Shown in pieces: positions 1 to 64,000 of a DNA stretch of 64,000 bases (its first letter is position 1; each line of letters starts with the position of its first letter). The translations under genes were made by a program, and so were the position numbers. Source of the stretch: Brevibacillus agri (GTDB lineage Bacteria; Bacillota; Bacilli; Brevibacillales; Brevibacillaceae). The DNA lies in the NCBI RefSeq assembly GCF_004117055.1, contig NZ_CP026363.1:2100001-2164000 (forward strand). The letters are read 5' to 3'. The notes under the pieces were generated by a model. The model saw nothing but the letters and a program-made list of their open reading frames with translations. It searched no databases and was not told the origin of the DNA.

Positions 1-38
1 TCAGAGGGTCGAAGGTTCGAGTCCTTCATGGCTCACCA
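1..38 (+). tRNA. tRNA-Lys(UUU), 3' part only
   Basis: Only the 3' half is inside the window: the end of the anticodon arm, the variable loop, a T arm with TTCGAGT, acceptor strand ATGGCTC, discriminator A and encoded CCA. The retained part matches my memory of Bacillus tRNA-Lys(UUU). The anticodon itself lies outside, so the identity is an inference. It is the first member of a seven-gene tRNA run. Confidence 0.75.
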
Positions 39-59
39 GTATTTTTGACAAGTGGATAT

Positions 60-146
60 GCGGTCGTGGCGGAATTGGCAGACGCGCTAGATTCAGGTTC
101 TAGTGGTGGCAACACCGTGGAGGTTCAAGTCCTCTCGACCGCACCA
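60..146 (+). tRNA. tRNA-Leu(CAG)
   Basis: Class II tRNA of 87 nt. The acceptor strands GCGGTCG and CGACCGC pair fully. The anticodon stem CTAGA/TCTAG holds a seven-base loop with CAG at positions 34-36. A long variable arm (GGTGGCAACACC) is typical of leucine tRNAs. CCA is encoded. Confidence 0.95.
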
Positions 147-215
147 TTCAATCAAAAAACGAAGCCTTGTAGTGTATTTCAAGCATTGTACGGGGATTTC
201 ACAGCTTATCAAAAT

Positions 216-291
216 GCGGACGTAGCTCAATTGGTAGAGCGTCGCCTTGCCAAGGCGAAGGTCGCGGGTTCGAGACCCGTCGTCCGCTCCA
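216..291 (+). tRNA. tRNA-Gly(GCC)
   Basis: 76 nt. The acceptor strands GCGGACG and CGTCCGC pair. The anticodon stem TCGCC/GGCGA has loop TTGCCAA, giving GCC. T loop TTCGAGA and an encoded CCA are present. Confidence 0.95.
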
Positions 292-445
292 TAAATGTTC
301 TCGGGTCTCTCACCCGTTCCGGGTTTACCCCTCACAGAACAACAAGGAAGCACGTCACAGGCTCTTCTGATCTGGCTTGGCAGGTAGCGTATCGACGCAG
401 CAGCGCCAGGAAGAAGCGAGACTTGTCGTACATTCCGTTTACCAT

Positions 446-519
446 GTGCCCTTAGCTCAGCCGGATAGAGCGTTTGACTACGAATCAAAAGGTCGGGAGT
501 TCGAATCTCTCAGGGCACG
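446..519 (+). tRNA. tRNA-Arg(ACG), CCA not encoded
   Basis: 74 nt. The acceptor strands GTGCCCT and AGGGCAC pair. The anticodon stem TTTGA/TCAAA has loop CTACGAA, so the anticodon is ACG (normally A-to-I edited by TadA). The discriminator G is followed by CTT, so CCA must be added by the nucleotidyltransferase. The neighbouring tRNA genes encode CCA. Confidence 0.93.
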
Positions 520-530
520 CTTTTTACAGT

Positions 531-607
531 CGGGAAGTAGCTCAGCTTGGTAGAGTACTTGGCTTGGGACCAAGGGGTCGCAGGTTCGAATCCTGTCTTC
601 CCGACCA
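531..607 (+). tRNA. tRNA-Pro(UGG)
   Basis: 77 nt. The acceptor strands CGGGAAG and CTTCCCG pair. The anticodon stem CTTGG/CCAAG has loop CTTGGGA, which places TGG at positions 34-36. CCA is encoded. Confidence 0.93.
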
Positions 608-636
608 TGATTTGCCCAAAGATTCGTAACGAAATT

Positions 637-724
637 GCCGGGGTGGCGGAATGGGCAGACGCAACAGACTTAAAATCTGTCGGGAGTTTCTCCCGTACCG
701 GTTCAAGTCCGGTCCTCGGCACCA
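637..724 (+). tRNA. tRNA-Leu(UAA)
   Basis: Class II tRNA of 88 nt. The acceptor strands GCCGGGG and CCTCGGC pair with one G-U. The anticodon stem ACAGA/TCTGT has loop CTTAAAA, so the anticodon is TAA. The long variable arm CGGGAGTTTCTCCCG is characteristic of leucine. CCA is encoded. Confidence 0.95.
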
Positions 725-736
725 TATAAGTCAGAT

Positions 737-810
737 GCGGGTGTAGTTCAATGGTAGAACTCCAGCCTTCCAAGCTGGTCGCGTGGGTTCGATTCCCATC
801 ACCCGCTCCA
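737..810 (+). tRNA. tRNA-Gly(UCC)
   Basis: 74 nt. The acceptor strands GCGGGTG and CACCCGC pair. The anticodon stem CCAGC/GCTGG has loop CTTCCAA, so the anticodon is TCC. CCA is encoded. It is the last tRNA before the cluster terminator. Confidence 0.95.
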
Positions 811-815
811 TACAC

Positions 816-850
816 AAAAAGCAGGGAACCAATCGGCTCTCTGCTTTTTT
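816..850 (+). terminator. Intrinsic terminator of the tRNA cluster
   Basis: AAAAGCAGGGA and TCTCTGCTTTT form a hairpin followed by a T run, directly after the last tRNA. Confidence 0.85.
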
Positions 851-1336
851 GCAATAAAAAAGATGATTCAGCTCGAAACAGCGCTTGCGGCCAAGCTTGG
901 GCAGAACCGTTTGGCCGAGGCAAAAGCGACGCAAGAACAAAAGCAAGGAGGACGCACACACAGAAAAAGACCTGTGAGACGAGGCGGCGATTCACTTCAG
1001 CCTTGCCACAGGTCCTTTTGCATGCGGGCGCGAAAGCGAGTGTGCAAGCGTGTGCGTATAGGCCCAGCCCCAAGCTCGCTAATTCGCCCAAGCCCAATAG
1101 GAAACGCCCGCAAACGGGGCTTAAGAGCACGAACGTTTTCATCATCTATAGAGGGACAGACTGCTGCATAAAACAGATGTCGAAAGCTGTCTGACGTTTT
1201 CAGTGGTAGAAACATATGTTTTCGTGTACAGTAAGGCTAAGGTCGCTTACCGAACGAATAGGTAACGGATCTCTTGCATTGCCTCCTGAATCTCAGGAGG
1301 CTTTTTTGCGCGGAGAAGCGGAGAAAATGAATGCTT
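851..1336. other. 486-bp gap without a convincing protein gene
   Basis: No reading frame here has both a ribosome binding site and a recognisable product. The gap holds an inverted repeat at 965-1019 (AAAAGACCTGTG against CACAGGTCCTTTT) that could terminate transcription on either strand. It also holds a strong plus-strand terminator at 1281-1307. A terminator facing plus without a coding gene before it suggests a non-coding transcript in roughly 1020-1307. The core AAACATATGTTT at 1210-1221 is a palindrome resembling a weak LexA site. Confidence 0.5.
1281..1307 (+). terminator. Strong plus-strand intrinsic terminator with no visible gene before it
   Basis: GCCTCCTGA and TCAGGAGGC form a near-perfect hairpin followed by six T residues on the plus strand. 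On the minus strand the hairpin lacks a T run, so it does not serve the convergent kinase gene well. Confidence 0.8.
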
Positions 1337-2515
1337 TCACGTAGATACCGCTGCCTGGACGGCTGCTTCTTCTGGCGATAAAATCGGCAGCGACACGACG
1401 AAACGGGTACGATTTTCGTTGGAATCACAATGGATGGTGCCATTATGTTTGTCGATAATGTTTTTGCAGATAGACAGACCGATGCCTGTCCCATTTTGCT
1501 TGGTCGTAAAGAACGGTTGGAACAAAATCTCGACAATGTCGGGAGGAATCATTTCTCCGTTGTTTTCCACGCTCAAATAGAGCCAGCCATCCGAAGCGGT
1601 GGCAATGACGTGGATGTACTTGTCTGTTCGATTTTGCACAGCGTCGATCGCATTGTTCAACAGATTGACGACGACCTGCTTTAAGCCTTCCTCATAACAA
1701 GCCAGGGCGCAGGAGTGGACTTGTTTTTCAAAGCGTATGTTTTCTCCTACCAGTCGCGGAGTAATGAGCGTTTCTACTTCGGCGAGCAGTTGCTCAACTT
1801 GGACAGTTTTGAAAATTTCATCTAAAATCGGTTTTTTGGAGAAGCTGAGAAAACCTGTTATTTGCCGGTGCAAATTTTCGAATTCATGCATCACGACTTG
1901 AATGTACGTCTGCAGTTGTGCCTGCTCCTGCGTAGACTCGCTAATCAGCTTGAGAAAGCCTTCAATCGCGCACAGCGGATTGCGCAGCTCATGCGCCATG
2001 TTGGCGGCGATTTTCCCCAGCATGGTCAGTTTGTCATTGTGCAGGTAGGAAATCGTTTCTTCCTTTTGCACGAGCTCCTTGTTTATCATCTGCTCGAAAT
2101 GATAGACAGCCCAGAACACACTCTCATCCATCGCCTTCCCCAGTTGTCGCTCCAGATAGTGCATCTCCTGCGGAGAGAGGGACCATTGTTGCAGTTCAGG
2201 CTGAAGCACGCGCCAAAAGACATTTCGATACAACTGATACGTACGCAAAATGGAGGAAAAGGGGAACTCCTGCGAACGCAGCCACTCTCCCATATCCAGT
2301 GCCCAGTTCTGCATGTCCTGATCTACGTCTTCCACCAGATAACGGGCTAAGAGCACAGTTCGTTTCTCCGCAAAATCACGAGGAATGGTTACAGGAATTT
2401 CCATACTGCGAACAATTTCCTGTAACCATATCGTAGTAATTCTTGGAGCCAAATCTAGGACGTGTCTGAAAACTAAAGAAAATGTGGTATGATTTAGGAA
2501 AAACGAATGGAGCAA
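1337..2515 (-). CDS. Cytosolic sensor histidine kinase, 5' end rewritten by IS insertion
   Basis: The open frame of 392 aa starts inside the IS left end, and residues from about Leu20 onward are chromosomal. No membrane segment is visible. An N-terminal all-helical sensor-like region (about 20-160) is followed by the dimerisation/phosphoacceptor box MAHELRNPL (His175), an N-box VNLLNNAIDAV and a G-rich ATP lid with GTGIGLSICKN. This arrangement resembles the soluble sporulation (Kin-type) kinases of bacilli, and no response regulator gene is adjacent. The native start was probably ATG at 3366 on the far side of the IS. Removing the element and one TA copy rejoins the two parts in frame, adding MVETVTLNLLNVSRKI before LDLAPR. 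Whether the present frame is translated is unknown. The catalytic core is intact. Confidence 0.8.
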   Translation of the reverse strand: MLHSFFLNHTTFSLVFRHVLDLAPRITTIWLQEIVRSMEIPVTIPRDFAEKRTVLLARYLVEDVDQDMQNWALDMGEWLRSQEFPFSSILRTYQLYRNVFWRVLQPELQQWSLSPQEMHYLERQLGKAMDESVFWAVYHFEQMINKELVQKEETISYLHNDKLTMLGKIAANMAHELRNPLCAIEGFLKLISESTQEQAQLQTYIQVVMHEFENLHRQITGFLSFSKKPILDEIFKTVQVEQLLAEVETLITPRLVGENIRFEKQVHSCALACYEEGLKQVVVNLLNNAIDAVQNRTDKYIHVIATASDGWLYLSVENNGEMIPPDIVEILFQPFFTTKQNGTGIGLSICKNIIDKHNGTIHCDSNENRTRFVVSLPILSPEEAAVQAAVST

Positions 2516-3315
2516 CGAGCATGATTCAAAGACGGTACGAAATAAACGATGAACAGTGGGAACAAATTCAGGACATGTTCCCCCCCTATCGAACAGGACG
2601 TCCGTCCAAATTAAGTAATCGTACCATGTTTAATGCCATTCTTTGGATTGCCCGAAGTGGTGCGGCTTGGCGAGATTTGCCGGAAGAACGTTATGGTTCA
2701 TGGAAAACGGTCTACAGTCGCTTCTGCAAGTGGAGAGATACCGGATTACTTGTCGCCATCTTCCAAGCTCTTCACGTAGAACCTGACTTTGAAAACTTGA
2801 GCATCGATTCTACATCGGTCAAAGCTCATCAACACAGTGCGGGTGCTAAAAAAACGCAGAAGGACACGAAGTAAATCAGCACATAGGCGTCAGCCGTGGC
2901 GGAAAGACAACCAAACTTCATACCGTCGTCGATGGATTAGGGAATCCCCTCGCTTTTCTTCTCACGGGGGGGCACGTCTATGATTCCGTTCCAGCGATCA
3001 ATTTGCTTCAAGGGTTTGATCTTACGGGAAGCCATATTGTTGGTGACAAAGCCTACGGCTCAGAAGCCATTCGGCATTGGATTACGGCTAAGCAGGCAGC
3101 GTACACCATCCCGCCTAAAGCGAATAATAAAAATCCTTGGAAAGTGGATTGGTACCGCTATAAAGAACGGCACTTGGTGGAGTGCTTCTTCAATAAAATC
3201 AAACATTTTCGACGAATCGCTACTCGTTACGACAAGCTGGCCAAATCATTCCTAGCGTTTGTATATGTCGCGTCCATCTTTAAACTAACTCAATAATGAG
3301 TTTTCAGACACATCC
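2458..3315 (+). mobile_element. IS5-family (IS427-group) insertion sequence, copy 1
   Basis: 858 bp bounded by 16-bp inverted repeats, GGACGTGTCTGAAAAC on the left and GGATGTGTCTGAAAAC on the right when read inward, with one mismatch. It is flanked by a TA target duplication (2456-2457 and 3316-3317), as is usual for the IS427 group. A second copy of the same length lies at 21455-22312. I find three base differences between the copies (2690, 3067, 3155 here), so one or both moved recently. This copy interrupts the histidine kinase gene. Confidence 0.93.
2521..3296 (+). CDS. IS5-family transposase made by -1 frameshift (copy 1)
   Basis: Two overlapping frames. The first runs 2521-2874 (MIQRRYEIND...), carries the N-terminal DUF4096-type domain and the first catalytic Asp (LSIDSTSVKAHQH), and stops at TAA 2872-2874. 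The second ends at 3296 and carries the second Asp (VGDKAYGS) and the Glu (HLVECFFNKIKHFRR). An A7 run at 2848-2854 lies in the overlap. Slipping back one base there gives one continuous protein of about 258 aa with a complete DDE set and the linker SRGGKTTKLHTVVDG normal for this family. An ATG at 2482 lies upstream in the promoter region and is less likely to be the start. Expression by frameshifting is inferred from the family. Confidence 0.9.
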
Positions 3316-3366
3316 TAAAATTTTCCGTGAAACGTTCAATAGATTAAGCGTCACAGTCTCCACCAT
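3316..3366 (-). pseudogene. Severed 5' end of the histidine kinase gene
   Basis: On the minus strand, ATG at 3366 opens a frame reading MVETVTLNLLNVSRKIL, which enters the IS right end after 17 codons. A ribosome binding site (GTGGGGTGG) lies about 8 nt before it. Deleting the IS plus one TA joins this frame without a gap to DLAPRITTIW of the kinase at 2455 and below. It is therefore the original N-terminus cut off by the insertion. Confidence 0.82.
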
Positions 3367-3469
3367 CGCATTATCCACCCCACTAAAATCGTAAGGGAAA
3401 AGGGTAAGATTAGACAAGGTATAATTATCCCGATTTCGCGATAAAATGTTTTTTTGTGGGATTTTTTTA

Positions 3470-3500
3470 TTGACAAAATCCGCTGAAATACGCCTTTATT
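3470..3500 (+). promoter_or_regulatory. Possible sigma-A promoter for the TerC gene
   Basis: TTGACA at 3470-3475 is a perfect -35 box, and TTTATT at 3495-3500 is a weak -10 with a 19-bp spacer. A second possible -10, TAGAAT, lies at 3543-3548. No yybP-ykoY manganese riboswitch is recognisable in this leader. Confidence 0.4.
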
Positions 3501-3582
3501 CGGAAAAATATTCAATCATGAGTCCGATTCTAGTCGCATAAAGTAGAATGGACAAACATTTACATGGACCAGGGAGGCAGGG

Positions 3583-4233
3583 ATGGGAGAGCATTTTTGG
3601 CTGGGTCTGGTGCATATTTTCATGATTGATCTGGTGTTGAGCAGCGACAATGCTGTCATCATAGGTATGGCTTGTCGGGGCTTGCCTCTGCGGGAGCGAA
3701 GCCGTGCTGTCCTGTATGGAACGATCGGGGCTGTTGTCCTGCGAATCGGGTTGACGGGCGTGACGACCTGGATGCTCGATATTCCGCTTGTCAAGGCGGT
3801 CGGGGGAGGACTGCTCTTATGGATTGCCATCAAGCTGATGGTGAGCAACCAGGAGGAAACGACAGAGGTAGCGCATAATCAGACAATCGGCCAGGCGGTC
3901 AGAACGATTATATTGGCGGATTTTGTAATGAGCCTGGATAATGTTTTGGCGGTTGGTGGAGCGGCGCATGGCGATATATGGCTGGTTTTGCTTGGACTGG
4001 GAATGAGCATTCCGCTGTTAATGTGGGGAAGCACATGGGTCGCCAGGCTTATGAACCGTTTTCCAGGCCTGGTCATTCTCGGCGGCGGGGTGTTGGCCTT
4101 TACAGCGGTGGACATGTGTCTCGAAGACCCGTACGTGTGGAAATGGATCAATCCGCTGATGCTTAACCACATGTGGCTCCCGGCCATTGCCTCGGCAGCG
4201 ATCATGCTGTGGGGACGGATGAAAAGGGCCTGA
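3583..4233 (+). CDS. TerC-family membrane protein (YjbE-like, probable Mn2+ export)
   Basis: 216 aa with about seven hydrophobic segments. It carries the two family signatures, DLVLSSDNAVIIGMA near residue 16 and ADFVMSLDNVLAVGGA near residue 112, whose acidic residues lie in membrane helices and are thought to handle the metal. Length and motifs match B. subtilis YjbE-type TerC proteins, which are linked to manganese efflux and to metallating exported proteins. GGGAGGC-type spacing before ATG supports the start. The gene stands alone between the IS-interrupted kinase and the YkoP-like gene. Confidence 0.85.
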   Translation: MGEHFWLGLVHIFMIDLVLSSDNAVIIGMACRGLPLRERSRAVLYGTIGAVVLRIGLTGVTTWMLDIPLVKAVGGGLLLWIAIKLMVSNQEETTEVAHNQTIGQAVRTIILADFVMSLDNVLAVGGAAHGDIWLVLLGLGMSIPLLMWGSTWVARLMNRFPGLVILGGGVLAFTAVDMCLEDPYVWKWINPLMLNHMWLPAIASAAIMLWGRMKRA

Positions 4234-4307
4234 AGAGGTAATGAAAGGAAGCGATACTGGGGAATACTACAAACAAAGTAAACATCGCTGGAAAGGAACC
4301 GTTGCAC

Positions 4308-4889
4308 ATGAACACAAATCTCTTGATGCTATGGGGATACTGGGATGAAATCTACCAACGGTGCACCAGACTTACCTACATCGAAAAAGGGAACAACATC
4401 TTCCGGGTCGTTCCCTTGCGTTATCGGGGGGAGACATTACGCACGTCAGACGAGCGGACCATTCATGACGGCGATCTGATTTTGAAAATACATATTCACA
4501 ACTATTACTTTGCTACGCTCTGCCGGGGAGTGCAGGACGAGCTGCGGGTCGCCTTGCTGTTGCGCAGGCATATTTTGCAGTCGCTGCCCAGGTTGGCCGC
4601 CTTTCTGGAAGCGATGGAGGAGCGGGAGCAAATCAAAGGAATCGTAGGCACAACCATGCTGCACAAAGGAGTCGCCCCGCTGGGCTTTTCCATCTCGGAC
4701 GTGCCGATGAACTGGTTTTTCCGCTACAAGCGTTGGTACTTGCGGCTCATGCTCAGGCTGGTTCATCCCAACGGCAAAAGACGGGTGCAGACGTGGAAGC
4801 ACGACATGCCGCTAAAACGGGTCTACATGTCCAAGGAGTTGTTGCTTGCGCGTTACGGACAAGGCGCGTCGACAGGAGATACGCTTTGA
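4308..4889 (+). CDS. YkoP-like protein
   Basis: 193 aa, soluble and rich in Arg and Leu. It resembles B. subtilis YkoP, whose gene also accompanies a UgtP-type glycosyltransferase gene (ykoN). The reaction is unknown. ATG at 4308 is preferred because AAAGGAA lies about 10 nt upstream; an in-frame TTG at 4302 is too close to that site. The stop codon TGA (4887-4889) overlaps the ATG of the glycosyltransferase at 4889, so the two genes are translationally coupled. Confidence 0.7.
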   Translation: MNTNLLMLWGYWDEIYQRCTRLTYIEKGNNIFRVVPLRYRGETLRTSDERTIHDGDLILKIHIHNYYFATLCRGVQDELRVALLLRRHILQSLPRLAAFLEAMEEREQIKGIVGTTMLHKGVAPLGFSISDVPMNWFFRYKRWYLRLMLRLVHPNGKRRVQTWKHDMPLKRVYMSKELLLARYGQGASTGDTL

Positions 4890-6043
4890 TGGCCAAACGT
4901 TTTTTACTGGTCACCGAGGAATGGGCAGGCAGTGGGCATCGGGTAGCGGCAGAGGCGCTTCAGGAGGTTTTGCAAAAAATGGACGGTGCGGAATCAGCCC
5001 GGGTGATCGGAGGCTTACAGACAGCCAGCCCGGGTTTGCGCGTGCTGTCCCGTTTTTTTTATTTCAACATGCTCAAATACGCCAAGCCCATCTGGCACAG
5101 CATGTACGAACAGGATGAGATGTGGGGAAAGTCGCTGTCCAAGCCGCTTGGCTGGTGGCTCTCGACGCGACTGCTTCGGCGGGTGCTGCAGGCGGAACAG
5201 CCGGACGTCGTAATTGCGACGCATGCCTACTGCCTGTCGGCGCTTGCCTATGCGAAGAAAAAGGCGGACAAGCCGTTTCGGTTGGTCAGTGTGCCGACTG
5301 ATTTTCACATTAACCGCTTTTGGGTAGATCCGCAGATCGACGCTTATATGGTAGCGCATGAGCAGATGGCAGAGCGGCTGCAACGGCGCTACCAGATCCG
5401 CCCGGAAAAAATTCACGTCTGCGGCATTCCGATCCGCCATGCGTTCAGCCTGGCAGAGAAGACGGCCAGGCACGAGTGGAAAAAGCGGCTGGGAATTGCT
5501 CCGGAGCGCTTTACGGTGCTGATCGGCGGAGGCGAGGGCGGCTACGGTCAGATGGAAGAAGTCATTCGCGCTTTGCTCACAGAGGAGGAGCCGCTGCAGG
5601 TCGTCGCGCTAACCGGAAAAAATGCCCGCCTAAAAAAGCAGTTGGAGGCAGAGCAAGCGCACAGCGGCCAGCGGCACCAGCTTGTCGTCAAAGGCTTTGA
5701 AGACTGCATGTGGCAGTGGATTGGCGCGGCAGACGTGTACGTGACCAAGCCCGGAGGCATTACGTGCGCGGAGTCGCTCGCTTTGCGGACGCCGCTGATC
5801 CTGTACCAGCCGCTGCCCGGTCAGGAAAGGCATAACAGCGCTTTTCTCACGCAGCAAAACGCAGCCGTGCTGGCGAGTACGCCGCAGGAAATCCGGGAGA
5901 TTATCAGGCGCTGGCGCCACTCCGATCAAAAGGATAGGATCGCCCGGCAGATGGACAAGCTAAGGCGTCCGGCAGCGGCTACCCATATCGCTGAGCTGCT
6001 TTTTCAACTGGAGTCTAAATTTGGAAATGAAAAAGGCGAATGA
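4889..6043 (+). CDS. MGDG synthase/UgtP-family glycosyltransferase (YkoN-like)
   Basis: 384 aa, GT-B fold of family GT28. The N-terminal acceptor domain starts MAKRFLLVTEEWAGSGHRVAA, with the glycine/His motif typical of UgtP and plant MGDG synthases. The C-terminal donor domain holds LIGGGEGGYGQMEE near 213 and VTKPGGITCAESLALRTP near 290, the nucleotide-sugar binding site. The family transfers sugars from UDP-sugars to diacylglycerol or other envelope acceptors. The real acceptor here cannot be read from sequence. It is coupled to the YkoP-like gene and followed by a spore protein gene. Confidence 0.85.
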   Translation: MAKRFLLVTEEWAGSGHRVAAEALQEVLQKMDGAESARVIGGLQTASPGLRVLSRFFYFNMLKYAKPIWHSMYEQDEMWGKSLSKPLGWWLSTRLLRRVLQAEQPDVVIATHAYCLSALAYAKKKADKPFRLVSVPTDFHINRFWVDPQIDAYMVAHEQMAERLQRRYQIRPEKIHVCGIPIRHAFSLAEKTARHEWKKRLGIAPERFTVLIGGGEGGYGQMEEVIRALLTEEEPLQVVALTGKNARLKKQLEAEQAHSGQRHQLVVKGFEDCMWQWIGAADVYVTKPGGITCAESLALRTPLILYQPLPGQERHNSAFLTQQNAAVLASTPQEIREIIRRWRHSDQKDRIARQMDKLRRPAAATHIAELLFQLESKFGNEKGE

Positions 6044-6067
6044 ACAACGAAAACTTCACACATATTA
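6038..6067 (+). promoter_or_regulatory. Candidate sigma-G promoter of the SASP gene
   Basis: GAATGA at 6038-6043 and CATATTA at 6061-6067, 17 bp apart, fit the sigma-G pattern GHATR-N18-CATNHTA. The site overlaps the end of the glycosyltransferase gene. It predicts expression in the forespore, as expected for a SASP. Confidence 0.6.
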
Positions 6068-6097
6068 AACCTACCAACGACGAGGAGGTGATTACAG

Positions 6098-6301
6098 ATG
6101 GCTAACAACAACCGCTCTAGCAACAATCTGGTGGTTCCTCAAGCAAACCAAGCGCTGGACCAAATGAAGTATGAAATCGCTTCTGAATTCGGCGTTCAGC
6201 TTGGTCCGGACACCACTTCCCGTCAAAACGGTTCAGTGGGTGGCGAGATCACAAAACGTCTTGTTGCCTTCGCTGAACAACAATTGGCTGGCCGTGGCTA
6301 A
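6098..6301 (+). CDS. Alpha/beta-type small acid-soluble spore protein
   Basis: 67 aa with a SASP signature: an Asn/Gln-rich N-terminus, [15 protein letters not shown] containing the Gpr protease site (after the Glu of EIASEFGV), and [16 protein letters not shown] at the C-terminus. These proteins coat spore DNA, shift it towards an A-like form and protect it from UV and heat, then are degraded at germination. GAGGAGGTG lies before ATG. A terminator follows at 6318-6348. Confidence 0.97.
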
Positions 6302-6317
6302 TTGCATAGCTGGATGA

Positions 6318-6348
6318 GGGAAGGCACCTGCGGGTGTCTTTCCTTTTT
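6318..6348 (+). terminator. Terminator after the SASP gene
   Basis: GGAAGGCACC and GGGTGTCTTTCC form a hairpin with a TGC loop, followed by TTTTT. Confidence 0.85.
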
Positions 6349-6402
6349 CATGCATATAGAATTATTTGGAAACAAGTTACAGAAAAAACGGCAAACTCGA
6401 CC

Positions 6403-6432
6403 GCATATTTTCAGCGTGAGAGGCTGATTCTA
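6403..6432 (+). promoter_or_regulatory. Candidate sigma-G promoter of the spoVA-type operon
   Basis: GCATA at 6403-6407 and GATTCTA at 6426-6432 with an 18-bp spacer fit GHATR-N18-CATNHTA with one mismatch in the -10. The predicted start, near 6439, puts the ribosome binding site GGGAGGTG very close to the 5' end of the RNA. Confidence 0.45.
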
Positions 6433-6456
6433 TAGGTGTTGGGAGGTGAAAGGATT

Positions 6457-6663
6457 ATGACAGTTGGAGCACAAGTAAAACAGGCGCTTGCCAGCCTGAA
6501 GGGTGCGCAGGCAGATTTGGAGTCGTTCGCGCTTAGCACGCAAAACAAGCAAGCGAAGCAACTGTACACAGAAGCTGCCGAGCAAACCCAAACGATTGTG
6601 AACAACCTGCAGCAACGCGTGACAGAGTTGGAGAACGAAGAGCCACAGTACAAAGGCTTCTAG
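6457..6663 (+). CDS. DUF1657 protein, first gene of the spoVA-type operon
   Basis: 68 aa, helical, starting MTVGAQVKQALASLKGAQAD. It belongs to the DUF1657 family, whose members accompany DUF421 and spoVA genes in spore formers, including the mobile spoVA2 operon linked to spore heat resistance. Its function is unknown. The same domain recurs fused to the C-terminus of the next protein. GGGAGGTG lies before ATG 6457. Confidence 0.85.
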   Translation: MTVGAQVKQALASLKGAQADLESFALSTQNKQAKQLYTEAAEQTQTIVNNLQQRVTELENEEPQYKGF

Positions 6664-6675
6664 CCTGCTGTGAAT

Positions 6676-6712
6676 GAGGGAGAGGGACTCCCTCTCTCTT
6701 GGCTTTTCTTTT
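6676..6712 (+). terminator. Hairpin with T-rich tail inside the operon, possible partial terminator
   Basis: GAGGGAGAGG and CCTCTCTC form a short-loop hairpin followed by TTGGCTTTTCTTTT between the DUF1657 and DUF421 genes. It could lower transcription of the downstream genes. Confidence 0.4.
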
Positions 6713-6733
6713 AAGGGCTGACGGAGGTGGAGC

Positions 6734-7594
6734 ATGCCTGACTGGTTCAATATTTTGCTACGCTCGCTGGGAGCGCTGGCATACTTGTTTATTCTGACGA
6801 AAATCATTGGAAAGCGGCAAATCAAGCAGCTTTCGCTCATTGAATACATCGTCGGCATTACGATCGGCTCCATCGCTGCCTTCATGGCGACGGAGATAGA
6901 CGGACCGATTGTTCACAGTCTGATTGCCATGGGTGTTTTTGCGATTGTCCCTGTCCTGATGGAATGGCTGACGCTCAAAAGCAAGGTGCTGCGCGACTTT
7001 TTCGAGGGCAAGTCGACCGTTCTTATTAAAGAAGGGAAAATTTTGGAGGACAATCTGAAAAAGGAACGTCTCACGGCGGAAGATTTGCTGGAGCAACTGC
7101 GAATCAAAAACGTGTTCCGGGTAGCGGACGTGGAGTTCGCCCTGATGGAGACAAACGGGGAACTGAGCGTGCTCTTGAAGTCCGAGAACCAACCCGTGAC
7201 GCCGCAGCAGTTGGAATTGACCGTGTCGCCGGCAGAAGAAAACCAGGTCGTCATTATGGATGGCGTCATCATGGACGAGCCGTTGGCGACAGCGGGCTAC
7301 AATCGCCGTTGGGTGCGCACGCAATTGCAAAAAGCGGGCGTGGCGCTGGAGAACGTGTTTCTCGGCCAGGTCGACAAAGGCGGCGAGCTGTACCTCGATT
7401 TGTATGACGACAAAATTCAGGTGCCCGCCCCGCAAGCGATGAAGCTGACGTTTGCGACACTGAAAAAATGCCAGGCCGATCTGGAGCTGTTTGCCCTTGC
7501 GACGAAAAGCGAAGAGGCCAAACAGACTTATCAGCGTGACGCGGAGCAATTGCAGCAAGTCATCGACCAATTGAAGCCGTTTTTGATACGGTAA
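6734..7594 (+). CDS. DUF421 (YetF-type) membrane protein fused to a C-terminal DUF1657 domain
   Basis: 286 aa. Residues 1-75 hold three hydrophobic segments with KIIGKRQIKQLSLIEYIVGITIGS. Residues 80-220 form the soluble DUF421 domain. The last about 50 residues (FATLKKCQADLELFALATKS onwards) align closely with the separate DUF1657 protein encoded just upstream (LASLKGAQADLESFALSTQN). DUF421 proteins are common in spoVA operons and their role is unclear. The fusion is good evidence that the two families act together in the spore membrane. GGAGGTGG precedes ATG. Confidence 0.88.
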   Translation: MPDWFNILLRSLGALAYLFILTKIIGKRQIKQLSLIEYIVGITIGSIAAFMATEIDGPIVHSLIAMGVFAIVPVLMEWLTLKSKVLRDFFEGKSTVLIKEGKILEDNLKKERLTAEDLLEQLRIKNVFRVADVEFALMETNGELSVLLKSENQPVTPQQLELTVSPAEENQVVIMDGVIMDEPLATAGYNRRWVRTQLQKAGVALENVFLGQVDKGGELYLDLYDDKIQVPAPQAMKLTFATLKKCQADLELFALATKSEEAKQTYQRDAEQLQQVIDQLKPFLIR

Positions 7595-7612
7595 AAAAGG
7601 AGTGAGAGAAAA

Positions 7613-8086
7613 GTGGCGGATCAAAAAAAGAAGAATCTGACCCCCGTGCAGCAAGAGTATCAGCAGTTGGCGATGCGCCATGAGCCTAAGCGTCCGCTCG
7701 TGCGCAACTTCATCCGCGCCTTTTTCGTGGGGGGCCTCATCTGCCTGATTGGCCAGGGGATTACAGAGCTGTTCATCCGATACTTTGACTTTACCGAGAA
7801 AACGGCCGGAAATCCGACAGTCGCTGTCCTGATCCTGCTTTCGGCGCTGCTCACAGGGCTGGGCGTCTACGACCGGATTGCGCAATGGGCGGGGGCGGGC
7901 ACGAGCGTTCCGGTGACCGGCTTTGCCAATTCGATCACCTCAGCCGCCATCGAGCACCGCAGCGAAGGACTGGTGCTGGGCGTCGGCGGCAATATGTTCA
8001 AGCTCGCTGGCTCCGTCATTGTGTTTGGTGTTGCTGCCGCATTCGTCATCGGTCTTTTAAAAAAGTTGTTTACGATGGGAGGGTGA
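7613..8086 (+). CDS. spoVAC: Stage V sporulation protein AC
   Basis: 157 aa with about four membrane segments after a charged N-terminus. It carries the family pattern VRNFIRAFFVGGLICLIGQ and VPVTGFANSITSAAIEHRSEG. SpoVAC sits in the spore inner membrane, behaves as a mechanosensitive channel and passes Ca2+-dipicolinic acid. It has a GTG start with GGAGTGAG upstream and precedes spoVAD and spoVAE in the same order as in B. subtilis. Confidence 0.95.
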   Translation: MADQKKKNLTPVQQEYQQLAMRHEPKRPLVRNFIRAFFVGGLICLIGQGITELFIRYFDFTEKTAGNPTVAVLILLSALLTGLGVYDRIAQWAGAGTSVPVTGFANSITSAAIEHRSEGLVLGVGGNMFKLAGSVIVFGVAAAFVIGLLKKLFTMGG

Positions 8087-8089
8087 CGC

Positions 8090-9094
8090 ATGCGCCAGGG
8101 CCATCAGTCGTGGGTGTTTCCCTCCAAGCCGGTTATTCTCGGCCACGCTGCCATCGGCGGGCCATTTGAAGCACAGGGGCCGTTGGCAGAGGATTTCGAT
8201 ACGCTGCACGGGGACTTGATGATCGGTCAGGAGAGCTGGGAAAAGGCGGAAAAGGTGCTGCTGGAGGAAGCGTGCTCGAAAGCCATCGAAAAAGCGGGGC
8301 TGGCGAAGGAGCAGATCAACTTTTTGCTCGCAGGCGATTTGATGAACCAGATCATTTCCGCCAGCTTTTCCGCCCGCACGCTGGCGATCCCGTTTCTCGG
8401 CATTTTCGGGGCGTGCTCGACCGCCATGGAAGGCTTGGCACTGGCTGCGCAGCTCGTGGACAGCCAGGCGGCGGACTGCGTGCTCGCGGCGACGTCCAGC
8501 CACAACGGGGCGGCAGAAAAGCAATACCGCTACCCGACAGAGTACGGCTCCCAGAAGCCGCCGACCGCCCAGTGGACGGTTACGGGAGCAGGAGCAGCGG
8601 TCGTCGGCAACAAAGGTAAAGGCTTGCGCATAGCAGGCGCCACGATTGGCCGAGTCGTGGACATGGGGATGACCGATCCGTTCAACATGGGGGCGGCGAT
8701 GGCTCCGGCTGCGCTGTCGACGATCGAAACGCATTTTCGCGACTTCCAGCTCCCGCACGACCACTACGACCTGGTGGTAACGGGAGACTTGGGGAAAGTG
8801 GGGCATGCGATTTTGTCGGAACTATTGCCTAAACATAACGTGATGGTGCCGCTGCAGCGCTACATTGATTGCGGGAAGCTCATCTATGGAGACAACCCGA
8901 ATGTCTGGTCCGGAGGGAGCGGCTGCGGCTGCGTTGCGACCGTTACATATGGCCACCTGCTGCGGAGGATGAGCGCAGGCGAATGGAAGCGGATGCTGGT
9001 GGTGGCGACAGGCGCGCTGCTATCGCCCATCTCGTATCAGCAAGGGGAGAGCATCCCTTGTGTCGCACACGCCGTGGCCATCGAGTCCGAGTGA
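8090..9094 (+). CDS. spoVAD: Stage V sporulation protein AD
   Basis: 334 aa, a thiolase/KASIII-like fold. It includes [21 protein letters not shown] with the family cysteine, [11 protein letters not shown] and a C-terminal [14 protein letters not shown]. SpoVAD is a peripheral inner-membrane protein that binds dipicolinic acid during its uptake into the forespore. The ribosome binding site (GGGAGGGTG) lies inside the end of spoVAC, with only a 3-nt gap between the genes. Confidence 0.95.
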
Positions 9095-9110
9095 CCTGGA
9101 GAGTGATAGC

Positions 9111-9461
9111 ATGACGTTTTTATGGGCGTTTCTCGTAGGGGGAATCATTTGTGTGATCGGCCAGTTTCTCATGGATGTCGTCAAGCTGACACCGGCGCAT
9201 ACGATGTCATCTCTGGTGGTCGCCGGGGCGGTGCTGGACGGCTTCGGGCTGTATGAGCCGCTCGTCCAGTTTGCCGGGGCAGGCGCTACCGTTCCCATCA
9301 CCAGCTTCGGCAATGCCCTCGTCCACGGCGCGATGGCCGAAGCAGAGCAGCACGGGCTGATCGGCATTGTGACCGGCATTTTTGAAGTGACCAGCGCAGG
9401 CATATCGGCGGCGATCGTCTTTGGCTTTTTCATGGCCCTGATCTTCCGGCCAAAAGGCTAA
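9111..9461 (+). CDS. spoVAE: Stage V sporulation protein AE
   Basis: 116 aa, nearly all membrane-embedded, with three to four hydrophobic segments. The motifs [17 protein letters not shown] and [17 protein letters not shown] parallel those of SpoVAC. Together AC, AD and AE form the minimal dipicolinate transport set. ATG at 9111 fits the protein family better than upstream in-frame ATGs that overlap spoVAD. Confidence 0.93.
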
Positions 9462-9562
9462 AAGAGGAAAAAGCGCGTCATATGTTACCTGTGCTGCCAA
9501 AATGCTTGAATTGAACCTACTTTCGCCAGCTAGTAGAATGGTGGCGTAAGGAGGGGATGTTC

Positions 9563-10210
9563 ATGTCATGGATGAAAAAAACATTGACGACCCTGCTCGC
9601 GGCGATGCTTGCCGTCGCGTTTGTTTGCCCTGCTGAATCTTTTGCTGCGCCGCTCTTGAAGCGAGGCAGCGAGAGCGGGGATGTGTGGGATTTGCAGTAT
9701 CGTCTGCAACTGTTGGGGTATTATACGGACCGGCTGGATGGCAGCTACGGAGCGAACACCGTCCAGGCAGTCAAAAAGTTTCAAAAAGCATACGGACTGC
9801 CAGTCGATGGCGTCGCTGGTACAAATACATGGCGGGCGTTAAAAAAAGTATCGGTCAATCGAAACGAGATGCAAATGCTCGCCCAGTTGGTCTATTCAGA
9901 AGCACGGGGAGAAAGCTTTACCGGGCAGGTGGCCGTCGCGGCGGTAGCCCTGAACCGTCTGAAGTCCAAAGACTTTCCGAACACGCTCAAGGGAGTCATT
10001 TTCGAGCCGTACGCGTTTACGGCGGTCATTGATGGACAGTACTGGTTGAGCCCCAACAAGACGGCCTACCGGGCCGCATGGGAAGCAGTAAGAGGCTGGG
10101 ACCCAACCAATGGTGCGCTCTATTACTTCAATCCATCGACCGCCACCTCCAAATGGATCTGGTCTCGTCCGCAAGTCGTGAAGATCGGCAAGCATATTTT
10201 CGCCAAATAA
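9563..10210 (+). CDS. SleB-type cell wall hydrolase with peptidoglycan-binding domain
   Basis: 215 aa. A signal peptide (about residues 1-30, cut after AESFA) is followed by a PG_binding_1 domain (about 32-95, GSESGDVWDLQYRLQLLGYY) and a Hydrolase_2/SleB domain (about 105-215, LAQLVYSEARGESFTGQVAV) with the catalytic Glu in SEARGES. SleB enzymes are lytic transglycosylases that cut spore cortex at germination. The domain order fits SleB, though the protein is shorter than the B. subtilis one and no ypeB follows. ATG 9563 has AAGGAGG 8 nt upstream; ATG 9557 is too close. Confidence 0.88.
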   Translation: MSWMKKTLTTLLAAMLAVAFVCPAESFAAPLLKRGSESGDVWDLQYRLQLLGYYTDRLDGSYGANTVQAVKKFQKAYGLPVDGVAGTNTWRALKKVSVNRNEMQMLAQLVYSEARGESFTGQVAVAAVALNRLKSKDFPNTLKGVIFEPYAFTAVIDGQYWLSPNKTAYRAAWEAVRGWDPTNGALYYFNPSTATSKWIWSRPQVVKIGKHIFAK

Positions 10211-10223
10211 CGCAGCGCGGAAC

Positions 10224-10272
10224 AAAAGGCTCTTGATTTTGGCGCACCATGCGCCGATCAGGGGCCTTTTTT
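10224..10272 (+). terminator. Terminator after the SleB-type gene
   Basis: AAAAGGCTCTTGAT pairs with ATCAGGGGCCTTTT around an inner GGCGC/GCGCC hairpin and ends in a T run. Confidence 0.8.
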
Positions 10273-10427
10273 CACGAAGGCAAACGGGTCCGGTGTACGG
10301 GGCTGCCCGGCCCAAAGCGCTATTTTTCTGTCCAAGCGGCCATTGGGAACAATTGTACATTGTGTTCCCGAAATGTTTCGATAAAATGAAACGAAAGGAT
10401 TGCAAATCGCTTTTTTGGAGGATGATG

Positions 10428-11399
10428 ATGAGGAAACAACTGATCCTGGCCTCGCTGGCAGCCTTGCTGGTCATCGGCACGCCAGTCGCAGAGGCAAAGA
10501 CAAACGAGACGAATGCGACACCTTATACAGACATTGCCGACCATTGGGCCAAAAAAGAAATTGAAAAACTTTACATAGCAGGGGCTGTTGGCAACGCCGA
10601 GTCGTTCCGCCCGGACGATCCTGTCACTCGCGGCGAGCTGGTGACGATGTTTGTGAAAGCAAAGGGCATTGCGCCGGGTACGACAAGTCAGTCGCCGTTT
10701 GCCGACATACCTGCAAGCAGTTGGATGGCTCCTTTTGCGGAAACAGCTTATCGGCTCGGGATCGTCCACGGAACGAAGCAAGGAAGCCAATTGTTTTTGC
10801 AGGCTGATGAGCTTGTCACCAGAGAAGAGCTTGTGTCCATTTTGATTCGCTCCAAGGGCGAAAGCGGTGCCGTCAACCAGGTGAAATGGTCGACGACGAT
10901 CCAGACACTGGCCAAGTATCCCGATGGGCAAAGCGTGGGCAAGAGCTACCAGCGGGCATTCGTTTACGCGCTGGAAAAAGGCTTGGTCAGCCCGTATGCA
11001 GACGGTACCTTGAAGCCGAAAAACGCGATGACGAGAGCGGAAGCAGCCACGTATGCGGCGCTGCACCTGGTCAAAAGCGAGGCCGCGAAAAGTTCGCAGC
11101 AGCTTTTTAACGGAACCGCTTACAAGCAAGCGCTGACCGTCCAGACGACCGCGTACAGCAATCCGAACCAGCCGATCCTCTCATACCTGGAGTATCCGCT
11201 GCGCGAGGGTGTCGTCGCTGTCGATCCGTCCGTCATTCCGCTGGGAAGCCATCTGTATATCGACGGCTACGGCTATGCGGTCGCGGCCGACATCGGCGGC
11301 GCAGTCAAACAGCGCCATGTCGACCTGTATTTGCCGACCTTGCAGCAAGCCCGCAGCTACGGCATGAAGCAAGGCGTGAAAGTGTACGTGCTGGATTAA
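10428..11399 (+). CDS. Secreted protein with S-layer homology repeats and a 3D domain
   Basis: 323 aa. A signal peptide ends near AEA (residue 20). Three SLH repeats follow, at about 30-75 (YTDIADHWAKKEIEKLY), 90-140 (FADIPASSWMAPFAETAY) and 160-215. The C-terminal 3D domain (about 230-323) has VVAVDPSVIPLGSHLYI and VAADIGGAVKQRHVDLYLP. 3D domains are the catalytic part of Sps/YocH/YabE-type lytic transglycosylases, and their conserved Asp residues are visible here. The SLH repeats should anchor it to pyruvylated cell wall polymer. Three tandem ATGs are in frame; 10428 is best spaced from GGAGG. Confidence 0.87.
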   Translation: MRKQLILASLAALLVIGTPVAEAKTNETNATPYTDIADHWAKKEIEKLYIAGAVGNAESFRPDDPVTRGELVTMFVKAKGIAPGTTSQSPFADIPASSWMAPFAETAYRLGIVHGTKQGSQLFLQADELVTREELVSILIRSKGESGAVNQVKWSTTIQTLAKYPDGQSVGKSYQRAFVYALEKGLVSPYADGTLKPKNAMTRAEAATYAALHLVKSEAAKSSQQLFNGTAYKQALTVQTTAYSNPNQPILSYLEYPLREGVVAVDPSVIPLGSHLYIDGYGYAVAADIGGAVKQRHVDLYLPTLQQARSYGMKQGVKVYVLD

Positions 11400-11465
11400 C
11401 GCGAAGTTTTCGAACATATTTCCTGCTCTTTCCACTGATACTAACGGTGGAAAGGGGGGATTTTT

Positions 11466-12131
11466 TTGTGGGGCTGGGTATTTGCCGGATTGTTTGCCTT
11501 GCTGGCGCTGCTTGCCGTCACGCCAGTGAAAATCACTTGTTACTACAGTCGAAAAGAGGAAGACGACCAGCTAGAAGTCGAGATTACGGTATGGCACGGC
11601 TTGTTTTCCCGAAAATACGAGATCCCGATGCTGCTGTTCAAGGTGTCTCCTGCCGGCCAGGAGTTGGTAGCGCAGGTGGACACGATCCAGCAAGGAAGCA
11701 AAATACAGGAGAAGGTCAAAGACTTTACCCGCAGGCAAGTGAAAGAGTTGTATCACAACTACCGGGAGCTTGTCGATCGGGTGCGGGATTTGTTGCCGCT
11801 CATCAAAGACTTGTGCAAGCAGATTCACTGCACCAAGCTGGAGTGGCATACGCTTTTGGGCACTGGGCAGGCGGCTGAGACCGGGGCACTGACCGGGATC
11901 ATCTGGGGCGTCAAAAGCGTGATTGTCGGCGTCCTGTCGCATTCCATCTCGCTGCGGGCGATGCCGGCGATGAGCGTCCAGCCAGTCTGGAACGCAGCCG
12001 TCATCCAGACGACGTTTCGCTGCGTCTTTCATTTTTATTTGGGTCATTTTCTTTTGTCCTTATTGAAAATTGCGCTGCGGATCAGAAGAAGCAACCAGCG
12101 CAAATGGCAAACGACGCCATCGCAGGCGTAA
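11466..12131 (+). CDS. ytfI: DUF2953 protein (YtfI-like)
   Basis: 221 aa with one N-terminal membrane segment and a hydrophobic patch near the C-terminus. It matches the DUF2953 family, as in B. subtilis YtfI, which is encoded directly before ytfJ as here. Its role is unknown but the conserved pairing points to sporulation. The TTG start is preceded by AAAGGGGGGA; a GTG two bases on is out of frame. Confidence 0.8.
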   Translation: MWGWVFAGLFALLALLAVTPVKITCYYSRKEEDDQLEVEITVWHGLFSRKYEIPMLLFKVSPAGQELVAQVDTIQQGSKIQEKVKDFTRRQVKELYHNYRELVDRVRDLLPLIKDLCKQIHCTKLEWHTLLGTGQAAETGALTGIIWGVKSVIVGVLSHSISLRAMPAMSVQPVWNAAVIQTTFRCVFHFYLGHFLLSLLKIALRIRRSNQRKWQTTPSQA

Positions 12132-12247
12132 AAAAGCAGAAGTCGGCTCATAGGTTCAGCATAATAACGAAAGCCAGCAGTACATGCTCTGAAATCGTTG
12201 GGGGAATGTTAACAGATGAGACATACAGGAAGGAGGAGCAGCTTATT

Positions 12248-12706
12248 ATGGCAGACCACCCCATTCAGGGCTTAATGCGTACAGCGATGGAAAACATCAA
12301 GCAAATGGTCGACGTCAACACGATCATTGGCGATCCGGTCGAGACACCTGACGGCAGCGTGATTCTCCCGATCTCCAAGGTAGGATTTGGCTTTGCGGCA
12401 GGGGGAAGCGAGTTTCAGTACGACCAGCATCACCAGGGAATCGCAGGCCACCCTTTTGGCGGCGGTAGCGGGGGCGGCGTCTCGATTACTCCGGTTGCCT
12501 TTTTAGTGGTCGGAAAACAAGGAATCCGCTCCATACCGCTTGAAAATACGACGCATCTGTACGACCGGATTCTCGATTCGGTCCCGCAGTTTGTGGACAA
12601 GATGCAGTCGCTGTTTAAAAAGCAGGAGGAACCACCTGTTCATACCCAGCCGGTAAGGGTGAGAGTAGACGAGCACGACTTGGAAGAGCTGATAGACCGG
12701 GGATAA
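12248..12706 (+). CDS. gerW: GerW-family sporulation protein YtfJ
   Basis: 152 aa with the family core TIIGDPVETPDGSVILPISKVGFGFAAGG, a Gly/His-rich centre (GHPFGGGSGGGVSITPVAFLV) and an acidic C-terminus. GerW/YtfJ is made in the forespore and is needed for efficient germination with L-alanine in B. subtilis. AAGGAGGAG lies about 9 nt before ATG 12248. Confidence 0.94.
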   Translation: MADHPIQGLMRTAMENIKQMVDVNTIIGDPVETPDGSVILPISKVGFGFAAGGSEFQYDQHHQGIAGHPFGGGSGGGVSITPVAFLVVGKQGIRSIPLENTTHLYDRILDSVPQFVDKMQSLFKKQEEPPVHTQPVRVRVDEHDLEELIDRG

Positions 12707-12775
12707 GAAAATAAAACAGGTATGCGGCCTATGGCCAGGGCATACCTGTTTTTTATTGGCGTGGCTCGCAAGCCT

Positions 12776-14026
12776 TTACCACAATTGATTGAAAAACAAG
12801 CCAGTTCGCGCGGCAAAGCGGAACTGCATGCCAGAGGCTGTCGTCTGCTCGTACGGATTGGCCGACGTCGCCGCTTCATACGAGCGGGAGAACGAGGCAA
12901 ACGGCTTGCTTTGCACCCGAATGACTTCCTCGCGAAAAGAGCGGGACAGGCCCGCCATTTCCTTGGCAAACCCGGAAAAGTTCGCGGACACCGCCGCACG
13001 CCAGGCCGACTCATCCAGGGCGATCTGCCCATCCGACTGTACGCGAAGCCCATAGTTGCCGAGCGTTCCGCCGGATGCTTGCGCCATCCGCGTGAACGTG
13101 TCGAGCTTTTGCGTCGCGAGTACAGGAGACTGCTCCGCCAAAAACGCATGCAGGCGGTTGTAGCCGTTGACCAGCGTGCGGGTGTGCCGCAGCAGTTGCT
13201 CCATGTCGGGCGAGATGGTGATGGCAATCTCGTTTTCCCCCGCTTGGCGCAAGGAAAGCTGCACCGCACCGTCCGAGAGCGTTACGCGATTGGACGGGCT
13301 TGTGTGCTGCACGCCATCCCACAAGTAGACAGCGTCTGATGCTTTCTGCGTGACGCGGTCCAGCCCAAGCGAGCGAACGGTATTTCCCGTCACATCCCGC
13401 AGTTCAAAAGCCGCGGCGGCTCCGCTCTGCCGCGACGATACCGTCAAGGCGATGGACTGGCCTTCGGAGACGATCCGGGCGTCGAGGCCAAGGGAACTGC
13501 CCCGCAGCGCTTCCGCAATGGAGCGGAGGCTGTCCGCGTGAGAGTCGCTGGCTTGCGAATCGTAGGAAAACAGCTCCTCTTGCTCGCCCATGCGCAGGAC
13601 AAATTGCTGCGGGCCTTCCAAGACGACGGTAGGAGCGTCGCCCGGCAACGCTTTGCTTGTATGGGACTGTCCGCTCGCCAGCGAGACGATGCGCAAACGG
13701 TGCGTGCCGCTCGCTGCTTGCGAATCTGCCTGGACGGCTGCCGCTTCGGGAGCAGAGGAGGCGACAGCTCGCTGGTTGATCGCGCTGTTTGGCCGAGACG
13801 GATCAAACTCGCGCGCAGCGTTGTCCAGGTCAGCAAAAAAGCGGTACAGGCGGGACAAGGAATCGGAGAGATCAGCCATCCACTGTTGCTGTCGGGTGTA
13901 GTATGGCTGCAGGCTATAGCCAAAAATCGGTTCGACAGGTGCGCCGAGCTTCGCCTGAACCATCTGGAAATGGTAGCGGCCGACTCGCTGGCTATACGGA
14001 ATATGGCTGACCCGATCCAATTTCAA
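12776..14026 (-). CDS. Orphan FliD-like (flagellar hook-associated protein 2) protein
   Basis: 416 aa. The centre and C-terminus look like FliD/HAP2: THRLRIVSLASGQSHTSKAL (about 106-125), a beta-rich region, then SDAVYLWDGVQHTSPSNRVTL (about 232), equivalent to the DAxxxxDGVxxxRxSN motif. The usual FliD N-terminal signature (GLASGIDTDSIV) is missing and replaced by a helical stretch. No flagellar gene is near. It could be a divergent filament cap paralogue or a protein recruited to another surface structure. No signal peptide is visible, as is usual for type III export. I am confident of the resemblance, not of the role. Confidence 0.65.
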   Translation of the reverse strand: MKLDRVSHIPYSQRVGRYHFQMVQAKLGAPVEPIFGYSLQPYYTRQQQWMADLSDSLSRLYRFFADLDNAAREFDPSRPNSAINQRAVASSAPEAAAVQADSQAASGTHRLRIVSLASGQSHTSKALPGDAPTVVLEGPQQFVLRMGEQEELFSYDSQASDSHADSLRSIAEALRGSSLGLDARIVSEGQSIALTVSSRQSGAAAAFELRDVTGNTVRSLGLDRVTQKASDAVYLWDGVQHTSPSNRVTLSDGAVQLSLRQAGENEIAITISPDMEQLLRHTRTLVNGYNRLHAFLAEQSPVLATQKLDTFTRMAQASGGTLGNYGLRVQSDGQIALDESAWRAAVSANFSGFAKEMAGLSRSFREEVIRVQSKPFASFSRSYEAATSANPYEQTTASGMQFRFAARTGLFFNQLW

Positions 14027-14099
14027 GTCGATCGCCTCCTTGCGAACAATTGGAATACGATGGAAATCATCGTCTGCTACTTTCCATTATAGACGATGC

Positions 14100-17000
14100 C
14101 TACTCCATTTCAATGAGCAGATCGCCAGTTTCGATCGCTTCGCCCGCTTTGACGTAAACGGCCTTGACTTTTCCGTCCTGCGGCGCCTGGATGGTCGTCT
14201 CCATCTTCATCGCTTCGCTGACGAGGAGGTGTTCGCCTTTGCGTACCTTGTCCCCTTCGGACACGAGCACTTTCAACACTTTGCCCGGCATCGAGGCGCC
14301 CAGGTGAGCGGAGTTTTGCGGATCAGCCTTGCGCCGGATCGTCTCCGAGACTTTGGCCGACTGGTCGCGGACGAAAATTTCCCGCGGCTGTCCGTTCAGC
14401 TCGAAGTAAATGATGCGGCGGCCGTCCGGATGCAGTTCGCCGACGGCAACCAGCTTGATAATCAACGTTTTCCCGCGCTCGATCGTAATCGCCGTCTCTT
14501 CGCCTGGACGCAGCCCGTAGAAGAACGTAGGGGTGTTCAGGACGGACAGGTCGCCGTATTCTTTCAGGCGCTGGTCATATTGCAGGTACACTTGCGGGTA
14601 CATGATGTACGACAGCACATCCAGCTCGCTCGGCTCGCGTCCGATTTTTTCCACCAGCTCAGCAGCGACCTCGTTAAAATCAATCGGCGCCAGCAGTTCG
14701 CCAGGGCGAGCGGTGAAAGCGTCGCGGCCTTTCAGCACGAGCTGTTGCAAACGTTTCGGGAAGCCGCCTGGCGGTTGGCCCAGGTAGCCTTGGAAAAACT
14801 GGATGACAGAGTCCGGGAAGTCGAGGCGTTCGCCTTTTTCCCAAATGTTTTCTTCGTTCAGGTTGTTTTGCACCATGAACAGGGCCAGGTCGCCGACGAC
14901 CTTGGAGGAAGGGGTGACCTTCACGATGTCGCCGCACATCTGGTTGACGACAGCGTACATGCGCTTCACCTCGTCCCAGCGTCCTTCCAGACCGACCGCT
15001 TTAGCCTGCTGTTCCAGGTTGGTGTACTGGCCGCCCGGCATTTCGTGGACGTACACTTCTGTGTTGCTGGCCTTCATGCCGCTCTCGAAGCCTTGGTAGT
15101 ACGGGCGGACGTCCTCCCAGTAATCGGACAGCTTGTTGAACGACTCAAGCGACAGGCCCGTATCGCGCTCGGTGTGGGCGAGGCTCGCGATCAAGCCGTT
15201 CAGGCTCGGTTGCGAGGTCAGGCCGGACATGGAGCTGACGCACGCGTCGACGATATCGACTCCTGCTTCGACTGCTTTGAGCAGCATCGCCGCGCCGTTG
15301 CCGGACGTATCGTGCGTGTGCAGGTGGATCGGAATGCCGATTTCCTGCTTCAAGGCGGAGACGAGCTCATAGGCAGCGTAAGGTTTTAAGAGGCCCGCCA
15401 TGTCTTTGATGGCGAGGATGTGCGCCCCGGCTTTTTCCAGCTCTTTTGCCAGGTTGACGTAGTAGGACAGGGTGTATTTCGTTTTGGTCGGGTCCAAAAT
15501 GTCGCCCGTGTAGCAAATCGCCGCTTCGGCCACTTTGCCTGTTTCGCGCACCGCATCAATCGCTGTCTGCATGCCCGGCAGCCAGTTCAGGCTGTCGAAG
15601 ATCCGGAAGACGTCGATGCCGTTTTCCGCAGAAGCTTTGACAAACGCCTGAATGACGTTGTCCGGGTAGTTCGTGTAGCCGACTGCGTTTGCCCCGCGCA
15701 AAAGCATCTGGAACAGGACGTTCGGGATGCGCTCGCGCAAAATTTGCAGCCGCTCCCACGGCGATTCCTGCAAGAAGCGCATGGACGTGTCAAACGTGGC
15801 ACCGCCCCACATCTCCAGGGAGAAAAGTCCCGCGCCGAGCTTGCCTGTCGCTTCGGCAATCGAGGCGAGGTCGTAGGTGCGCACGCGTGTGGCAAACAAA
15901 GACTGGTGGGCATCGCGGAATGTCGTGTCGGTCACGAGCACCTGCTTTTGCTCCTGAATCCAGCGGACGAGGCCAGCGGCGCCTTCCTTGTCCAAAATTT
16001 GCTTCGTGCCGTCCGGATACGGCTGGGCAAACGGCGTGCGCGGAATGCGCGGGGTGTCAAAGTGCGGCTTTTTGTCCGGCTTTGCCATGCCCGGATAGCC
16101 GTTGACAATCGTGTTGCCGATGTACGATAGTAGTTTCGAACCCCTGTCCTGACGACCGGGGAACACGAACAGCTCCGGCTTTGTATCAATGAAGGAGGTG
16201 TCGTAGTTCCCGCTGAGGAAATCAGGATGCGTCACGACGTTCTCCAGGAAAGGCAGGTTGGTTTTCACACCGCGGATGCGGAATTCGCGCAGCGTTCGAA
16301 GCATTTTGCGCGCGGCCTGGTCAAAGCTGGTTCCGTACGTGGAGATTTTGACCAAAAGCGAATCGTAAAACGGTGTGATGATCGCGCCGGGATAGCCGTT
16401 TCCGCCGTCGAGACGGACGCCGAAGCCACCGCCGGAGCGCCAGGCTGACAGGCGGCCAGCATCGGGCAGGAAGTTGTTTTCCGCATCTTCGGTCGTTACG
16501 CGACACTGGATCGCATAGCCGCTCATTTGAATCTGGGACTGCGAGGCGATCCCGATTTCCGGATCGGAGAGGGCGTGTCCTTCCGCGACGCGGATTTGCG
16601 ACTGCACGATGTCGATGCCGGTAATCAGCTCGGTAATCGTATGCTCCACCTGAATGCGCGGATTGACTTCAATGAAGTAAAAGCGCTTATCCGGCGTGAG
16701 CAAAAACTCGACCGTCCCCGCGTTGGAGTAGCCAGCTTTTTTCATGAGGGTGAGAGCGGCCTGGCAAATTTCTTCCCGCAGGTTGTCGTCAAGAGAAAGG
16801 CTTGGCGCCACTTCCACGACTTTTTGGTGGCGTCTTTGGACGGAGCAGTCGCGCTCGTACAAATGCACGATGTTGCCGTGGTTGTCGCCCAGTATTTGCA
16901 CTTCGATATGTTTGGGCTGTTCCAGATAGCGTTCCAAATACACTTTGGCGTTGCCAAACGATGAACGTGCTTCGGATCGGGCGCGATCAAGCGACTCCTG

Positions 17001-17546
17001 CAGCTCGTCCTGGCTGCGCACGATGCGCATGCCGCGGCCGCCGCCGCCGGAAACCCCTTTGATGATGATCGGATAGCCGTACTCTTTGGCAAACAGAAGA
17101 GCTTCCTGCAGCGATTCGATCGGCTCCGGCGTCCCTGGAATGACCGGAATTTGCGCTTCGATGGCAAGCTTGCGCGCTTCTACCTTGTCACCGAATTTTT
17201 CAATCAGTTCAGGAGAAGGTCCGATGAAAATGATCCCTTCCTCCTGGCAGCGCTTGGCGAAATCGGCATTTTCGGCGAGGAAGCCATACCCTGGGTGGAT
17301 CGCATCGATATCGTTGCGCTTGGCGATCTCGATGATGCTGTCGATATCCAGATAGGCTTCAATCGGGCCTTTTCCGGCACCGACGAGGTAGGACTCGTCC
17401 GCTTTGAAACGATGAATCGAGACGTTGTCTTGCTCGGAGTAAATCGCGACAGTGCGAATGCCGAGCTCAGTGGCAGCGCGGAAGATGCGGATCGCGATCT
17501 CGCCGCGGTTTGCTACCAGTAACCGATTGATCTTTCTCTTTGCCAA
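14100..17546 (-). CDS. pyc: Pyruvate carboxylase
   Basis: 1148 aa, the usual single-chain length. In order: biotin carboxylase (about 5-455, ANRGEIAIRIFRAATELGI, ATP-grasp loop GGGGRGM), carboxyltransferase (about 525-800, TFRDAHQSLFATRVRT), allosteric linker/PYC_OADA (about 860-1060) and biotinyl domain with EAMKMET (biotinylated Lys about 1114). It makes oxaloacetate from pyruvate, bicarbonate and ATP to refill the TCA cycle and is activated by acetyl-CoA. TTG at 17544-17546 is preferred, with GGAGGGGGAGAG upstream; the open frame extends further but without a ribosome binding site. Confidence 0.97.
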   Translation of the reverse strand: MAKRKINRLLVANRGEIAIRIFRAATELGIRTVAIYSEQDNVSIHRFKADESYLVGAGKGPIEAYLDIDSIIEIAKRNDIDAIHPGYGFLAENADFAKRCQEEGIIFIGPSPELIEKFGDKVEARKLAIEAQIPVIPGTPEPIESLQEALLFAKEYGYPIIIKGVSGGGGRGMRIVRSQDELQESLDRARSEARSSFGNAKVYLERYLEQPKHIEVQILGDNHGNIVHLYERDCSVQRRHQKVVEVAPSLSLDDNLREEICQAALTLMKKAGYSNAGTVEFLLTPDKRFYFIEVNPRIQVEHTITELITGIDIVQSQIRVAEGHALSDPEIGIASQSQIQMSGYAIQCRVTTEDAENNFLPDAGRLSAWRSGGGFGVRLDGGNGYPGAIITPFYDSLLVKISTYGTSFDQAARKMLRTLREFRIRGVKTNLPFLENVVTHPDFLSGNYDTSFIDTKPELFVFPGRQDRGSKLLSYIGNTIVNGYPGMAKPDKKPHFDTPRIPRTPFAQPYPDGTKQILDKEGAAGLVRWIQEQKQVLVTDTTFRDAHQSLFATRVRTYDLASIAEATGKLGAGLFSLEMWGGATFDTSMRFLQESPWERLQILRERIPNVLFQMLLRGANAVGYTNYPDNVIQAFVKASAENGIDVFRIFDSLNWLPGMQTAIDAVRETGKVAEAAICYTGDILDPTKTKYTLSYYVNLAKELEKAGAHILAIKDMAGLLKPYAAYELVSALKQEIGIPIHLHTHDTSGNGAAMLLKAVEAGVDIVDACVSSMSGLTSQPSLNGLIASLAHTERDTGLSLESFNKLSDYWEDVRPYYQGFESGMKASNTEVYVHEMPGGQYTNLEQQAKAVGLEGRWDEVKRMYAVVNQMCGDIVKVTPSSKVVGDLALFMVQNNLNEENIWEKGERLDFPDSVIQFFQGYLGQPPGGFPKRLQQLVLKGRDAFTARPGELLAPIDFNEVAAELVEKIGREPSELDVLSYIMYPQVYLQYDQRLKEYGDLSVLNTPTFFYGLRPGEETAITIERGKTLIIKLVAVGELHPDGRRIIYFELNGQPREIFVRDQSAKVSETIRRKADPQNSAHLGASMPGKVLKVLVSEGDKVRKGEHLLVSEAMKMETTIQAPQDGKVKAVYVKAGEAIETGDLLIEME

Positions 17547-17675
17547 ATTTCTCTCCCCCTCCGTCTCATGACGAGACATGAAAAAATATATATAGCATAA
17601 ATATACAAAATTTTCGCTATACAAGACACCCTTTTTTCTTTTTCACCATCAGCGAACAGATTGGAGTGAGTCCAT

Positions 17676-18107
17676 GTGCAAAAGCAGCTTCCCGTTTTCG
17701 TTTACGGCACATTGCTAAAAGGTTTTCACAATCATGCGCTTTGCGTCAAGCCGTTTCCCCATACGGAAGCCAAGGCGACGATCGAAGGAGAAATCTATCA
17801 TTTGCCAGAAGGCTATCCCGGCTTGCTGCTGGGGGAAGGGGCGGAAGTGACAGGCGCGATTCTTGACTTTGCCCCTGAGGTGTACGAAAAGGCATTGGCT
17901 GTCCTCGACGAGCTGGAGACGTATTATGGACAGGGGGACCCGCGCAACGAGTACGAGCGGACTGTCGTTGTTGCCCGTTTGGCCGAAACGGGGCAGGAGG
18001 TGCCCGTGTACGTCTATCGCTACCTGGACCATGACTACGTGAGACAAGCCGGGACCAAGGTAGAGCACGGCGACTGGCGGAGGTTTATGGAAGAGGCGGC
18101 TGAATAG
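17676..18107 (+). CDS. Gamma-glutamylcyclotransferase-family (AIG2-like) protein
   Basis: 143 aa with the fold signature FVYGTLLKGFHNH at residues 8-20 and the expected acidic residue in the centre (LDELETYYG). The family releases 5-oxoproline from gamma-glutamyl amines or amino acids, and B. subtilis YkqA is a related protein. The exact substrate is unknown. GTG start at 17676 after TTGGAGTGAG; an ATG two bases earlier is out of frame. Confidence 0.8.
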   Translation: MQKQLPVFVYGTLLKGFHNHALCVKPFPHTEAKATIEGEIYHLPEGYPGLLLGEGAEVTGAILDFAPEVYEKALAVLDELETYYGQGDPRNEYERTVVVARLAETGQEVPVYVYRYLDHDYVRQAGTKVEHGDWRRFMEEAAE

Positions 18108-18155
18108 CAGAGGCGCGTTTTGCCAAAACTGGTAGGGTAAAGGAGGGACCCTGCC

Positions 18156-18689
18156 ATGGAATTGATGAATGCGAACCCTGCGCAAATCTGGCGCTTGCTG
18201 ATTCCGCAAAGCTTCTGGATGTTTTCCGAGGAAGTTCCCGAAGACGAACTGATCTTCCATTATCGCGACCATATTTATTTTGTGAACCAGGATGGCTCGG
18301 TCTTGGCGCTGCCCAAGCCGGCCTGCTTTGAGACGCTGGATATGGGCACGCTGCTGGAGTATTTGGCTACGTCTGACGACACGATTGACTTTGACGACGA
18401 GGGCCAGTTTGACTACGGCTTTGTGCTGAAGCAGATGGGCTACATCGTCCCCGTCAGGGAGAAGCGGGAGAAGGCTACCTATCAGATCGAAATTATCAAC
18501 ACCGCCCTGCCAAAAGCGCACGGAACCCGCTACGAGATGAAGCATGTCGACTTCGTCTTCGCCCTCTATCACGCGCTGATGCGTTGCCACGAGCTGAACG
18601 CGAAAACCGACTGGGAGTACGAGCACGAAGTGAAGCGGATCGTGAAGGGCGATGCCAAATCGTCAGGGAAAGTGCAAGTGAATCTGTAA
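18156..18689 (+). CDS. Hypothetical protein, acidic, 177 aa
   Basis: I do not recognise the family. The protein is soluble and acidic, with aromatic-rich segments (IPQSFWMFSEEVPEDELIFHY) and a stretch of Asp residues (TIDFDDEGQFDYGF). AAAGGAGGGA precedes ATG, so the gene is surely translated. It sits between the AIG2-like gene and tpx on the same strand, each with its own spacing. Confidence 0.7.
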   Translation: MELMNANPAQIWRLLIPQSFWMFSEEVPEDELIFHYRDHIYFVNQDGSVLALPKPACFETLDMGTLLEYLATSDDTIDFDDEGQFDYGFVLKQMGYIVPVREKREKATYQIEIINTALPKAHGTRYEMKHVDFVFALYHALMRCHELNAKTDWEYEHEVKRIVKGDAKSSGKVQVNL

Positions 18690-18777
18690 TTTCTACTATT
18701 GGCATAGTGAAAAAAAGTGAATGATAGGGTATGATAAATGAGGTACATATGAAAGATTTGGTGAGGAGGAAGAAATC

Positions 18778-19299
18778 ATGACAACTGCTGTTGAACGTCA
18801 AGGCGCATTTGTTTTCAAAGGGGGTCCTGTAACCCTGCTCGGTCCGGAAATCAAAGTGGGAGATACTGCTCCTAACTTCACCGTAGTAGGCGGCGACCTG
18901 TCCCCTGTTACACTGGACGATTCCAAAGGAACCGTGCGCATCATCTCTGTAATCCCGTCCATCGACACTGGCGTTTGCGACGCGCAAACTCGCCGCTTCA
19001 ACGAAGAGGCTGCCGGTCTGGAAGGCGTAACTGTGCTGACTGTATCCGTTGACCTGCCATTCGCGCAAAACCGCTGGTGCGGTGCTGCTGGCATCGACAA
19101 AGTGAAAACTGTCTCTGACCACAAAGACCTGTCCTTCGGTACGGCTTACGGCGTAGCGATCAAGGAGTTCCGTCTTTTGTCCCGCGCTGTTTTCGTTGTC
19201 GATGCAAACGACAAGGTTGTCTATGCAGAATACGTGCCTGCTGCTGGCGAGCATCCAAACTACGAAGCTGCGATCGCTGCTGCGAAAGCTGCGAAGTAA
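18778..19299 (+). CDS. tpx: Thiol peroxidase (atypical 2-Cys peroxiredoxin)
   Basis: 173 aa. Peroxidatic Cys67 lies in PSIDTGVCDAQTRRF and resolving Cys101 in FAQNRWCGAAG, the Tpx pattern. It reduces H2O2 and alkyl peroxides using thioredoxin. Codon use is strongly biased to a few preferred codons, which suggests high expression. GTGAGGAGGAA lies before ATG and a terminator follows. Confidence 0.97.
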   Translation: MTTAVERQGAFVFKGGPVTLLGPEIKVGDTAPNFTVVGGDLSPVTLDDSKGTVRIISVIPSIDTGVCDAQTRRFNEEAAGLEGVTVLTVSVDLPFAQNRWCGAAGIDKVKTVSDHKDLSFGTAYGVAIKEFRLLSRAVFVVDANDKVVYAEYVPAAGEHPNYEAAIAAAKAAK

Positions 19300-19326
19300 G
19301 TTTCGCGCCATAAGCTGGTATTGAGG

Positions 19327-19364
19327 AAACCCCCTGTTCGTCCTGGAGACGAGAGGGGGTTTTT
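19327..19364 (+). terminator. Terminator after tpx
   Basis: AAACCCCCT pairs with AGGGGGTTT, with an inner CGTC/GACG stem, followed by T residues. Confidence 0.85.
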
Positions 19365-19414
19365 GCTTTTGCTGCGGTTGGGCCAGAGCGTTTCCTGTGT
19401 TTGGAAAAAAAGGC

Positions 19415-19472
19415 TTGACGATTTTAGTAACCAGTGGTTATATTATTACCAACGGTTACTAACCACTGGTTA
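19415..19472 (+). promoter_or_regulatory. Promoter with two TetR operators
   Basis: A -35 TTGACG (19415-19420) and a -10 TATATT (19439-19444) are 18 bp apart. TAACCAGTGGTTA (19428-19440) fills the spacer and TAACCACTGGTTA (19460-19472) lies just downstream, two palindromes of the same design about 32 bp centre to centre. A partial copy (ACCAACGGTTA) sits between them. Binding by the TetR protein encoded next would block its own promoter. Confidence 0.75.
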
Positions 19473-19511
19473 CTTCTTCGGTGGACATCAGATCAGGAGT
19501 GAAGCTTAATC

Positions 19512-20144
19512 ATGGCAAGCAGACAGGAAGTACGTTCAGAGGAAACGAAGCGCGCCATCCTTGCTGCGGCGACAGCGCTTTTCGCGGAGCGGGGATTCGA
19601 AGCCGTCTCGATTCGCGAGATCGCCAAGGCCGCAGGCTGCTCCCATACGACGCTCTACATTTATTTCAAAGACAAGGAAGCGCTCCTGCATCAGCTCTCC
19701 AAAGGCCCGCTGCAAAGCCTGGCCGAGCAGATGGAGCGCACGCTGGCAAACGAAGCCGTACCCCCCGAGGCGAAGCTGCGCGAAATCAGCCGACAGTTCA
19801 TCCGCTTTTGCCTCGGCAACCGCAACATGTACACGCTGTTTTTCATGGTGAAAGCATCCCGCATCGACGTCGAGCAGCCGGAAAAAGAGCTCCAGGCGCT
19901 GCGCACGCATTTGTTTGCGCTGCTGCGCCGGGCGATGCAGCTCTCCTTGCCCGAAGAGGTCGGGGAAGCGGAAGCGCTTGCGTTTTCACGGATTTACTTT
20001 TATACGTTGCACGGCATTGTCGGGACTTATACGCATTCAGAGGAAACGCTGGACGGTCTGCTGGAGAGATTGGCCCCGACGTTCGATCTCGCTGTCGACG
20101 TCATCCTCGCGGGCAGCAAACAACTGATGACAAGGAGTGGTTGA
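19512..20144 (+). CDS. TetR-family transcriptional regulator
   Basis: 210 aa. The N-terminal helix-turn-helix (about 10-55) reads ILAAATALFAERGFEAVSIREIAKAAGCSHTTLYIYFKDKEALL, here cited only by its ends, and matches TetR_N. The C-terminal ligand domain has no assigned ligand. AGGAGTGAAG precedes ATG. It probably represses itself and the MBL-fold gene 2 nt downstream through the paired palindromes upstream. Confidence 0.93.
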   Translation: MASRQEVRSEETKRAILAAATALFAERGFEAVSIREIAKAAGCSHTTLYIYFKDKEALLHQLSKGPLQSLAEQMERTLANEAVPPEAKLREISRQFIRFCLGNRNMYTLFFMVKASRIDVEQPEKELQALRTHLFALLRRAMQLSLPEEVGEAEALAFSRIYFYTLHGIVGTYTHSEETLDGLLERLAPTFDLAVDVILAGSKQLMTRSG

Positions 20145-20146
20145 AG

Positions 20147-20845
20147 ATGAAAGCAGAGCAAATCTCGGCGCATATATGGTGCATCAAGGCGTGGATGCTG
20201 ATTCCCGTGCGCGTCTGGGCGGTGCTGGAGGAGGACGGCGTGACCCTGGTCGATGCGGGGATGCCGTTCATGGCAAAAGGCATTGCGGCTTTTTTGAAAA
20301 AACAAGGCGCGGGCCCGCTGAAGCGCATCTTGCTGACGCACGGCCACTCCGATCATGTCGGGGCCGTCCAAAAGCTCGTCGCGGCGGAGCAAGTGCCAGT
20401 GTATGCGCATCGGATCGAGATTCCGTACATGGAAGGCCGCGAGCTGTACCCGCGCCGCAAAAAACGGGAGTTCAACGTACAGGCTGGCCTGGCGCAGCCG
20501 CTGCCGGAAGCAGAAGGCGGAGGATTGGCCGCCATCGCCGGACTGCAGCCGTATTGGACGCCAGGCCATTCGCCAGGGCATGTCATCTACTATCACGAGC
20601 AGGATCGTGTGCTGTTGGCGGGCGACTTGTTTACGTCGAAGCGAGGCAGGCTGCATCGTCCTATGCCGATGTTCACCGCTGACATGACAGAGGCGGTGAA
20701 AAGCAGCCGGATTTTGCGGCAGCTTCAGCCGCTGCGGCTGGAAGTATGCCATGGCGATGCCGTGCACAATCCCGCCGAGCAACTCGACGGGTATTTGGCC
20801 GAAATGTCCCGCACCTTTTCCATTCCGGCGAGCACGCTACAGTAG
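20147..20845 (+). CDS. Metallo-beta-lactamase-fold hydrolase
   Basis: 232 aa with the zinc-binding motif LLTHGHSDHVGAV (about 64-76), PYWTPGHSPGHVIYY (third His, about 135) and LLAGDLFTS (bridging Asp). The fold covers lactonases, glyoxalase II-like and other hydrolases, so the substrate cannot be named. It starts 2 nt after the tetR stop with AAGGAGTGG inside the tetR end, so it shares that regulated transcript. Confidence 0.88.
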   Translation: MKAEQISAHIWCIKAWMLIPVRVWAVLEEDGVTLVDAGMPFMAKGIAAFLKKQGAGPLKRILLTHGHSDHVGAVQKLVAAEQVPVYAHRIEIPYMEGRELYPRRKKREFNVQAGLAQPLPEAEGGGLAAIAGLQPYWTPGHSPGHVIYYHEQDRVLLAGDLFTSKRGRLHRPMPMFTADMTEAVKSSRILRQLQPLRLEVCHGDAVHNPAEQLDGYLAEMSRTFSIPASTLQ

Positions 20846-20862
20846 GGACAAAAGCGCAAAGC

Positions 20863-21399
20863 TCAGTCGTGCGACAGTCTTTTGCTCATCAGGACGCTGC
20901 GGTAGTTGGTCGTGCTCCACTGCGCGTACGCGATGAAGCGATAGCCTTTTGCCGCGTAGTAGCGTCTGAGATGTTCCGCCCCTTCGGCCGTATCCAGCGC
21001 AAGTTCCGTGGCCCCGTCCGCGATCGCCAGCTCTTCTGCGCGCTGGATGAAGAGGCTGCCGATGCCGTGCTTGCGATAACGGTGATCGACAGCGAATTGG
21101 CCGAATTTGGCGACGAACGGCTCGTCGTACCAGGGCGTGCCTTTTGTCTTGGCTGGCGGATAGTAAGAAATGGTCGCGATGATTTGACCGTCAAGCAAGC
21201 CGACTAGACAGGTAGCGGAGGCGATTCTTTTCGCGGTAGTGGCTGCGTCCTGGCTCGCGGCGACAAAGTGGAAACCCATTTCGGCAAGCGTTTGATAAGC
21301 GGTGTTCAACAGGCGGGTCAATGCTTCCAGCGAGTCACGCTGCGGATCAAACTCGCGAATGAGCAGGCCGGAGCGTTCACTGACAGACGGTTCGGTCAT
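20863..21399 (-). CDS. GNAT-family acetyltransferase
   Basis: 178 aa. The acetyl-CoA site is KFGQFAVDHRYRKHGIGSLFIQRAEELA (about 107-135), with the R/Q-x-x-G-x-G/A pattern RKHGIG. The substrate is unknown. ATG 21399 is chosen because GGAGAGATAAGG lies before it. IS copy 2 is inserted about 55 bp upstream and may have displaced its promoter. Confidence 0.85.
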   Translation of the reverse strand: MTEPSVSERSGLLIREFDPQRDSLEALTRLLNTAYQTLAEMGFHFVAASQDAATTAKRIASATCLVGLLDGQIIATISYYPPAKTKGTPWYDEPFVAKFGQFAVDHRYRKHGIGSLFIQRAEELAIADGATELALDTAEGAEHLRRYYAAKGYRFIAYAQWSTTNYRSVLMSKRLSHD

Positions 21400-21454
21400 C
21401 CTTATCTCTCCATTCTTTTGCGAGGCATGGCCGCGCCTCCAGGTGAATTTACTA

Positions 21455-22312
21455 GGACGTGTCTGAAAACTAAAGAAAATGTGGTATGATTTAGGAAAAA
21501 CGAATGGAGCAACGAGCATGATTCAAAGACGGTACGAAATAAACGATGAACAGTGGGAACAAATTCAGGACATGTTCCCCCCCTATCGAACAGGACGTCC
21601 GTCCAAATTAAGTAATCGTACCATGTTTAATGCCATTCTTTGGATTGCCCGAAGTGGTGCGGCTTGGCGAGATTTGCCGGAAGAACTTTATGGTTCATGG
21701 AAAACGGTCTACAGTCGCTTCTGCAAGTGGAGAGATACCGGATTACTTGTCGCCATCTTCCAAGCTCTTCACGTAGAACCTGACTTTGAAAACTTGAGCA
21801 TCGATTCTACATCGGTCAAAGCTCATCAACACAGTGCGGGTGCTAAAAAAACGCAGAAGGACACGAAGTAAATCAGCACATAGGCGTCAGCCGTGGCGGA
21901 AAGACAACCAAACTTCATACCGTCGTCGATGGATTAGGGAATCCCCTCGCTTTTCTTCTCACGGGGGGGCACGTCTATGATTCCGTTCCAGCGATCAATT
22001 TGCTTCAAGGGTTTGATCTTACGGGAAGCCATATTGTTGGTGACAAAGCCTACGGCTCAGAAGGCATTCGGCATTGGATTACGGCTAAGCAGGCAGCGTA
22101 CACCATCCCGCCTAAAGCGAATAATAAAAATCCTTGGAAAGTGGATTGGTATCGCTATAAAGAACGGCACTTGGTGGAGTGCTTCTTCAATAAAATCAAA
22201 CATTTTCGACGAATCGCTACTCGTTACGACAAGCTGGCCAAATCATTCCTAGCGTTTGTATATGTCGCGTCCATCTTTAAACTAACTCAATAATGAGTTT
22301 TCAGACACATCC
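21455..22312 (+). mobile_element. IS5-family (IS427-group) insertion sequence, copy 2
   Basis: 858 bp with the same terminal repeats as copy 1 and a TA target duplication at 21453-21454 and 22313-22314. It lies in the same orientation as copy 1. Differences noted: T at 21687, G at 22064 and T at 22152 against C/G at the matching sites of copy 1. It sits between the divergent GNAT and lipoprotein genes and breaks no reading frame. Confidence 0.93.
21518..22293 (+). CDS. IS5-family transposase made by -1 frameshift (copy 2)
   Basis: Same organisation as copy 1. The first frame runs 21518-21871, an A7 slippery run lies at 21845-21851, and the second frame ends at 22293. The joined product of about 258 aa has the full DDE set. 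It differs from copy 1 by Arg-to-Leu in the first frame (LPEELYGS) and Ala-to-Gly in the second (GSEGIRHW). Both changes are outside the catalytic triad, so it may be active. Confidence 0.9.
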
Positions 22313-22389
22313 TAGATAGAATAGCACGAATTTCCAAAAACGGTTGAAACGAATCGCTCTTTTTTTCGTCTAATGGGAGAGGTGATTGG

Positions 22390-22887
22390 ATGAAAAAGGT
22401 AGAAAGGATAGCCGCGCTGTACGTGGCAACTGCCTTGCTCTTGGCAGGCTGCCAGATTGGCTGGGTCCATCAGCCGCATTCGCAACAGCTCGCCCAACCG
22501 CCGGAGCCTGTCATCGCGTGGCAAGGAAAAACAGCGGCGACGGTTCCGACCTCATCCTGCTGGAGCTACGAAAACGAGGCGGTCTGCAAAGATATGGCCG
22601 CTCCCCCGGAAGTGATCGGCGAACAAAAGCCCAAGCCGCTGCAGGTGAGTCCGGGAGCCGTGCTGACGGTTACGTTTTCGCCCCCGCCTACAGATGAATC
22701 GTTGACGGTTGCGCAATGGATCGGGACGAAGCGAATCGAGCAATTGCTGGAAAACGGCAACCAGTGGAAGGTGCCCGAGCAGCCAGGCTGGTATTTGTTC
22801 GACGTGCGCGGCCAGTGGAGCCAGGGAGATGCGGGACATGCCTTCGTGATTGAGGTCAGGCAAAACGGGCAGCAGCGCCCGCTGTAG
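22390..22887 (+). CDS. Predicted lipoprotein, 165 aa
   Basis: Signal peptide with lipobox LLAGC (Cys at about 20), so it should be lipid-anchored outside the membrane. The mature part is Pro-rich near its start and ends in a beta-rich region (GWYLFDVRGQWSQGDAGHAF). No known family is recognised. GGGAGAGGTGATT precedes ATG. IS copy 2 lies about 75 bp upstream. Confidence 0.82.
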   Translation: MKKVERIAALYVATALLLAGCQIGWVHQPHSQQLAQPPEPVIAWQGKTAATVPTSSCWSYENEAVCKDMAAPPEVIGEQKPKPLQVSPGAVLTVTFSPPPTDESLTVAQWIGTKRIEQLLENGNQWKVPEQPGWYLFDVRGQWSQGDAGHAFVIEVRQNGQQRPL

Positions 22888-22969
22888 CAGAAGCAGGTTG
22901 TCCTTGCGGCGGGTCTTTTTGCTATACTGGACAGCAGGGAATGCAGGGAAGACCTAAAGGAGAGACAAC

Positions 22970-23896
22970 ATGCAGGAAGAATTGATACGCTTTACGGCGG
23001 ACGAGGCAGATGAGGGCCAGACGGTACGGGAAGTGCTGCAAAAGCGCTACGGTGTGTCGCGCCGCTTGCTGATCCGGGCCAAATTCAAAGGAACGATTAC
23101 GCGCAACGGCACGCTCGTGTTTGTGAACGAACGGCTGCAAGCCGGGGATGAACTGGCTGTCATGGTAGACATAGAGGAAGAAGAGACGGTGGCTCCCGAA
23201 GAAATGCCGCTATGTATCCGCTACGAGGACGAGGACTTGATGGTGATCGCAAAGCCGGCCGGCCTGGTCGTGCATCCGACGGGCAACCATCCGGGAGGCA
23301 CGCTTGCCAACGGCGTGATCGCCTATTGGAAAAAGCGCGGCGAAGCGAGAAGATTTCGCGCCGTCAACCGTCTGGACAAAGATACGTCTGGCTTGATGAT
23401 TGTCGCGAAAAATCAGTGGGCGCACGAGCAGTTCAGCCGGATGCAGCAGGACCGGACGCTGCACCGCTATTACCAGGCGATTGCCGAGGGGATCATCGCT
23501 TCGGAGGAAGGGACGATTGATGCGCCGATCGGGCTTGCGGAAAACTCCTTTATCACGCGGCAGATTCGGCCGGATGGACAAGCGGCCGTCACGCACTATC
23601 GCGTGCTGGCTCGCGGTGACGGCATGACGTTCCTGGAGCTGAAGCTTGCGACGGGGCGCACCCATCAGATTCGGGTGCACATGCAGAGCATCGGGCATTC
23701 GCTCGCAGGCGACGACTTGTACGCAGGCGGGCGGGAGCATATCGGCAGGCAGGCGCTGCACGCGGCGCGGCTGTCTTTTGTCCACCCGCGCAGCAAGGAG
23801 ACGATGGCGTTTGCAGAGCCGCTGCCAGACGACATGCAGGCGTTGTTGCAAAAGTTTTTTCCCGCGCTGCCTGTGCATGACAAGGAAGGGATGTAG
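22970..23896 (+). CDS. RluA-family pseudouridine synthase
   Basis: 308 aa. An N-terminal S4-like RNA-binding region (about 15-70) is followed by the catalytic domain with FRAVNRLDKDTSGLMIVAK. The catalytic Asp is present, and Asn replaces the more common His of HRLDxxTSG. ATGRTHQIRVHMQSIGHSLAGD follows near 225. It converts uridine to pseudouridine in rRNA or tRNA; the site is not predictable from sequence. AAAGGAGAG precedes ATG. Confidence 0.92.
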   Translation: MQEELIRFTADEADEGQTVREVLQKRYGVSRRLLIRAKFKGTITRNGTLVFVNERLQAGDELAVMVDIEEEETVAPEEMPLCIRYEDEDLMVIAKPAGLVVHPTGNHPGGTLANGVIAYWKKRGEARRFRAVNRLDKDTSGLMIVAKNQWAHEQFSRMQQDRTLHRYYQAIAEGIIASEEGTIDAPIGLAENSFITRQIRPDGQAAVTHYRVLARGDGMTFLELKLATGRTHQIRVHMQSIGHSLAGDDLYAGGREHIGRQALHAARLSFVHPRSKETMAFAEPLPDDMQALLQKFFPALPVHDKEGM

Positions 23897-24236
23897 CCGA
23901 AAAAATTCGGCCATTTCCTCTGGAAAGCTGAAAGCGTTTTCGATATGATAGAAGAAACAGGAAATACGCTGGTTGTCTGCGGGGAAAAATCCCGCAAGAT
24001 TTTTTTCGGTAGCAGACAGACCCAGCTTGCGCCTGACGCATGTTTCGGCATAGTTGACAAGAGCCAGGGGGAACCCTCTTGTTTGTCATGCACCGGATGA
24101 GCGAACGGGGTAAGCTGGGTTTTTTTGTTGTACAGATAAGCATGGATAAGATTTTTATCCAGTAAAAGGGCAACGAAGGCTGTGCCAATCATTGACGCAG
24201 CCAGGATTGCTCATCCAAAGAAAAGGAGTGGAGCGC
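23897..24236 (+). other. 340-bp leader region before the homogentisate operon, with cre-like site, promoter and terminator-like fold
   Basis: TGAAAGCGTTTTCG at 23929-23942 fits the CcpA cre consensus and abuts a -10-like TATGAT (23944-23949). Downstream, TGTCTGC and GCAGACA (about 23979-24017) enclose a GCGGG/CCCGC hairpin. Then ACCCAGCTT (24020-24028) pairs with AAGCTGGGT (24112-24120) followed by TTTTTT, a terminator whose loop contains an ACAAGAG/CTCTTGT hairpin. A second start site after 24127 is possible. The fold could be an attenuator or a small RNA. It matches no riboswitch class I know. Confidence 0.5.
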
Positions 24237-25166
24237 ATGAAAGTAGTCTCCTATCGGCCAGACGAGCAAACGGCGTGGCGGGCAGGGCTGCTGCTTGGCG
24301 AAACAGTCAGGGACATCGCAAGCGCACTTCCAGGCGCGCCGGGCACGATGCAGGAGCTGCTGGAGCAGTGGGACGCGTGGAGGGAGCGGCTGGCGTCGAT
24401 TTCCGAAAGCGCACCTGCTTCCGAAACAGACGTGGCGTTGCAGGGGGTGCGTCTTGGATCGCCGTTGCCGCGTCCCGCCAGCTTTCGCGATTTTTACGCC
24501 TTCGAGGCGCATGTGAAAACGGCGCGAGCACGCCGCGGGCTGGAGATGATTCCCGAATGGTACGAGTTTCCCGTCTTTTACTTTTCCAACACGGCGGCTT
24601 TTAGCGGACCGGAGGCGAGCATTCGGCGGCCGAAGACGACCCGGTGGCTGGACTACGAGCTGGAAGTGGCTTGCGTCATCGGCAAGGCGGGGACGGATAT
24701 CCCTGTAGAGCGGGCGCACGAGCATATTGCGGGCTACTCGATTCTCAACGACTGGAGCGCGCGCGATATCCAGCGCGAAGAGGTCAAGGTCGGGCTGGGG
24801 CCAGCCAAAGGCAAAGACTTCGCTACCTCGATGGGGCCGTGGCTGGTGACGCCAGACGAGCTGGAAGCTGTGCGTGTGCCGGGGGAAAAAGGCGACCGCT
24901 ACGATCTCGCGATGGTGGCGCGGGTGAACGGCGTGGAGTACTCCCGCGGCAATTTGCGCGACATCCACTATACGTTTGCGGAAATGATCGCGCGCGCCTC
25001 GCAGGATTGCATGCTGTATCCGGGCGATGTCATCGGCTCCGGCACGGTTGGCACCGGCTGCATTTTGGAGCTGGGGCCGGAACAGCACGGCTGGCTTGCG
25101 CCGGGCGATGTGGTCGAGCTGGAAGTCGAGCGCCTCGGCGTGCTCGTCAATACGATCAGCGAATAA
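24237..25166 (+). CDS. Fumarylacetoacetate hydrolase-family protein
   Basis: 309 aa. The FAH core contains RPASFRDFYAFEAHVKTAR (about 79), WLDYELEVACVIGK (metal-binding Glu), SILNDWSARDIQ and GDVIGSGTVGTGC. In the tyrosine pathway FAH splits fumarylacetoacetate into fumarate and acetoacetate; the family also includes other beta-diketone hydrolases. The next gene encodes homogentisate dioxygenase, which makes the FAH role likely. No maleylacetoacetate isomerase is seen nearby. ATG 24237 has AAAAGGAGTGG upstream. Confidence 0.9.
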   Translation: MKVVSYRPDEQTAWRAGLLLGETVRDIASALPGAPGTMQELLEQWDAWRERLASISESAPASETDVALQGVRLGSPLPRPASFRDFYAFEAHVKTARARRGLEMIPEWYEFPVFYFSNTAAFSGPEASIRRPKTTRWLDYELEVACVIGKAGTDIPVERAHEHIAGYSILNDWSARDIQREEVKVGLGPAKGKDFATSMGPWLVTPDELEAVRVPGEKGDRYDLAMVARVNGVEYSRGNLRDIHYTFAEMIARASQDCMLYPGDVIGSGTVGTGCILELGPEQHGWLAPGDVVELEVERLGVLVNTISE

Positions 25167-25190
25167 CGATGGAAAAAAGGGGGAAGCAGG

Positions 25191-26348
25191 ATGGCTTTTT
25201 ATCACCGCATGGGAGAAGTGCCGCAAAAGCGACACACGACTTTTTACAAGCCGGATGGAGAGCTGTACCGCGAGCAGGTCATGGGCACGAAAGGCTTTTC
25301 CGGGATTCAGTCGATTCTCTATCACCACAACCCGCCGACACAGGTGCGCGAGACGCGCAAATACGCGGACGTGCGCCTGGAACTTGTGGAGCAGGCGGAT
25401 TTGAAGCATCAGCATTTCAAGACGTTTGACTTGCCGCCAGGGGGCGATCCGATTTTTGGCCGCCGCTATTTGCTCGGGAACAGCGACGTGGTCATGGGCG
25501 TCTGCTCGCCGACTGAGCCGATGGACTATTTTTACCGCAATGCGGACGGGGACGAAGTCGTGTTTGTCCACGAGGGCGAGGGCGAGCTGCAGACGATCTT
25601 CGGCACGATTGCGTACAGACCTGGCGATTATCTGGTCATCCCGATCGGCACGACGTACCGGATCGTGCCTGCGGTGCAGAGCCGCTTTTTGGTGATCGAG
25701 TCGCAAAACGAAATCGTCGCCCCTAAGCGCTATCGCAACGAGCACGGGCAATTGTTGGAACATTCGCCGTTTTGCGAACGGGATATACGCGTGCCGGAAA
25801 AGCTGGTGACGCACGTGGAGAGCGGCGACTTCGAAGTGCGCGTCAAACGGCAGTCCGTCGTCTACAGCTACTTTTTCGACTTCCATCCGTTTGATGTCGT
25901 GGGCTGGGACGGTTACTTGTATCCGTATGCGCTGAGTATTCACGATTTTGAGCCGATTACCGGCCGGATTCATCAGCCGCCGCCAGTCCACCAGACGTTT
26001 GCCGGACAAAACTTCGTCATCTGCTCGTTCGTCCCGCGCCTGTACGACTACCATCCGCAGGCGATCCCCGCGCCTTACTACCACAGTAATGTCGAGAGCG
26101 ACGAGGTGTTATACTACGTCGACGGCAACTTCATGAGCCGAAAAGGAGTCTACGAAGGTTCGATTACGCTGCACCCGATGGGAATTCCCCACGGGCCGCA
26201 CCCTGGCAAGGTGGAGGCCAGCATCGGCAAAAAAGAAACGAAGGAGCTGGCAGTGATGCTCGATACGTTCCAGCCGCTTTACGTCACGAAAGAGGCGTTG
26301 GCGGTAGAGGACGAAGCGTACATGTCGAGCTGGCTGCCGTCCGAGTGA
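25191..26348 (+). CDS. hmgA: Homogentisate 1,2-dioxygenase
   Basis: 385 aa of cupin-type fold. A first barrel (about 110-170, EVVFVHEGEGELQTIFGTIAYRPGDY by its ends) is followed by a C-terminal iron centre with SNVESDEVLYYVDGNFMSR and HPMGIPHGPHPGK, whose His and Glu residues bind Fe(II). It opens the ring of homogentisate to maleylacetoacetate. It is shorter than the 430-450 aa proteobacterial enzymes, as is common in bacilli. Spacing of 24 bp after the FAH gene and a clear GGGGGAAGCAGG site indicate one operon. Confidence 0.93.
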   Translation: MAFYHRMGEVPQKRHTTFYKPDGELYREQVMGTKGFSGIQSILYHHNPPTQVRETRKYADVRLELVEQADLKHQHFKTFDLPPGGDPIFGRRYLLGNSDVVMGVCSPTEPMDYFYRNADGDEVVFVHEGEGELQTIFGTIAYRPGDYLVIPIGTTYRIVPAVQSRFLVIESQNEIVAPKRYRNEHGQLLEHSPFCERDIRVPEKLVTHVESGDFEVRVKRQSVVYSYFFDFHPFDVVGWDGYLYPYALSIHDFEPITGRIHQPPPVHQTFAGQNFVICSFVPRLYDYHPQAIPAPYYHSNVESDEVLYYVDGNFMSRKGVYEGSITLHPMGIPHGPHPGKVEASIGKKETKELAVMLDTFQPLYVTKEALAVEDEAYMSSWLPSE

Positions 26349-26372
26349 ACGACGTAAAAAGGCGGGATAGGA

Positions 26373-26999
26373 ATGGAAATCGCGATTCGCGAACTGGAGC
26401 GACAGGACAAATACAAGTTGTTGATCGGCTGCATCATTCCGCGGCCGATCGCATGGGTAACTTCGCACGATGACAAGGGAGTCGTCAATGCCGCTCCCTT
26501 CAGCTACTTCAATGTCGCGAGCATCGAGCCGATGATGGTTTCTGTCGCCGTCATGCGCAAGCCGGGCAGCGTCAGAAAAGATACGGCGCGAAATATTTTG
26601 CAGACAGGCGAATTTGTCGTCAATATGGTGGACATCCACAATGTCGATGCGGTCAACCAGACCTCGGCAGACTATCCGCCAGACGTAAGCGAGGTAGACG
26701 CGCTCGGGCTGGAGGTTGGCCCGTCTGCGGCGGTCAAGGTTCCAAGGCTGCTTTCGTCGCGCATTCATTTTGAATGCAGGCTGCATAAGATTGTCGAGCT
26801 TGGCACCCCCACCACCTCCGATCTCATCATCGGCGAGGTCGTGCATGTGCATGCTGCCGACGAGCTGTATCACGCGGGCAGGATTGACCCGCACGCCTTT
26901 GCGCCTGTGAGCAGGCTGGCGGGGCATTCGTATGCGACGCTGGGCGATTTGTTTGACCGTCCGCGTCCTGTCTACGATCCTTCCGCTGGGTCCAAATAG
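26373..26999 (+). CDS. Flavin reductase-like domain protein
   Basis: 208 aa with the FMN-binding split-barrel signature YKLLIGCIIPRPIAWVTSHD and VNAAPFSYFNVASIEPMMVSVAV. It is probably an FMN-binding reductase or flavoprotein that accompanies the aromatic catabolic operon, though no partner monooxygenase is encoded next to it. It starts 24 bp after hmgA and is followed by the operon terminator. Confidence 0.88.
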   Translation: MEIAIRELERQDKYKLLIGCIIPRPIAWVTSHDDKGVVNAAPFSYFNVASIEPMMVSVAVMRKPGSVRKDTARNILQTGEFVVNMVDIHNVDAVNQTSADYPPDVSEVDALGLEVGPSAAVKVPRLLSSRIHFECRLHKIVELGTPTTSDLIIGEVVHVHAADELYHAGRIDPHAFAPVSRLAGHSYATLGDLFDRPRPVYDPSAGSK

Positions 27000-27018
27000 C
27001 GCAGATGTTGTGCAAACA

Positions 27019-27059
27019 GAGAAAAACCGTTCCGGTGTGCGGCTGGAACGGTTTTTCTC
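27019..27059 (+). terminator. Terminator of the homogentisate operon
   Basis: AGAAAAACCGTTCC and GGAACGGTTTTTCT form a 14-bp perfect stem. It can work in both directions and also separates the convergent lipoprotein gene. Confidence 0.9.
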
Positions 27060-27076
27060 GTGTCCGCTCGCGATCG

Positions 27077-27319
27077 CTAGTTCAGGCCGGGATAGCGGGA
27101 AATGGCGTCCGGCCTGATCCAACTGTTGTAGTCGGAGGCGGTCCCGGCATTGGCAGGCGTGCCGTAAGGGGTGGCGTTCGGCTCCAGCCCGAGCGGATGA
27201 ACCACGCTTTGCTGGTAGTACAGCTCGCGATCGCTTTGAATGTAGGAGCGGTCCTGCCAGCCAGCCGGGGAGCATCCGCCTGTGAACAGGACCAGCAACA
27301 GGAGCACAAGTAGCGGCAT
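27077..27319 (-). CDS. Small predicted lipoprotein, 80 aa
   Basis: A hydrophobic N-terminus (PLLVLLLLVLF) leads into lipobox TGGC, with Cys at residue 16. The mature 64 residues are polar and contain Tyr/Asn-rich segments ending in AISRYPGLN. No family is recognised. It is convergent with the homogentisate operon. Confidence 0.75.
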   Translation of the reverse strand: MPLLVLLLLVLFTGGCSPAGWQDRSYIQSDRELYYQQSVVHPLGLEPNATPYGTPANAGTASDYNSWIRPDAISRYPGLN

Positions 27320-27497
27320 AGTCGATCACCTCGTATGTAGCGTGACTTATCTGTCCCGATTTCATACGGGCGAAGCGCATATCCGTCCAGGGGCGGAGGA
27401 CAAATCCCTCTGCGGGCCATTTTGCCGCTGGGCGCTCTCGGGTATCCTTAAAGACATAGAAGGCAAGCGGACACTGTAGAGAGGAAGGAATGGTACG

Positions 27498-27845
27498 ATG
27501 GAAAGACGTCTATATCGCTCTTCGCAAGATAAACGATTGTTTGGGGTTTGTGGAGGGATCGCCCAGTTTTTGCGCGTGGACTCGACGCTCGTGCGCGTAG
27601 GGGTCGTCATTTTGACCGTTTGCACGGGAATCCCGATTTTGCTCTACATCCTTTTGGCGATGATTATGCCAAAAGAACCGCACTGGGCTTACGCGGGTGA
27701 CGGGTTCGGCATGTACGATGCTCCGATGGCAGGACGTGCGCGCATGAACGACCTCGATTCTGAAATCGATCGCCTGGAAAAGCGGGCGCTGGTGCAGGAA
27801 GTTTATCGCCTGCGGGAAGAACTGAGCAAGTACAAAGGCTTGTAA
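27498..27845 (+). CDS. PspC-domain membrane protein (YvlC-like)
   Basis: 115 aa. PspC domain (about 3-60): RRLYRSSQDKRLFGVCGGIAQ then a membrane segment GVVILTVCTGIPILLYILLA with MPKEP at its end. The C-terminus is a short coiled coil (DLDSEIDRLEKRALVQEVYR). Such proteins act in envelope stress sensing. GGAAGGAATGG precedes ATG. A weak GC-rich hairpin with TTTTT follows near 27858-27890. Confidence 0.88.
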   Translation: MERRLYRSSQDKRLFGVCGGIAQFLRVDSTLVRVGVVILTVCTGIPILLYILLAMIMPKEPHWAYAGDGFGMYDAPMAGRARMNDLDSEIDRLEKRALVQEVYRLREELSKYKGL

Positions 27846-28043
27846 AAAGTCGAGGGGAGAGGCTTCCTGCCGCGTACGGGGGGCCTTTTTCCTATGCCGA
27901 CAAGGCACGTCTCTTTTTTGCCGACACAAGAAGCCCTTCCTGGCGTTGTCGGCGGCGAAAAATCAGCGGAACGAAATCGGCAACTTCTGCGCTTTTCGGC
28001 ATAACATGTAAGGTGGGAGAATGTACATAGGGAGGGAGAAGCA

Positions 28044-28217
28044 GTGTATCTCGGCGTGTTCGATTTGAATCAGCGTTTGGAGCAAACCCGCAAAATGCTG
28101 CGGGAAAAGCAGCACCTGAAAAAGCTGATTGAAGAAGACATCCAAGAGCTTGAGAAAGATGTCCAGGCATTGGAAGCGATGACGAACAAAGAAAAGTACG
28201 CAACCAGCGGCCAGTGA
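28044..28217 (+). CDS. Small coiled-coil protein, 57 aa
   Basis: GTG start with GGGAGGGAG 6-8 nt upstream. The product begins MYLGVFDLNQRLEQTRKMLR and continues as one charged amphipathic helix (LIEEDIQELEKDVQALEAM), so it probably forms a coiled coil. It stops at TGATAA and is followed by a strong terminator at 28257-28296. The family is not known to me. Confidence 0.7.
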   Translation: MYLGVFDLNQRLEQTRKMLREKQHLKKLIEEDIQELEKDVQALEAMTNKEKYATSGQ

Positions 28218-28256
28218 TAACCGATCGCTGACAACGACAGTAGGTCCCCAAACAGC

Positions 28257-28296
28257 AAAAAGTGGCGACTGCGCAAAAGGCAGACGGCCACTTTTT
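28257..28296. terminator. Bidirectional terminator
   Basis: AAAAAGTGGC and GCCACTTTTT form a perfect 10-bp stem between the small coiled-coil gene and the convergent tetR gene. Confidence 0.85.
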
Positions 28297-28459
28297 ACAT
28301 TGGTCCCGGATGGGGAAAGCAAAAGCTTGCCTGTCGACAGGCTGCTGCGCAAAAGGAAGAGAGACTCGGGCAACGGAATCGAGCCTTTTTGCCCCCGAAA
28401 GCTGCCCGCCGCCGCCGCGCAAAAGCGGGACGGCGGCATCACGGCGTTTTGGCGTTTCG

Positions 28460-29095
28460 CTAATTCGCATCTGCGCCCGCGTCCGTGCAGACAGCGGCAG
28501 CGAGCAGTTTCTCGACGATCCCGGGGAGCAACTGAATCGCGGCGCTGTCGGTTCCGTACGTCTGGCTGTCCGCATAAGTGCCTTCCATCAGCAAGATCAG
28601 CGTGTAGGCCAGCTCGCGCGGATTCGCTGCGCCGAGGGCGACAGCGCGCTCCAAAAAGGCGTCGGAAATCCGCTTTTGATGCGCGCAGACCAGCTCGCGC
28701 ACAGGATGGGCAGGGTCGGGAAACTCTACGGCGACGTTGAGGAAGCAGCAGCCGCGAAACTGTTTGGAGGACGCGCGGGCCGCCAGATCGGCAAAAAATT
28801 GGACGAGCTGTTCCCGCGGTCGCTCCGGATGCTTCGCCATGCTTTCCTCCCACTCTTGCCAGAAGGCCGCCTGCTTTTTTTGCATGTAGGCGAGGATCAG
28901 CGCTGTTTTCGAGGAAAACTGGCGGTAGACGCTCATTTTGTTCATTCCGGCCCGCTCCACGATGGCGTCGACACTGACGGCGTGGATGCCTTCCTGGTAA
29001 AAAAGCTCCTCAGCCGCCTGCAAAATCATTTCCTGCGCTTTTTCGCGGGGGACCCGGACTCGCTTCGTGGACGTCATCGGCGAATCAGACCCCAT
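28460..29095 (-). CDS. TetR-family regulator of the LLM operon
   Basis: 211 aa. The TetR_N helix-turn-helix includes ILQAAEELFYQEGIHAVSVD and AGMNKMSVYRQFSSKTALI (about 22-65). The C-terminal domain includes RGCCFLNVAVEFPDP, a pattern common in LmrA/YxaF-type TetR regulators. Start ATG 29095 is one nucleotide past the LLM stop, so it is translated from the LLM transcript; ATG 29077 (MTSTKR) is an alternative. It probably binds the palindrome at 30136-30155. Confidence 0.9.
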   Translation of the reverse strand: MGSDSPMTSTKRVRVPREKAQEMILQAAEELFYQEGIHAVSVDAIVERAGMNKMSVYRQFSSKTALILAYMQKKQAAFWQEWEESMAKHPERPREQLVQFFADLAARASSKQFRGCCFLNVAVEFPDPAHPVRELVCAHQKRISDAFLERAVALGAANPRELAYTLILLMEGTYADSQTYGTDSAAIQLLPGIVEKLLAAAVCTDAGADAN

Positions 29096-29096
29096 T

Positions 29097-30107
29097 TTAC
29101 GCTTTCCACACGTCTGCGACGATCTCGAAGGAGCGCACGCGATCCTCGTGGCGGTACATTTGGGTCGTAATCATCAATTCATCCGCCTGGGTCGCCTCCA
29201 GTAGCTCCTGCAGCTTTTGCTTGACGGTGTCCGGGCTGCCGATGATCGAGGAGCGAAGCTGGGCTTGCACGGACATTTTTTCAAACTCGCTCCACAGCTC
29301 ATCCATATTGTCTACAGGCGGCTGGATCGGTTTCAGATCGCCGCGGATGAGGTTGAGGAACGCCTGGTAGTGCGAGGTCGCCAGCCGCTCGGCAAGCTCA
29401 TCCGTGTCGGCCGCCATGACGTTGACGCCCACCATGGCATACGGCTCGGACAGCACATCGGATGGACGGAAGCAGTGGCGGTACGTTTGCAGCGCAGGCA
29501 AGGTGTAATTGGGCGAAAAATGACCGGCAAACGCGAATGGCAGTCCGAGCAGCCCTGCGAGACGCGCCGAAAAATCGCTGGAGCCAAGCAGCCAGATCGG
29601 GATGTTCAAGCCTTCGCCGGGAATAGCCCGCAGCGCGCCGGCATTGTCGCTGGTGCGCGGACGCAAATACTCGCGCAGTTCTTCCAGCAGCTCGGGAAAA
29701 TCGTCTCCGCCGATCCGCAGGTCGCGCCGCAATGCCCGGGCCGTGCGCTGGTCCGCGCCGGGAGCCCGTCCCAATCCGAGGTCAATACGTCCCGGATAGA
29801 GCGACTCCAGCGTGCCGAACTGCTCGGCGATAATCAGCGGGGCGTGATTGGGCAGCATAATCCCGCCGGAGCCGACGCGCATCGTCGAGGTGCCGCCCGC
29901 GATGTGGCCGATCAGCACAGCGGTGGCGGAACTGGCGACACTGGGCATGGCGTGGTGCTCGGCGAGCCAGTAGCGGTGAAATCCCCACTTTTCCACCTTT
30001 TGCGCCAGGTCCAGGCTGTTTTGAAACGACTGGGCAGCCGTACTGCCTTCTACGATAGGAGCGAGATCCAGAACAGACAGCGGGATGTCGCGCAATGCTT
30101 TTGTCAT
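29097..30107 (-). CDS. Luciferase-like monooxygenase (LLM class, YceB/YwcH-type)
   Basis: 336 aa TIM-barrel protein: [20 protein letters not shown] at the start, [25 protein letters not shown] (by its ends) and [20 protein letters not shown] are the LLM family hallmarks. It uses reduced FMN with an unknown substrate. ATG 30107 follows AGAGGAGG. The operon (LLM then tetR) has a promoter and palindromic operator directly upstream, so substrate or stress probably induces it through TetR. Confidence 0.9.
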
Positions 30108-30135
30108 GAAAAGAAACCTCCTCTGAGGGTCAATT

Positions 30136-30155
30136 TTGTTACTGATCGGTAACAA
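30136..30155 (-). promoter_or_regulatory. Palindromic TetR operator of the LLM operon
   Basis: TTGTTACTGATCGGTAACAA has 7-bp arms TTGTTAC/GTAACAA. It lies just downstream of a minus-strand promoter with -35 TTGACA (30189-30194) and -10 TAAGAT (30166-30171), 17 bp apart. The position covers the first transcribed bases. Confidence 0.7.
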
Positions 30156-30165
30156 ACGTACTTGC

Positions 30166-30194
30166 ATCTTACGAAGAGGGAAGGGGGCTGTCAA
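30166..30194 (-). promoter_or_regulatory. Sigma-A promoter of the LLM operon
   Basis: On the minus strand, TTGACA-17-TAAGAT is a near-consensus promoter about 60-80 bp before the LLM start codon. Confidence 0.7.
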
Positions 30195-30459
30195 TGTTTC
30201 AATCGGCTGTGGCGGCACTTTGCGTCCTTTATAAAGTTTGCCGTTAAACCATTCCTTTCTTTAGTACTATATTCCATTATTTGTAAAATAAGACGAACTC
30301 TGAGTTTTTGCTGATCTAAAAAGAATATAAAAAAGCTAAAAGGAACTGTCTAAAGTCTTTCAACATATAAGGAAGACTTGGAGCGTTGCTGGCGAAGCCA
30401 AAGAGTTTGGTGGTAAAATTAGGAAGAATGACATTCCTGCAAGGGGCCATAGGGTAGTA
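30195..30459. other. AT-rich gap upstream of the 79-aa gene
   Basis: The stretch is visibly richer in A and T than all neighbours (for example around 30240-30350) and contains no convincing gene. With the following small gene it forms an AT-rich islet of about 0.5 kb. Confidence 0.5.
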
Positions 30460-30699
30460 ATGAATAACGCAATTTCCACTATATGTGAAGAATTAGGTGA
30501 GGGAATGAAACGGACGCAACTGTTTGTAGATTTGAAAATGAACAGAAAAACGGGTCCATTTTCTGATTTGCTAAGAGAGATGATCCAAACATTCCAAGAG
30601 GATGGATACGCAGAAGTGGAGGTATCTCAAGAAGTGAAAATAGACAACAATGAGTATTTAATCATTTTCAATGCAATGGCTAATGAACATAACGAGTGA
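30460..30699 (+). CDS. Hypothetical protein, 79 aa, in an AT-rich islet
   Basis: The frame begins MNNAISTICEELGEGMKRTQ and ends NAMANEHNE. It is soluble and acidic with a beta-hairpin-like end (VEVSQEVKIDNNEYLIIFNA). Codon use is A/T-rich, unlike the flanking genes. The ribosome binding site is weak, so the start is uncertain; ATG 30505 is possible. A terminator at 30701-30724 directly after the stop supports a real transcript. Possibly acquired recently. Confidence 0.5.
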   Translation: MNNAISTICEELGEGMKRTQLFVDLKMNRKTGPFSDLLREMIQTFQEDGYAEVEVSQEVKIDNNEYLIIFNAMANEHNE

Positions 30700-30700
30700 A

Positions 30701-30724
30701 GGCACCCATGCGGTGCTTTTTTCT
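30701..30724 (+). terminator. Terminator after the 79-aa gene
   Basis: GCACC and GGTGC form a tight hairpin around CATGC, followed by a T-rich run. Confidence 0.7.
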
Positions 30725-30807
30725 TTTACACGCGCGTATCGTCTGGGAAAACGGGCGGTCTTGTCCACCTCATCATCGGTCGATGACGGAGCAACGTTTC
30801 CGAAATA

Positions 30808-30856
30808 CAAAAAGAGGCGTCTCAAAGTCGAAAAATCGACTGTTGAGACAGCCCCT
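30808..30856 (-). terminator. Terminator of the methionine aminopeptidase gene
   Basis: Read on the minus strand, GGGGCTGTCTCAACAGTCGA pairs with TCGACTTTGAGACGCCTC, followed by TTTTT. It is long and nearly perfect. Confidence 0.85.
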
Positions 30857-30901
30857 TTCAAGCGCAAGCCAAGCTGCGCAACCGCACATTTTTGTATGTG
30901 C

Positions 30902-31648
30902 CTACTGCTTGGTCAAAATAAGCGGCCCATCCGCAGTAATCGCAATCGTGTGCTCGTACTGGGCCGACAGCTTGCCGTCGCGCGTTCTCGCCGTCCAACC
31001 GTCCTCGTCGATGGTCGCATGGTAGGTACCGATATTGAGCATCGGCTCGATGGTGATGACCATGCCTTCCTTGAGGCGCTGGCCTCTGCCCGGAGGACCG
31101 AAGTGCGGAACGAACGGCTCCTCGTGCATTTCCTGCCCGATCCCGTGGCCCGTGAAGTCGCGGACAACCGAGTAGCCCTGCGCCTGGGCGTACGTTTGGA
31201 TCGCGTGGGAAATGTCCCCGATCCGGTTGCCGACAACAGCTTGTTCAATCCCCAGGTACAGCGACTTTTTCGTGACCTCAAGCAGTTTTTTCGCTTCCGG
31301 GGAGACGGTGCCCACCTCGTACGACCAGGCGGAATCGGCCAGCCAGCCGTTTTTGCGCACGACCATGTCAATGGTGACGATATCTCCGTCGCGCAGCGGC
31401 TCCTTTTTCGGGAAGCCGTGGCAAATCACGTCGTTCACCGACGCGCAGGTGGCATATGGATAGCCGTGAAAGCCTTTTTGTTCAGGAGTGGCGCCATGGC
31501 TGGCCAAAAATTCTTCTACAAATTCATCAATTTCCCAGGTCGTGATCCCGGGACGAATCATCGACGCGATTTCGCGATGGCAGGCGGCCAAAATTTTGCC
31601 TGCGGCATGCATCAGTTCGATTTCTTCGGGTGTCTTGAGGATAATCAT
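30902..31648 (-). CDS. map: Methionine aminopeptidase, type I
   Basis: 248 aa of the pita-bread fold. The metal ligands are visible: Asp in DGDIVTIDMVV, Asp in LADSAWSYEVG, His in TGHGIGQEMHEEP, Glu in ITIEPMLNIG and Glu in YEHTIAIT. It removes N-terminal Met from new proteins. It stands apart from the ribosomal protein operon, where bacilli usually keep a map gene, so this is probably a second (YflG-like) copy. ATG 31648 has AAGGAGAG upstream. Confidence 0.93.
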   Translation of the reverse strand: MIILKTPEEIELMHAAGKILAACHREIASMIRPGITTWEIDEFVEEFLASHGATPEQKGFHGYPYATCASVNDVICHGFPKKEPLRDGDIVTIDMVVRKNGWLADSAWSYEVGTVSPEAKKLLEVTKKSLYLGIEQAVVGNRIGDISHAIQTYAQAQGYSVVRDFTGHGIGQEMHEEPFVPHFGPPGRGQRLKEGMVITIEPMLNIGTYHATIDEDGWTARTRDGKLSAQYEHTIAITADGPLILTKQ

Positions 31649-31782
31649 CGACTCTCTCCTTGTCCTCGCGTTAGTTCTCTTGCTCTCTACAGTATATAGT
31701 GTAGACCTGTTTGGGGCTAATTGCCACAGGCAAAACCGCATGGTAGGATGAGGAAGAACGAAACAACCGGGGGGTAGGTAGC

Positions 31783-32535
31783 GTGGACAAGTTTCAAGAG
31801 TATCTGGCGAACTACCAGATTCATGTAAAAGACGATATCGAAAAACGGATTGCGTTTATTCGCGAGCAAATTGACGGAAACGGGCTCGGCGGTGTGGTTG
31901 TCGGCATTTCCGGCGGTATCGACAGCGCGGTAACGGCTGCGCTGTGTGTACGCGCTCTCGGCCGCGATCGCGTCGTTGGCGTGTGGTTGCCCGCGTACTC
32001 GCAAAACGTCCATGCGGAAGACTCGCAGCGCCTGGCGGAAGCGATCGGACTCAACCTGCACACCGTCGATGTAGGCCCTGCCTACGATGCGCTCGTGCCC
32101 GCCATTGAAGGCGTGCTTGCGCTTGGCGACAAGACAAAAGGAAATACGAAAGCCCGTCTGCGCATGACCGTGCTGTACGCGATTGCCAATCAAAAAGGCT
32201 ACCTCGTCGCGGATACGTGCAACCGCAGCGAAATTCACGTCGGCTATATGACCAAAGGCGGAGACGGCCTGGCCGACTTCAACCCGGTGGCAAGCCTGAC
32301 GAAGCACGAAATGCGCATCCTCGCAGCCGAGCTTGGCGTGCCGGAGTCGATTATTACCAAAGCGCCTTCTGCCGATCTGTGGGAAGGCCAGACAGATGAG
32401 CAGGAAATGGGCTTTACGTACGAGGACCTCGACCGCCTGCTGATTACAGGCGAGACCAGACCGGAAGCAAAAGAACGGATCGACTACCTGCACCGCATCT
32501 CGGAGCACAAGCGCAATCTGATGCCAGGTATTTAA
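31783..32535 (+). CDS. nadE: NH3-dependent NAD+ synthetase
   Basis: 250 aa. The PP-loop VVGISGGIDSAVTAALC lies at about 39-55, followed by ADTCNRSEIHVGYMTKGGDG and APSADLWEGQTDEQEMG, the NadE family motifs. It amidates deamido-NAD with ammonia and ATP. There is no glutaminase domain. GTG start, with GGGGGGTAGG nearby. The MBL-fold gene begins 1 nt after its stop. Confidence 0.96.
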   Translation: MDKFQEYLANYQIHVKDDIEKRIAFIREQIDGNGLGGVVVGISGGIDSAVTAALCVRALGRDRVVGVWLPAYSQNVHAEDSQRLAEAIGLNLHTVDVGPAYDALVPAIEGVLALGDKTKGNTKARLRMTVLYAIANQKGYLVADTCNRSEIHVGYMTKGGDGLADFNPVASLTKHEMRILAAELGVPESIITKAPSADLWEGQTDEQEMGFTYEDLDRLLITGETRPEAKERIDYLHRISEHKRNLMPGI

Positions 32536-32536
32536 T

Positions 32537-33359
32537 ATGGCCGACTACAAGCTGTTTACCAGTTGCCTGTGGCAGACGACCAGCGCCGTCGTTTCGACGG
32601 ACGATCGGCTCTACCTGTTTGACCCTGCCTATTTTCCGCACGAGATCGAGGCGATTGCCGACTACGTGCAAAGCGTGCGAGACGGGCGGGAGCTCGTTCT
32701 CGTCCTGACGCACGGCGACTGGGATCACATCGCGGGCTACCCTCGCTTCCCGGACGCCAGGCTGATCGGGCACAAACAGATTGCGTCGCCTGAGCGGCTT
32801 GCCAAACAACTGCGGAAAACAAACCGATTTGACGGCTCGTACTATGTGCATCGCCCGTACGAGCTGGTTCCCCCCTCTGTTTGACAAGCTGGTCGAGCAG
32901 ACGGAAGCGTGGGAGGAAGTAAAATTTCTCCCCGTGCCCGGGCATAAGCAAGACCAGTTGGCGACGCTTTTTTGCGCGCAAAAGCTGCTCGTGGCAGGCG
33001 ACATGCTCTCCAATCTCGAGTTTCCTTTTATTGCGGACAGTAGCGACTATGCAGCCAGTCTGGCCGCGATCCAGAAGCTGGTGGAGGACGGCGAGATCGC
33101 GGAGGTCGTGCCGGGGCACGGCGTTCCGGCGAAAGGGCGCGAGGAAATCATGCACCGGATCAGGCGCGACCAGCAGTATCTGCACGATACGCGAACGCTC
33201 ATCTTCGAAGGGGTGGCAGCCGGACTGGACGAACAGACCTTGACCGAGCGTTTTGGGCAAATTTGTTACGACGGCCAGCCGATCAACGAACATTTGCGCG
33301 ATGCCCACGAGCAGAACCGGGTGCAACTGATGAAGGAAGCCAAGTCGCTTACGGGTTGA
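32537..33359 (+). pseudogene. MBL-fold hydrolase gene with a +1 frameshift in a C6 run
   Basis: The first frame (32537-32884) begins MADYKLFTSCLWQTTSAVVS, carries LVLTHGDWDHIAGYPRF and then stops after YELVPPSV. The second frame continues as PPLFDKLVEQTEAWEEVKF through LLVAGDMLSNLEFPF and VVPGHGVPAKG to 33359. Removing one C from CCCCCC at about 32868-32873 restores a single protein of about 273 aa. The motif HGDWDH has Asp where most family members have the second His. The cause could be a true mutation, phase variation or a sequencing error. Confidence 0.82.
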
Positions 33360-33425
33360 TTATTGGGCGGTTTTGTACGATAATAGAGGTTACGCACAAA
33401 ACTTTCGAGGAAAGAGGTGGAACAG

Positions 33426-33647
33426 ATGTCGACGACTGAATTGATGCTGCGAACAAGTCTGGAAGGCCGCGTGAAGCGTACGTTGCAAACGTATTTCCGC
33501 CGTCCTAACGACGTGTTGGTAAAGGAAAGCCTCGGAGCGAACGGCCTGTCCCCAGAACAAGTGGAAGTTACGATGGAGCTCTTGACACAAGGCTATACTG
33601 TTGCTGAAATCATTGAGCAACTGCGGAATAAAGGCTACTTCGCATAA
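33426..33647 (+). CDS. Hypothetical protein, 73 aa
   Basis: Helical and soluble, beginning MSTTELMLRTSLEGRVKRTL and ending TVAEIIEQLRNKGYFA. GAAAGAGGTGG lies about 7 nt before ATG 33426, and a GTG at 33417 overlaps that site. The family is not recognised. A good terminator follows. Confidence 0.7.
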   Translation: MSTTELMLRTSLEGRVKRTLQTYFRRPNDVLVKESLGANGLSPEQVEVTMELLTQGYTVAEIIEQLRNKGYFA

Positions 33648-33657
33648 GCTGCACAGG

Positions 33658-33701
33658 AAAAAGACCGGACTGACAAGCATTTGTCGGTACCGGCCTTTTT
33701 T
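33658..33701 (+). terminator. Terminator after the 73-aa gene
   Basis: AAAAAGACCGG and CCGGCCTTTTTT, with an inner GACAAG/TTGTC stem, followed by a T run. Confidence 0.8.
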
Positions 33702-33729
33702 ATTTGTCCGAAGCGAAGCGCTGTGGCCG

Positions 33730-34218
33730 TCAAGGCGACGTGCGGCTTTGCGACAGCGAGCGGCGCCCTTTTTTCCGGCGATACAACTGCAAAGCTCCGT
33801 GCACCAAAAAGTAGCTGGCGAATGCGACGAAGAGGCCCATTACGGCGCTTCCCGTGAAGTAAGCCAGCCCCTTGTCCTGCATCCAGACGAGCCACTCCCG
33901 CCAGGCGGCCTGATGCGGGTCTGTGGGATGCTGTAACGGTTTGCCGACTAAAGCGTACCCAATATTGTAGTTGATGACCATGAAGATCGGCAGGACGAGC
34001 TTTCCGATGACAAACGCGATCAAGCCGGCCGGCAAGCTGGCGCGAAACAGCCTGACCAGCGGAAAGAGCAGCAAAAAGGCGAGGCCAAAGGTAGGCAAGG
34101 TGATAAACTCCACAAAAATTCCTACCGAAAAGCCGCGGGCGACAAAAGACGGGGCACCCTTCATGCGGATCAGCTTGTAGTATTCGAGTTTCAGTTTTCG
34201 ATACAGTTTGGTCCACAT
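33730..34218 (-). CDS. DUF2062 membrane protein
   Basis: 162 aa. KGAPSFVARGFSVGIFVEFITLP and LVLPIFMVINYNIGYALVG are the DUF2062 hallmarks, with three to four membrane segments and a basic C-terminus. Function unknown. It is divergent from the dedA gene and convergent with the preceding terminator. Confidence 0.82.
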   Translation of the reverse strand: MWTKLYRKLKLEYYKLIRMKGAPSFVARGFSVGIFVEFITLPTFGLAFLLLFPLVRLFRASLPAGLIAFVIGKLVLPIFMVINYNIGYALVGKPLQHPTDPHQAAWREWLVWMQDKGLAYFTGSAVMGLFVAFASYFLVHGALQLYRRKKGRRSLSQSRTSP

Positions 34219-34338
34219 CCGCTGTCCCTCGTTTGTCGTGTGGTCATGTGCTGCCGTTTTCGTCGGATCAACAAGAGTATGTCCAGTTTTCTATAGATTC
34301 ATAGCTTTCCCCGCTCCCCGCCGCCAACAAAAGCGTAT

Positions 34339-34368
34339 CATTTGTGAATGGTACTATCTTTTGGCATA
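34339..34368 (+). promoter_or_regulatory. Sigma-A promoter of the dedA-DUF1232 operon
   Basis: TTGTGA and CATAAT, 17 bp apart. It overlaps an ATG at 34348, which argues against that ATG as the start. Confidence 0.6.
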
Positions 34369-34407
34369 ATGGAGAGGGCAGACCTGCAAGAAAAGTGGTG
34401 GACTTTC

Positions 34408-35034
34408 ATGACAGAGGTTATGGGAACATTTGGCGACTATATTGCGCAGTACGGTTATGGAGCTCTGTTTGGCTTGTTTTTTCTGGGAATTTTGGGGATG
34501 CCGCTGCCGGAAGAGACCTTGCTCGTTTTCTCCGGGTTTTTGGTTTCGACTGGCCAACTCGCATACTGGCCTACTTTTCTGGTCTGCTTCTTGGGCTCTG
34601 TAACGGCGATGACGACGGCTTACTGGATCGGCCGGACATTGGGCTTCCCTTTTCTGGAGCGCTACGGAAAACGGCTCGGAATGGGCTACACCGTCTATAA
34701 AAAAACGGAAGAATGGTTCAACCGCGTAGGAAAATGGGCGCTGCCGCTCGGCTACTTTATTCCGGGCGTGCGCCAGTTTACTGCCTACTTTGCAGGGATT
34801 ACAAGACTGCCATTTCCGACCTTCCTGCTGTACACGTATGCGGGCGGACTGTTTTGGAGCCTGCTGTTCGTCACCTTGGGCTGGCAGTTGGGAGAGCGCT
34901 GGGACGAGCTGTTCAATCTCATCTCGCGCAATTTGGCGATCTTTTTTATCGCGGTGTTCGCAATCATTGCGGCCTGGTCGTACTTTCGGCATCAGGCGAG
35001 TTTGAAAAAGCAAAAACGGAGGGGAATGCAATGA
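34408..35034 (+). CDS. DedA-family membrane protein
   Basis: 208 aa with about five membrane segments. FFLGILGMPLPEETLLVFSGFLV (by its ends), YWIGRTLGFPFLERYGKRLG and RFIPGVR-like YFIPGVRQFTAYFAGITRLP match the VTT/DedA domain, whose members translocate or flip undecaprenyl phosphate or phospholipids. ATG 34408 is chosen because the upstream ATG lies inside the promoter. The stop overlaps the start of the next gene (ATGA). Confidence 0.9.
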   Translation: MTEVMGTFGDYIAQYGYGALFGLFFLGILGMPLPEETLLVFSGFLVSTGQLAYWPTFLVCFLGSVTAMTTAYWIGRTLGFPFLERYGKRLGMGYTVYKKTEEWFNRVGKWALPLGYFIPGVRQFTAYFAGITRLPFPTFLLYTYAGGLFWSLLFVTLGWQLGERWDELFNLISRNLAIFFIAVFAIIAAWSYFRHQASLKKQKRRGMQ

Positions 35035-35561
35035 GTGAAGAGAATCGGCAGGAAAACCAGCAGGCAAGCCAGCTTCCGGCAGTGCGCCAGCCGGAGCAGC
35101 TCGTTCCGATCGAATTGCCGGAGGTGCATCAGCGCTTTTACGATAAACTGCGAGCCAAGATCGAGGCATTTATTAAAGACAAGGGCGTAAACGACACGGT
35201 CGCCAGCTATATTTTGCTCGCGCCCGACCTGTTCGTGCTGCTTGCGCGCCTGCTGCTCGACAAGCGCGTCGGCGTCCAGTCCAAGGCGGTTGCCGGAGTG
35301 GCTGTTGCGTACTTCATTACGCCGATCGACTTTATTCCGGAGGCGCTTGTGGGAGGCTTTGGCCTGCTGGACGACGTCATTTTGGCCGTCTACGCCCTGC
35401 GCCGGATTTTGGTGGACGTGGACGAAAAAATCGTTCGCGAGCATTGGAACGGCAAAGATGACTTGCTCGCCGTCATTACCAAGGTCGTGAAGTCGGCGGA
35501 TGACCTCGTCGGCAAAAAAATCGTGAAAAAGCTGGAAGAAACTTTGTTCCGAAAAAAATAA
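35031..35561 (+). CDS. DUF1232 (YkvA-like) protein
   Basis: 176 aa. After a polar N-terminus, residues about 55-105 carry LAPDLFVLLARLLLDKRVGV and VAYFITPIDFIPEALVGGFG, the DUF1232 signature. Function unknown. It is translationally coupled to the DedA gene by an ATGA overlap and followed 16 bp later by yhaM, so the three probably form one operon. Confidence 0.85.
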   Translation: MSEENRQENQQASQLPAVRQPEQLVPIELPEVHQRFYDKLRAKIEAFIKDKGVNDTVASYILLAPDLFVLLARLLLDKRVGVQSKAVAGVAVAYFITPIDFIPEALVGGFGLLDDVILAVYALRRILVDVDEKIVREHWNGKDDLLAVITKVVKSADDLVGKKIVKKLEETLFRKK

Positions 35562-35577
35562 ACAGGATGGGACACAG

Positions 35578-36528
35578 ATGACAAAATATTTGCTTGATTA
35601 TCAAGAGGGAGAGCGTGTTGTCGCTTTTTGCCTGGTGAAGAACAAGGAAGCCGGGGTCGCAAGCAACCAGAGCGAGTATTTGAATCTGGAACTGGGAGAT
35701 CGCTCCGGGACGATCATGGCGAAGTTGTGGGACGTCAGCCCGGAAATGAAAGAGTGGATCGCCGTCAAATCGGTCGTAAAAATTGATGCCACCGTCCAGT
35801 TGTACCGGGGGAAAAAGCAACTGGTGATCCAGCGCATCCGCCCGGCAGCGGCATCAGACGAAGTCGCGATGGAGTCGCTCATCCCTGTGTCGCCTGTTCC
35901 GGTGGACGAGCTGTGGACGAAGCTGGAAGCGACAGTGGACAGCTTGAAGAGCAACACGCTCAAGGCGATCATCCGGGAGGCGCTCGCCACGGAGGAGATC
36001 AGGGACCGGCTCCGCCATTACCCGGCAGGGGTGCGGATGCACCACAACTATTATCACGGGCTTTTGGAGCATATCGTCTCGTTGCTGACAGCGGCGCAAA
36101 GCTTGCTGCCGCTCTATCCGCAGGTCGACAGGGACGTCTTGTACGCGACCTGCATCCTGCACGATATCGGCAAGCTGTACGAGCTGTCTGACCCGATCGC
36201 CCCGGATTACACCACGCCAGGCCAACTGATCGGCCATCTGGTTATGGGCGTAGAGATGGTGAGCGGCATTTGCCGCAAGCTCGACATTCCGCTGGGGGAT
36301 GCCGAAGTGCTGCATCTCAAGCATTGCATCCTGAGCCACCACGGGGAAGTGGAAAACGGCTGGGGAAGCGCAGTATCCGGCAAGACGCCGACTGCGGTCC
36401 TGTTCCACTACCTCGACCAGATTGACAGTAAAATGAATGCGCTCGGACAGACGCTTGCCGACATGAGCGAAGACGAAGAATGGGCGTACGCCGGAGCGCT
36501 CAGACGAAAAGTTTGGCGGGGCTATTAA
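35578..36528 (+). CDS. yhaM: 3'-5' exoribonuclease YhaM
   Basis: 316 aa with an N-terminal OB fold (about 15-90, LELGDRSGTIMAKLWDV) and a C-terminal HD domain (about 150-290) with HHNYYHGLLEH, CILHDIGKLYEL and HCILSHHGEVENG supplying the metal ligands. Length and domain order match YhaM, a Mn2+-dependent exonuclease of bacilli that degrades RNA and single-stranded DNA. A terminator follows. Confidence 0.93.
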   Translation: MTKYLLDYQEGERVVAFCLVKNKEAGVASNQSEYLNLELGDRSGTIMAKLWDVSPEMKEWIAVKSVVKIDATVQLYRGKKQLVIQRIRPAAASDEVAMESLIPVSPVPVDELWTKLEATVDSLKSNTLKAIIREALATEEIRDRLRHYPAGVRMHHNYYHGLLEHIVSLLTAAQSLLPLYPQVDRDVLYATCILHDIGKLYELSDPIAPDYTTPGQLIGHLVMGVEMVSGICRKLDIPLGDAEVLHLKHCILSHHGEVENGWGSAVSGKTPTAVLFHYLDQIDSKMNALGQTLADMSEDEEWAYAGALRRKVWRGY

Positions 36529-36565
36529 CGTATCCGCAGCCTTGCTAGAGAAACGAGACGAGGAC

Positions 36566-36603
36566 AAAGGCCAACTGCGCGAATCAGACAGTTGGCCTTT
36601 TTA
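36566..36603 (+). terminator. Terminator after yhaM
   Basis: AAAGGCCAACTG and CAGTTGGCCTTTTT form a 12-bp stem with a T run. Confidence 0.88.
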
Positions 36604-36719
36604 CTTGCCGCCGGACGGACAGGGATTTTTCCGGGAGCTTTGGCGGCGCAAGTTTTCTGAAACCTTTTCCTTGCAAGGGCGTCTTACTAGATGATTGGCT
36701 TTGCAAAGGAGGAGAATCT

Positions 36720-38276
36720 GTGAAAAAAAGGAGCAAAATGGCTGTGCTTTTGCTGGCAGCCAGCGTACTGGCCGCGCCGGGAGTTCCGTTTGCGCCGGCT
36801 CACGTTTACGCCTACGACGGCAAATCTGATCTCGACATCATTCCGTTGCCAGACGACATGCGCAAGCTATTGGTCGAGCTGCGGGACGATTACGTGCCAG
36901 CGCTGTCGGAGCTGCATGTCGATTCGATCGGCACAGGCAGCAAATCCGAGACGATCATTTCTCTGTCCGACAGGAAAAACGTCATTACGGCAGGGGTATC
37001 TTTGGAACTGGTCGTCGATGCTGACGGCAACATTACGTCCCTGGAGCTGAAAGGCGCAGATCGGGACAAGTCGAAAAAATGGGACAAAAAACAAAGCTAT
37101 CAAAAGCTGAGCGATTTTATCCGCGAGCAGGTGCCTGTCAGCCACGTCATCGCTGCCCAACCGATGCTCTCGACGGATCGGAGGTCGCAGCTCGACCAGT
37201 TGGCCGTCGTGTCGTTTTACCCGTTGCTCAACGATGTCTGGGTGAAAAAAGAAATGGGCCGCGCGTTCATAGACGCGTCCGGGCAAATTGTCCAGTTTCA
37301 TCAGGAAAAAATCAAGCTGCCGCTGGCGTCGGAGGTGGCTGACCCGAAAAAAGCGATTCCGCTGGAGAAAGCGAAACGCGAGTGGGAAAACCAGCTTCGC
37401 ATGCAACTCGTGTACGACGCGGCCGCGGGCAAGCTGGTGTACGAGCCGACAGAGCTGCCGGTAATTGACGCCGTGACCGGAGAAGTCGTCCCTGCTGTGT
37501 ACAGCAAAGAGAGCGAGGTTCTCAAGCTGAAAGGCTCGGCTGACAACAGCATCTGGGGCGACCGCAAAAAAATGGAGCAGTGGCTGGAGGCGACGTTCAA
37601 GCTGCGCGTGAATACGCTGACGTTCCAGGCGCCATCGGAGAAAGCGAAAAAGCGGGATACCGATCTGTACGAGTGGAACGCGAGAATGTACCAGAGCGCC
37701 TCTGTTCTGGTCGACCGCAAAACGAAGTCGCTCATCGAGTTCAGGCTCGACGGATCGGCAGAGAAAGAGCTGGAAAAGCCGTTGCAAGCCGAAGAGGCGA
37801 AGGCGCTGGCGCTCGAATTTGCCGAGAAGCATTTGCTGACCAAGGAACAGTCCTTCGTGGTGCGAAAAACCAGCCAGCTTGACAATTTGCCTGGCTGGGC
37901 AGACCAAAATCTCGTCCGGCCGATCTACAGCTACGCCTTCTTCCCGCACAGCAATGACATCCCGGCCAAAACGCCGCTGTTCACGGTCGAGGTGGACGCG
38001 AAAAAGGGAACGGTCGTGGCAGCAAAGGTGAACGAAATCCCAGCCATGCCTGCGACCATCGATCAGTCGGGCGTCATCGGCGAGGAAAAAGCGAAGCAAG
38101 CTTTTGTGCAAAGCATGGTCCTGCGCCTGGCGTACGACTACCCGAAGGTGGGGGGACAGACTGCGACCACTCCGCAGCTCGTCTATTTGCCAACGGCCGA
38201 TACGGAAGCGATGCAGGTGGACGCGGCTACAGGCGAAGTCGTGGACAGTTGGATCGAGTGGACAGCATCATACTAG
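36720..38276 (+). CDS. Secreted YcdB/YcdC-like protein with PepSY-type repeats
   Basis: 518 aa. A signal peptide (MAVLLLAASVLAAPG..., cut near VYA) is followed by a long beta/alpha region with repeated PepSY-like units, such as DASGQIVQF, DAVTGEVVPAVYSKE and DAATGEVVDSWIEW. The pattern matches B. subtilis YcdB/YcdC-type proteins of unknown role. GTG start with GGAGGAGAA upstream. It is preceded and followed by terminators, so it is monocistronic. Confidence 0.78.
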   Translation: MKKRSKMAVLLLAASVLAAPGVPFAPAHVYAYDGKSDLDIIPLPDDMRKLLVELRDDYVPALSELHVDSIGTGSKSETIISLSDRKNVITAGVSLELVVDADGNITSLELKGADRDKSKKWDKKQSYQKLSDFIREQVPVSHVIAAQPMLSTDRRSQLDQLAVVSFYPLLNDVWVKKEMGRAFIDASGQIVQFHQEKIKLPLASEVADPKKAIPLEKAKREWENQLRMQLVYDAAAGKLVYEPTELPVIDAVTGEVVPAVYSKESEVLKLKGSADNSIWGDRKKMEQWLEATFKLRVNTLTFQAPSEKAKKRDTDLYEWNARMYQSASVLVDRKTKSLIEFRLDGSAEKELEKPLQAEEAKALALEFAEKHLLTKEQSFVVRKTSQLDNLPGWADQNLVRPIYSYAFFPHSNDIPAKTPLFTVEVDAKKGTVVAAKVNEIPAMPATIDQSGVIGEEKAKQAFVQSMVLRLAYDYPKVGGQTATTPQLVYLPTADTEAMQVDAATGEVVDSWIEWTASY

Positions 38277-38282
38277 ACAGGC

Positions 38283-38320
38283 AGTGGCCCGGCATCGCGA
38301 CAGAGCGTGCCGGGTTCTTC
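38283..38320 (+). terminator. Terminator after the YcdB-like gene
   Basis: GCCCGGCATCGC and GCGTGCCGGG form a hairpin, followed by TTCTTC, a weak tail. Confidence 0.6.
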
Positions 38321-38480
38321 TATGCGGGCTTATTCCTTCGCAAATGGCCGGGCTTGCAGCTTTTCTTTTCAAAATAGACAAACACTTCACGGCTGGTAGG
38401 ATTTTTTTTCTTTTTGTAGAATAACTTCTTGATTCCCATTTGATTTGGCAAAAATGCCGATCACGAGAAGGAGAAAGTGC

Positions 38481-39473
38481 ATGAAACGGCCAACCTATAC
38501 CCTACCAAGTATTGTCAAGAAGGTATTCCGGTCCGGTGAGCGCTCCCTCCCACGTACGGAGATTTGTTCCCGGATGGAAGCGAATGAGCTGACTGCTTTG
38601 ATGGATCTGGACAGTTCGACACTACTTGATAAAGTGTTGAAGATGGAGCAGTCGCCAGTGCGGGTTGCCAGCTCGGAGGCGATTGTGGAGATCACCTACC
38701 AGCCTCATCAGGTGTACGACCTGGCGTATCGCTTTTTGCGCGACACGCAAGCGCCGAAAAAGCTGGAGCAGATCGTCGCAGAGCTGCGCCGTCAGACGCA
38801 GTTTGGCTGGAACCAGATCCTTCGCATGTTGCAACTGGAACGCGACCCTCGCTTTGTGCAGTACCAAGGTGACGACAGATGGTTTTTGGCAGAGTGGACA
38901 CAAGCGAATGACCAGGTGTACGATTTTTGCCGGGACAATGGTATCACGCAAGTAGCTGCCCGCTCGCTTGTTCATTTTTTGGAGCAAGAAGTGAGGATAG
39001 CGGCAGATGCTGCTTTTCTGCCCATGCTGGACGACCGTTTCCGGATTGAGGGAGATACGCTGTATATCATTGCGCGCAGTGATGTGACCGATGAGGAGCT
39101 GGCTGCGGAAGAAATCGCAGCGGCAGACTCTTCTGAATCGATAGCCATCATCGAGAATGAAACAGAGGAAGTTGCCCCCGAATCAGTGAATCTTTTGCAG
39201 CAGGCAACCGAACAGCAGGAACCAATTTTTACCAAGGAGGAAACGAACATGACAAACGCTACGAACACGCGAGTGCTGGAGGAAGTACAACAATTGCTGC
39301 AACAGGCGATCAGCCGCCTGGAAGGCCGCAACCAGGAGATGTCCCAGGAGGTTGTCGCCCATTTTCAACAAAGCAATATGCAAGCTATAGAAGTGCTGAT
39401 GAAAGAGAAACATAAGCATGAGCAGATCGTGCTTGGCATTCAGCAAGTACTGGCGACCAGTGAGCAACAATGA
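38481..39473 (+). CDS. Protein of unknown family, 330 aa, first gene of the SEC-C cluster
   Basis: Soluble. Residues about 85-140 (LEQIVAELRRQTQFGWNQIL then DPRFVQYQGDDRWFLAEW) look like a winged-helix domain of the HARE-HTH type, which suggests nucleic-acid binding. A long acidic linker (DEELAAEEIAAADSSESIAI) leads to a C-terminal coiled coil (LEEVQQLLQQAISRLEGRNQ). ATG 38481 has GGAGAAAG upstream. Its stop overlaps the next start. The domain guess is from pattern only. Confidence 0.7.
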   Translation: MKRPTYTLPSIVKKVFRSGERSLPRTEICSRMEANELTALMDLDSSTLLDKVLKMEQSPVRVASSEAIVEITYQPHQVYDLAYRFLRDTQAPKKLEQIVAELRRQTQFGWNQILRMLQLERDPRFVQYQGDDRWFLAEWTQANDQVYDFCRDNGITQVAARSLVHFLEQEVRIAADAAFLPMLDDRFRIEGDTLYIIARSDVTDEELAAEEIAAADSSESIAIIENETEEVAPESVNLLQQATEQQEPIFTKEETNMTNATNTRVLEEVQQLLQQAISRLEGRNQEMSQEVVAHFQQSNMQAIEVLMKEKHKHEQIVLGIQQVLATSEQQ

Positions 39474-39742
39474 GTAAGCTTGAGGCCACGATCCGGTTGG
39501 AACAGCGATTTGATTTGCTGCGCGACGTCATCGCGAGTTATCGGATTCGCCTTCAAGACATGGAGCAGGAAGTGGTGGAACTTTTTGCCGCCAACCAGCT
39601 CTCTGCTATTTCTGCATGCATGAGCGAGAAGCAGCGCATCGTCCGGTTGATGAACCGCCTGGAGCTGTTTATCAGCCAATGGGAAGGCAAAAGTGATGTG
39701 GGAATCGCTCATGAACCAAAACGAGAACACTTGAACACATGA
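39470..39742 (+). CDS. Small coiled-coil protein, 90 aa, second gene of the SEC-C cluster
   Basis: MSKLEATIRLEQRFDLLRDV and EQEVVELFAANQLSAISACM form two long helices. It resembles an assembly or adaptor subunit. It overlaps the preceding gene by ATGA and lies 81 bp before the SEC-C gene. The family is not known to me. Confidence 0.7.
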   Translation: MSKLEATIRLEQRFDLLRDVIASYRIRLQDMEQEVVELFAANQLSAISACMSEKQRIVRLMNRLELFISQWEGKSDVGIAHEPKREHLNT

Positions 39743-39823
39743 TGGAAAATGCGGTAAAATAGGGGGATTGTGCAGGATTCCCCGCGCATGCCGCGTGGGA
39801 TGGAAAGGAGATCCAAACCCTCT

Positions 39824-41893
39824 ATGTCAGTAGGAAGAAACGAACTGTGCCCTTGCGGGAGCGGAAAAAAATACAAGAAATGCTGTGGGGTAGTCACTCC
39901 GATTGCGGAGCTGCGCAGCCGTCACGAGCAAAAATTGCAGAAGGAATACGCGGGCTGGGTGGAGCGCCTGAATCATTTCGTTGGCGGCAATGTGACCAGC
40001 GAGACGATTCAGGAAGCGCGCAGCCGGTTTTCGGCAGAAGTCGGCCTGACCGAAGAAGAGGTCACGCGTCCAGAGTGGGCCGCGCATTTCTTCAACTGGT
40101 GTGTCCTGGATGTAAGAACAGGCGGAAGCACGTTGCTTGAGAACTACATCAAGCAGCACGGTCGCCGGATGGAGCCTGATCTTCGCCGTGCTTTTGCCGA
40201 CTTGCATCTGAATGTGTACGAAATCATGGAGGTTGAGCGGGATGTCATGACCGTTCAACAGCCGCTCACGCTGGAGAAGCATTACATCCTGCGATCCAAC
40301 AGCCTGAGCGTCATGCCTGGGCAAATCATCGTGGGACGTCTCTTGAACCTGGGGCTGCGCAACATGCTGTTTTCCGGCAGCATCATTTTGCAGCCGCACG
40401 TCAAGGACAGCTTGCTGGAATGGCTGAAGGAGCATCCGGAAGTCGAAGAAGCGGCGGCCGACACGAGCAAACGGGTGTACACCACGGCGCTGTACCGTTT
40501 TATTGTCCAGTTTGGCGGAACGGACAACGGACAGGCAGGAGCGGGCCAAAGCTCCTTGCTCCGTCGCACGTATCCGTTGCAAAATCGCGAGCAACTGCTC
40601 AAGGCGATTGAGGCAAACCCTGCTTTCGAACTGAAAAAGTCCGACGGTACAAAAGAAGTGTGGGTGTATGCCACGCGCAAGGAAGAGCACCTGTTCCCGG
40701 CTTTGAAGGATGCGCTCCTGGAGCTGTATGAAGTGCAGGCAGAGGTGCTGCTTGAGGATGACAAGCTGTATCTGGAAGGATACGCACCGGATCTGGAGGA
40801 AGTAGCGCAGTTGCTGTTGCTGCTTGCCTACGAGCAGGAGGAAGAGATTCGCGTCCTGACCTCGACCGGCTCCAAGCTGTCCAAAGGCACCTTGTTTATT
40901 ACCAGCCAGCCTACGCTGCCGCCGAAGGTTTTGCAGTGGGCCGTGCAAACGTATTTTGCGGAAAAATGGCTGGTGACGCCACACGAAGCGTTGGAAGAGC
41001 TGGCCCCTGTCCTGGTTGCGGCAACCGACAGCAAAGAGCTGCACGCCAAGCTGGAGAGCCTGCTGGAGCAGTTGGAGCAAGACCATAAAGTAGGACAAGG
41101 CCTTGCGCGCTACATTCGGATGGATATGTTGCGCCCGCGTCTGTCGCTTCAAAACGACAGCCTGCACGTGAACAACCTGCTCACCCGCCCGCTGATCGAA
41201 GGCTTGCCGGAGAGCGTGTACACGGTCCACCCGGACAGGCTCGCCGACATCAACCGCTTCGTTCAGGAGATGACGGACGGCAAGTCGGAAGCAACTGTCA
41301 AAAAGTACGACGAGGTTATGAACAACTTCCGCTCTTTTGTAAGAGGCGCGTTCGGTCCTTCGTTTACATGGGAACAACTGCGCAAGGAAGATCTGGCTTA
41401 CTTCCTCGTGCACGATATTTACACACGCGCGGATGCCGTGACGAAGACGTTGGCAACGAACCTGTTGTCGGTCATGACCGCTTTCTTCAAATGGCTGGAC
41501 AAGCACAGCAAGACAAGCTTGCATGCGAACATGCAGTCCTTGTTTGCCGAGTTGAAAGAAAGCTTGCCGGAAGCCTACCGCATGCGCGGTCTGCTGGAAA
41601 AAGCAGCGAACCAGAATCTGTACGGCCAGGCGACTGTGCCGAAGGATGTCGCAGAAGAAGCGCTGGTCGTGCTTGGCGCCGACGCCGACGGTTTGGTAGT
41701 CAAACGCCCTGACGGCGAGAAAATGACGCTGGCTGTAGCGGCAGATGTGAAAGACGTGCTGACATCTGACTGGATCGTCTCCGGTCTGGTCGGCAAAGGC
41801 GAGGACGGCCTCTGGCGCCTGTATGGCACGCCTGAGCTGTACCCGCCCGTCATTGCCCAACTGCTGGGAGTGCGGACTGGCGTGTTGGTCTAA
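39824..41893 (+). CDS. Large SEC-C motif protein with an integrase core-binding-like region
   Basis: 689 aa. The N-terminus is a SEC-C zinc motif, MSVGRNELCPCGSGKKYKKC, with Cys9, Cys11, Cys20 and Cys21. The middle is a long helical/beta region without recognised domains. Residues about 475-565 (INRFVQEMTDGKSEATVKKY, LRKEDLAYFLVHDIYTRADA, LLSVMTAFFKWLDKHSK) resemble the SAM-like core-binding domain of tyrosine recombinases, but no catalytic R-H-R-Y domain follows. AAAGGAGAT lies 11-12 nt before ATG. It is the last gene of a three-gene cluster and is followed by a terminator. Confidence 0.75.
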   Translation: MSVGRNELCPCGSGKKYKKCCGVVTPIAELRSRHEQKLQKEYAGWVERLNHFVGGNVTSETIQEARSRFSAEVGLTEEEVTRPEWAAHFFNWCVLDVRTGGSTLLENYIKQHGRRMEPDLRRAFADLHLNVYEIMEVERDVMTVQQPLTLEKHYILRSNSLSVMPGQIIVGRLLNLGLRNMLFSGSIILQPHVKDSLLEWLKEHPEVEEAAADTSKRVYTTALYRFIVQFGGTDNGQAGAGQSSLLRRTYPLQNREQLLKAIEANPAFELKKSDGTKEVWVYATRKEEHLFPALKDALLELYEVQAEVLLEDDKLYLEGYAPDLEEVAQLLLLLAYEQEEEIRVLTSTGSKLSKGTLFITSQPTLPPKVLQWAVQTYFAEKWLVTPHEALEELAPVLVAATDSKELHAKLESLLEQLEQDHKVGQGLARYIRMDMLRPRLSLQNDSLHVNNLLTRPLIEGLPESVYTVHPDRLADINRFVQEMTDGKSEATVKKYDEVMNNFRSFVRGAFGPSFTWEQLRKEDLAYFLVHDIYTRADAVTKTLATNLLSVMTAFFKWLDKHSKTSLHANMQSLFAELKESLPEAYRMRGLLEKAANQNLYGQATVPKDVAEEALVVLGADADGLVVKRPDGEKMTLAVAADVKDVLTSDWIVSGLVGKGEDGLWRLYGTPELYPPVIAQLLGVRTGVLV

Positions 41894-41919
41894 CCAACAG
41901 CTTGATCGACAAACAAACA

Positions 41920-41950
41920 AAACCCGGGGAAAAGGCTCCTCGGGTTTTTT
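41920..41950. terminator. Terminator between the SEC-C and MFS genes
   Basis: AAACCCGGGG and CCTCGGGTTT form a hairpin with T runs on both sides, serving the two convergent genes. Confidence 0.85.
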
Positions 41951-41976
41951 CTTTCCTTCCTGATGCCAGGACACGC

Positions 41977-43194
41977 TTACCGTGCCCATTCTCGCAGCGT
42001 CTTGTCTTTTGGCAGCAAAAGTCCGACGAAGCCGATCAACGGCAACGCGGAGCAGAGCGTGATGACGAAGCCAAGGCCGAAGATGTCTGCCAAATAGCCG
42101 AACACGAGCGCGCCCATGCCGCCCATCCCGAATGCCAGGCCGATAATCAGGCCGGATACGGTGCCGATTTTGCCCGGCAGAAGCTCCTGGGCGTAGACGA
42201 CTGTGACCGAAAAGCTGGAAAGCATGATAAAGCCGCTTACGACCAAGAGCGGAAAGGCCCAGAACCCGGAGACGTATGGTGTCAACAAGGTGAACGGCAG
42301 CGATCCGAGCGTCGAGAGAATCAGCAGATTGCGTTTTCCGAACCGATCCGAGAGCGGGCCGCCGAAGAAGGTCCCGACGGCTCCGGCGAACAGGAAGCCG
42401 AACACGACGAGCTGGGCGCTGGAATAGTCCATGTGCTTGATGTACATCAAGTAAAACTGGTAAAAGCTCTGATAGCCTGCGTTCATCCACGAGCGGACGC
42501 TGACGATCAGAATCAGCAGCCAGAGGGCGATCAGCCGCTGCTTGCGATTCGTGTACGCGACGACGGCGGCAGCCGTTTTCTTCATTCGTTGCTGGCCGCG
42601 ATACCAGAGCGCCACGTAGAGCAGGACGCAGCTTGCCAATACGGCTGGCAGCAAAAACCAGGCTGCGCCAGGCTGGCCGAGATTGGCGAACACGAGAATG
42701 GTCATCAGCGGTGCCAGCGCTTGCCCGGCGTTTCCCCCTACCTGGAAGATCGATTGCCCCAGGCCGCGGCGAGGGCCAGACGCCTGATGGGCGAAGCGGG
42801 ACGCCTCCGGGTGGAAGACGGCCGAGCCGATTCCGACGCAGGCAACGGCGACGAGCACGAGGTAGTAACTGCCCGCAAACGCGAGCGCGAGCATCCCGAT
42901 CCCCGAGACGAGCAAGGCGAGCGGCGGCAAAAACGGTTGCGATTTGCGATCGGAATAGTAGCCGACTACCGGCTGCAGGACGGAGGAAGTCAAGTTCATG
43001 ACCAACAGGATGACCCCTACCTGCGTGAAGGTCAACGCAAGATTTTTTTCCACGATCGGAAGCAGGGCGGGAATGACCGCTTGCAGGCTGTCGTTCAGCA
43101 AATGAACGAGGCTGATGGCAAACAGCATGCGGTAGACGGTAGGTGCCGCTTTCCCCCCGCCGGATGCCTGGAGCGGCGTAGATGTGGCACTCAT
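41977..43194 (-). CDS. Fosmidomycin-resistance (Fsr)-type MFS transporter
   Basis: 405 aa with about 12 membrane segments. LLFAISLVHLLNDSLQAVIP-like (MLFAISLVHLLNDSLQAVIP), PVVGYYSDRKSQPF and AVFHPEASRFAHQASG are typical of the Fsr/YfnC branch. Export of a drug or metabolite is likely, but the substrate is unknown. A signal-free polar N-terminus of about 20 residues precedes the first helix. Confidence 0.85.
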   Translation of the reverse strand: MSATSTPLQASGGGKAAPTVYRMLFAISLVHLLNDSLQAVIPALLPIVEKNLALTFTQVGVILLVMNLTSSVLQPVVGYYSDRKSQPFLPPLALLVSGIGMLALAFAGSYYLVLVAVACVGIGSAVFHPEASRFAHQASGPRRGLGQSIFQVGGNAGQALAPLMTILVFANLGQPGAAWFLLPAVLASCVLLYVALWYRGQQRMKKTAAAVVAYTNRKQRLIALWLLILIVSVRSWMNAGYQSFYQFYLMYIKHMDYSSAQLVVFGFLFAGAVGTFFGGPLSDRFGKRNLLILSTLGSLPFTLLTPYVSGFWAFPLLVVSGFIMLSSFSVTVVYAQELLPGKIGTVSGLIIGLAFGMGGMGALVFGYLADIFGLGFVITLCSALPLIGFVGLLLPKDKTLREWAR

Positions 43195-43468
43195 GTCAGT
43201 TCATCTCCATTTAGTTGTAGTGTAAAAAAACAGCGCAATTACCCATGTACCCTCTGTTCGCCCACGCAGTTCGCCCACGCACTTTTTCTCACTGTAGCAC
43301 GGAATAGAGGGAGGCGTCATTACTGTCTGGACGGCATATGGCGGCAAGACATAACGGCTTTCTGGCGAGGAAGTTTTCAACCCGGTAGGTAAATGCCAGA
43401 GCGTTGTCGAAAAAGATGGGGGAGAAGATGGACTAGACCATGAGCAAAAGGCTGGGAGGAGTGCCAAA

Positions 43469-44422
43469 GTGCTGAAAGGGATGACCGAATACTGGCTATG
43501 CGTGGGTGGAGCCAACGTGGACGTGCAAGGAGTCACTTCTGCCAGATTGCTGCCTGGGACGAGCAATCCAGGGCATGTTCAGCAAGTGGCAGGCGGAGTA
43601 GCTCGAAATGTGGCGGAAAATCTGGGGTGGTTGGGGGAAGAAGTGCAGCTCTTCGCTCTCGTAGGGGAAGACGCTGACGGAGAATGGTTGAGACAAGTGA
43701 CGGCCAAAAGCGGAGTAGCGACGCATGGAATGGTGCGAATCGCCGGCAAATCGACAGGACGGTATTTGGCGATTCGCGACCTCGATGGCGAGCTGTACAC
43801 AGCCGTGGCCGATATGGAAGTCAATGAAGCGTGGACAGACGAGCTGGTTCAGCATGCCCTGGAGCGCCTGCCGCATGCAGCGGGGCTGTTTATGGATGCG
43901 AACCTGCCTGTTGCTGTCATGCGCGTTTTTGTAGACGAAGCAAACCGATTGGGAAAAATCGTGGTGGTCGATCCCGTCTCTGTGAAAAAGGCGGAAAAAT
44001 GGCGGCCGTTTTTGCCGGGAGTCCGCGTGCTGATCGCGAGCATTGACGAGGTCGAGGTGCTGTGCGGCCAATCGCTCCACTCCTTTAGCGACGTGGAAGC
44101 GTGTGCAAAGCGGCTGCTCGAGCAGGGACTCCATCAGCTTATGGTGAACTGCGGCGAGGCTGGCCTGTATCTGTGCCGCCAGGAAGAGTCCATCTGGGTA
44201 GCGGCTCCTCCTACGCCGATCCGCGAAGCGGCGTGTGATGCATTTGCCGCGGGGATTATTTACGCGCAACGGATGACGCCCCTGCTCCGAGAGCAAGCGG
44301 CTTACGGAATGGCGCTCGCCGAGTTGAGCCAGCACAAAACGGGCGATTACGACCTGCGCGCGCTTTTGCAGCGAAAAGAGTTTTTTGCCGGAAAAGAAAT
44401 GCAGATTTTCGAGCGGGAATGA
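43469..44422 (+). CDS. PfkB-family sugar kinase, degenerate anion-hole motif
   Basis: 317 aa ribokinase fold: VGGANVDVQGV at the start and VAGGVARNVAENLGWLG (signature 1) are clear and resemble pseudouridine kinases (PsuK/YeiI type). Signature 2, usually DTxGAGDAF, reads REAACDAFAAG. The catalytic Asp is kept but the GAG anion hole is replaced by AAC. It may be slow, altered or inactive. GTG 43469 has GGGAGGAG 8 nt upstream. There is no psuG next to it. Confidence 0.8.
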   Translation: MLKGMTEYWLCVGGANVDVQGVTSARLLPGTSNPGHVQQVAGGVARNVAENLGWLGEEVQLFALVGEDADGEWLRQVTAKSGVATHGMVRIAGKSTGRYLAIRDLDGELYTAVADMEVNEAWTDELVQHALERLPHAAGLFMDANLPVAVMRVFVDEANRLGKIVVVDPVSVKKAEKWRPFLPGVRVLIASIDEVEVLCGQSLHSFSDVEACAKRLLEQGLHQLMVNCGEAGLYLCRQEESIWVAAPPTPIREAACDAFAAGIIYAQRMTPLLREQAAYGMALAELSQHKTGDYDLRALLQRKEFFAGKEMQIFERE

Positions 44423-44476
44423 GAATACATAAGATGACGTACACTACTTGCGTATCAGCAGCGAGGAGGAGTGTAC

Positions 44477-44614
44477 ATGGAAAAGAAATCGAACGACGTA
44501 AACGGCAAGCAGGAAAGTCACGTGCGCCAAGGCGGCGATTCTCACCGCTCCAAGCAAAAGCAGCCGGAGGGTCCCGTACAAGGTTTTAGCCAGGCGCCAA
44601 AAGGCTTGCAATAA
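44477..44614 (+). CDS. Small hydrophilic protein, 45 aa
   Basis: MEKKSNDVNGKQESHVRQGG then polar residues and a GPVQGFSQAPKGLQ end. GAGGAGGAG lies 7-8 nt before ATG, and a strong terminator follows, so it is an independent gene. The composition (Lys, Gln, Ser, Gly, no hydrophobic core) is like minor SASPs such as SspN/SspP types, but I cannot match a family. Confidence 0.65.
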   Translation: MEKKSNDVNGKQESHVRQGGDSHRSKQKQPEGPVQGFSQAPKGLQ

Positions 44615-44626
44615 CAAACAAAAAGC

Positions 44627-44663
44627 CTCCCCCATCGACAAAAACGGTGGGGGAGTTTCTCTT
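44627..44663 (+). terminator. Terminator after the 45-aa gene
   Basis: CTCCCCCA and TGGGGGAG form the stem, followed by TTTCTCTT. Confidence 0.82.
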
Positions 44664-44699
44664 GTAAGGAACATTTTTCTACAAATGAAGACAATCCTG

Positions 44700-44708
44700 T
44701 GATACAAT
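44700..44708 (+). promoter_or_regulatory. Extended -10 promoter of the LCP gene
   Basis: TGATACAAT is an extended -10 with no good -35. It gives a leader of about 120 nt before the LCP start. Confidence 0.5.
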
Positions 44709-44761
44709 ATCTGAATCAGATGATTACCAACAGAAGAAAATATTAGTGCATCTGGTTGAGT

Positions 44762-44796
44762 GGCACTGTTCACAATTGTGCCTCCCTTTTCTTTTG
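44762..44796 (+). terminator. Terminator-like hairpin in the LCP leader
   Basis: GGCAC and GTGCC flank TGTTCACAATT and are followed by TCCCTTTTCTTTT. Lying between promoter and gene, it may act as an attenuator. The stem is only five pairs, so the call is weak. Confidence 0.35.
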
Positions 44797-44831
44797 TCAA
44801 AAAGCGTGCGCAAACAAGGAGATTGATACAT

Positions 44832-46304
44832 ATGCCAGAAACTGTTGTAAAAACACGCGCTTCTGCTCCACGCAAGAAAAAACAGCCGACCCGCAGCCGC
44901 AAGCTGCGCAGGTTCCTGATGATTTTCACATTGACGGTCCTGTTGTTGGTAGGCGGAGTTGCCGGAGCAATTTATTGGAAAATTGAAGACACTCTGGATG
45001 TAGTAACAAAGCCGGTAGAAAATGGTTTTGCTTCGGAAGCTTCGAAAAATGCGGACCCGGTTTACCACGCCGACAAGCCGATGTCCTTCATCTTGCTCGG
45101 CTCCGACTCGCGTCCCGAGACAGGCTCGATGAACACGGACGTCATGATCGTCGCGGTCGCCAATCCACAGACGAAAAAAGTGACGATGGTATCCATCCCG
45201 CGCGATACACGGGTGAAAATTCCGGGATATCGCGACTACCACAAGATCAACTCGGTTTACGCCAACGGCGAGGCAGAGCGGAGACAGGCAGAGCGCAACA
45301 ACCAGACGCCGACCGAAGACGGCATTTCCTTGACGAAGAAAACGTTGAACGAAATTTTGGGGATTCCGATTGAGCATTACGTCGCTGTCGACTTTGACGG
45401 CTTCAAGGCGGTAATCGACGAGCTGGGCGGAGTCGAGGTCAACGTCGACCGCAAGCTCGTGTACGACGATCCGACCGACGACACGCACATCAATCTGAAT
45501 CCGGGACTCCAGACGCTGAACGGCGAGCAGGCACTTGGCTACGTGCGCCACCGCCACGACAATCGCGGAACGAAATACTACTCTAGCGACTTCGATCGCA
45601 ACCGCCGCCAGCAGGAAGTGATCCGCGCCGTTGTCGACAAAGTCGGTTCCCTGGACGGCTTGACCAAAATTTTTAACATCATGGAAGTAGGCGCGAAGCA
45701 CATCCATACCGACCTGTCCAAAGAGCAGATCAAAGGGTTGGCCTATGATTTCAAAGGCTTCAACGCTTCTACCTTGACCACGCTCGACAACGGAGCGTAC
45801 TGGCAGGGCGGATATACGTTCCTGGAAAAAGAAAAGCTGGAGCTGATCCGCAGCTCCTTGCAGGCGGAGATGGGCCTGTCCGGCAAAGTAGTCGCACAGT
45901 TGAACAACTCCCCGATCCTCGGAGCGGGTGAATCATCGGTTGCCTCCAGCAGCAGCAAGTCGACCAAAAATAGAACGACAGAATCAGCGGCTCCGGCGAC
46001 TTCCAAGCCGAAAGCGACAGAGGAGCCGAAAAAGCAGACGGAGCCGATCGAAGTAGCGGAAGGACAGGAGCTTGCGGAAGAGGGCGCCGCTCCCCCCCCG
46101 GATGTAGTCAGTCCCGAGCAGCCTCAAGGCCAGACCACTGTGCCTGACGCGCAGACGCCAGCTTCGAATAGGAATGCGACCCAGCCGCCTTCCGCACCAG
46201 CAGGCAATACCGGAACACCGGCGCCGCCGCCAGACATCGTTTCCCCTCCTGTCACCGGGCAGGACAGCGGAGCGACGCAAGGCAGCCCGACAAGCAAATC
46301 ATAA
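44832..46304 (+). CDS. LytR-CpsA-Psr (LCP) family phosphotransferase
   Basis: 490 aa. A basic cytosolic N-terminus is followed by one membrane anchor (about 28-50). The LCP domain (about 85-255) has ILLGSDSRPETGSMNTDVMI, VSIPRDTRVKIPGYRDYHKI and FDRNRRQQEVIRAVVDKVGS. It attaches wall teichoic acid-like polymers to peptidoglycan outside the membrane (TagTUV type). The last about 110 residues are a Ser/Thr/Pro/Glu-rich tail with two near-identical units, PPPDVVSP and PPPDIVSPP, that could span the wall. AAGGAGATTG precedes ATG. Confidence 0.92.
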   Translation: MPETVVKTRASAPRKKKQPTRSRKLRRFLMIFTLTVLLLVGGVAGAIYWKIEDTLDVVTKPVENGFASEASKNADPVYHADKPMSFILLGSDSRPETGSMNTDVMIVAVANPQTKKVTMVSIPRDTRVKIPGYRDYHKINSVYANGEAERRQAERNNQTPTEDGISLTKKTLNEILGIPIEHYVAVDFDGFKAVIDELGGVEVNVDRKLVYDDPTDDTHINLNPGLQTLNGEQALGYVRHRHDNRGTKYYSSDFDRNRRQQEVIRAVVDKVGSLDGLTKIFNIMEVGAKHIHTDLSKEQIKGLAYDFKGFNASTLTTLDNGAYWQGGYTFLEKEKLELIRSSLQAEMGLSGKVVAQLNNSPILGAGESSVASSSSKSTKNRTTESAAPATSKPKATEEPKKQTEPIEVAEGQELAEEGAAPPPDVVSPEQPQGQTTVPDAQTPASNRNATQPPSAPAGNTGTPAPPPDIVSPPVTGQDSGATQGSPTSKS

Positions 46305-46317
46305 GTACGCCAAACAG

Positions 46318-46358
46318 GCACTCGCTTCTTTCTTTCGGAAGAGCGGGTGCTTTTTTTT
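46318..46358 (+). terminator. Terminator after the LCP gene
   Basis: GCACTCGCTT and AAGAGCGGGTGC form a stem followed by eight T residues. Confidence 0.85.
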
Positions 46359-46419
46359 CGACATAGCCAAGCATTTCTATTTTCAATAGATTTTTTTTTA
46401 CGAAAAATGAAACGAAAGG

Positions 46420-46448
46420 TTTAGAAAACACCAATTTCGTGGTACAAT
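46420..46448 (+). promoter_or_regulatory. Sigma-A promoter of the 103-aa membrane protein gene
   Basis: TTTAGA (46420-46425) and TACAAT (46443-46448), 17 bp apart. Confidence 0.55.
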
Positions 46449-46508
46449 AATAATATGCTGATAAGACAGATTAATCAGATAATTAAGGACCTGACTGGAG
46501 GGATTTGG

Positions 46509-46820
46509 ATGACGATTTTCTTGGTGAACCTGTTTCTGGTGATTGCCTTTGTGTACCTCATCAGCCGCCAACAAAATGAAGAGCTTGTGTACGACGAAGA
46601 TTTTTTCCTCCAGAACCCCTCAGCGCTGGAAGAATATCAGCAGATGCCGATCGATTTCCAACACGCCTTTTTCCGCAAGCACAAAGAGTGGATTAAGGAA
46701 AAATATATGCGCGGGGAAAGCTACATTTTAGGCTATTGCCCGAACAAGGAAGTAAGACGCGCGTGGCTCTCTGAATTTATGAACCAAAAAAATATGAACA
46801 ATACACCGACCCCTTCCTGA
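46509..46820 (+). CDS. Small membrane-anchored protein, 103 aa
   Basis: One N-terminal hydrophobic helix (IFLVNLFLVIAFVYLIS) precedes a charged cytosolic or external part with DFQHAFFRKHKEWIKEKYMR and GYCPNKEVRRAWLSEFM. ATG 46509 has TGGAGGGA upstream. The family is not recognised. A terminator (ACCCCTTC/GAAGGGGTTTTT, 46809-46834) follows. Confidence 0.72.
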   Translation: MTIFLVNLFLVIAFVYLISRQQNEELVYDEDFFLQNPSALEEYQQMPIDFQHAFFRKHKEWIKEKYMRGESYILGYCPNKEVRRAWLSEFMNQKNMNNTPTPS

Positions 46821-46834
46821 GTGAAGGGGTTTTT
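46809..46834 (+). terminator. Terminator after the 103-aa gene
   Basis: ACCCCTTC and GAAGGGGT form a hairpin followed by T residues. It overlaps the last codons of the gene. Confidence 0.8.
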
Positions 46835-46906
46835 CGTGTCCGGGGCAATCGTGCTATACTTCTAGCTGGATAAGGAATAACGCAACTAACAGGAGGAACC
46901 ATTTAC

Positions 46907-47374
46907 GTGCTGCAATTATTGGTCGAAAAACTAAATCAACTGCTGTCTGCGCGAGGAATGATTACGGATATCGTCTTGCGCTCGGACCGCTCTTTGCTCG
47001 AAGACGAGGAAATGCGTGAAGTGATGATTTCCTTCGCGGGCACCTTTGAAGAAGAACAGCCTGTAGCTACCATTCATCTGTTTTTGCTGGAAGATGAAAA
47101 AAGCTGCGAGGTAGAGGTCGAGATCGCGTATCCGTACGAGCTGGCGGCAGAACAGATCCAGGCGTTGTGGGCGCAGGCCAGAAGCCGGGTGGCGGAGTGC
47201 TCGCTGTCGGAAAAGCGCCGTTACATAGAGCCAGGCAAGCTCGCCGAGACGAGCGTGCAGGTGGACTATCACTTTGTCGTCCAGACGCCGCAGAGCGCAG
47301 CGGAAGAAGCGGACTTGAACGAGACATTGGAAAGGTTCGCGGCAGATTTGGGCGAGTTGGTCAAGCTCGGGTAG
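46907..47374 (+). CDS. Hypothetical protein, 155 aa
   Basis: Acidic alpha/beta protein beginning MLQLLVEKLNQLLSARGMIT, with VATIHLFLLEDEKSCEVEVE in the middle. GTG start with CAGGAGGAA upstream. No family recognised. The stop codon lies 10 bp before an array of 14-bp repeats that occupies the 3' untranslated region. Confidence 0.72.
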   Translation: MLQLLVEKLNQLLSARGMITDIVLRSDRSLLEDEEMREVMISFAGTFEEEQPVATIHLFLLEDEKSCEVEVEIAYPYELAAEQIQALWAQARSRVAECSLSEKRRYIEPGKLAETSVQVDYHFVVQTPQSAAEEADLNETLERFAADLGELVKLG

Positions 47375-47384
47375 GCAGACAGGC

Positions 47385-47459
47385 AGGCTGCGACACACAG
47401 GCTGCGACACACAGGCTGCGACACACAGGCTGCGACACACAGGCTGCGACACACAGGCT
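47385..47459. repeat. Tandem repeat of five 14-bp units
   Basis: AGGCTGCGACACAC occurs five times without change (47385-47454) and is followed by a partial unit AGGCT. It lies between the 155-aa gene and its terminator. A unit not divisible by three and perfect identity suggest a recent slippage expansion, so copy number may vary between strains. Confidence 0.92.
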
Positions 47460-47486
47460 CAGGAGAAGTGCTCCTGGGCCTTTTTG
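47456..47486 (+). terminator. Terminator after the tandem repeat
   Basis: GGCTCAGGAG and CTCCTGGGCC form a stem with TTTTT. The last partial repeat unit contributes its first bases. Confidence 0.85.
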
Positions 47487-47581
47487 GATGTTCTTCCCCC
47501 GCACGGTGAGTTTTGTTTGGTTTTGCCAGCAGAACGGGCAGGATTTGCGAGCTGGTGTGCAGAATCGAATACAATAGAAAA

Positions 47582-47599
47582 TGAATGAGTATTCATTCG
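47582..47599 (+). promoter_or_regulatory. FadR-type operator before the dienoyl-CoA reductase gene
   Basis: TGAATGAGTATTCATTCG matches the Bacillus FadR (YsiA) box TGAATGANTANTCATTCA at all but the last base. A -10 like TACAAT lies at 47570-47575, so a repressor here would cover the transcription start. Long-chain acyl-CoA should relieve repression. Confidence 0.75.
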
Positions 47600-47619
47600 T
47601 ATTGAGGGAGGGGCATATT

Positions 47620-49623
47620 TTGAAGCTTGCAAACGTACAGGAACCTGTCCAAATTGGGGCGATGACACTGCCGAACCGAATCATCATGGGGTCGATGCAC
47701 GTCGGTTTTGAACGACTGCCGGACGGTGTGGCACGGCTCGCCGAGTTTTACGCGGAGCGGGCCAGAGGGGGAGCCGGGCTGATCGTGACGGGAGGCGCTG
47801 CTGTGCTGCCAGAGGGCGGCATGGGCGAAGTGTACTGCAACGTGTACTTGGATGAGCACATCGAGCAACTGAGGGTGATTACGGAAAAAGTTCACCAGGC
47901 CAACGGCAAAATTGCCTTGCAGCTTTTTCACGCAGGCCGCTATGCGTACAAGGAGGCAACCGGGCTTGATCCGGTAGCGCCGTCGCCGTTGCAAGCCCCG
48001 ATCAATCGCTGGAAGCCGCGGGAGCTGGATGCGTCGGAGATCGAACTGACGATTGCTGCCTTTGCCGCCGGAGCGGTCCGCGCGCAAAAGGCCGGATTTG
48101 ACGCGGTGGAGATCATGGGCTCGGAAGGCTATCTCATCAACCAGTTCCTCTCTCCAGTCACCAACCATCGCCAGGACGACTGGGGGGGAGACTTTTTGCG
48201 CCGGGCGCGGTTTGGCATCGAAGTGGCGAAGCGGGTGCGCGAGGCGGTTGGGCCTGATTTTCCTGTCGTGTTTCGGATGTCCGGGCTCGATCTGATTCCG
48301 GACAGCACGAGCATGGAGGAGACTTTGCAATTCGCCCGCATGCTGGAGGACGCAGGCGTGAATGCGCTCAACATCGGAATCGGCTGGCACGAGTCGAAAG
48401 TACCGACGATTTCGATGATGGTCCCGCGCGGAGCGTACGTGTGGGTCGCCCGGCAGGTCAAGCAGGCTGTCAGCATCCCGGTGATCGCCAGCAACCGGAT
48501 TAACGATGTGCGCCATGCCGAAGAAATTTTGCGGGAAGGGCATTGCGATCTCGTCTCCATGGCCCGGCCTTTTTTGGCAGACCCGCAAATCGTGGCGAAG
48601 AGCGTGGAAGGACGGTATGACGAGGTCAACACGTGCATTGCCTGCAACCAGGCTTGCCTCGACCATATTTTTGACGGCAAAGTGGCTTCCTGTCTGGTCA
48701 ATCCGCAGGTCGGCAGAGAGGCGGAATGGGCGATTGTTCCGGCGGGAGTTCGGAAAAAGGTGGCGGTCGTGGGCGCGGGTCCCGCGGGCTTGGAGGCGGC
48801 GCGCGTGCTGGCAGAGCGCGGGCACGAGGTCGTCCTGTTCGAAAAACAAACGCGGATTGGCGGCCAGCTCAACTACGCGCGGCAAGTGCCGGGCAAAGCG
48901 GAATTCAACGAAACGCTGCGCTACTATCGCACGCAGCTTGCGCGGCTGGGCGTAGAGATCAGGCTGGGGACGGAAGCAGAGGCGGATGCGCTGGTGGCGG
49001 AAGGCTTTGCGGAAGTTGTCATCGCCACGGGAGTCGTCCCGCGTGTGCCGGAGATTCCTGGCCGGGAGCTTGGGCATGTCGTCATGTACAACGAAGTGTT
49101 CGAGCAAAAGGCGAAGGTCGGAAACAAGGTGGCGATTGTGGGAGCAGGGGGGATCGCCTGTGACTTGTCGCATTTGCTCGTCCACAATGAAGTCATTTCC
49201 GCGCAAACGGCGGAGTATTTGCTCTCCTACCGGATCGTGGACGAACAGACGATTCACAGGTTGCAAGCGAGCAAGCGAAAAGTGTTCATGCTGCGCAGAG
49301 GCAAGCATGTCGGCAGCGGCTTGGGCAAAACGACCCGCTGGGCGACATTGGCGCAATTAAAGCAAAGAGGCGTGGAGATGCTGACCCAGATCGAGTACAA
49401 GCGAATCGCTCCGGAAGGGGTGTACATCAGCGTAAACGACGAAGAGCAGCTCGTGCCTGCCGATACGGTGATTATCGCGGCTGGCGCTACGCCGAACCAA
49501 TCGCTGTATCACGCACTGACGAACCGCCTCCCGGTTCATCTGATCGGCGGGGCAAAAGAGGCGGGAGAGCTGGACGCCAAGCGGGCGATCCTGGAAGGGG
49601 CACAGGTTGGCAGAGCGATTTGA
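47620..49623 (+). CDS. fadH: 2,4-dienoyl-CoA reductase / NADH:flavin oxidoreductase (FadH-like)
   Basis: 667 aa. An OYE-like TIM barrel (about 1-340; VQIGAMTLPNRIIMGSMHVG, FHAGRY, GSEGYLINQFLSP) contains the 4Fe-4S cysteines in CIACNQACLDHIF. An FAD/NAD(P) domain follows (KVAVVGAGPAGLEAARVLAE, KVAIVGAGGIACDLSHLL). It reduces 2,4-dienoyl-CoA during beta-oxidation of unsaturated fatty acids, which fits the FadR box upstream. TTG 47620 has GAGGGAGGGG 8 nt before it; the ATG at 47581 lies in the operator. Confidence 0.9.
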   Translation: MKLANVQEPVQIGAMTLPNRIIMGSMHVGFERLPDGVARLAEFYAERARGGAGLIVTGGAAVLPEGGMGEVYCNVYLDEHIEQLRVITEKVHQANGKIALQLFHAGRYAYKEATGLDPVAPSPLQAPINRWKPRELDASEIELTIAAFAAGAVRAQKAGFDAVEIMGSEGYLINQFLSPVTNHRQDDWGGDFLRRARFGIEVAKRVREAVGPDFPVVFRMSGLDLIPDSTSMEETLQFARMLEDAGVNALNIGIGWHESKVPTISMMVPRGAYVWVARQVKQAVSIPVIASNRINDVRHAEEILREGHCDLVSMARPFLADPQIVAKSVEGRYDEVNTCIACNQACLDHIFDGKVASCLVNPQVGREAEWAIVPAGVRKKVAVVGAGPAGLEAARVLAERGHEVVLFEKQTRIGGQLNYARQVPGKAEFNETLRYYRTQLARLGVEIRLGTEAEADALVAEGFAEVVIATGVVPRVPEIPGRELGHVVMYNEVFEQKAKVGNKVAIVGAGGIACDLSHLLVHNEVISAQTAEYLLSYRIVDEQTIHRLQASKRKVFMLRRGKHVGSGLGKTTRWATLAQLKQRGVEMLTQIEYKRIAPEGVYISVNDEEQLVPADTVIIAAGATPNQSLYHALTNRLPVHLIGGAKEAGELDAKRAILEGAQVGRAI

Positions 49624-49733
49624 TGTTCGCAAAAGATTTTCTATTCCGAAAATAGGCTGGATCGTGTATGATGAGAAAAAGAAGTCGTCTTTTCGGAACT
49701 TTTGTCGAATCGCTTTTCAACATACTTAAATTC

Positions 49734-49762
49734 TTGCACAATGAAGGCATACTGTTTAAATT
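49734..49762 (+). promoter_or_regulatory. Sigma-A-like promoter of the 98-aa gene
   Basis: TTGCAC (49734-49739) and TAAATT (49757-49762), 17 bp apart. Confidence 0.5.
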
Positions 49763-49787
49763 CATGTGATTGGGGGCTTTCGCCTTG

Positions 49788-50084
49788 ATGAACCACAATA
49801 GCATTCTTTTAGGAAAGCGTTACTTCCTGTACTCCACTGCGCAGGTAGTAGAGGTGGAGGGATGGACGTTTACGATTGCCCCGGGGTTTAAGATGATTGC
49901 AGGTGGTAGTGCAAACCCACTTCAGACATTAATCAGTATGTACCGCGAAAATGAAAAGGTTGCTCAACTCGTGCTTCATCATAGACGTTCCGACTCGGAT
50001 GTTACCGTGCAGGCTGTATCGAGCGAGCTTTTGCTGGAAATCGCTCCTGCGACCAGAACCGTGAGTGTGGCAGAGAAGCAGTAA
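49788..50084 (+). CDS. Hypothetical protein, 98 aa
   Basis: A beta-rich soluble protein beginning MNHNSILLGKRYFLYSTAQV and ending LLEIAPATRTVSVAEKQ. TGGGGG lies about 11 nt before ATG 49788. A TTG start at 49770 would add six residues. No family recognised. A terminator follows at 50084-50118. Confidence 0.65.
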   Translation: MNHNSILLGKRYFLYSTAQVVEVEGWTFTIAPGFKMIAGGSANPLQTLISMYRENEKVAQLVLHHRRSDSDVTVQAVSSELLLEIAPATRTVSVAEKQ

Positions 50085-50118
50085 GGCACCCTTGGCGGGG
50101 TGCTTTTCGCTTTTTTTC
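50084..50118 (+). terminator. Terminator after the 98-aa gene
   Basis: GGCACCC and GGGGTGC form a hairpin, followed by TTTTCGCTTTTTTTC. Confidence 0.75.
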
Positions 50119-50152
50119 TTTACAGAAAATGCAGGCGAGGAGGCTGGATGAA

Positions 50153-51001
50153 TTGGCAGGTAACGAATGGCAAGTAGGCGAGCTGCAATTGGCATGGCTC
50201 AAAGGCGGTCTGACACAGCTCGATGGAGGCGCGATGTTTGGGGTGGTTCCCAAGCCGCTCTGGAGCAAACGCTACCCTCCGAACGATTTGAACCAGATTC
50301 CGCTGCGAGCGGACCCGATTTTGGTACAAGCTTTCGGAAAACGCATCCTGATCGAGTCCGGTATCGGCAAAGACCGACTGACGGAGAAGCAGAAGCGCAA
50401 CTTTGGGCTGGTGGAAGAATCGCAAGTCCAGGAAGGGCTGGCGGCAAAAGGCTTGACGCCTGCTGACATCGACATCGTCATCATGACGCACATGCACTAC
50501 GATCATGCGAATGGCCTCGTCTCGGTGCGGGACGGCCAGCTTTTTTCCACGTTTCCGAACGCAGTGATCTACGTACAGGAGCAGGAGTGGGCCGAGATGC
50601 GAGAGCCCAACATCCGTTCGCGCAATACATACTGGGAGGACAACTGGCGTCCCATCGAGTCGCAGGTGCAGACGTACGGCGCCACTTTCGAGGTCGTTCC
50701 CGGCATTACCCTGCACCACACAGGCGGCCACAGCCAGGGACATGCCATCGTCCGCATGGAAAGCCAAGGCCACCTGTTGTTGCACCTCGCCGATATCATG
50801 CCGACGCACGCCCACCAAAATCCGCTGTGGGTCATGGCTTACGACGACTACCCGATGACCTCGATCTTCGCCAAGGAAGAATGGATTCACGGCGGCATCC
50901 GCCAAGAGGCGTGGTTCACCTTTTACCACGATAATGTCTACCGGGCCGTGAAGTGGAACGACAAGGGAGAACTTATTGATTATAGAAAGATTGTAGAGTA
51001 A
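50153..51001 (+). CDS. ytnP: YtnP-like metallo-beta-lactamase-fold lactonase
   Basis: 282 aa, close to the length of B. subtilis YtnP. The motifs VIMTHMHYDHANGLV (HxHxDH), HHTGGHSQGHAI and LLLHLADIMPTHAHQ supply the zinc ligands. YtnP is a quorum-quenching lactonase that interferes with streptomycete signalling; activity here is inferred. TTG 50153 has GGAGG 9 nt upstream and gives the family length. The ATG at 50129 overlaps that site. Confidence 0.85.
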   Translation: MAGNEWQVGELQLAWLKGGLTQLDGGAMFGVVPKPLWSKRYPPNDLNQIPLRADPILVQAFGKRILIESGIGKDRLTEKQKRNFGLVEESQVQEGLAAKGLTPADIDIVIMTHMHYDHANGLVSVRDGQLFSTFPNAVIYVQEQEWAEMREPNIRSRNTYWEDNWRPIESQVQTYGATFEVVPGITLHHTGGHSQGHAIVRMESQGHLLLHLADIMPTHAHQNPLWVMAYDDYPMTSIFAKEEWIHGGIRQEAWFTFYHDNVYRAVKWNDKGELIDYRKIVE

Positions 51002-51026
51002 AACCGGGATGCTCCCGGTTTTTTTG
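51002..51026 (+). terminator. Terminator after the lactonase gene
   Basis: AACCGGGA and TCCCGGTT form a stem with a long T run. Confidence 0.88.
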
Positions 51027-51075
51027 CTTGCAGGCGGGAAAAAGATACTCCAGCCACGCCAAACATTTTTCAAGC

Positions 51076-51091
51076 TATCGAAATTTCGATA
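51076..51091 (+). promoter_or_regulatory. Perfect 16-bp palindrome, possible operator of the MFS gene
   Basis: TATCGAAATTTCGATA is a perfect inverted repeat lying 45 bp upstream of the MFS promoter. A half site (AAATTTCGA) recurs at about 51119-51127 close to the -35. The cognate regulator is not in the window as far as I can see. Confidence 0.5.
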
Positions 51092-51135
51092 AGCCTCATA
51101 GAAATTTTTCATAATCCAAAAATTTCGAATGCTCA

Positions 51136-51164
51136 TTGACGAACGATAGACGGCTCACTACAAT
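51136..51164 (+). promoter_or_regulatory. Sigma-A promoter of the MFS gene
   Basis: TTGACG (51136-51141) and TACAAT (51159-51164) with a 17-bp spacer. The leader contains a CTGTTCT/AGAACAG hairpin at about 51182-51212. Confidence 0.7.
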
Positions 51165-51230
51165 AGGAACATCACAGAGCATCTGTTCTGGTAGGCAGGA
51201 CGAAGCAGAACAGTTGCGGGGAGAGAGACA

Positions 51231-52466
51231 ATGAGCTGGATCAAATCACGTATGCAAGAGTACCACCCGATCGTCTGGTCGCTGGTCGTCGGGACCGTGT
51301 TCGTCAGGGCTGCCAGCTCGATGAGCATGCCGTTTTTGTTTTTATACTTATCCAACCAAACCGATATGGACCTGGCAATGATCGGCCTGACCATCGGGGC
51401 CGGGCCGCTCGCCGGAACGATTGGCGGCTTCATTGCCGGGACGCTGTCCGACCGGATCGGCCGCAGACGGGTCATGCTGGGGGCGCTGTACGTCTGGACG
51501 CTCGTATTCGTCGGGTTTGCGCTCAGCAAAAACCCGCTGATTTTGCTTTTGCTCAACATGGCAGGCGGGCTCTGTCGCTCGTTTTACGAGCCGGTGTCGC
51601 AGGCGCTGATGGCAGACGTGACGCCGCCTGAGAAACGCTTCCGGGTATTCGGCCTGCGCTACACCGCGATCAACGTCGGGGTCGCAGTTGGCCCGATCGC
51701 AGGCGCCGTGCTGGCGAAGACGTCCGTCGCCCTGCCGTTTCTGATTACCGCGCTCATTTACCTCGTGTACGTCATCAGCTTGCAAGGGCTGTTGAACAAG
51801 TTCGGGATCAAACAAATTGAAGGGCAAAAGAAAGAGACGGTCACCTTTGGGCGGGCCTTCAGCGTGATCGTGCACGACAAGGCGTTTCGCTACTACATGG
51901 TCGCAGGCGTGCTGGGCGCGATCGGCTATTCGCAGATGTCGTCTACCCTCGCCAAATTCACGGAAATGACCGTTGCGTCCGGCGCAGAACTGTTTGCCAT
52001 CCTGATGAGCGTCAACGCTGTCGTGGTCGTGCTCATGCAGATGCCGCTGACCCGATGGGCCGAAAAAAAGACGCCTCTCACCGCCATTGTGGTGGGAAAC
52101 GTCATGTATGCGCTGGGCGACGTCGGCTTTGCCTACGCCAACTCCTGGATCGTCTTTATTATCGGGATGGTGCTGTTTACGTTTGGGGAAATCTTGACCT
52201 TTACCGCAGGTGACGTCCTGATTGACCGCATGGCCCCGGAAGGAATGCGCGGCAGCTATTACGGCGCGAAAAGCTTCAGCAACCTCGGACAGTTCATCGG
52301 CCCGTGGATGGGCGGCCTGCTGCTCGGGCTTTACGGCGGCACGACACTGTTCTTGACCGTAGCGGCGTTTTCCATGGTGAGCAGCGCATTCCAGTGGGCG
52401 GGCCAACGGGTGTACTTCGCTACCCACGGCAAGTCGCTCAATCAGAGCAGGGCAGAATCACTCTAG
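51231..52466 (+). CDS. MFS transporter (MdtH-like drug exporter)
   Basis: 411 aa with 12 predicted membrane segments. The family A motif GFIAGTLSDRIGRRRVMLGA lies at about 64-83, and the second half has the matching loop LTRWAEKKTPL. It is related to MdtH/YfnC-type multidrug exporters; the substrate is unknown. GGGGAGAGAG precedes ATG. The last 9 bp overlap the 3' end of the convergent SGNH hydrolase gene. Confidence 0.88.
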   Translation: MSWIKSRMQEYHPIVWSLVVGTVFVRAASSMSMPFLFLYLSNQTDMDLAMIGLTIGAGPLAGTIGGFIAGTLSDRIGRRRVMLGALYVWTLVFVGFALSKNPLILLLLNMAGGLCRSFYEPVSQALMADVTPPEKRFRVFGLRYTAINVGVAVGPIAGAVLAKTSVALPFLITALIYLVYVISLQGLLNKFGIKQIEGQKKETVTFGRAFSVIVHDKAFRYYMVAGVLGAIGYSQMSSTLAKFTEMTVASGAELFAILMSVNAVVVVLMQMPLTRWAEKKTPLTAIVVGNVMYALGDVGFAYANSWIVFIIGMVLFTFGEILTFTAGDVLIDRMAPEGMRGSYYGAKSFSNLGQFIGPWMGGLLLGLYGGTTLFLTVAAFSMVSSAFQWAGQRVYFATHGKSLNQSRAESL

Positions 52467-53246
52467 CGCCTGCAAAATGCGCTCCGCGATGCGGGCATAG
52501 CCCTCTGCATTCGGGTGAAAATGATCGGTGTACAAATACGCCTGCTCTTTGCGCAGGAACATGTCATACGTCGGCACGACGAACACCTGCGGATAGCGGG
52601 AGGCAATCGCGGAGGCCGTGCTGTTCCAGTCCAGAACGGGCTGCACCGTATCGACAGCCGCTTCCGTATTGCCAAAAGGGTTGTACAACGACGTGTAAAC
52701 AATCGTCGCTTTGCTGTTCAACTGGCGAATTTGCCGGATGATTTCCTCGTAGTTGGTCGCAAGCCTGTCCGTGGCTGCGGCCACTTTTTCTTTGTCGATC
52801 GTGTAGAGCCCGCCCGTTTGCCTGAACAAGTCGTTGCCGCCGATGGTGAAAAGGATCAGATCGGCCTCGGCGAGCAGCGTTTTGACTTGCGCTTCGGACA
52901 TTTGCTTGAGCAGGTCGGACGACTCTTGCCCGTTAATGGCGAGATTCGTAAACGTAATCGGGTGGCCCGCCTTTTTTTCCAGCGCTTGCCGGACGAGCCC
53001 GACATAGCCTTGGCCGTTCGCATCGCCAGCGCCGCGGGTGAGCGAGTCTCCGAGCGCGACGACTTTGTGGACGCCTTCTTTTGGCAAAGGGGCAGGCGGT
53101 TCCTCGGTTTCCACAGGTGGCGCTCCCGTGGTCGGGGCCAACTGCTGCGGGTTCATCGCCAGGACAAAGCCTGCGGCAAACAATAAAAAGGACAGAAGCG
53201 ACAACAACCCTGTAGTGCGCCAGAGAAGTTTGCCGGATGTGCGCAT
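52458..53246 (-). CDS. Membrane-anchored or secreted SGNH/GDSL hydrolase (YpmR-like)
   Basis: 262 aa. The N-terminal hydrophobic helix (LLSLLSFLLFAAGFVLA) is an anchor or signal, followed by a Pro-rich linker. The SGNH blocks are VVALGDSLTRGAG (Ser), LAINGQESSDLL (Gly), LFTIGGNDLFR (Asn) and YTDHFHPNAEGY (Asp/His). It is an esterase or lipase acting outside the membrane, with unknown substrate. Confidence 0.9.
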   Translation of the reverse strand: MRTSGKLLWRTTGLLSLLSFLLFAAGFVLAMNPQQLAPTTGAPPVETEEPPAPLPKEGVHKVVALGDSLTRGAGDANGQGYVGLVRQALEKKAGHPITFTNLAINGQESSDLLKQMSEAQVKTLLAEADLILFTIGGNDLFRQTGGLYTIDKEKVAAATDRLATNYEEIIRQIRQLNSKATIVYTSLYNPFGNTEAAVDTVQPVLDWNSTASAIASRYPQVFVVPTYDMFLRKEQAYLYTDHFHPNAEGYARIAERILQALE

Positions 53247-53376
53247 CGGCTATCCTCCTATTCGATGGGAAGTGGGTAGACATGGTATAATGTGGTGGGA
53301 CATCTTATGCCAGTGTACCATAAACGAATCGCTGCCGTCAGTTGCGGGAAGCGGAACAAAGACAGGAGGGCGCACC

Positions 53377-54306
53377 TTGGGCGACACAGTCCTCGCAGTA
53401 TCGCGATTGCAAAAAACGATCGGCAAAAAGCAGATTATTCACGATATTACATTCGACGTGCTCGCTGGCGAAGTGTTTGGCTTTTTGGGGCCGAACGGCG
53501 CGGGCAAGACGACGACTATTCGCATGCTGGTCGGTCTGGCTAAAGCAGACGGGGGAGATATCCGCATCGGCGGGATATCGCTCTCGGAGAACTTCCCGGA
53601 GGCGATTGCGCAAGTCGGCTGCATCGTGGAAAATCCCGAGCTGTACAAATTTTTGACAGGCAGGGAAAACCTGGAGCAGTTTGCCCGCATGAGCGGAGGG
53701 ATTACGCAGGAGCGGATCGAAGAAATCGTCCGCTTCGTCGACCTGGAACGGGCGATTGACGACAAAGTCAAAACGTATTCGCTCGGGATGCGGCAGCGGC
53801 TGGGGATCGCGCAAGCGCTGCTGCACCGGCCGAAAATCTTGATTCTCGACGAACCGACAAACGGGCTTGACCCGGCAGGGATTCGCGAGCTGCGCCAGTT
53901 CATTCGCCGTCTGGCCGAGGAGGAGGGGCTTGCGGTCTTCATTTCCAGCCACCTGCTCAGCGAGATCGAGATGATGTGCGACCGGGTGGCGATTATCAAC
54001 CAGGGAAAAGTCATTTCGGTCGGACTGGTGCGCGAGTTGATGGAGCAGTTTGCCGACCAGGTGGAATGGACGATCCCGCACGCCCACCTGCCAAAAGCGC
54101 TGGATGTATTGCGCGGGCACAACGCCGTGACGGATATTTTGGCGGTCGGGGAGGAAAGCGTGAAGACGCGGATGGATATGGAGCGGGTAGGCGAAGTCAA
54201 CCAGAAGCTGGTGCAGGCGGGAGTCCCGGTAATCGGGATTGCCACGAAAACCGTGACGCTGGAAGACTTGTTCCTGACGCTGACAGGGGGAGGGGGAGAG
54301 AAATGA
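53377..54306 (+). CDS. ABC transporter ATP-binding protein (BcrA/drug-export type)
   Basis: 309 aa. Walker A GPNGAGKTTTI (about 38-48), signature YSLGMRQRLGIAQALL, Walker B ILILDEPTNGLDPAG and the H-loop ISSHLLSE are all intact. The C-terminal extension is as in BcrA-type exporters of peptides or antibiotics. TTG start with CAGGAGGGCG upstream. The stop overlaps the permease start, so the two form an exporter. Confidence 0.93.
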   Translation: MGDTVLAVSRLQKTIGKKQIIHDITFDVLAGEVFGFLGPNGAGKTTTIRMLVGLAKADGGDIRIGGISLSENFPEAIAQVGCIVENPELYKFLTGRENLEQFARMSGGITQERIEEIVRFVDLERAIDDKVKTYSLGMRQRLGIAQALLHRPKILILDEPTNGLDPAGIRELRQFIRRLAEEEGLAVFISSHLLSEIEMMCDRVAIINQGKVISVGLVRELMEQFADQVEWTIPHAHLPKALDVLRGHNAVTDILAVGEESVKTRMDMERVGEVNQKLVQAGVPVIGIATKTVTLEDLFLTLTGGGGEK

Positions 54307-55298
54307 ATCAAAGCATGCTGGGCCTCGTCCAAAACGAAACCGTCAAATTGCTGCGCCGCCGCCGCTTTCTCGTGGTCGTGCTCATCCTGGCCATTCTGAT
54401 CCCGATTTTTACATACGCCCAGTACCGCTCGGTCGTGACGGCTCAGGAGCGGATGGGCACGACGGACTGGCGGCCGCTCTTGACCCAGCAGATCGTCGAC
54501 ATGCAAAACCGGCTCGCGTCCAGCCGTCTACCGGAAGAATGGCGCGATTTTATCAAAATCCGGATTCAGCAGCAGCAGTATTACCTCGACCACAATATCA
54601 ATCCGATGGCGCCCGGAGGCCCGACATTTGCCCGCGGCTTCATGGATCAGGCGATCTCCATGTTTTTGCCGATGATTATCGTCGTGCTGGCGGTCGATAT
54701 CGTGTCGGCCGAGTTTAGTGAAGGGACGATCAAGCTGCTTTTGACCAGACCCGTGCGGCGCTGGAAGGTGCTGACCAGCAAGTACATCACGCTGTTGCTG
54801 TTCACCTCGCTTACGGTACTGATGACGCTCATCTTGGCCTACTTGCTGTCGGGTGTCGTGTTTGGCTATTCCGGCTGGGATTTGCCGATTCTCACAGGCT
54901 TCGAGGTGACAGGCGGGGAGCTTGTGACGTCGGGAGCGTTCATGCTGCCGCAGTGGCAATTTCTGCTCATGCAGTATGGGCTCGGCTGGTTTGTTTGCAT
55001 CGTCGTCGGAACCGTTACGTTCATGGTCTCCGTCCTCATTCGCAGCGCCGCCGCAGGCATGGGCATCATGATGGCGGCGCTCATCAGCGGGACGATCCTG
55101 ACGCAGATGGCTTCGTCGTGGGAGTCGTCCAAATACTTGTTTGTCGTCAACTTGCAGCTCACCGACTACCTCAATGGCACGCTGCCTCCGATCAAAGGAA
55201 TGACGCTGCCGTTCTCGTTGGCTGTACTGACGATCTGGGCAGTCGCGGCGCTGATTGTAGCATACACCGTCTTTACCCGCAGAGACGTAACTTCCTGA
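54303..55298 (+). CDS. ABC-2 type permease
   Basis: 331 aa with six membrane segments: one near residue 25 (FLVVVLILAILIPIF), then a long external loop and five more after residue 115, including EFSEGTIKLLLTRPVRRWKV, the ABC2_membrane_2 motif. ATG 54303 overlaps the ATPase stop. It is the membrane half of the exporter; the substrate is unknown. Confidence 0.9.
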   Translation: MNQSMLGLVQNETVKLLRRRRFLVVVLILAILIPIFTYAQYRSVVTAQERMGTTDWRPLLTQQIVDMQNRLASSRLPEEWRDFIKIRIQQQQYYLDHNINPMAPGGPTFARGFMDQAISMFLPMIIVVLAVDIVSAEFSEGTIKLLLTRPVRRWKVLTSKYITLLLFTSLTVLMTLILAYLLSGVVFGYSGWDLPILTGFEVTGGELVTSGAFMLPQWQFLLMQYGLGWFVCIVVGTVTFMVSVLIRSAAAGMGIMMAALISGTILTQMASSWESSKYLFVVNLQLTDYLNGTLPPIKGMTLPFSLAVLTIWAVAALIVAYTVFTRRDVTS

Positions 55299-55355
55299 TC
55301 TGGAAAAAAACGCTACCTTTTTCCGTTTCATTCGTATTTCATGGAAGGACCAAGA

Positions 55356-55829
55356 ATGGCACCGAGAGGAGATTGGCGTGAGATTATGGACATGTTATGG
55401 AAATGCGGGACGGTTGCACTGACGAGTATGCTTGAACTGTGGGGAGCGATTCCGATTGGCTTCATGCTGCAACTGCCTCCGTTGCTTACCGGGATATTCA
55501 GTGCCCTTGGCGCGATTGCCAGCGCCGGGATTGTCATCTATTTGGGCGGTTCGCTCAGAAGCTGGCTGATGAAGCGCGTGGAGAAAAAAGCAGGGCGCCA
55601 GAGCCGGATGGGCCGCATCTGGGAGAAGTACGGCGTAATCGGCCTCGGATTGGCTTCTCCGCTGTTGACAGGCGCTCCGCTAGGGGCTGCGATCGGCATT
55701 TCGCTCGGCGCACCGACAGGCAAACTGATGTGGTGGATGTCGATTGGCATCGTGATCTGGAGCGTCATCCTTACGGCAGCAGTCGCCTACGGTCTGCTCC
55801 AGTTCTTGACACCAAAACCGATGGGCTGA
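55356..55829 (+). CDS. Small multidrug export-like membrane protein
   Basis: 157 aa with three to four membrane segments (GAIPIGFMLQLPPLLTGIFS, GLGLASPLLTGAPLGAAIGI, IGIVIWSVILTAAVAYG). It matches the Sm_multidrug_ex family pattern of small integral membrane proteins. ATG 55356 is chosen because GGAAGGA lies 6 nt upstream; ATG 55341 and 55386 are alternatives. It follows the ABC exporter on the same strand. Confidence 0.72.
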   Translation: MAPRGDWREIMDMLWKCGTVALTSMLELWGAIPIGFMLQLPPLLTGIFSALGAIASAGIVIYLGGSLRSWLMKRVEKKAGRQSRMGRIWEKYGVIGLGLASPLLTGAPLGAAIGISLGAPTGKLMWWMSIGIVIWSVILTAAVAYGLLQFLTPKPMG

Positions 55830-55910
55830 AAAATCTCCCTTTTGCCGGGCAGAAATCTTGCATACAATGTTCCAAGAAATGAAAAAGGAAAGGAAAGCGG
55901 GGGATGATCC

Positions 55911-56171
55911 ATGAGTGAGAAAAAAGAAGCGCTGGTGCCCGAACTGGATGAACTGCTGCACAAGTTTACCGAGCTGTTGACGGGTGAAGCGACGCCGGAG
56001 CGCGTCGAGATGGTAAAAGTATGGTGCCTGTACACCACGATGGCAAAAGCGATGCCGCCGCTCATCCAGCATTGGGGTAGCGAGCCGGAGCACCAGGCTG
56101 CGCGCAATCAAATCCGGGAAATTATCGAGCAAATCAAGCAGTGGAACCAGGCGAAAAACCAGACTCACTAG
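55911..56171 (+). CDS. DUF2573-like (YusU-like) small protein
   Basis: 86 aa helical protein with ELDELLHKFTELLTGEATPE and VKVWCLYTTMAKAMPPLIQHW, which resembles the DUF2573/YusU family from memory. Function unknown. GGAAAGCGGGGG precedes ATG and a strong terminator follows. Confidence 0.65.
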   Translation: MSEKKEALVPELDELLHKFTELLTGEATPERVEMVKVWCLYTTMAKAMPPLIQHWGSEPEHQAARNQIREIIEQIKQWNQAKNQTH

Positions 56172-56184
56172 CTTATAAAGAAGA

Positions 56185-56230
56185 AACGCCGTCTTTTTGC
56201 GATGCAGGGCAAAAGACGGCGTATTTTTTT
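56185..56230 (+). terminator. Terminator after the DUF2573-like gene
   Basis: ACGCCGTCTTTT and AAAAGACGGCGT form a 12-bp perfect stem followed by ATTTTTTT. Confidence 0.9.
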
Positions 56231-56322
56231 GCGAAAAAAAGTCGTAACGATTCAGCCGTTGCTGGCGGGGCGAGGCGAATTTCTAGATGCCGCATGGGGG
56301 CAAAATCCGCGCGCGAGCCAAC

Positions 56323-56358
56323 AAAAAAGACACGCACCTGATGCGACAGGTCGTGTCT
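56323..56358 (-). terminator. Terminator of the sigma/anti-sigma operon
   Basis: On the minus strand, AGACACGACCTG and CAGGTGCGTGTCT pair and are followed by TTTTTT. Confidence 0.82.
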
Positions 56359-56384
56359 GCCAGAAACGCGTCTTCCGGTTGCGG

Positions 56385-57785
56385 CTAAGGCTTCCAGGTC
56401 ATCTGCTTGGAAGTTTCGATCAATTCGTCCAAGGAAATGCCGTGGGCGGTTACTACTACGTAGAGCGACTGGTTATTGGACTGGGCGTTGAAATGAACGG
56501 CGTGCTCGGCGACAGAGCTTTTCTTGTCCGGATTGTCAAACGAGACGGCGATGGCCTGCTCGCCGTTTACGGCAAAGAGCTGGGTAGCGGAGAACGTGCC
56601 GGGGATCGACAGGCTGCGTTTGCCTTTCGCATTGCGAACTACCTCGATGCGAATCCAGTCGTCGTTGCGCTTGTAATCCGCTGAGAGGCGCGTGACCTTT
56701 TGGCTCGTCTCCGATTCGTACTGGACAGAGATCGTGCTCAAGGAAAAGCTGTTCGCGTTTTGCGCAAGCACGGGAACAGGCATATCCGATGCCTGGACGG
56801 CTGTATCCGTGTCCGAGAAGGTCGACAGCGTGATCGGCTGCTTGGCTGTCATAGCCAGCGTCGGCCCTACAAGGCCGCTGTCACTGCTTTCCGCTTGTTT
56901 CGCTTGTTTGGCTTCCGGTTCGCCCATGGCAGTAATCCCATAGGCTTGCTGGTCTTCTGCGGCGGCTCTGGCTTTTTTCCCGGCGACCAGGTTGTTCTCG
57001 GCTCCGTTTGCCTCTTTTGCCAGGGCTGCCTTGGCGTTTGCGCCTTGTTCCTCTGAACCTGTCAGAACGCTGCGGGAAGCTATGGACGCCTCTCCCTCGG
57101 CTTGCGGCGCTTGCGTCTGGGGTGCTGCTGTTTTGGGTTCCTGCGTATTTAGCGCAAGCTCATGGCTGGCCGATGGCGAAGCGGCGTTTGGCGTAGCCGG
57201 GGAAGCAGGCTGAGACGCTTTGGCTGTTGCCTCGTTTTGCTTTGCCAGCGGTTGCTCGCTGCTAGCATAGGCATTTGCCGCCGATTGGGCAGAGGCAGGC
57301 GAGGATGCCGGAGCAGCGTCCTGCATTTGCATCGCTTCGGTGGCATGCGTCGCGATCTGGGTGCCAGCGCCTGCCTGGTTTGCTGCGGGCTGTTGTGACG
57401 CTGTCTGGAATTGACCGTCTTGGAGCTGCTGGTAGCTGATGAAGCCCACTGCCAAAAGGACTGCCGCTGCGCTGACCCAGGCGAATGAAGGGAAGCCTTT
57501 GGTCCGACGCTTGCTGGGCATAGGTGCTGCCGCTTGCTGTGGAAGCACAGCGACGGTTGCGGCGTGAGGGGGCACACCTTGTCCGGCGTTCTGGTAGATG
57601 GCCTGCATGATCCTCTCTTCCAGGTTCGCTTGAGGCGGTGGAACCTCTTTCAAGAACTGCACCTCCTCTTCGGTTGTCATTTGTGTTTCGATCCATGCGA
57701 TACAATCCTCACAGGTCTCTATATGGGAAAAAATATCGCTATCCGTGTCATCTAGCCATGCTTTTCTAAATGCCTGGCAGTTCAT
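56385..57785 (-). CDS. Zinc-finger anti-sigma factor with a very long low-complexity linker
   Basis: 466 aa. The N-terminal anti-sigma zinc finger MNCQAFRKAW...HIETCEDCIAW has His21, Cys25 and Cys28. One membrane helix lies at about 99-117 (FAWVSAAAVLLAVGFIS). About 230 Ala/Gln/Pro/Ser-rich residues follow, then a folded C-terminal domain (about 345-466) with VSFDNPDKKSSVAEHAVHFN. It should hold the ECF sigma factor at the membrane until the outer part is cleaved. RsiW of B. subtilis is less than half this length. ATG 57785 lies inside the end of the sigma gene. Confidence 0.85.
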   Translation of the reverse strand: MNCQAFRKAWLDDTDSDIFSHIETCEDCIAWIETQMTTEEEVQFLKEVPPPQANLEERIMQAIYQNAGQGVPPHAATVAVLPQQAAAPMPSKRRTKGFPSFAWVSAAAVLLAVGFISYQQLQDGQFQTASQQPAANQAGAGTQIATHATEAMQMQDAAPASSPASAQSAANAYASSEQPLAKQNEATAKASQPASPATPNAASPSASHELALNTQEPKTAAPQTQAPQAEGEASIASRSVLTGSEEQGANAKAALAKEANGAENNLVAGKKARAAAEDQQAYGITAMGEPEAKQAKQAESSDSGLVGPTLAMTAKQPITLSTFSDTDTAVQASDMPVPVLAQNANSFSLSTISVQYESETSQKVTRLSADYKRNDDWIRIEVVRNAKGKRSLSIPGTFSATQLFAVNGEQAIAVSFDNPDKKSSVAEHAVHFNAQSNNQSLYVVVTAHGISLDELIETSKQMTWKP

Positions 57786-58335
57786 GTACGAGCCCCCCTT
57801 CCTTGCGTGATAACAATTTTGCGAGTTCTTGGCGAGCGCGCAAGTAACGGACGCGTGCTGTAGACTCGGCGATGCCGAGAAGAGTAGCAATTTTTTCGAA
57901 CGGATATTCATGCGTGCAGCGAAGGACGATCACTTCCCGGTAGGAATCCGACAGCAAGGCGAATGCCTCCTCGATCTCCCTGCGCTGCTCCTTGTTCATG
58001 AGCGATTCTTGCGGAGACTCGTCCCGCGTATTGGACGGCACATACGCCAACTGCTCGTCGGAGTCGTGAAACTTCCGTCTGCGTAAAAAGTCAATGCTCT
58101 TGTTGCGAGCAAGCGTATGTAACCAGGATGAAAACTGAGAGTCGCCTCGGAACGTGGACAGCTTCTCATACGCCTTCACGAACACTTCCTGAGTCAGATC
58201 CTCCGCATCAGCGCGATTGTTCACCATTTTGTAGATGAATACGTAGATCATATGCTGATATCGCTGGATGAGGTCGCGATACCCTTCGATGTCGCCCTGA
58301 AGAATCCGCTGAATGATTTCGGCGTCGGATTGCAT
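57766..58335 (-). CDS. ECF sigma factor
   Basis: 189 aa. Sigma region 2 (about 20-90; YVFIYKMVNNRADAEDLTQE, FVKAYEKLSTFRGDSQFSSW) and region 4 (about 125-180; LLSDSYREVIVLRCTHEYPF, IATLLGIAESTARVRYLRAR) are complete. It directs RNA polymerase to stress promoters. The anti-sigma gene overlaps its end by 20 bp. An ECF-type promoter with the expected TGAAAC and CGTC boxes lies directly upstream, so it probably transcribes itself. It is not clearly SigW by sequence, so no symbol is given. Confidence 0.94.
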   Translation of the reverse strand: MQSDAEIIQRILQGDIEGYRDLIQRYQHMIYVFIYKMVNNRADAEDLTQEVFVKAYEKLSTFRGDSQFSSWLHTLARNKSIDFLRRRKFHDSDEQLAYVPSNTRDESPQESLMNKEQRREIEEAFALLSDSYREVIVLRCTHEYPFEKIATLLGIAESTARVRYLRARQELAKLLSRKEGGLVHELPGI

Positions 58336-58364
58336 TGAATCTCCGGCCTCCCTTCCCTCTATGT

Positions 58365-58391
58365 GACGCTGGCTTTTTCCGAAACGTTTCA
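58365..58391 (-). promoter_or_regulatory. ECF-type autoregulatory promoter
   Basis: On the minus strand, TGAAAC (58391-58386) and CGTC (58368-58365), 17 bp apart, match the ECF pattern of bacilli. The site overlaps the stop codon region of the helicase gene upstream and starts RNA about 20 nt before the sigma ATG. Confidence 0.72.
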
Positions 58392-60062
58392 GACCAGCAT
58401 CTCGTTTTCTATAATTTCGTATGGATAGCCTTGCTCGACGAGAAAAAGCTGACGGTGGAGCGAAAACTCCTGCTCTCTCGTATCGCGTGTCACCAGTGTA
58501 TAAAAGTGAGCGGTGTTATTTTCGGTTTTTGGTCGCAAGATTCGTCCCAGTCGCTGCGCTTCTTCCTGGCGGGAGCCAAACGTGCCCGAGATTTGAATCG
58601 CCACATTGGCGTCCGGCAAATCAACGGCGAAATTGGCCACCTTGGAGACGATCAGGCGTGTGATTTCCCCTTTTTTAAATTGTTGATACAGCGTCTCGCG
58701 CTCTTTTTCCGGCACTTTGCCCGTAATCAGCGGCAGTTGCAGGGCAGTCGCCATCTGTTCCAGTTGGTCGACGTACTGGCCGATAATCAGCACCCGGTCG
58801 CCTTCGTGGCGCTCCAGCAGCTTTTTGACAACGTCCAGCTTTTTCGGGTTTTCGGCGGCGATCCGGAACTTTTGCCGTGCCGTCGCATGCGCATACGCTT
58901 CCCGCCACTTCGGCTCAAAAGGCAGCCGGATTTCCCGGCAGCGGGCTTCCGCAATCCAGCCCGCATCCTCCATCGCTTTCCAAGGAACCTCGTACTTTTT
59001 CGGCCCGATCAGTGTAAAGACGTCTTCTTCCCGGCCGTCTTCCCTGACGAGCGTAGCCGTCAAGCCCAGTCGGCGTGTCGCCTGAATCCCGGAAGTAACA
59101 CGAAAAACAGGTGCAGGCAATAAATGCACCTCATCGTAAATAATAAGCCCCCAGTCACGCTCTGAAAAGAGTTTCATATGAGGAAATTCATCCAGAGAGG
59201 TGGGGCGGTATGTGAGAATTTGATAAGTTGCCACAGTTATCGGCTTTACTTCCTTGTGATCGCCGGTGTATTCGCCGACAAGCTCGGGATCAAGATCGGT
59301 TTTGTCCAGCAGCTCGGCGATCCATTGCCGCACGGAAGTCGTATTCGTCGTCAAAATAAGCGTAGCAGTCTGCAACTGGGAAATCGCGCCAATGCCAATG
59401 ACGGTCTTCCCGGCTCCACAGGGCAGCACGAGCACGCCGCTTCCGCCTAGAGCGGAGCCGCCGCGGTAAAAGGCGTCTACCGCTTCCTGCTGGTACGGGC
59501 GCAAGGCAAACGGCTTTCCCACAGCGCTGTTCGCCCGCAAGCTGACCGGGCACGATTCGCCTTGCGAATAGCCCGCCAAATCCTGGACAGGCAGCCCCAA
59601 CCGGATCAGCTCCTGCTTGATGAGGCCGCGCGCGTAGCTTTTGAGCACGTAGCCGTCTTCGAGCAGGGCCGCGATCGACTTGTATCCGGCAAGCTCCGTG
59701 AGAACGAGCGGATCGTCGCTATGTAAAACGAGGTCGTCCCCGCGGCGTTCGAGCCGGATCAGACCGTATTTGCGCATCGTTTCGTCGATTTCCTTGACGA
59801 TGGTTGGCGGCACGCTGTATTTGCTGTACGCGCCGAGGATGTCTGTCACCTCGTGCGGCTGCATCCCGCTCGCGGCCGCATTCCAGAGCGACAGCGGCGT
59901 CATCCGGTACGTATGGATGTACTCCGGGCTTTTCAGCAGTTCGCAAAACCCGCTGATGGCCTGTCTGGCTTCGGCAAACTGCGGATGCTGCGTTTCCAAT
60001 AAAATAGTGCGATCGCTTTGCACGATCATCGGCAAGTCTGGACGATAAGACAAGAGATTCAC
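58389..60062 (-). CDS. XPB/ERCC3-family DNA helicase
   Basis: 557 aa. An N-terminal accessory region (about 1-175) is followed by helicase domain 1 with FALRPYQQEAVDAFYRGG, Walker A LPCGAGKTVIG (Lys219), DEVH box IYDEVHLLP (Asp310-Glu311) and GLTATLVREDG. Domain 2 has LIIGQYVDQLEQMA and QRLGRILRPK. Bacterial XPB proteins unwind DNA and in archaea pair with the nuclease Bax1; no Bax1-like gene is visible here. The role in this organism is not established. Confidence 0.93.
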   Translation of the reverse strand: MNLLSYRPDLPMIVQSDRTILLETQHPQFAEARQAISGFCELLKSPEYIHTYRMTPLSLWNAAASGMQPHEVTDILGAYSKYSVPPTIVKEIDETMRKYGLIRLERRGDDLVLHSDDPLVLTELAGYKSIAALLEDGYVLKSYARGLIKQELIRLGLPVQDLAGYSQGESCPVSLRANSAVGKPFALRPYQQEAVDAFYRGGSALGGSGVLVLPCGAGKTVIGIGAISQLQTATLILTTNTTSVRQWIAELLDKTDLDPELVGEYTGDHKEVKPITVATYQILTYRPTSLDEFPHMKLFSERDWGLIIYDEVHLLPAPVFRVTSGIQATRRLGLTATLVREDGREEDVFTLIGPKKYEVPWKAMEDAGWIAEARCREIRLPFEPKWREAYAHATARQKFRIAAENPKKLDVVKKLLERHEGDRVLIIGQYVDQLEQMATALQLPLITGKVPEKERETLYQQFKKGEITRLIVSKVANFAVDLPDANVAIQISGTFGSRQEEAQRLGRILRPKTENNTAHFYTLVTRDTREQEFSLHRQLFLVEQGYPYEIIENEMLV

Positions 60063-60194
60063 CTCGTTACAAACGGCATATGAATCAGCACTATGGTATC
60101 ACAATCCGGAAAAGAAAGAAAAACGAACAGGTAACATTTACGGTTGGATGGGAAACAATATCCCAAAGCATGGTCGGAAAGGAAGGCGAGGAGC

Positions 60195-61517
60195 ATGGGA
60201 ACGTGGGGAAGCTTGTTCAACTTGGGATTGGTCTTGATCCTCGTTTTCCTCAACGGGTTCTTTGTCGCAACCGAATTTGCCGTCGTAAAAGTGAGGGAAT
60301 CGAGGATTGCCCAACTGGTGGCGGAAGGGAACAAGCGCGCCGTAAACGTCGAGCAGGTCATCCAAAATTTGGACGCTTATTTGTCTGCGTGCCAGCTTGG
60401 CATCACGCTGGCGTCTCTCGGGCTTGGCTGGCTGGGCGAGCCTGCGGTGGCTCATCTGCTGCATCCCGTTTTTCGCTATTTTCAGCTCAACGAGACGCTG
60501 GTGAGCAGCATTTCCTTTATTATCGCGTTTTCGGTCATTACCTTTCTGCACATTGTACTGGGGGAGCTGGCACCGAAAACGTTGGCGATCCAGCGCACGG
60601 AAATGGTCGTGCTGGCTGTGGCCCGGCCGATTCAACTGTTTCACAAAATCATGTATCCGTTCATTGCGCTCTTGAACTGGTCGGCCAGCCGCTTTCTCGC
60701 GCTGTTTCACATTTCGATGGAGCCGCATCAGGAAGCGCATACCGAAGAAGAAATCCGCATTCTCGTCAACGAAAGCCACAAAAGCGGGCTGATCGACCAA
60801 ACCGAGCTGATGCTCGTCGACAACATCTTCGACTTTTCCGAGACGATGGCCCGAGAAATCATGGTTCCGCGCACAGACATGGTGGTGCTGAACTTGCGCG
60901 ATCCGTTCGAGGAAAACGTCCGGCTGGTGCAAAACGGCCGTTTTACCCGCTATCCGGTCGTGGACGGTGACAAGGATCACGTCGTGGGGAGCTTGCACAT
61001 CAAAGATTTGCTGACGGGTCTGTTGGAGGGCGAGCACAAAGATTTGCAGACGCTGATGCGCCCGATCCTGACTGTGCCCGAGACGATCTCGATCAGCCGT
61101 CTTTTGACGATGCTGCAAAAACAGCGGGGACAACTGGCGATCATCATTGACGAGTACGGCGGGACAGCGGGGCTGGTCACGCTTGAAGATATTATGGAAG
61201 AAATCGTCGGAGACATCCAGGACGAGTTTGACGATGAGCGCCCGGAAGTCGAGAAAAACGACGGGATTTTGTCGCTCGACGGCCGGATGCTCCTGGAGGA
61301 AGTGGGCGACTACCTGGACATTGATCTGGAATCAAGCGAGGTGGATACGCTTGCCGGCTGGATTTACATGCAGATTGACCACCCGCCGCGCGTGGGCGAC
61401 CGGGTGCGCGAAGGCAAGTACGAGTTCGTGGTCGGGGAAGTCGATCATTACCGGATTACCAGAGTTTTTGTCAAAAAACTGGCGAACGTCGAGGAAGAAA
61501 TCGGTACGAAAGATTGA
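60195..61517 (+). CDS. CNNM/CorC-family (HlyC/CorC) membrane protein
   Basis: 440 aa. DUF21/CNNM membrane domain (about 5-195; LVLILVFLNGFFVATEFAVV, HIVLGELAPKTLAIQR), two CBS domains (about 215-335; MVPRTDMVVLNLRD, QLAIIIDEYGGTAGLVTLED) and a CorC_HlyC C-terminal domain (about 350-435). Related bacilli proteins (MpfA/YhdP type) export Mg2+. ATG 60195 has GGCGAGGAG upstream. Confidence 0.92.
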   Translation: MGTWGSLFNLGLVLILVFLNGFFVATEFAVVKVRESRIAQLVAEGNKRAVNVEQVIQNLDAYLSACQLGITLASLGLGWLGEPAVAHLLHPVFRYFQLNETLVSSISFIIAFSVITFLHIVLGELAPKTLAIQRTEMVVLAVARPIQLFHKIMYPFIALLNWSASRFLALFHISMEPHQEAHTEEEIRILVNESHKSGLIDQTELMLVDNIFDFSETMAREIMVPRTDMVVLNLRDPFEENVRLVQNGRFTRYPVVDGDKDHVVGSLHIKDLLTGLLEGEHKDLQTLMRPILTVPETISISRLLTMLQKQRGQLAIIIDEYGGTAGLVTLEDIMEEIVGDIQDEFDDERPEVEKNDGILSLDGRMLLEEVGDYLDIDLESSEVDTLAGWIYMQIDHPPRVGDRVREGKYEFVVGEVDHYRITRVFVKKLANVEEEIGTKD

Positions 61518-61643
61518 TGAAAAAAGCTTTTCAGGACGCAATAATATGCTATAATGGGACACAAGTTGCACAAATGCAAAAAGGCCCGGCCGCCGGAGGG
61601 TGGTCAGTGGCTAAGAGAGCAGAGCTTAGAGGAGGAAGTACAG

Positions 61644-62651
61644 ATGAGACGAGCAGTCAGTATGGTACTGACCACATTGCTGGCCTTTTCTTTGGCAGCA
61701 TGTGGAAATCAAACAGGTGGACAAAGCGAGGCTACCACGGCTAATTCCGGCCAGGAGCAAACCGTGAAAATTGGCCTGACGCAATTCGTAGAGCATCCGG
61801 CACTGGATGCGATTCATCAAGGAATTTTGGATGGCTTGAAGGAATCCGGCTACGAAGAGGGCAAAAATCTGGAGGTTGACTACCAGAACGCCCATGGCGA
61901 TATGAACAACACGGTATCAATTGCGCAAAAGTACGCCGGAGACAAAAAGGATTTGGTCGTAGCGATCGCTACCCCGTCCGCTCAGGCTGCAGCCAAGGCG
62001 ATTGCCGACAAACCTGTTGTGTTCAGTTCCGTAACAGACCCGATCTCGGCTCAACTGGTCAGCAGTCTGGAAAAACCGGACAAAAACGTGACCGGTACGA
62101 GCGACAAAGTATCCATGGAACAGCAATTGAAGCTGGTCAAAACCTTCCTGCCACAGTTGAAAAAGCTGGGCGTCATCTACACCACCTCTGAAGTGAATTC
62201 GGAGGTTCAGGTAAAAGAACTGGAAGAAGCAGCGAGCAAAGAAGGCGTAGAAATCGTCAAGGCGGGCATTTCCCAGCTCTCCGAGGTGCAACTGGCAGCT
62301 CAGGGACTTGCTGGAAAAGCAGACGCCATGTTCATTCCGATTGACAACACCGTCGTGTCTTCGTTTGAGGCCGTACTGGGAGCAGCGGAAGCGAACAAGA
62401 TTCCTGTCTTCGCTTCTGACACCGACACCGTCAAGCGCGGCGCAGTCGCCACGTACGGAATCGATTACTACCTGATTGGCAAACAAACAGGAGAGATGGC
62501 TGCCCGCGTCCTGAAAGGACAAGCGGTCGCCGACACTCCAGTCGAAATTTCAAAGCAGGCCGACCTGTACATCAATGAAACGGCTGCCGGGAAGTTTGGT
62601 CTCACGATTTCTGAGGCACTCAAACAGCAGGCGAAAGAAATCATCAAGTAA
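61644..62651 (+). CDS. ABC transporter substrate-binding lipoprotein (TrpX/DUF534 type), first copy
   Basis: 335 aa. Lipobox LAAC (Cys at about 20) makes it a lipoprotein. The body is ABC_sub_bind (DUF534): GLTQFVEHPALDAIHQGILD, LVVAIATPSAQAAAKAIAD, KLGVIYTTSEVNSEVQV and TYGIDYYLIGKQTGEMAARV. The family includes the tryptophan/tyrosine-type TrpXYZ importers of firmicutes. GAGGAGGAAG precedes ATG. TATAAT at 61550-61555 is a good -10. No T-box is recognised in the short leader. Confidence 0.9.
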   Translation: MRRAVSMVLTTLLAFSLAACGNQTGGQSEATTANSGQEQTVKIGLTQFVEHPALDAIHQGILDGLKESGYEEGKNLEVDYQNAHGDMNNTVSIAQKYAGDKKDLVVAIATPSAQAAAKAIADKPVVFSSVTDPISAQLVSSLEKPDKNVTGTSDKVSMEQQLKLVKTFLPQLKKLGVIYTTSEVNSEVQVKELEEAASKEGVEIVKAGISQLSEVQLAAQGLAGKADAMFIPIDNTVVSSFEAVLGAAEANKIPVFASDTDTVKRGAVATYGIDYYLIGKQTGEMAARVLKGQAVADTPVEISKQADLYINETAAGKFGLTISEALKQQAKEIIK

Positions 62652-62678
62652 AAAGAGAGCGTCAAGCTCTCTTTTTAT
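62651..62678 (+). terminator. Terminator between the two substrate-binding genes
   Basis: AAAAAGAGAGC and GCTCTCTTTTT form a perfect stem with a T run. It would allow the first protein to be made in excess or the two to be separately controlled. Confidence 0.85.
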
Positions 62679-62741
62679 TCTTTTAAAACTGTTTTATCCG
62701 TGTTAAAATTAGTAAAAATTTTTCAAGGGGGTATTTATCGC

Positions 62742-63794
62742 ATGGTTAAACAAAAAAAGACTATCAGAAAAATTCAGAGTATTTTATTTCCTTTGCTGCT
62801 TTTGTCTGTTACCGCATGTGGACAGCAAAGCGCTACTCCGGCGAACAACGGGCAGGAAACCCCTGCTGCGAATCAGCCGGCGCCTTCTGCTGAGAACAAG
62901 CAGTTTACGATTGGCATTTCCCAATTCGTAGAGCACCCTGCCTTGGATGCAGCGCGTGAAGGATTTGTGGCGCAGCTTGCGAAAAACGGCTACGAAGACG
63001 GCAAGCAAGTGAAAATTGACGTGAAATCGGCGCAGGCGAGCATGGACACAGCGATTTCCATCGCGCAAAAATTCGAGGCGGACAAAGTAGACCTCGTGCT
63101 GGCGATCGCCACTCCAACCGCGCAGGCAGCAGCGCAGACGAGCAAAGAAATTCCGATTTTGTTTACGGCAGTTACTGACCCGGTCGAGGCTGGTCTGGTA
63201 AAATCAATGGAGCAGCCAGGCGCGAACGTGACAGGTACTTCCGACATGAACCCGGTCGAAGAGCAGCTCAAGCTGGTAAAGGAGCTGAAAGCGGACGCGA
63301 AGTCGGTAGGCGTCATCTACAGCTCGGGTGAAGTAAACTCCAAGGTACAGGTAGACGCAGCCAAAGCGGTTGCGGACAAGCTCGGCCTGACCATCCAGGA
63401 AGCGGCAATCACGAGCGCGACAGAAGTGAAGCAAGCGGCCGAGTCGATGGTAGGCAAAGTCGATGCGTTCTACGTGCCGACCGACAACATGGTCGTATCG
63501 TCCATCGCGGCTGTACTGGGCGTAGCGGAAGCGCAAAAAATTCCGGTGATCGCAGGCGAGGAAAACTCCGTGAAGAGCGGGGCGATTGCCACTTACGGCA
63601 TCGACTACACCAAATTGGGCGAGCAAACTGCGGACATGGCCGTGAAAATTTTGAAGGGCGAAGCGAAGCCGGCTGACATGGCGGTTGAGATGCAAGCAGA
63701 CATGAAACTCGTCTTGAACAAAAAAGCAGCGGAGAAAATGGGAGTGACCATTCCGCAATCCATGCTCGACCGCGCAGGCGAAGTGATCGAGTAA
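62742..63794 (+). CDS. ABC transporter substrate-binding lipoprotein (TrpX/DUF534 type), second copy
   Basis: 350 aa, lipobox VTAC. The body parallels the first copy almost block by block: GISQFVEHPALDAAREGFVA, LVLAIATPTAQAAAQTSKEI, SVGVIYSSGEVNSKVQVDAA, TYGIDYTKLGEQTADMAVKI. It is a clear tandem paralogue. It lies 28 bp before the permease gene and so is the partner most likely to belong to the complete transporter. AAGGGGG precedes ATG. Confidence 0.9.
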   Translation: MVKQKKTIRKIQSILFPLLLLSVTACGQQSATPANNGQETPAANQPAPSAENKQFTIGISQFVEHPALDAAREGFVAQLAKNGYEDGKQVKIDVKSAQASMDTAISIAQKFEADKVDLVLAIATPTAQAAAQTSKEIPILFTAVTDPVEAGLVKSMEQPGANVTGTSDMNPVEEQLKLVKELKADAKSVGVIYSSGEVNSKVQVDAAKAVADKLGLTIQEAAITSATEVKQAAESMVGKVDAFYVPTDNMVVSSIAAVLGVAEAQKIPVIAGEENSVKSGAIATYGIDYTKLGEQTADMAVKILKGEAKPADMAVEMQADMKLVLNKKAAEKMGVTIPQSMLDRAGEVIE

Positions 63795-63822
63795 TAAACG
63801 CAGCAACAGGAGGATTTCTTCT

Positions 63823-64000
63823 ATGAATTTGGCAATAATGGGAGCCATCGAGCAGGGCTTGCTATTTGGAATTTTAGCTCTGGGCGTGTATTTGACCTTT
63901 CGCATTCTGAACGTACCTGACTTGACGGTAGATGGCAGCTTTGCCCTGGGCGGCGCGATCGCAGCCAAGTTTATCATCGATGGAACCAACCCGTACCTGG
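63823..64000 (+). CDS. ABC transporter permease (TrpY type), 5' part, runs off the window
   Basis: The 59 visible codons begin MNLAIMGAIEQGLLFGILAL and continue GVYLTFRILNVPDLTVDGSF, the BPD_transp_2 permease pattern found next to DUF534 binding proteins. ACAGGAGGA lies 8-9 nt before ATG. An ATPase gene is expected beyond the window end. Confidence 0.88.
   Translation, partial: MNLAIMGAIEQGLLFGILALGVYLTFRILNVPDLTVDGSFALGGAIAAKFIIDGTNPYL

Follow-up and report, generated by a model that had tools for sequence, protein, structure and literature searches.

Which genes of a compact three-gene cluster in Brevibacillus agri belong together, and what might they do? We analyzed a window of 64,000 nt (contig NZ_CP026363.1, positions 2,100,001 to 2,164,000, forward strand); all coordinates below are positions in this window. 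The layout described in the initial annotation is present in the sequence, with three confirmed open reading frames on the + strand. Gene 1 (38481..39473; 330 aa in its long form) overlaps gene 2 (39470..39742; a 90-aa hairpin protein) by 4 nt (ATGA), and an 81-nt gap separates gene 2 from gene 3 (39824..41893; 689 aa), which is followed by an intrinsic terminator (41919..41948, +; dG -18.4, z -2.83). The ORF list puts the start of gene 3 at GTG 39770, but the ATG at 39824, and hence the 81-nt gap, is likelier because AAAGGAG precedes this ATG in 36/36 Brevibacillus-family loci. The initial annotation missed the main feature of the locus, a predicted internal start within gene 1, as well as a delta-type domain, a sigma-H-like promoter box, and a helicase partner.

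The AF2 model of gene 1 (mean pLDDT 80.4, and at least 85 in every 10-residue block up to residue 200) contains three winged helices, wH1 (aa 1-75), the HARE-type wH2 (aa 76-140), and wH3 (aa 141-197), followed by an acidic disordered linker (aa about 200-256; 17 Asp or Glu vs 1 Lys or Arg) and a helical hairpin (aa 257-330). The winged-helix fold proposed before was thus correct, but the model has three such domains rather than one. In hhalign, a family profile of wH2 matched 23 RNA polymerase delta proteins (probability 96.2, E 2.2e-9), a comparison that identifies wH2 as homologous to the HARE domain of delta. One gene 1 homologue (L082) passed the cut-off of Pfam HARE-HTH (PF05066; 32.8 vs 25.9 bits) and 2 of the 26 homologues matched it at E <= 0.01, while the gene 1 protein of the window alone gave no Pfam HARE match. 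RNA polymerase delta and gene 1 share a HARE-type winged helix with an acidic disordered stretch farther along the chain, which in delta is its acidic tail. What sets gene 1 apart from delta is that it has three winged helices, ends in a hairpin, contains an internal start, and is paired with a partner gene. Gene 1 also scored far below the cut-off of the delta equivalog (TIGR04567; 17.5 vs 42 bits), and the true delta gene of this genome lies at another locus (G000:C1:968997-969236). Searches of profile libraries with genes 1 and 2 returned no more than weak matches, a PDB sequence search with gene 1 gave a single match (E 0.54), and Foldseek found nothing at E <= 0.001 for either of two structure models.

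A strong Shine-Dalgarno (SD) sequence, AGGAGG (39235..39240, +), and an in-frame ATG at 39249 (Met257) sit at the border between linker and hairpin, predicting a short form of gene 1, a 74-aa hairpin protein (39249..39473, +). An SD and start at this border are kept across nine GTDB families. In 53 of 55 gene 1 homologues the strongest internal in-frame combination of SD and start falls 64-100 codons before the stop, and an SD-like site and start occur at the same place in 6/6 further loci. The two exceptions (L026 and L073) have a stronger combination elsewhere in the gene, and the site of L073 is weak (dG -7.8). The internal SD reaches dG -10.3 in 47/55 homologues, whereas among 2578 internal in-frame ATG or GTG codons of 193 other ORFs a comparable SD and start occurred at 14; both the scoring and this background use an assumed anti-SD sequence, which may differ from that of this genome. 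The start site is weakly folded, as 181 of 200 shuffles folded at least as well. The 61 gene 1 loci come from nine families, with 36 from a single one, and do not represent 61 independent events.

Such an SD could also be a by-product of coding for an acidic peptide that is conserved ahead of the hairpin, in which case genes 1 and 2 would yield two proteins only. Acidic residues are indeed common at this place, and a fair SD often survives synonymous shuffling: with the protein fixed, about 21% of the shuffles of a gene gave an SD at least as strong as the real one, so that the conserved acidic E-E motif explains much of the signal. Combined over the nine families, the synonymous-codon test gave p 0.008 with family medians and p 0.0035 with one chosen gene per family, but weakened to p 0.031 when each family was represented by its worst gene. 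Three observations argue against a by-product. In six of the 61 genes (L032, L036, L067, L081, L169, and L170) the residue at the internal start is valine, encoded by the start codon GTG, which is modest evidence, as the scan sought start codons only; a seventh gene (L034) has GTG followed by ATG. The site persists in genes that lack wH3 and also where the frame upstream of it is disrupted (L167). Finally, the gene 2 profile, searched against the whole genome, also matched positions 39249-39470 from its own position 1 (E 7.0e-7), that is, from exactly the internal methionine. We therefore regard the by-product reading as improbable and a dual start in gene 1, giving the long form and a predicted hairpin-only short form, as likely; the p value obtained with the worst genes and the one GTG next to an ATG keep us from a firmer statement.

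The same alignment bears on gene 2, which the initial annotation had described as a coiled-coil adaptor. Sequence comparison with the gene 1 hairpin (hhalign E 7.7e-14, using a slice of gene 1 cut at the internal methionine) instead identifies gene 2 as a paralogue of this C-terminal hairpin, aligning from the internal methionine onward. Because gene 1 has an internal start and gene 2 is paralogous to the hairpin that follows it, the pair probably makes three matched proteins. A PDB sequence search with gene 2 gave eleven matches, all at E 0.077 or worse. In structure comparison, the hairpin superposed on that of ESCRT-III/CdvB (6tz9; Z 10.3, rmsd 0.8, 74 aligned residues), the hairpin being the only part aligned in the matches shown. 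This Z-score is below the threshold under which the tool urges caution with helical hairpins, seryl-tRNA synthetase arms score equally, and we found no sequence support for a relationship with ESCRT-III. We treat the resemblance as probably generic.

Full-length proteins accompanied by a small C-terminal product from an internal in-frame start are known from SctQ/YscQ with SctQ-C and from Cas8b/Cas11b, as described in two reports (PMC4295842, PMC11899642); according to the former, YscQ-C is required for the assembly of full-length YscQ. SctQ-C has a stand-alone homologue, FliN, and the gene 1 hairpin likewise has a stand-alone paralogue, in this case directly downstream. The proteins themselves are unrelated, and the short product of gene 1 is a prediction.

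How far does the cluster hold together? Gene 2 was present in 39/39 same-family genomes by profile search and gene 3 had a match in 36/36 of those searched, so the cluster is not a chance arrangement. The order 1-2-3 was constant at 36/36 Brevibacillus-family loci. Gene 1 was found in 55 of 250 genomes of the class, 20 of them from the Brevibacillus family; a broad gene 1 profile matched 12 of 398 genomes phylum-wide, this one included, mostly over the winged-helix part alone. Outside the family, 35 genomes had a gene 1 match, and 26 loci were covered, with nine left out, including the doubtful G070. At 25 of these 26 loci (19/20 and 6/6) gene 2 adjoins gene 1. The exception (L083; 777 aa) lacks the hairpin and was left out of the counts, as it matches over the HARE-like part only. 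Gene 3 was not found beside the pair at the loci outside the Brevibacillus family. Judged from these neighborhoods, the conserved unit is genes 1 and 2 and not the trio; the tight set of nucleic-acid-binding-type proteins proposed earlier keeps its order within the family, but it was not seen as a unit beyond it.

In four other families (f14, f22, f28, and f36) a helicase P-loop region directly follows gene 2 at 12/12 loci. This motor scored best as PcrA, though below the PcrA cut-off, and far less as HelD, which places a predicted PcrA/UvrD-like helicase directly 3' of gene 2. The helicase motif was not seen on the coding strand at the loci of f12, f13, f19, and f27, nor beside the pair in L084-L115 with flanks of up to 8 kb. 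The arrangement resembles the pair of delta and HelD, an SF1 UvrD-related motor that cooperates with delta in RNA polymerase recycling according to one report (PMC7749165), in that a delta-type winged-helix protein stands next to such a motor in some families. It differs in that the motor here is nearer to PcrA than to HelD, and that none was seen adjacent in Brevibacillus.

Gene 3 comprises a SEC-C motif, a helical region, an OB-like region, an alpha/beta region, an integrase-type core-binding domain, and a C-terminal beta region. The SEC-C zinc motif (39836..39889, +) that had been assigned to this protein was recovered with Pfam PF02810 (E 2.3e-9; 37.4 bits vs a gathering cut-off of 20.4), and a PDB sequence search returned chains of the SEC-C type along with two weak matches to unrelated proteins. 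The core-binding (SAM-like) domain (41231..41590, +) aligned with the integrase N-terminal domain 3nrw (VIA Z 10.6, rmsd 2.7, 99 residues) and with 3lys (Z 9.6), and gene 3 matched the NCBIfam XerC profile (E 7.3e-5). This match covers profile positions 10-108 of 295 and the model continues as the C-terminal beta region, so profile and structure agree on a recombinase core-binding region without the tyrosine recombinase catalytic domain, as first proposed. The protein belongs to a wider, apparently uncharacterized Bacilli SEC-C family encoded at other loci: among 13 gene 3-like proteins (353-661 aa), 12 have SEC-C, 10 match the core-binding domain, and nine have both. Gene 3 shares both domains with this family but is longer, and it was found beside genes 1 and 2 only in the Brevibacillus family.

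Gene 3 may be functionally separate and simply sit downstream of the pair, a possibility to which we give a little under even chances. Its homologues lie at other loci, both in families that have the pair and in families that lack it. Gene 3 is also preceded by a sigma-A-like promoter of its own (TTGAAC-N18-TAAAAT; 39731..39760, +; pattern match), a pattern present in 21/36 family loci, and two genomes (G026 and G139) keep genes 1 and 2 although their gene 3 is broken. The invariant gene order within the family speaks against separateness, as does the interval between genes 2 and 3, where no terminator-like site was listed on the coding strand.

Upstream of gene 1, the window contains a predicted promoter, AGGATTT-N11-GTAGAAT (38398..38422, +), which fits the pattern AGGAWWT-N10-12-RNNGAAT that we take to be the sigma-H consensus; among the papers listed by a literature search, none was relevant to this consensus. 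The strict pattern was found in 29/36 Brevibacillus-family loci, and a relaxed version, set post hoc after the sequences had been inspected, in 35/36 (0.027 expected per 130 bp); the sole miss (L024) begins inside the box. The box was not evident in f12, f13, f19, or f27.

The sigma-H-like box would also suit a role in chromosome organization, in which the winged-helix arms contact DNA and not RNA polymerase, and the hairpins let the complex bridge or spread along the nucleoid as cells enter sporulation. Three tandem winged helices with an oligomerization-type hairpin fit this idea, as do the OB-like and core-binding domains of gene 3, folds that are frequent in nucleic-acid-binding proteins. 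Yet only one winged helix has a sequence relative that we could show, and this one is of the RNA polymerase delta type; none of the three is basic (charges +1, +1, and -4, with no strong positive charge), and the helicase neighbor suggests repair or clearance instead. We consider chromosome organization rather unlikely, and phage defense or another conflict system, which had also been suggested, very unlikely. DNA-binding-type domains are mixed in the cluster, and restriction endonucleases also carry HARE winged helices, as the Pfam name of PF05066 indicates. Against defense, the presence of gene 2 in all 39 same-family genomes and the fixed order at the family loci are unlike patchy defense islands, no nuclease match was seen, and the PADLOC and PHROGs matches were weak or lay around SEC-C: in PADLOC, gene 1 matched 0 families, gene 2 had one weak AbiEi match (E 0.026), and all six matches of gene 3 were around this motif. 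In line with the earlier remark that this layout was not known from any described system, the module was not recognized, among the matches listed, in the open-access literature on HARE-HTH, on SEC-C with recombinase domains, on the SEC-C motif in Bacillus, and on internal starts in Bacillus or Brevibacillus.

The anatomy of the module is well supported, its paralogy, conserved internal start signal, and neighborhoods by sequence and its architecture also by the model; from it we infer how the starts would be used, how the proteins would assemble, and what they would bind and do. As the best overall explanation we tentatively propose that genes 1 and 2 are an old three-protein module of hairpin-assembled arms that helps a helicase or gene 3. 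A small hairpin gene was probably duplicated, and its upstream copy would have joined the reading frame of a winged-helix gene while retaining its own start signal. The long form would then consist of three winged helices connected to the terminal hairpin by a flexible, acidic linker, the second ribosome-binding site within gene 1 would give the hairpin alone, and gene 2 a diverged copy of it. The two small hairpins may co-assemble with that of the long form and set the number of arrayed arms. These arms might contact DNA, or else RNA polymerase by way of the delta-type HARE domain. Transcription by sigma-H would, at least in some families, place the module at the end of growth or the entry into stationary phase. 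Where stalled complexes sit on DNA, the assembly could help its partner to clear or protect that DNA; the partner would be the PcrA/UvrD-like helicase in some families and, in Brevibacillus, the SEC-C/OB/core-binding protein.

More speculatively, and with a probability that we consider fairly low, this could be an undescribed stationary-phase assembly of Bacilli in which the hairpins polymerize a delta-like protein on DNA or RNA polymerase and feed either a PcrA-like helicase or else a SEC-C/core-binding protein, so that stalled complexes are removed. If so, two genes that lack a curated family name would encode a three-subunit machine in nine GTDB families of Bacilli, with a built-in setting of its subunit ratio, and these bacteria would have a second delta-type factor, tied to helicases and to the stationary-phase program.

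We read 36 loci of gene 1 (38481-39473, 330 aa), gene 2 (39470-39742, 90 aa) and gene 3 (39824-41893, 689 aa) within Brevibacillaceae and found the order 1-2-3 in all of them, with gene 3 fragmented in one (L036). Profile searches matched gene 2 in 39/39 and gene 3 in 36/36 genomes of the family; a wider tally of 57/60 for gene 3 includes matches in other families, most of these to SEC-C alone. Species-named carriers of the trio were Brevibacillus species plus one record labelled Anoxybacillus sediminis, and gene 3 was intact in 24 of the 25 loci from species-named records, which overlap with the family genome set and are not additional evidence. The exceptional record, Anoxybacillus sediminis PCH 117 (L096), contains a trio of the Brevibacillus type and should probably be grouped with Brevibacillus. 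Among 250 genomes of the class, gene 1 was matched in 20 members of the family and in 35 genomes outside it; the matches in G070 and G266 look limited to the winged helices. We read loci from 26 of these 35 genomes, and gene 2 lay directly behind gene 1 in 19 of 20 loci in one set and 6 of 6 in another, L083 being the sole exception. In the 20 loci of the first set, no gene 3 was found beside the pair. The tight packing and terminator of the three open reading frames are as the initial annotation described them, and its single three-gene cluster holds within the family but was not seen beyond it in the loci read. The module is real and conserved, somewhat unlike the version first drawn: it is a unit of two genes that probably yields three proteins, and gene 3 is a neighbour specific to the family. 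It is apparently undescribed so far, as the initial annotation had supposed for its own layout.

In gene 1, where the initial annotation read a winged-helix-like part and a coiled coil, the AlphaFold2 model shows with high confidence three winged helices (wH1, wH2 and wH3) and a C-terminal hairpin, with residues 201-258 disordered. Every one of the 19 linker sequences measured is acidic. Profile comparison by hhalign identified wH2 as a homologue of the HARE domain found in RNA polymerase delta (E 2.2e-9 at a probability of 96.2), and one distant gene 1 homologue exceeds the Pfam HARE cut-off. Foldseek matched the model to an S. aureus RNA polymerase chain, which we take to be delta, with probability 0.97 but a weak E-value of 0.32. 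The homologues read from two other families (f14 and f22) lack wH3. Proteins with related winged-helix parts occur in other classes, for example in G272; in this protein (L118, 403 aa), the only one from another class examined in full, no hairpin match was found.

Judged by hhalign, gene 2 is a paralogue of the gene 1 hairpin (E 7.7e-14, with the hairpin slice cut at an internal Met). Independently of that slice, a search of the 39 whole family genomes with the gene 2 profile also picked up the gene 1 hairpin in 27, and in the B. agri genome this match begins at profile position 1, exactly at 39249 (E 7.0e-7). The paralogy is consistent with an ancestor in which two small hairpin genes formed a pair; the first would then have fused to a winged-helix gene and kept its own start.

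A Shine-Dalgarno (SD) sequence, AGGAGG (39235-39240, plus strand), lies at the linker/hairpin border of gene 1, upstream of an in-frame ATG (39249, plus strand), in a weakly folded region; the predicted short form is a 74-aa hairpin (92-96 aa in four f36 loci). Sites were ranked, with gene 1's own start excluded, in 55 homologues drawn from nine families; in 53 of them the strongest internal in-frame SD and start precedes the stop by 64-100 codons. The start codon chosen was ATG in 50 and GTG in 5, one of these (L034) with ATG next after it, and six further outside-family loci all carry an SD-like site and start (ATG 4, GTG 2). A dG of -10.3 was reached in 47/55 gene 1 homologues, compared with 14/2578 internal in-frame ATG or GTG codons in 193 other open reading frames; the weakest site (L073) has -7.8. 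Of the synonymous shuffles, which held the protein fixed, about 21% per gene reached the SD strength observed, and combining nine families gave p 0.008 with family medians, 0.031 with the worst gene per family and 0.0035 with one initially picked gene per family. Conserved amino acids thus carry much of the SD signal. The signal nevertheless persists in genes where Val (GTG) replaces Met, in those that lack wH3, and in L167, where the frame upstream is broken. We consider this anatomy, including the predicted dual start, likely.

A sigma-H-like box matches at 38398-38422 (plus strand), upstream of gene 1. The strict pattern has three further matches on the window's plus strand and none on the minus strand, and precedes gene 1 in 29/36 family loci. 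A relaxed pattern, written post hoc with the sequences already known, is found in 35/36 (expected 0.027 each); the remaining locus (L024) starts within the box, with the -10 part visible. Looser boxes, some ending GAA instead of GAAT, precede gene 1 in 7/7 loci of f14, f22, f28 and f36 and in 4/5 further f14 and f22 loci (none in L170). No box was evident in f12, f13, f19 and f27, where pattern matches were intragenic or chance-like.

The likeliest start codon of gene 3 is ATG 39824 rather than GTG 39770, since AAAGGAG precedes the former in 36/36 family loci. Its model contains the SEC-C and integrase core-binding (aa 470-589) regions noticed initially, an OB-like region (aa 127-189), an alpha/beta region (about aa 244-342; tied matches, Z 7-8) and a C-terminal beta region. 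Structure search, which might have placed it in an enzyme family, recognised no enzyme fold in this model, whose size can hide single domains. The protein probably binds nucleic acid, perhaps via several domains. Gene 3 has its own sigma-A-like promoter in 21/36 family loci; in the window, at 39731-39760, it overlaps the gene 2 end, whose LNT tail encodes TTGAAC, suggesting that gene 3 may also have separate expression within the genus. Gene 3 is interrupted in G139 (G139:C1:1043996-1047340; two pieces about 1.3 kb apart) and in G026 (L036; two overlapping open reading frames), and genes 1 and 2 are found in both despite this. Relatives of gene 3 of 353-661 aa occupy other loci, two of them (L135 and L137) just upstream of a secA-like gene. 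In these loci, from two families, a shorter SEC-C protein is encoded between hpf-like (ribosome hibernation factor) and secA-like genes, called by eye (about 2800-9760), with additional open reading frames separating them in L137. Elsewhere (L126-L131, L136, L038), gene 3-like SEC-C genes directly follow a pair of genes for VanW-like and 3D/Rpf-like cell-wall proteins, also assigned by eye, a neighbourhood that looks conserved across several other families.

Outside the family, a PcrA/UvrD/Rep-type helicase begins at or near the gene 2 end in 12/12 loci read from f14, f22, f28 and f36, recognised from entire open reading frames in seven and the P-loop region alone in five. The three helicases profiled had PcrA as top match, below the PcrA cut-off, and one of their genomes (G135) has a second PcrA-like protein at a separate locus. 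Published work describes a short C-terminal internal-start product of YscQ required to assemble the full-length protein (PMC4295842), a second short internal-start product, Cas11b (PMC11899642), and cooperation of delta with the UvrD-related motor HelD (PMC7749165). By analogy, the predicted short form of gene 1 resembles the YscQ product in its internal start and possible assembly role, and a delta-type protein beside a helicase resembles the delta-HelD pair. On the strength of these precedents we tentatively propose, with less than even confidence in the full mechanism, that early in stationary phase the hairpins would assemble delta-like arms on DNA or RNA polymerase, and that the complex may aid the helicase or the gene 3 protein.
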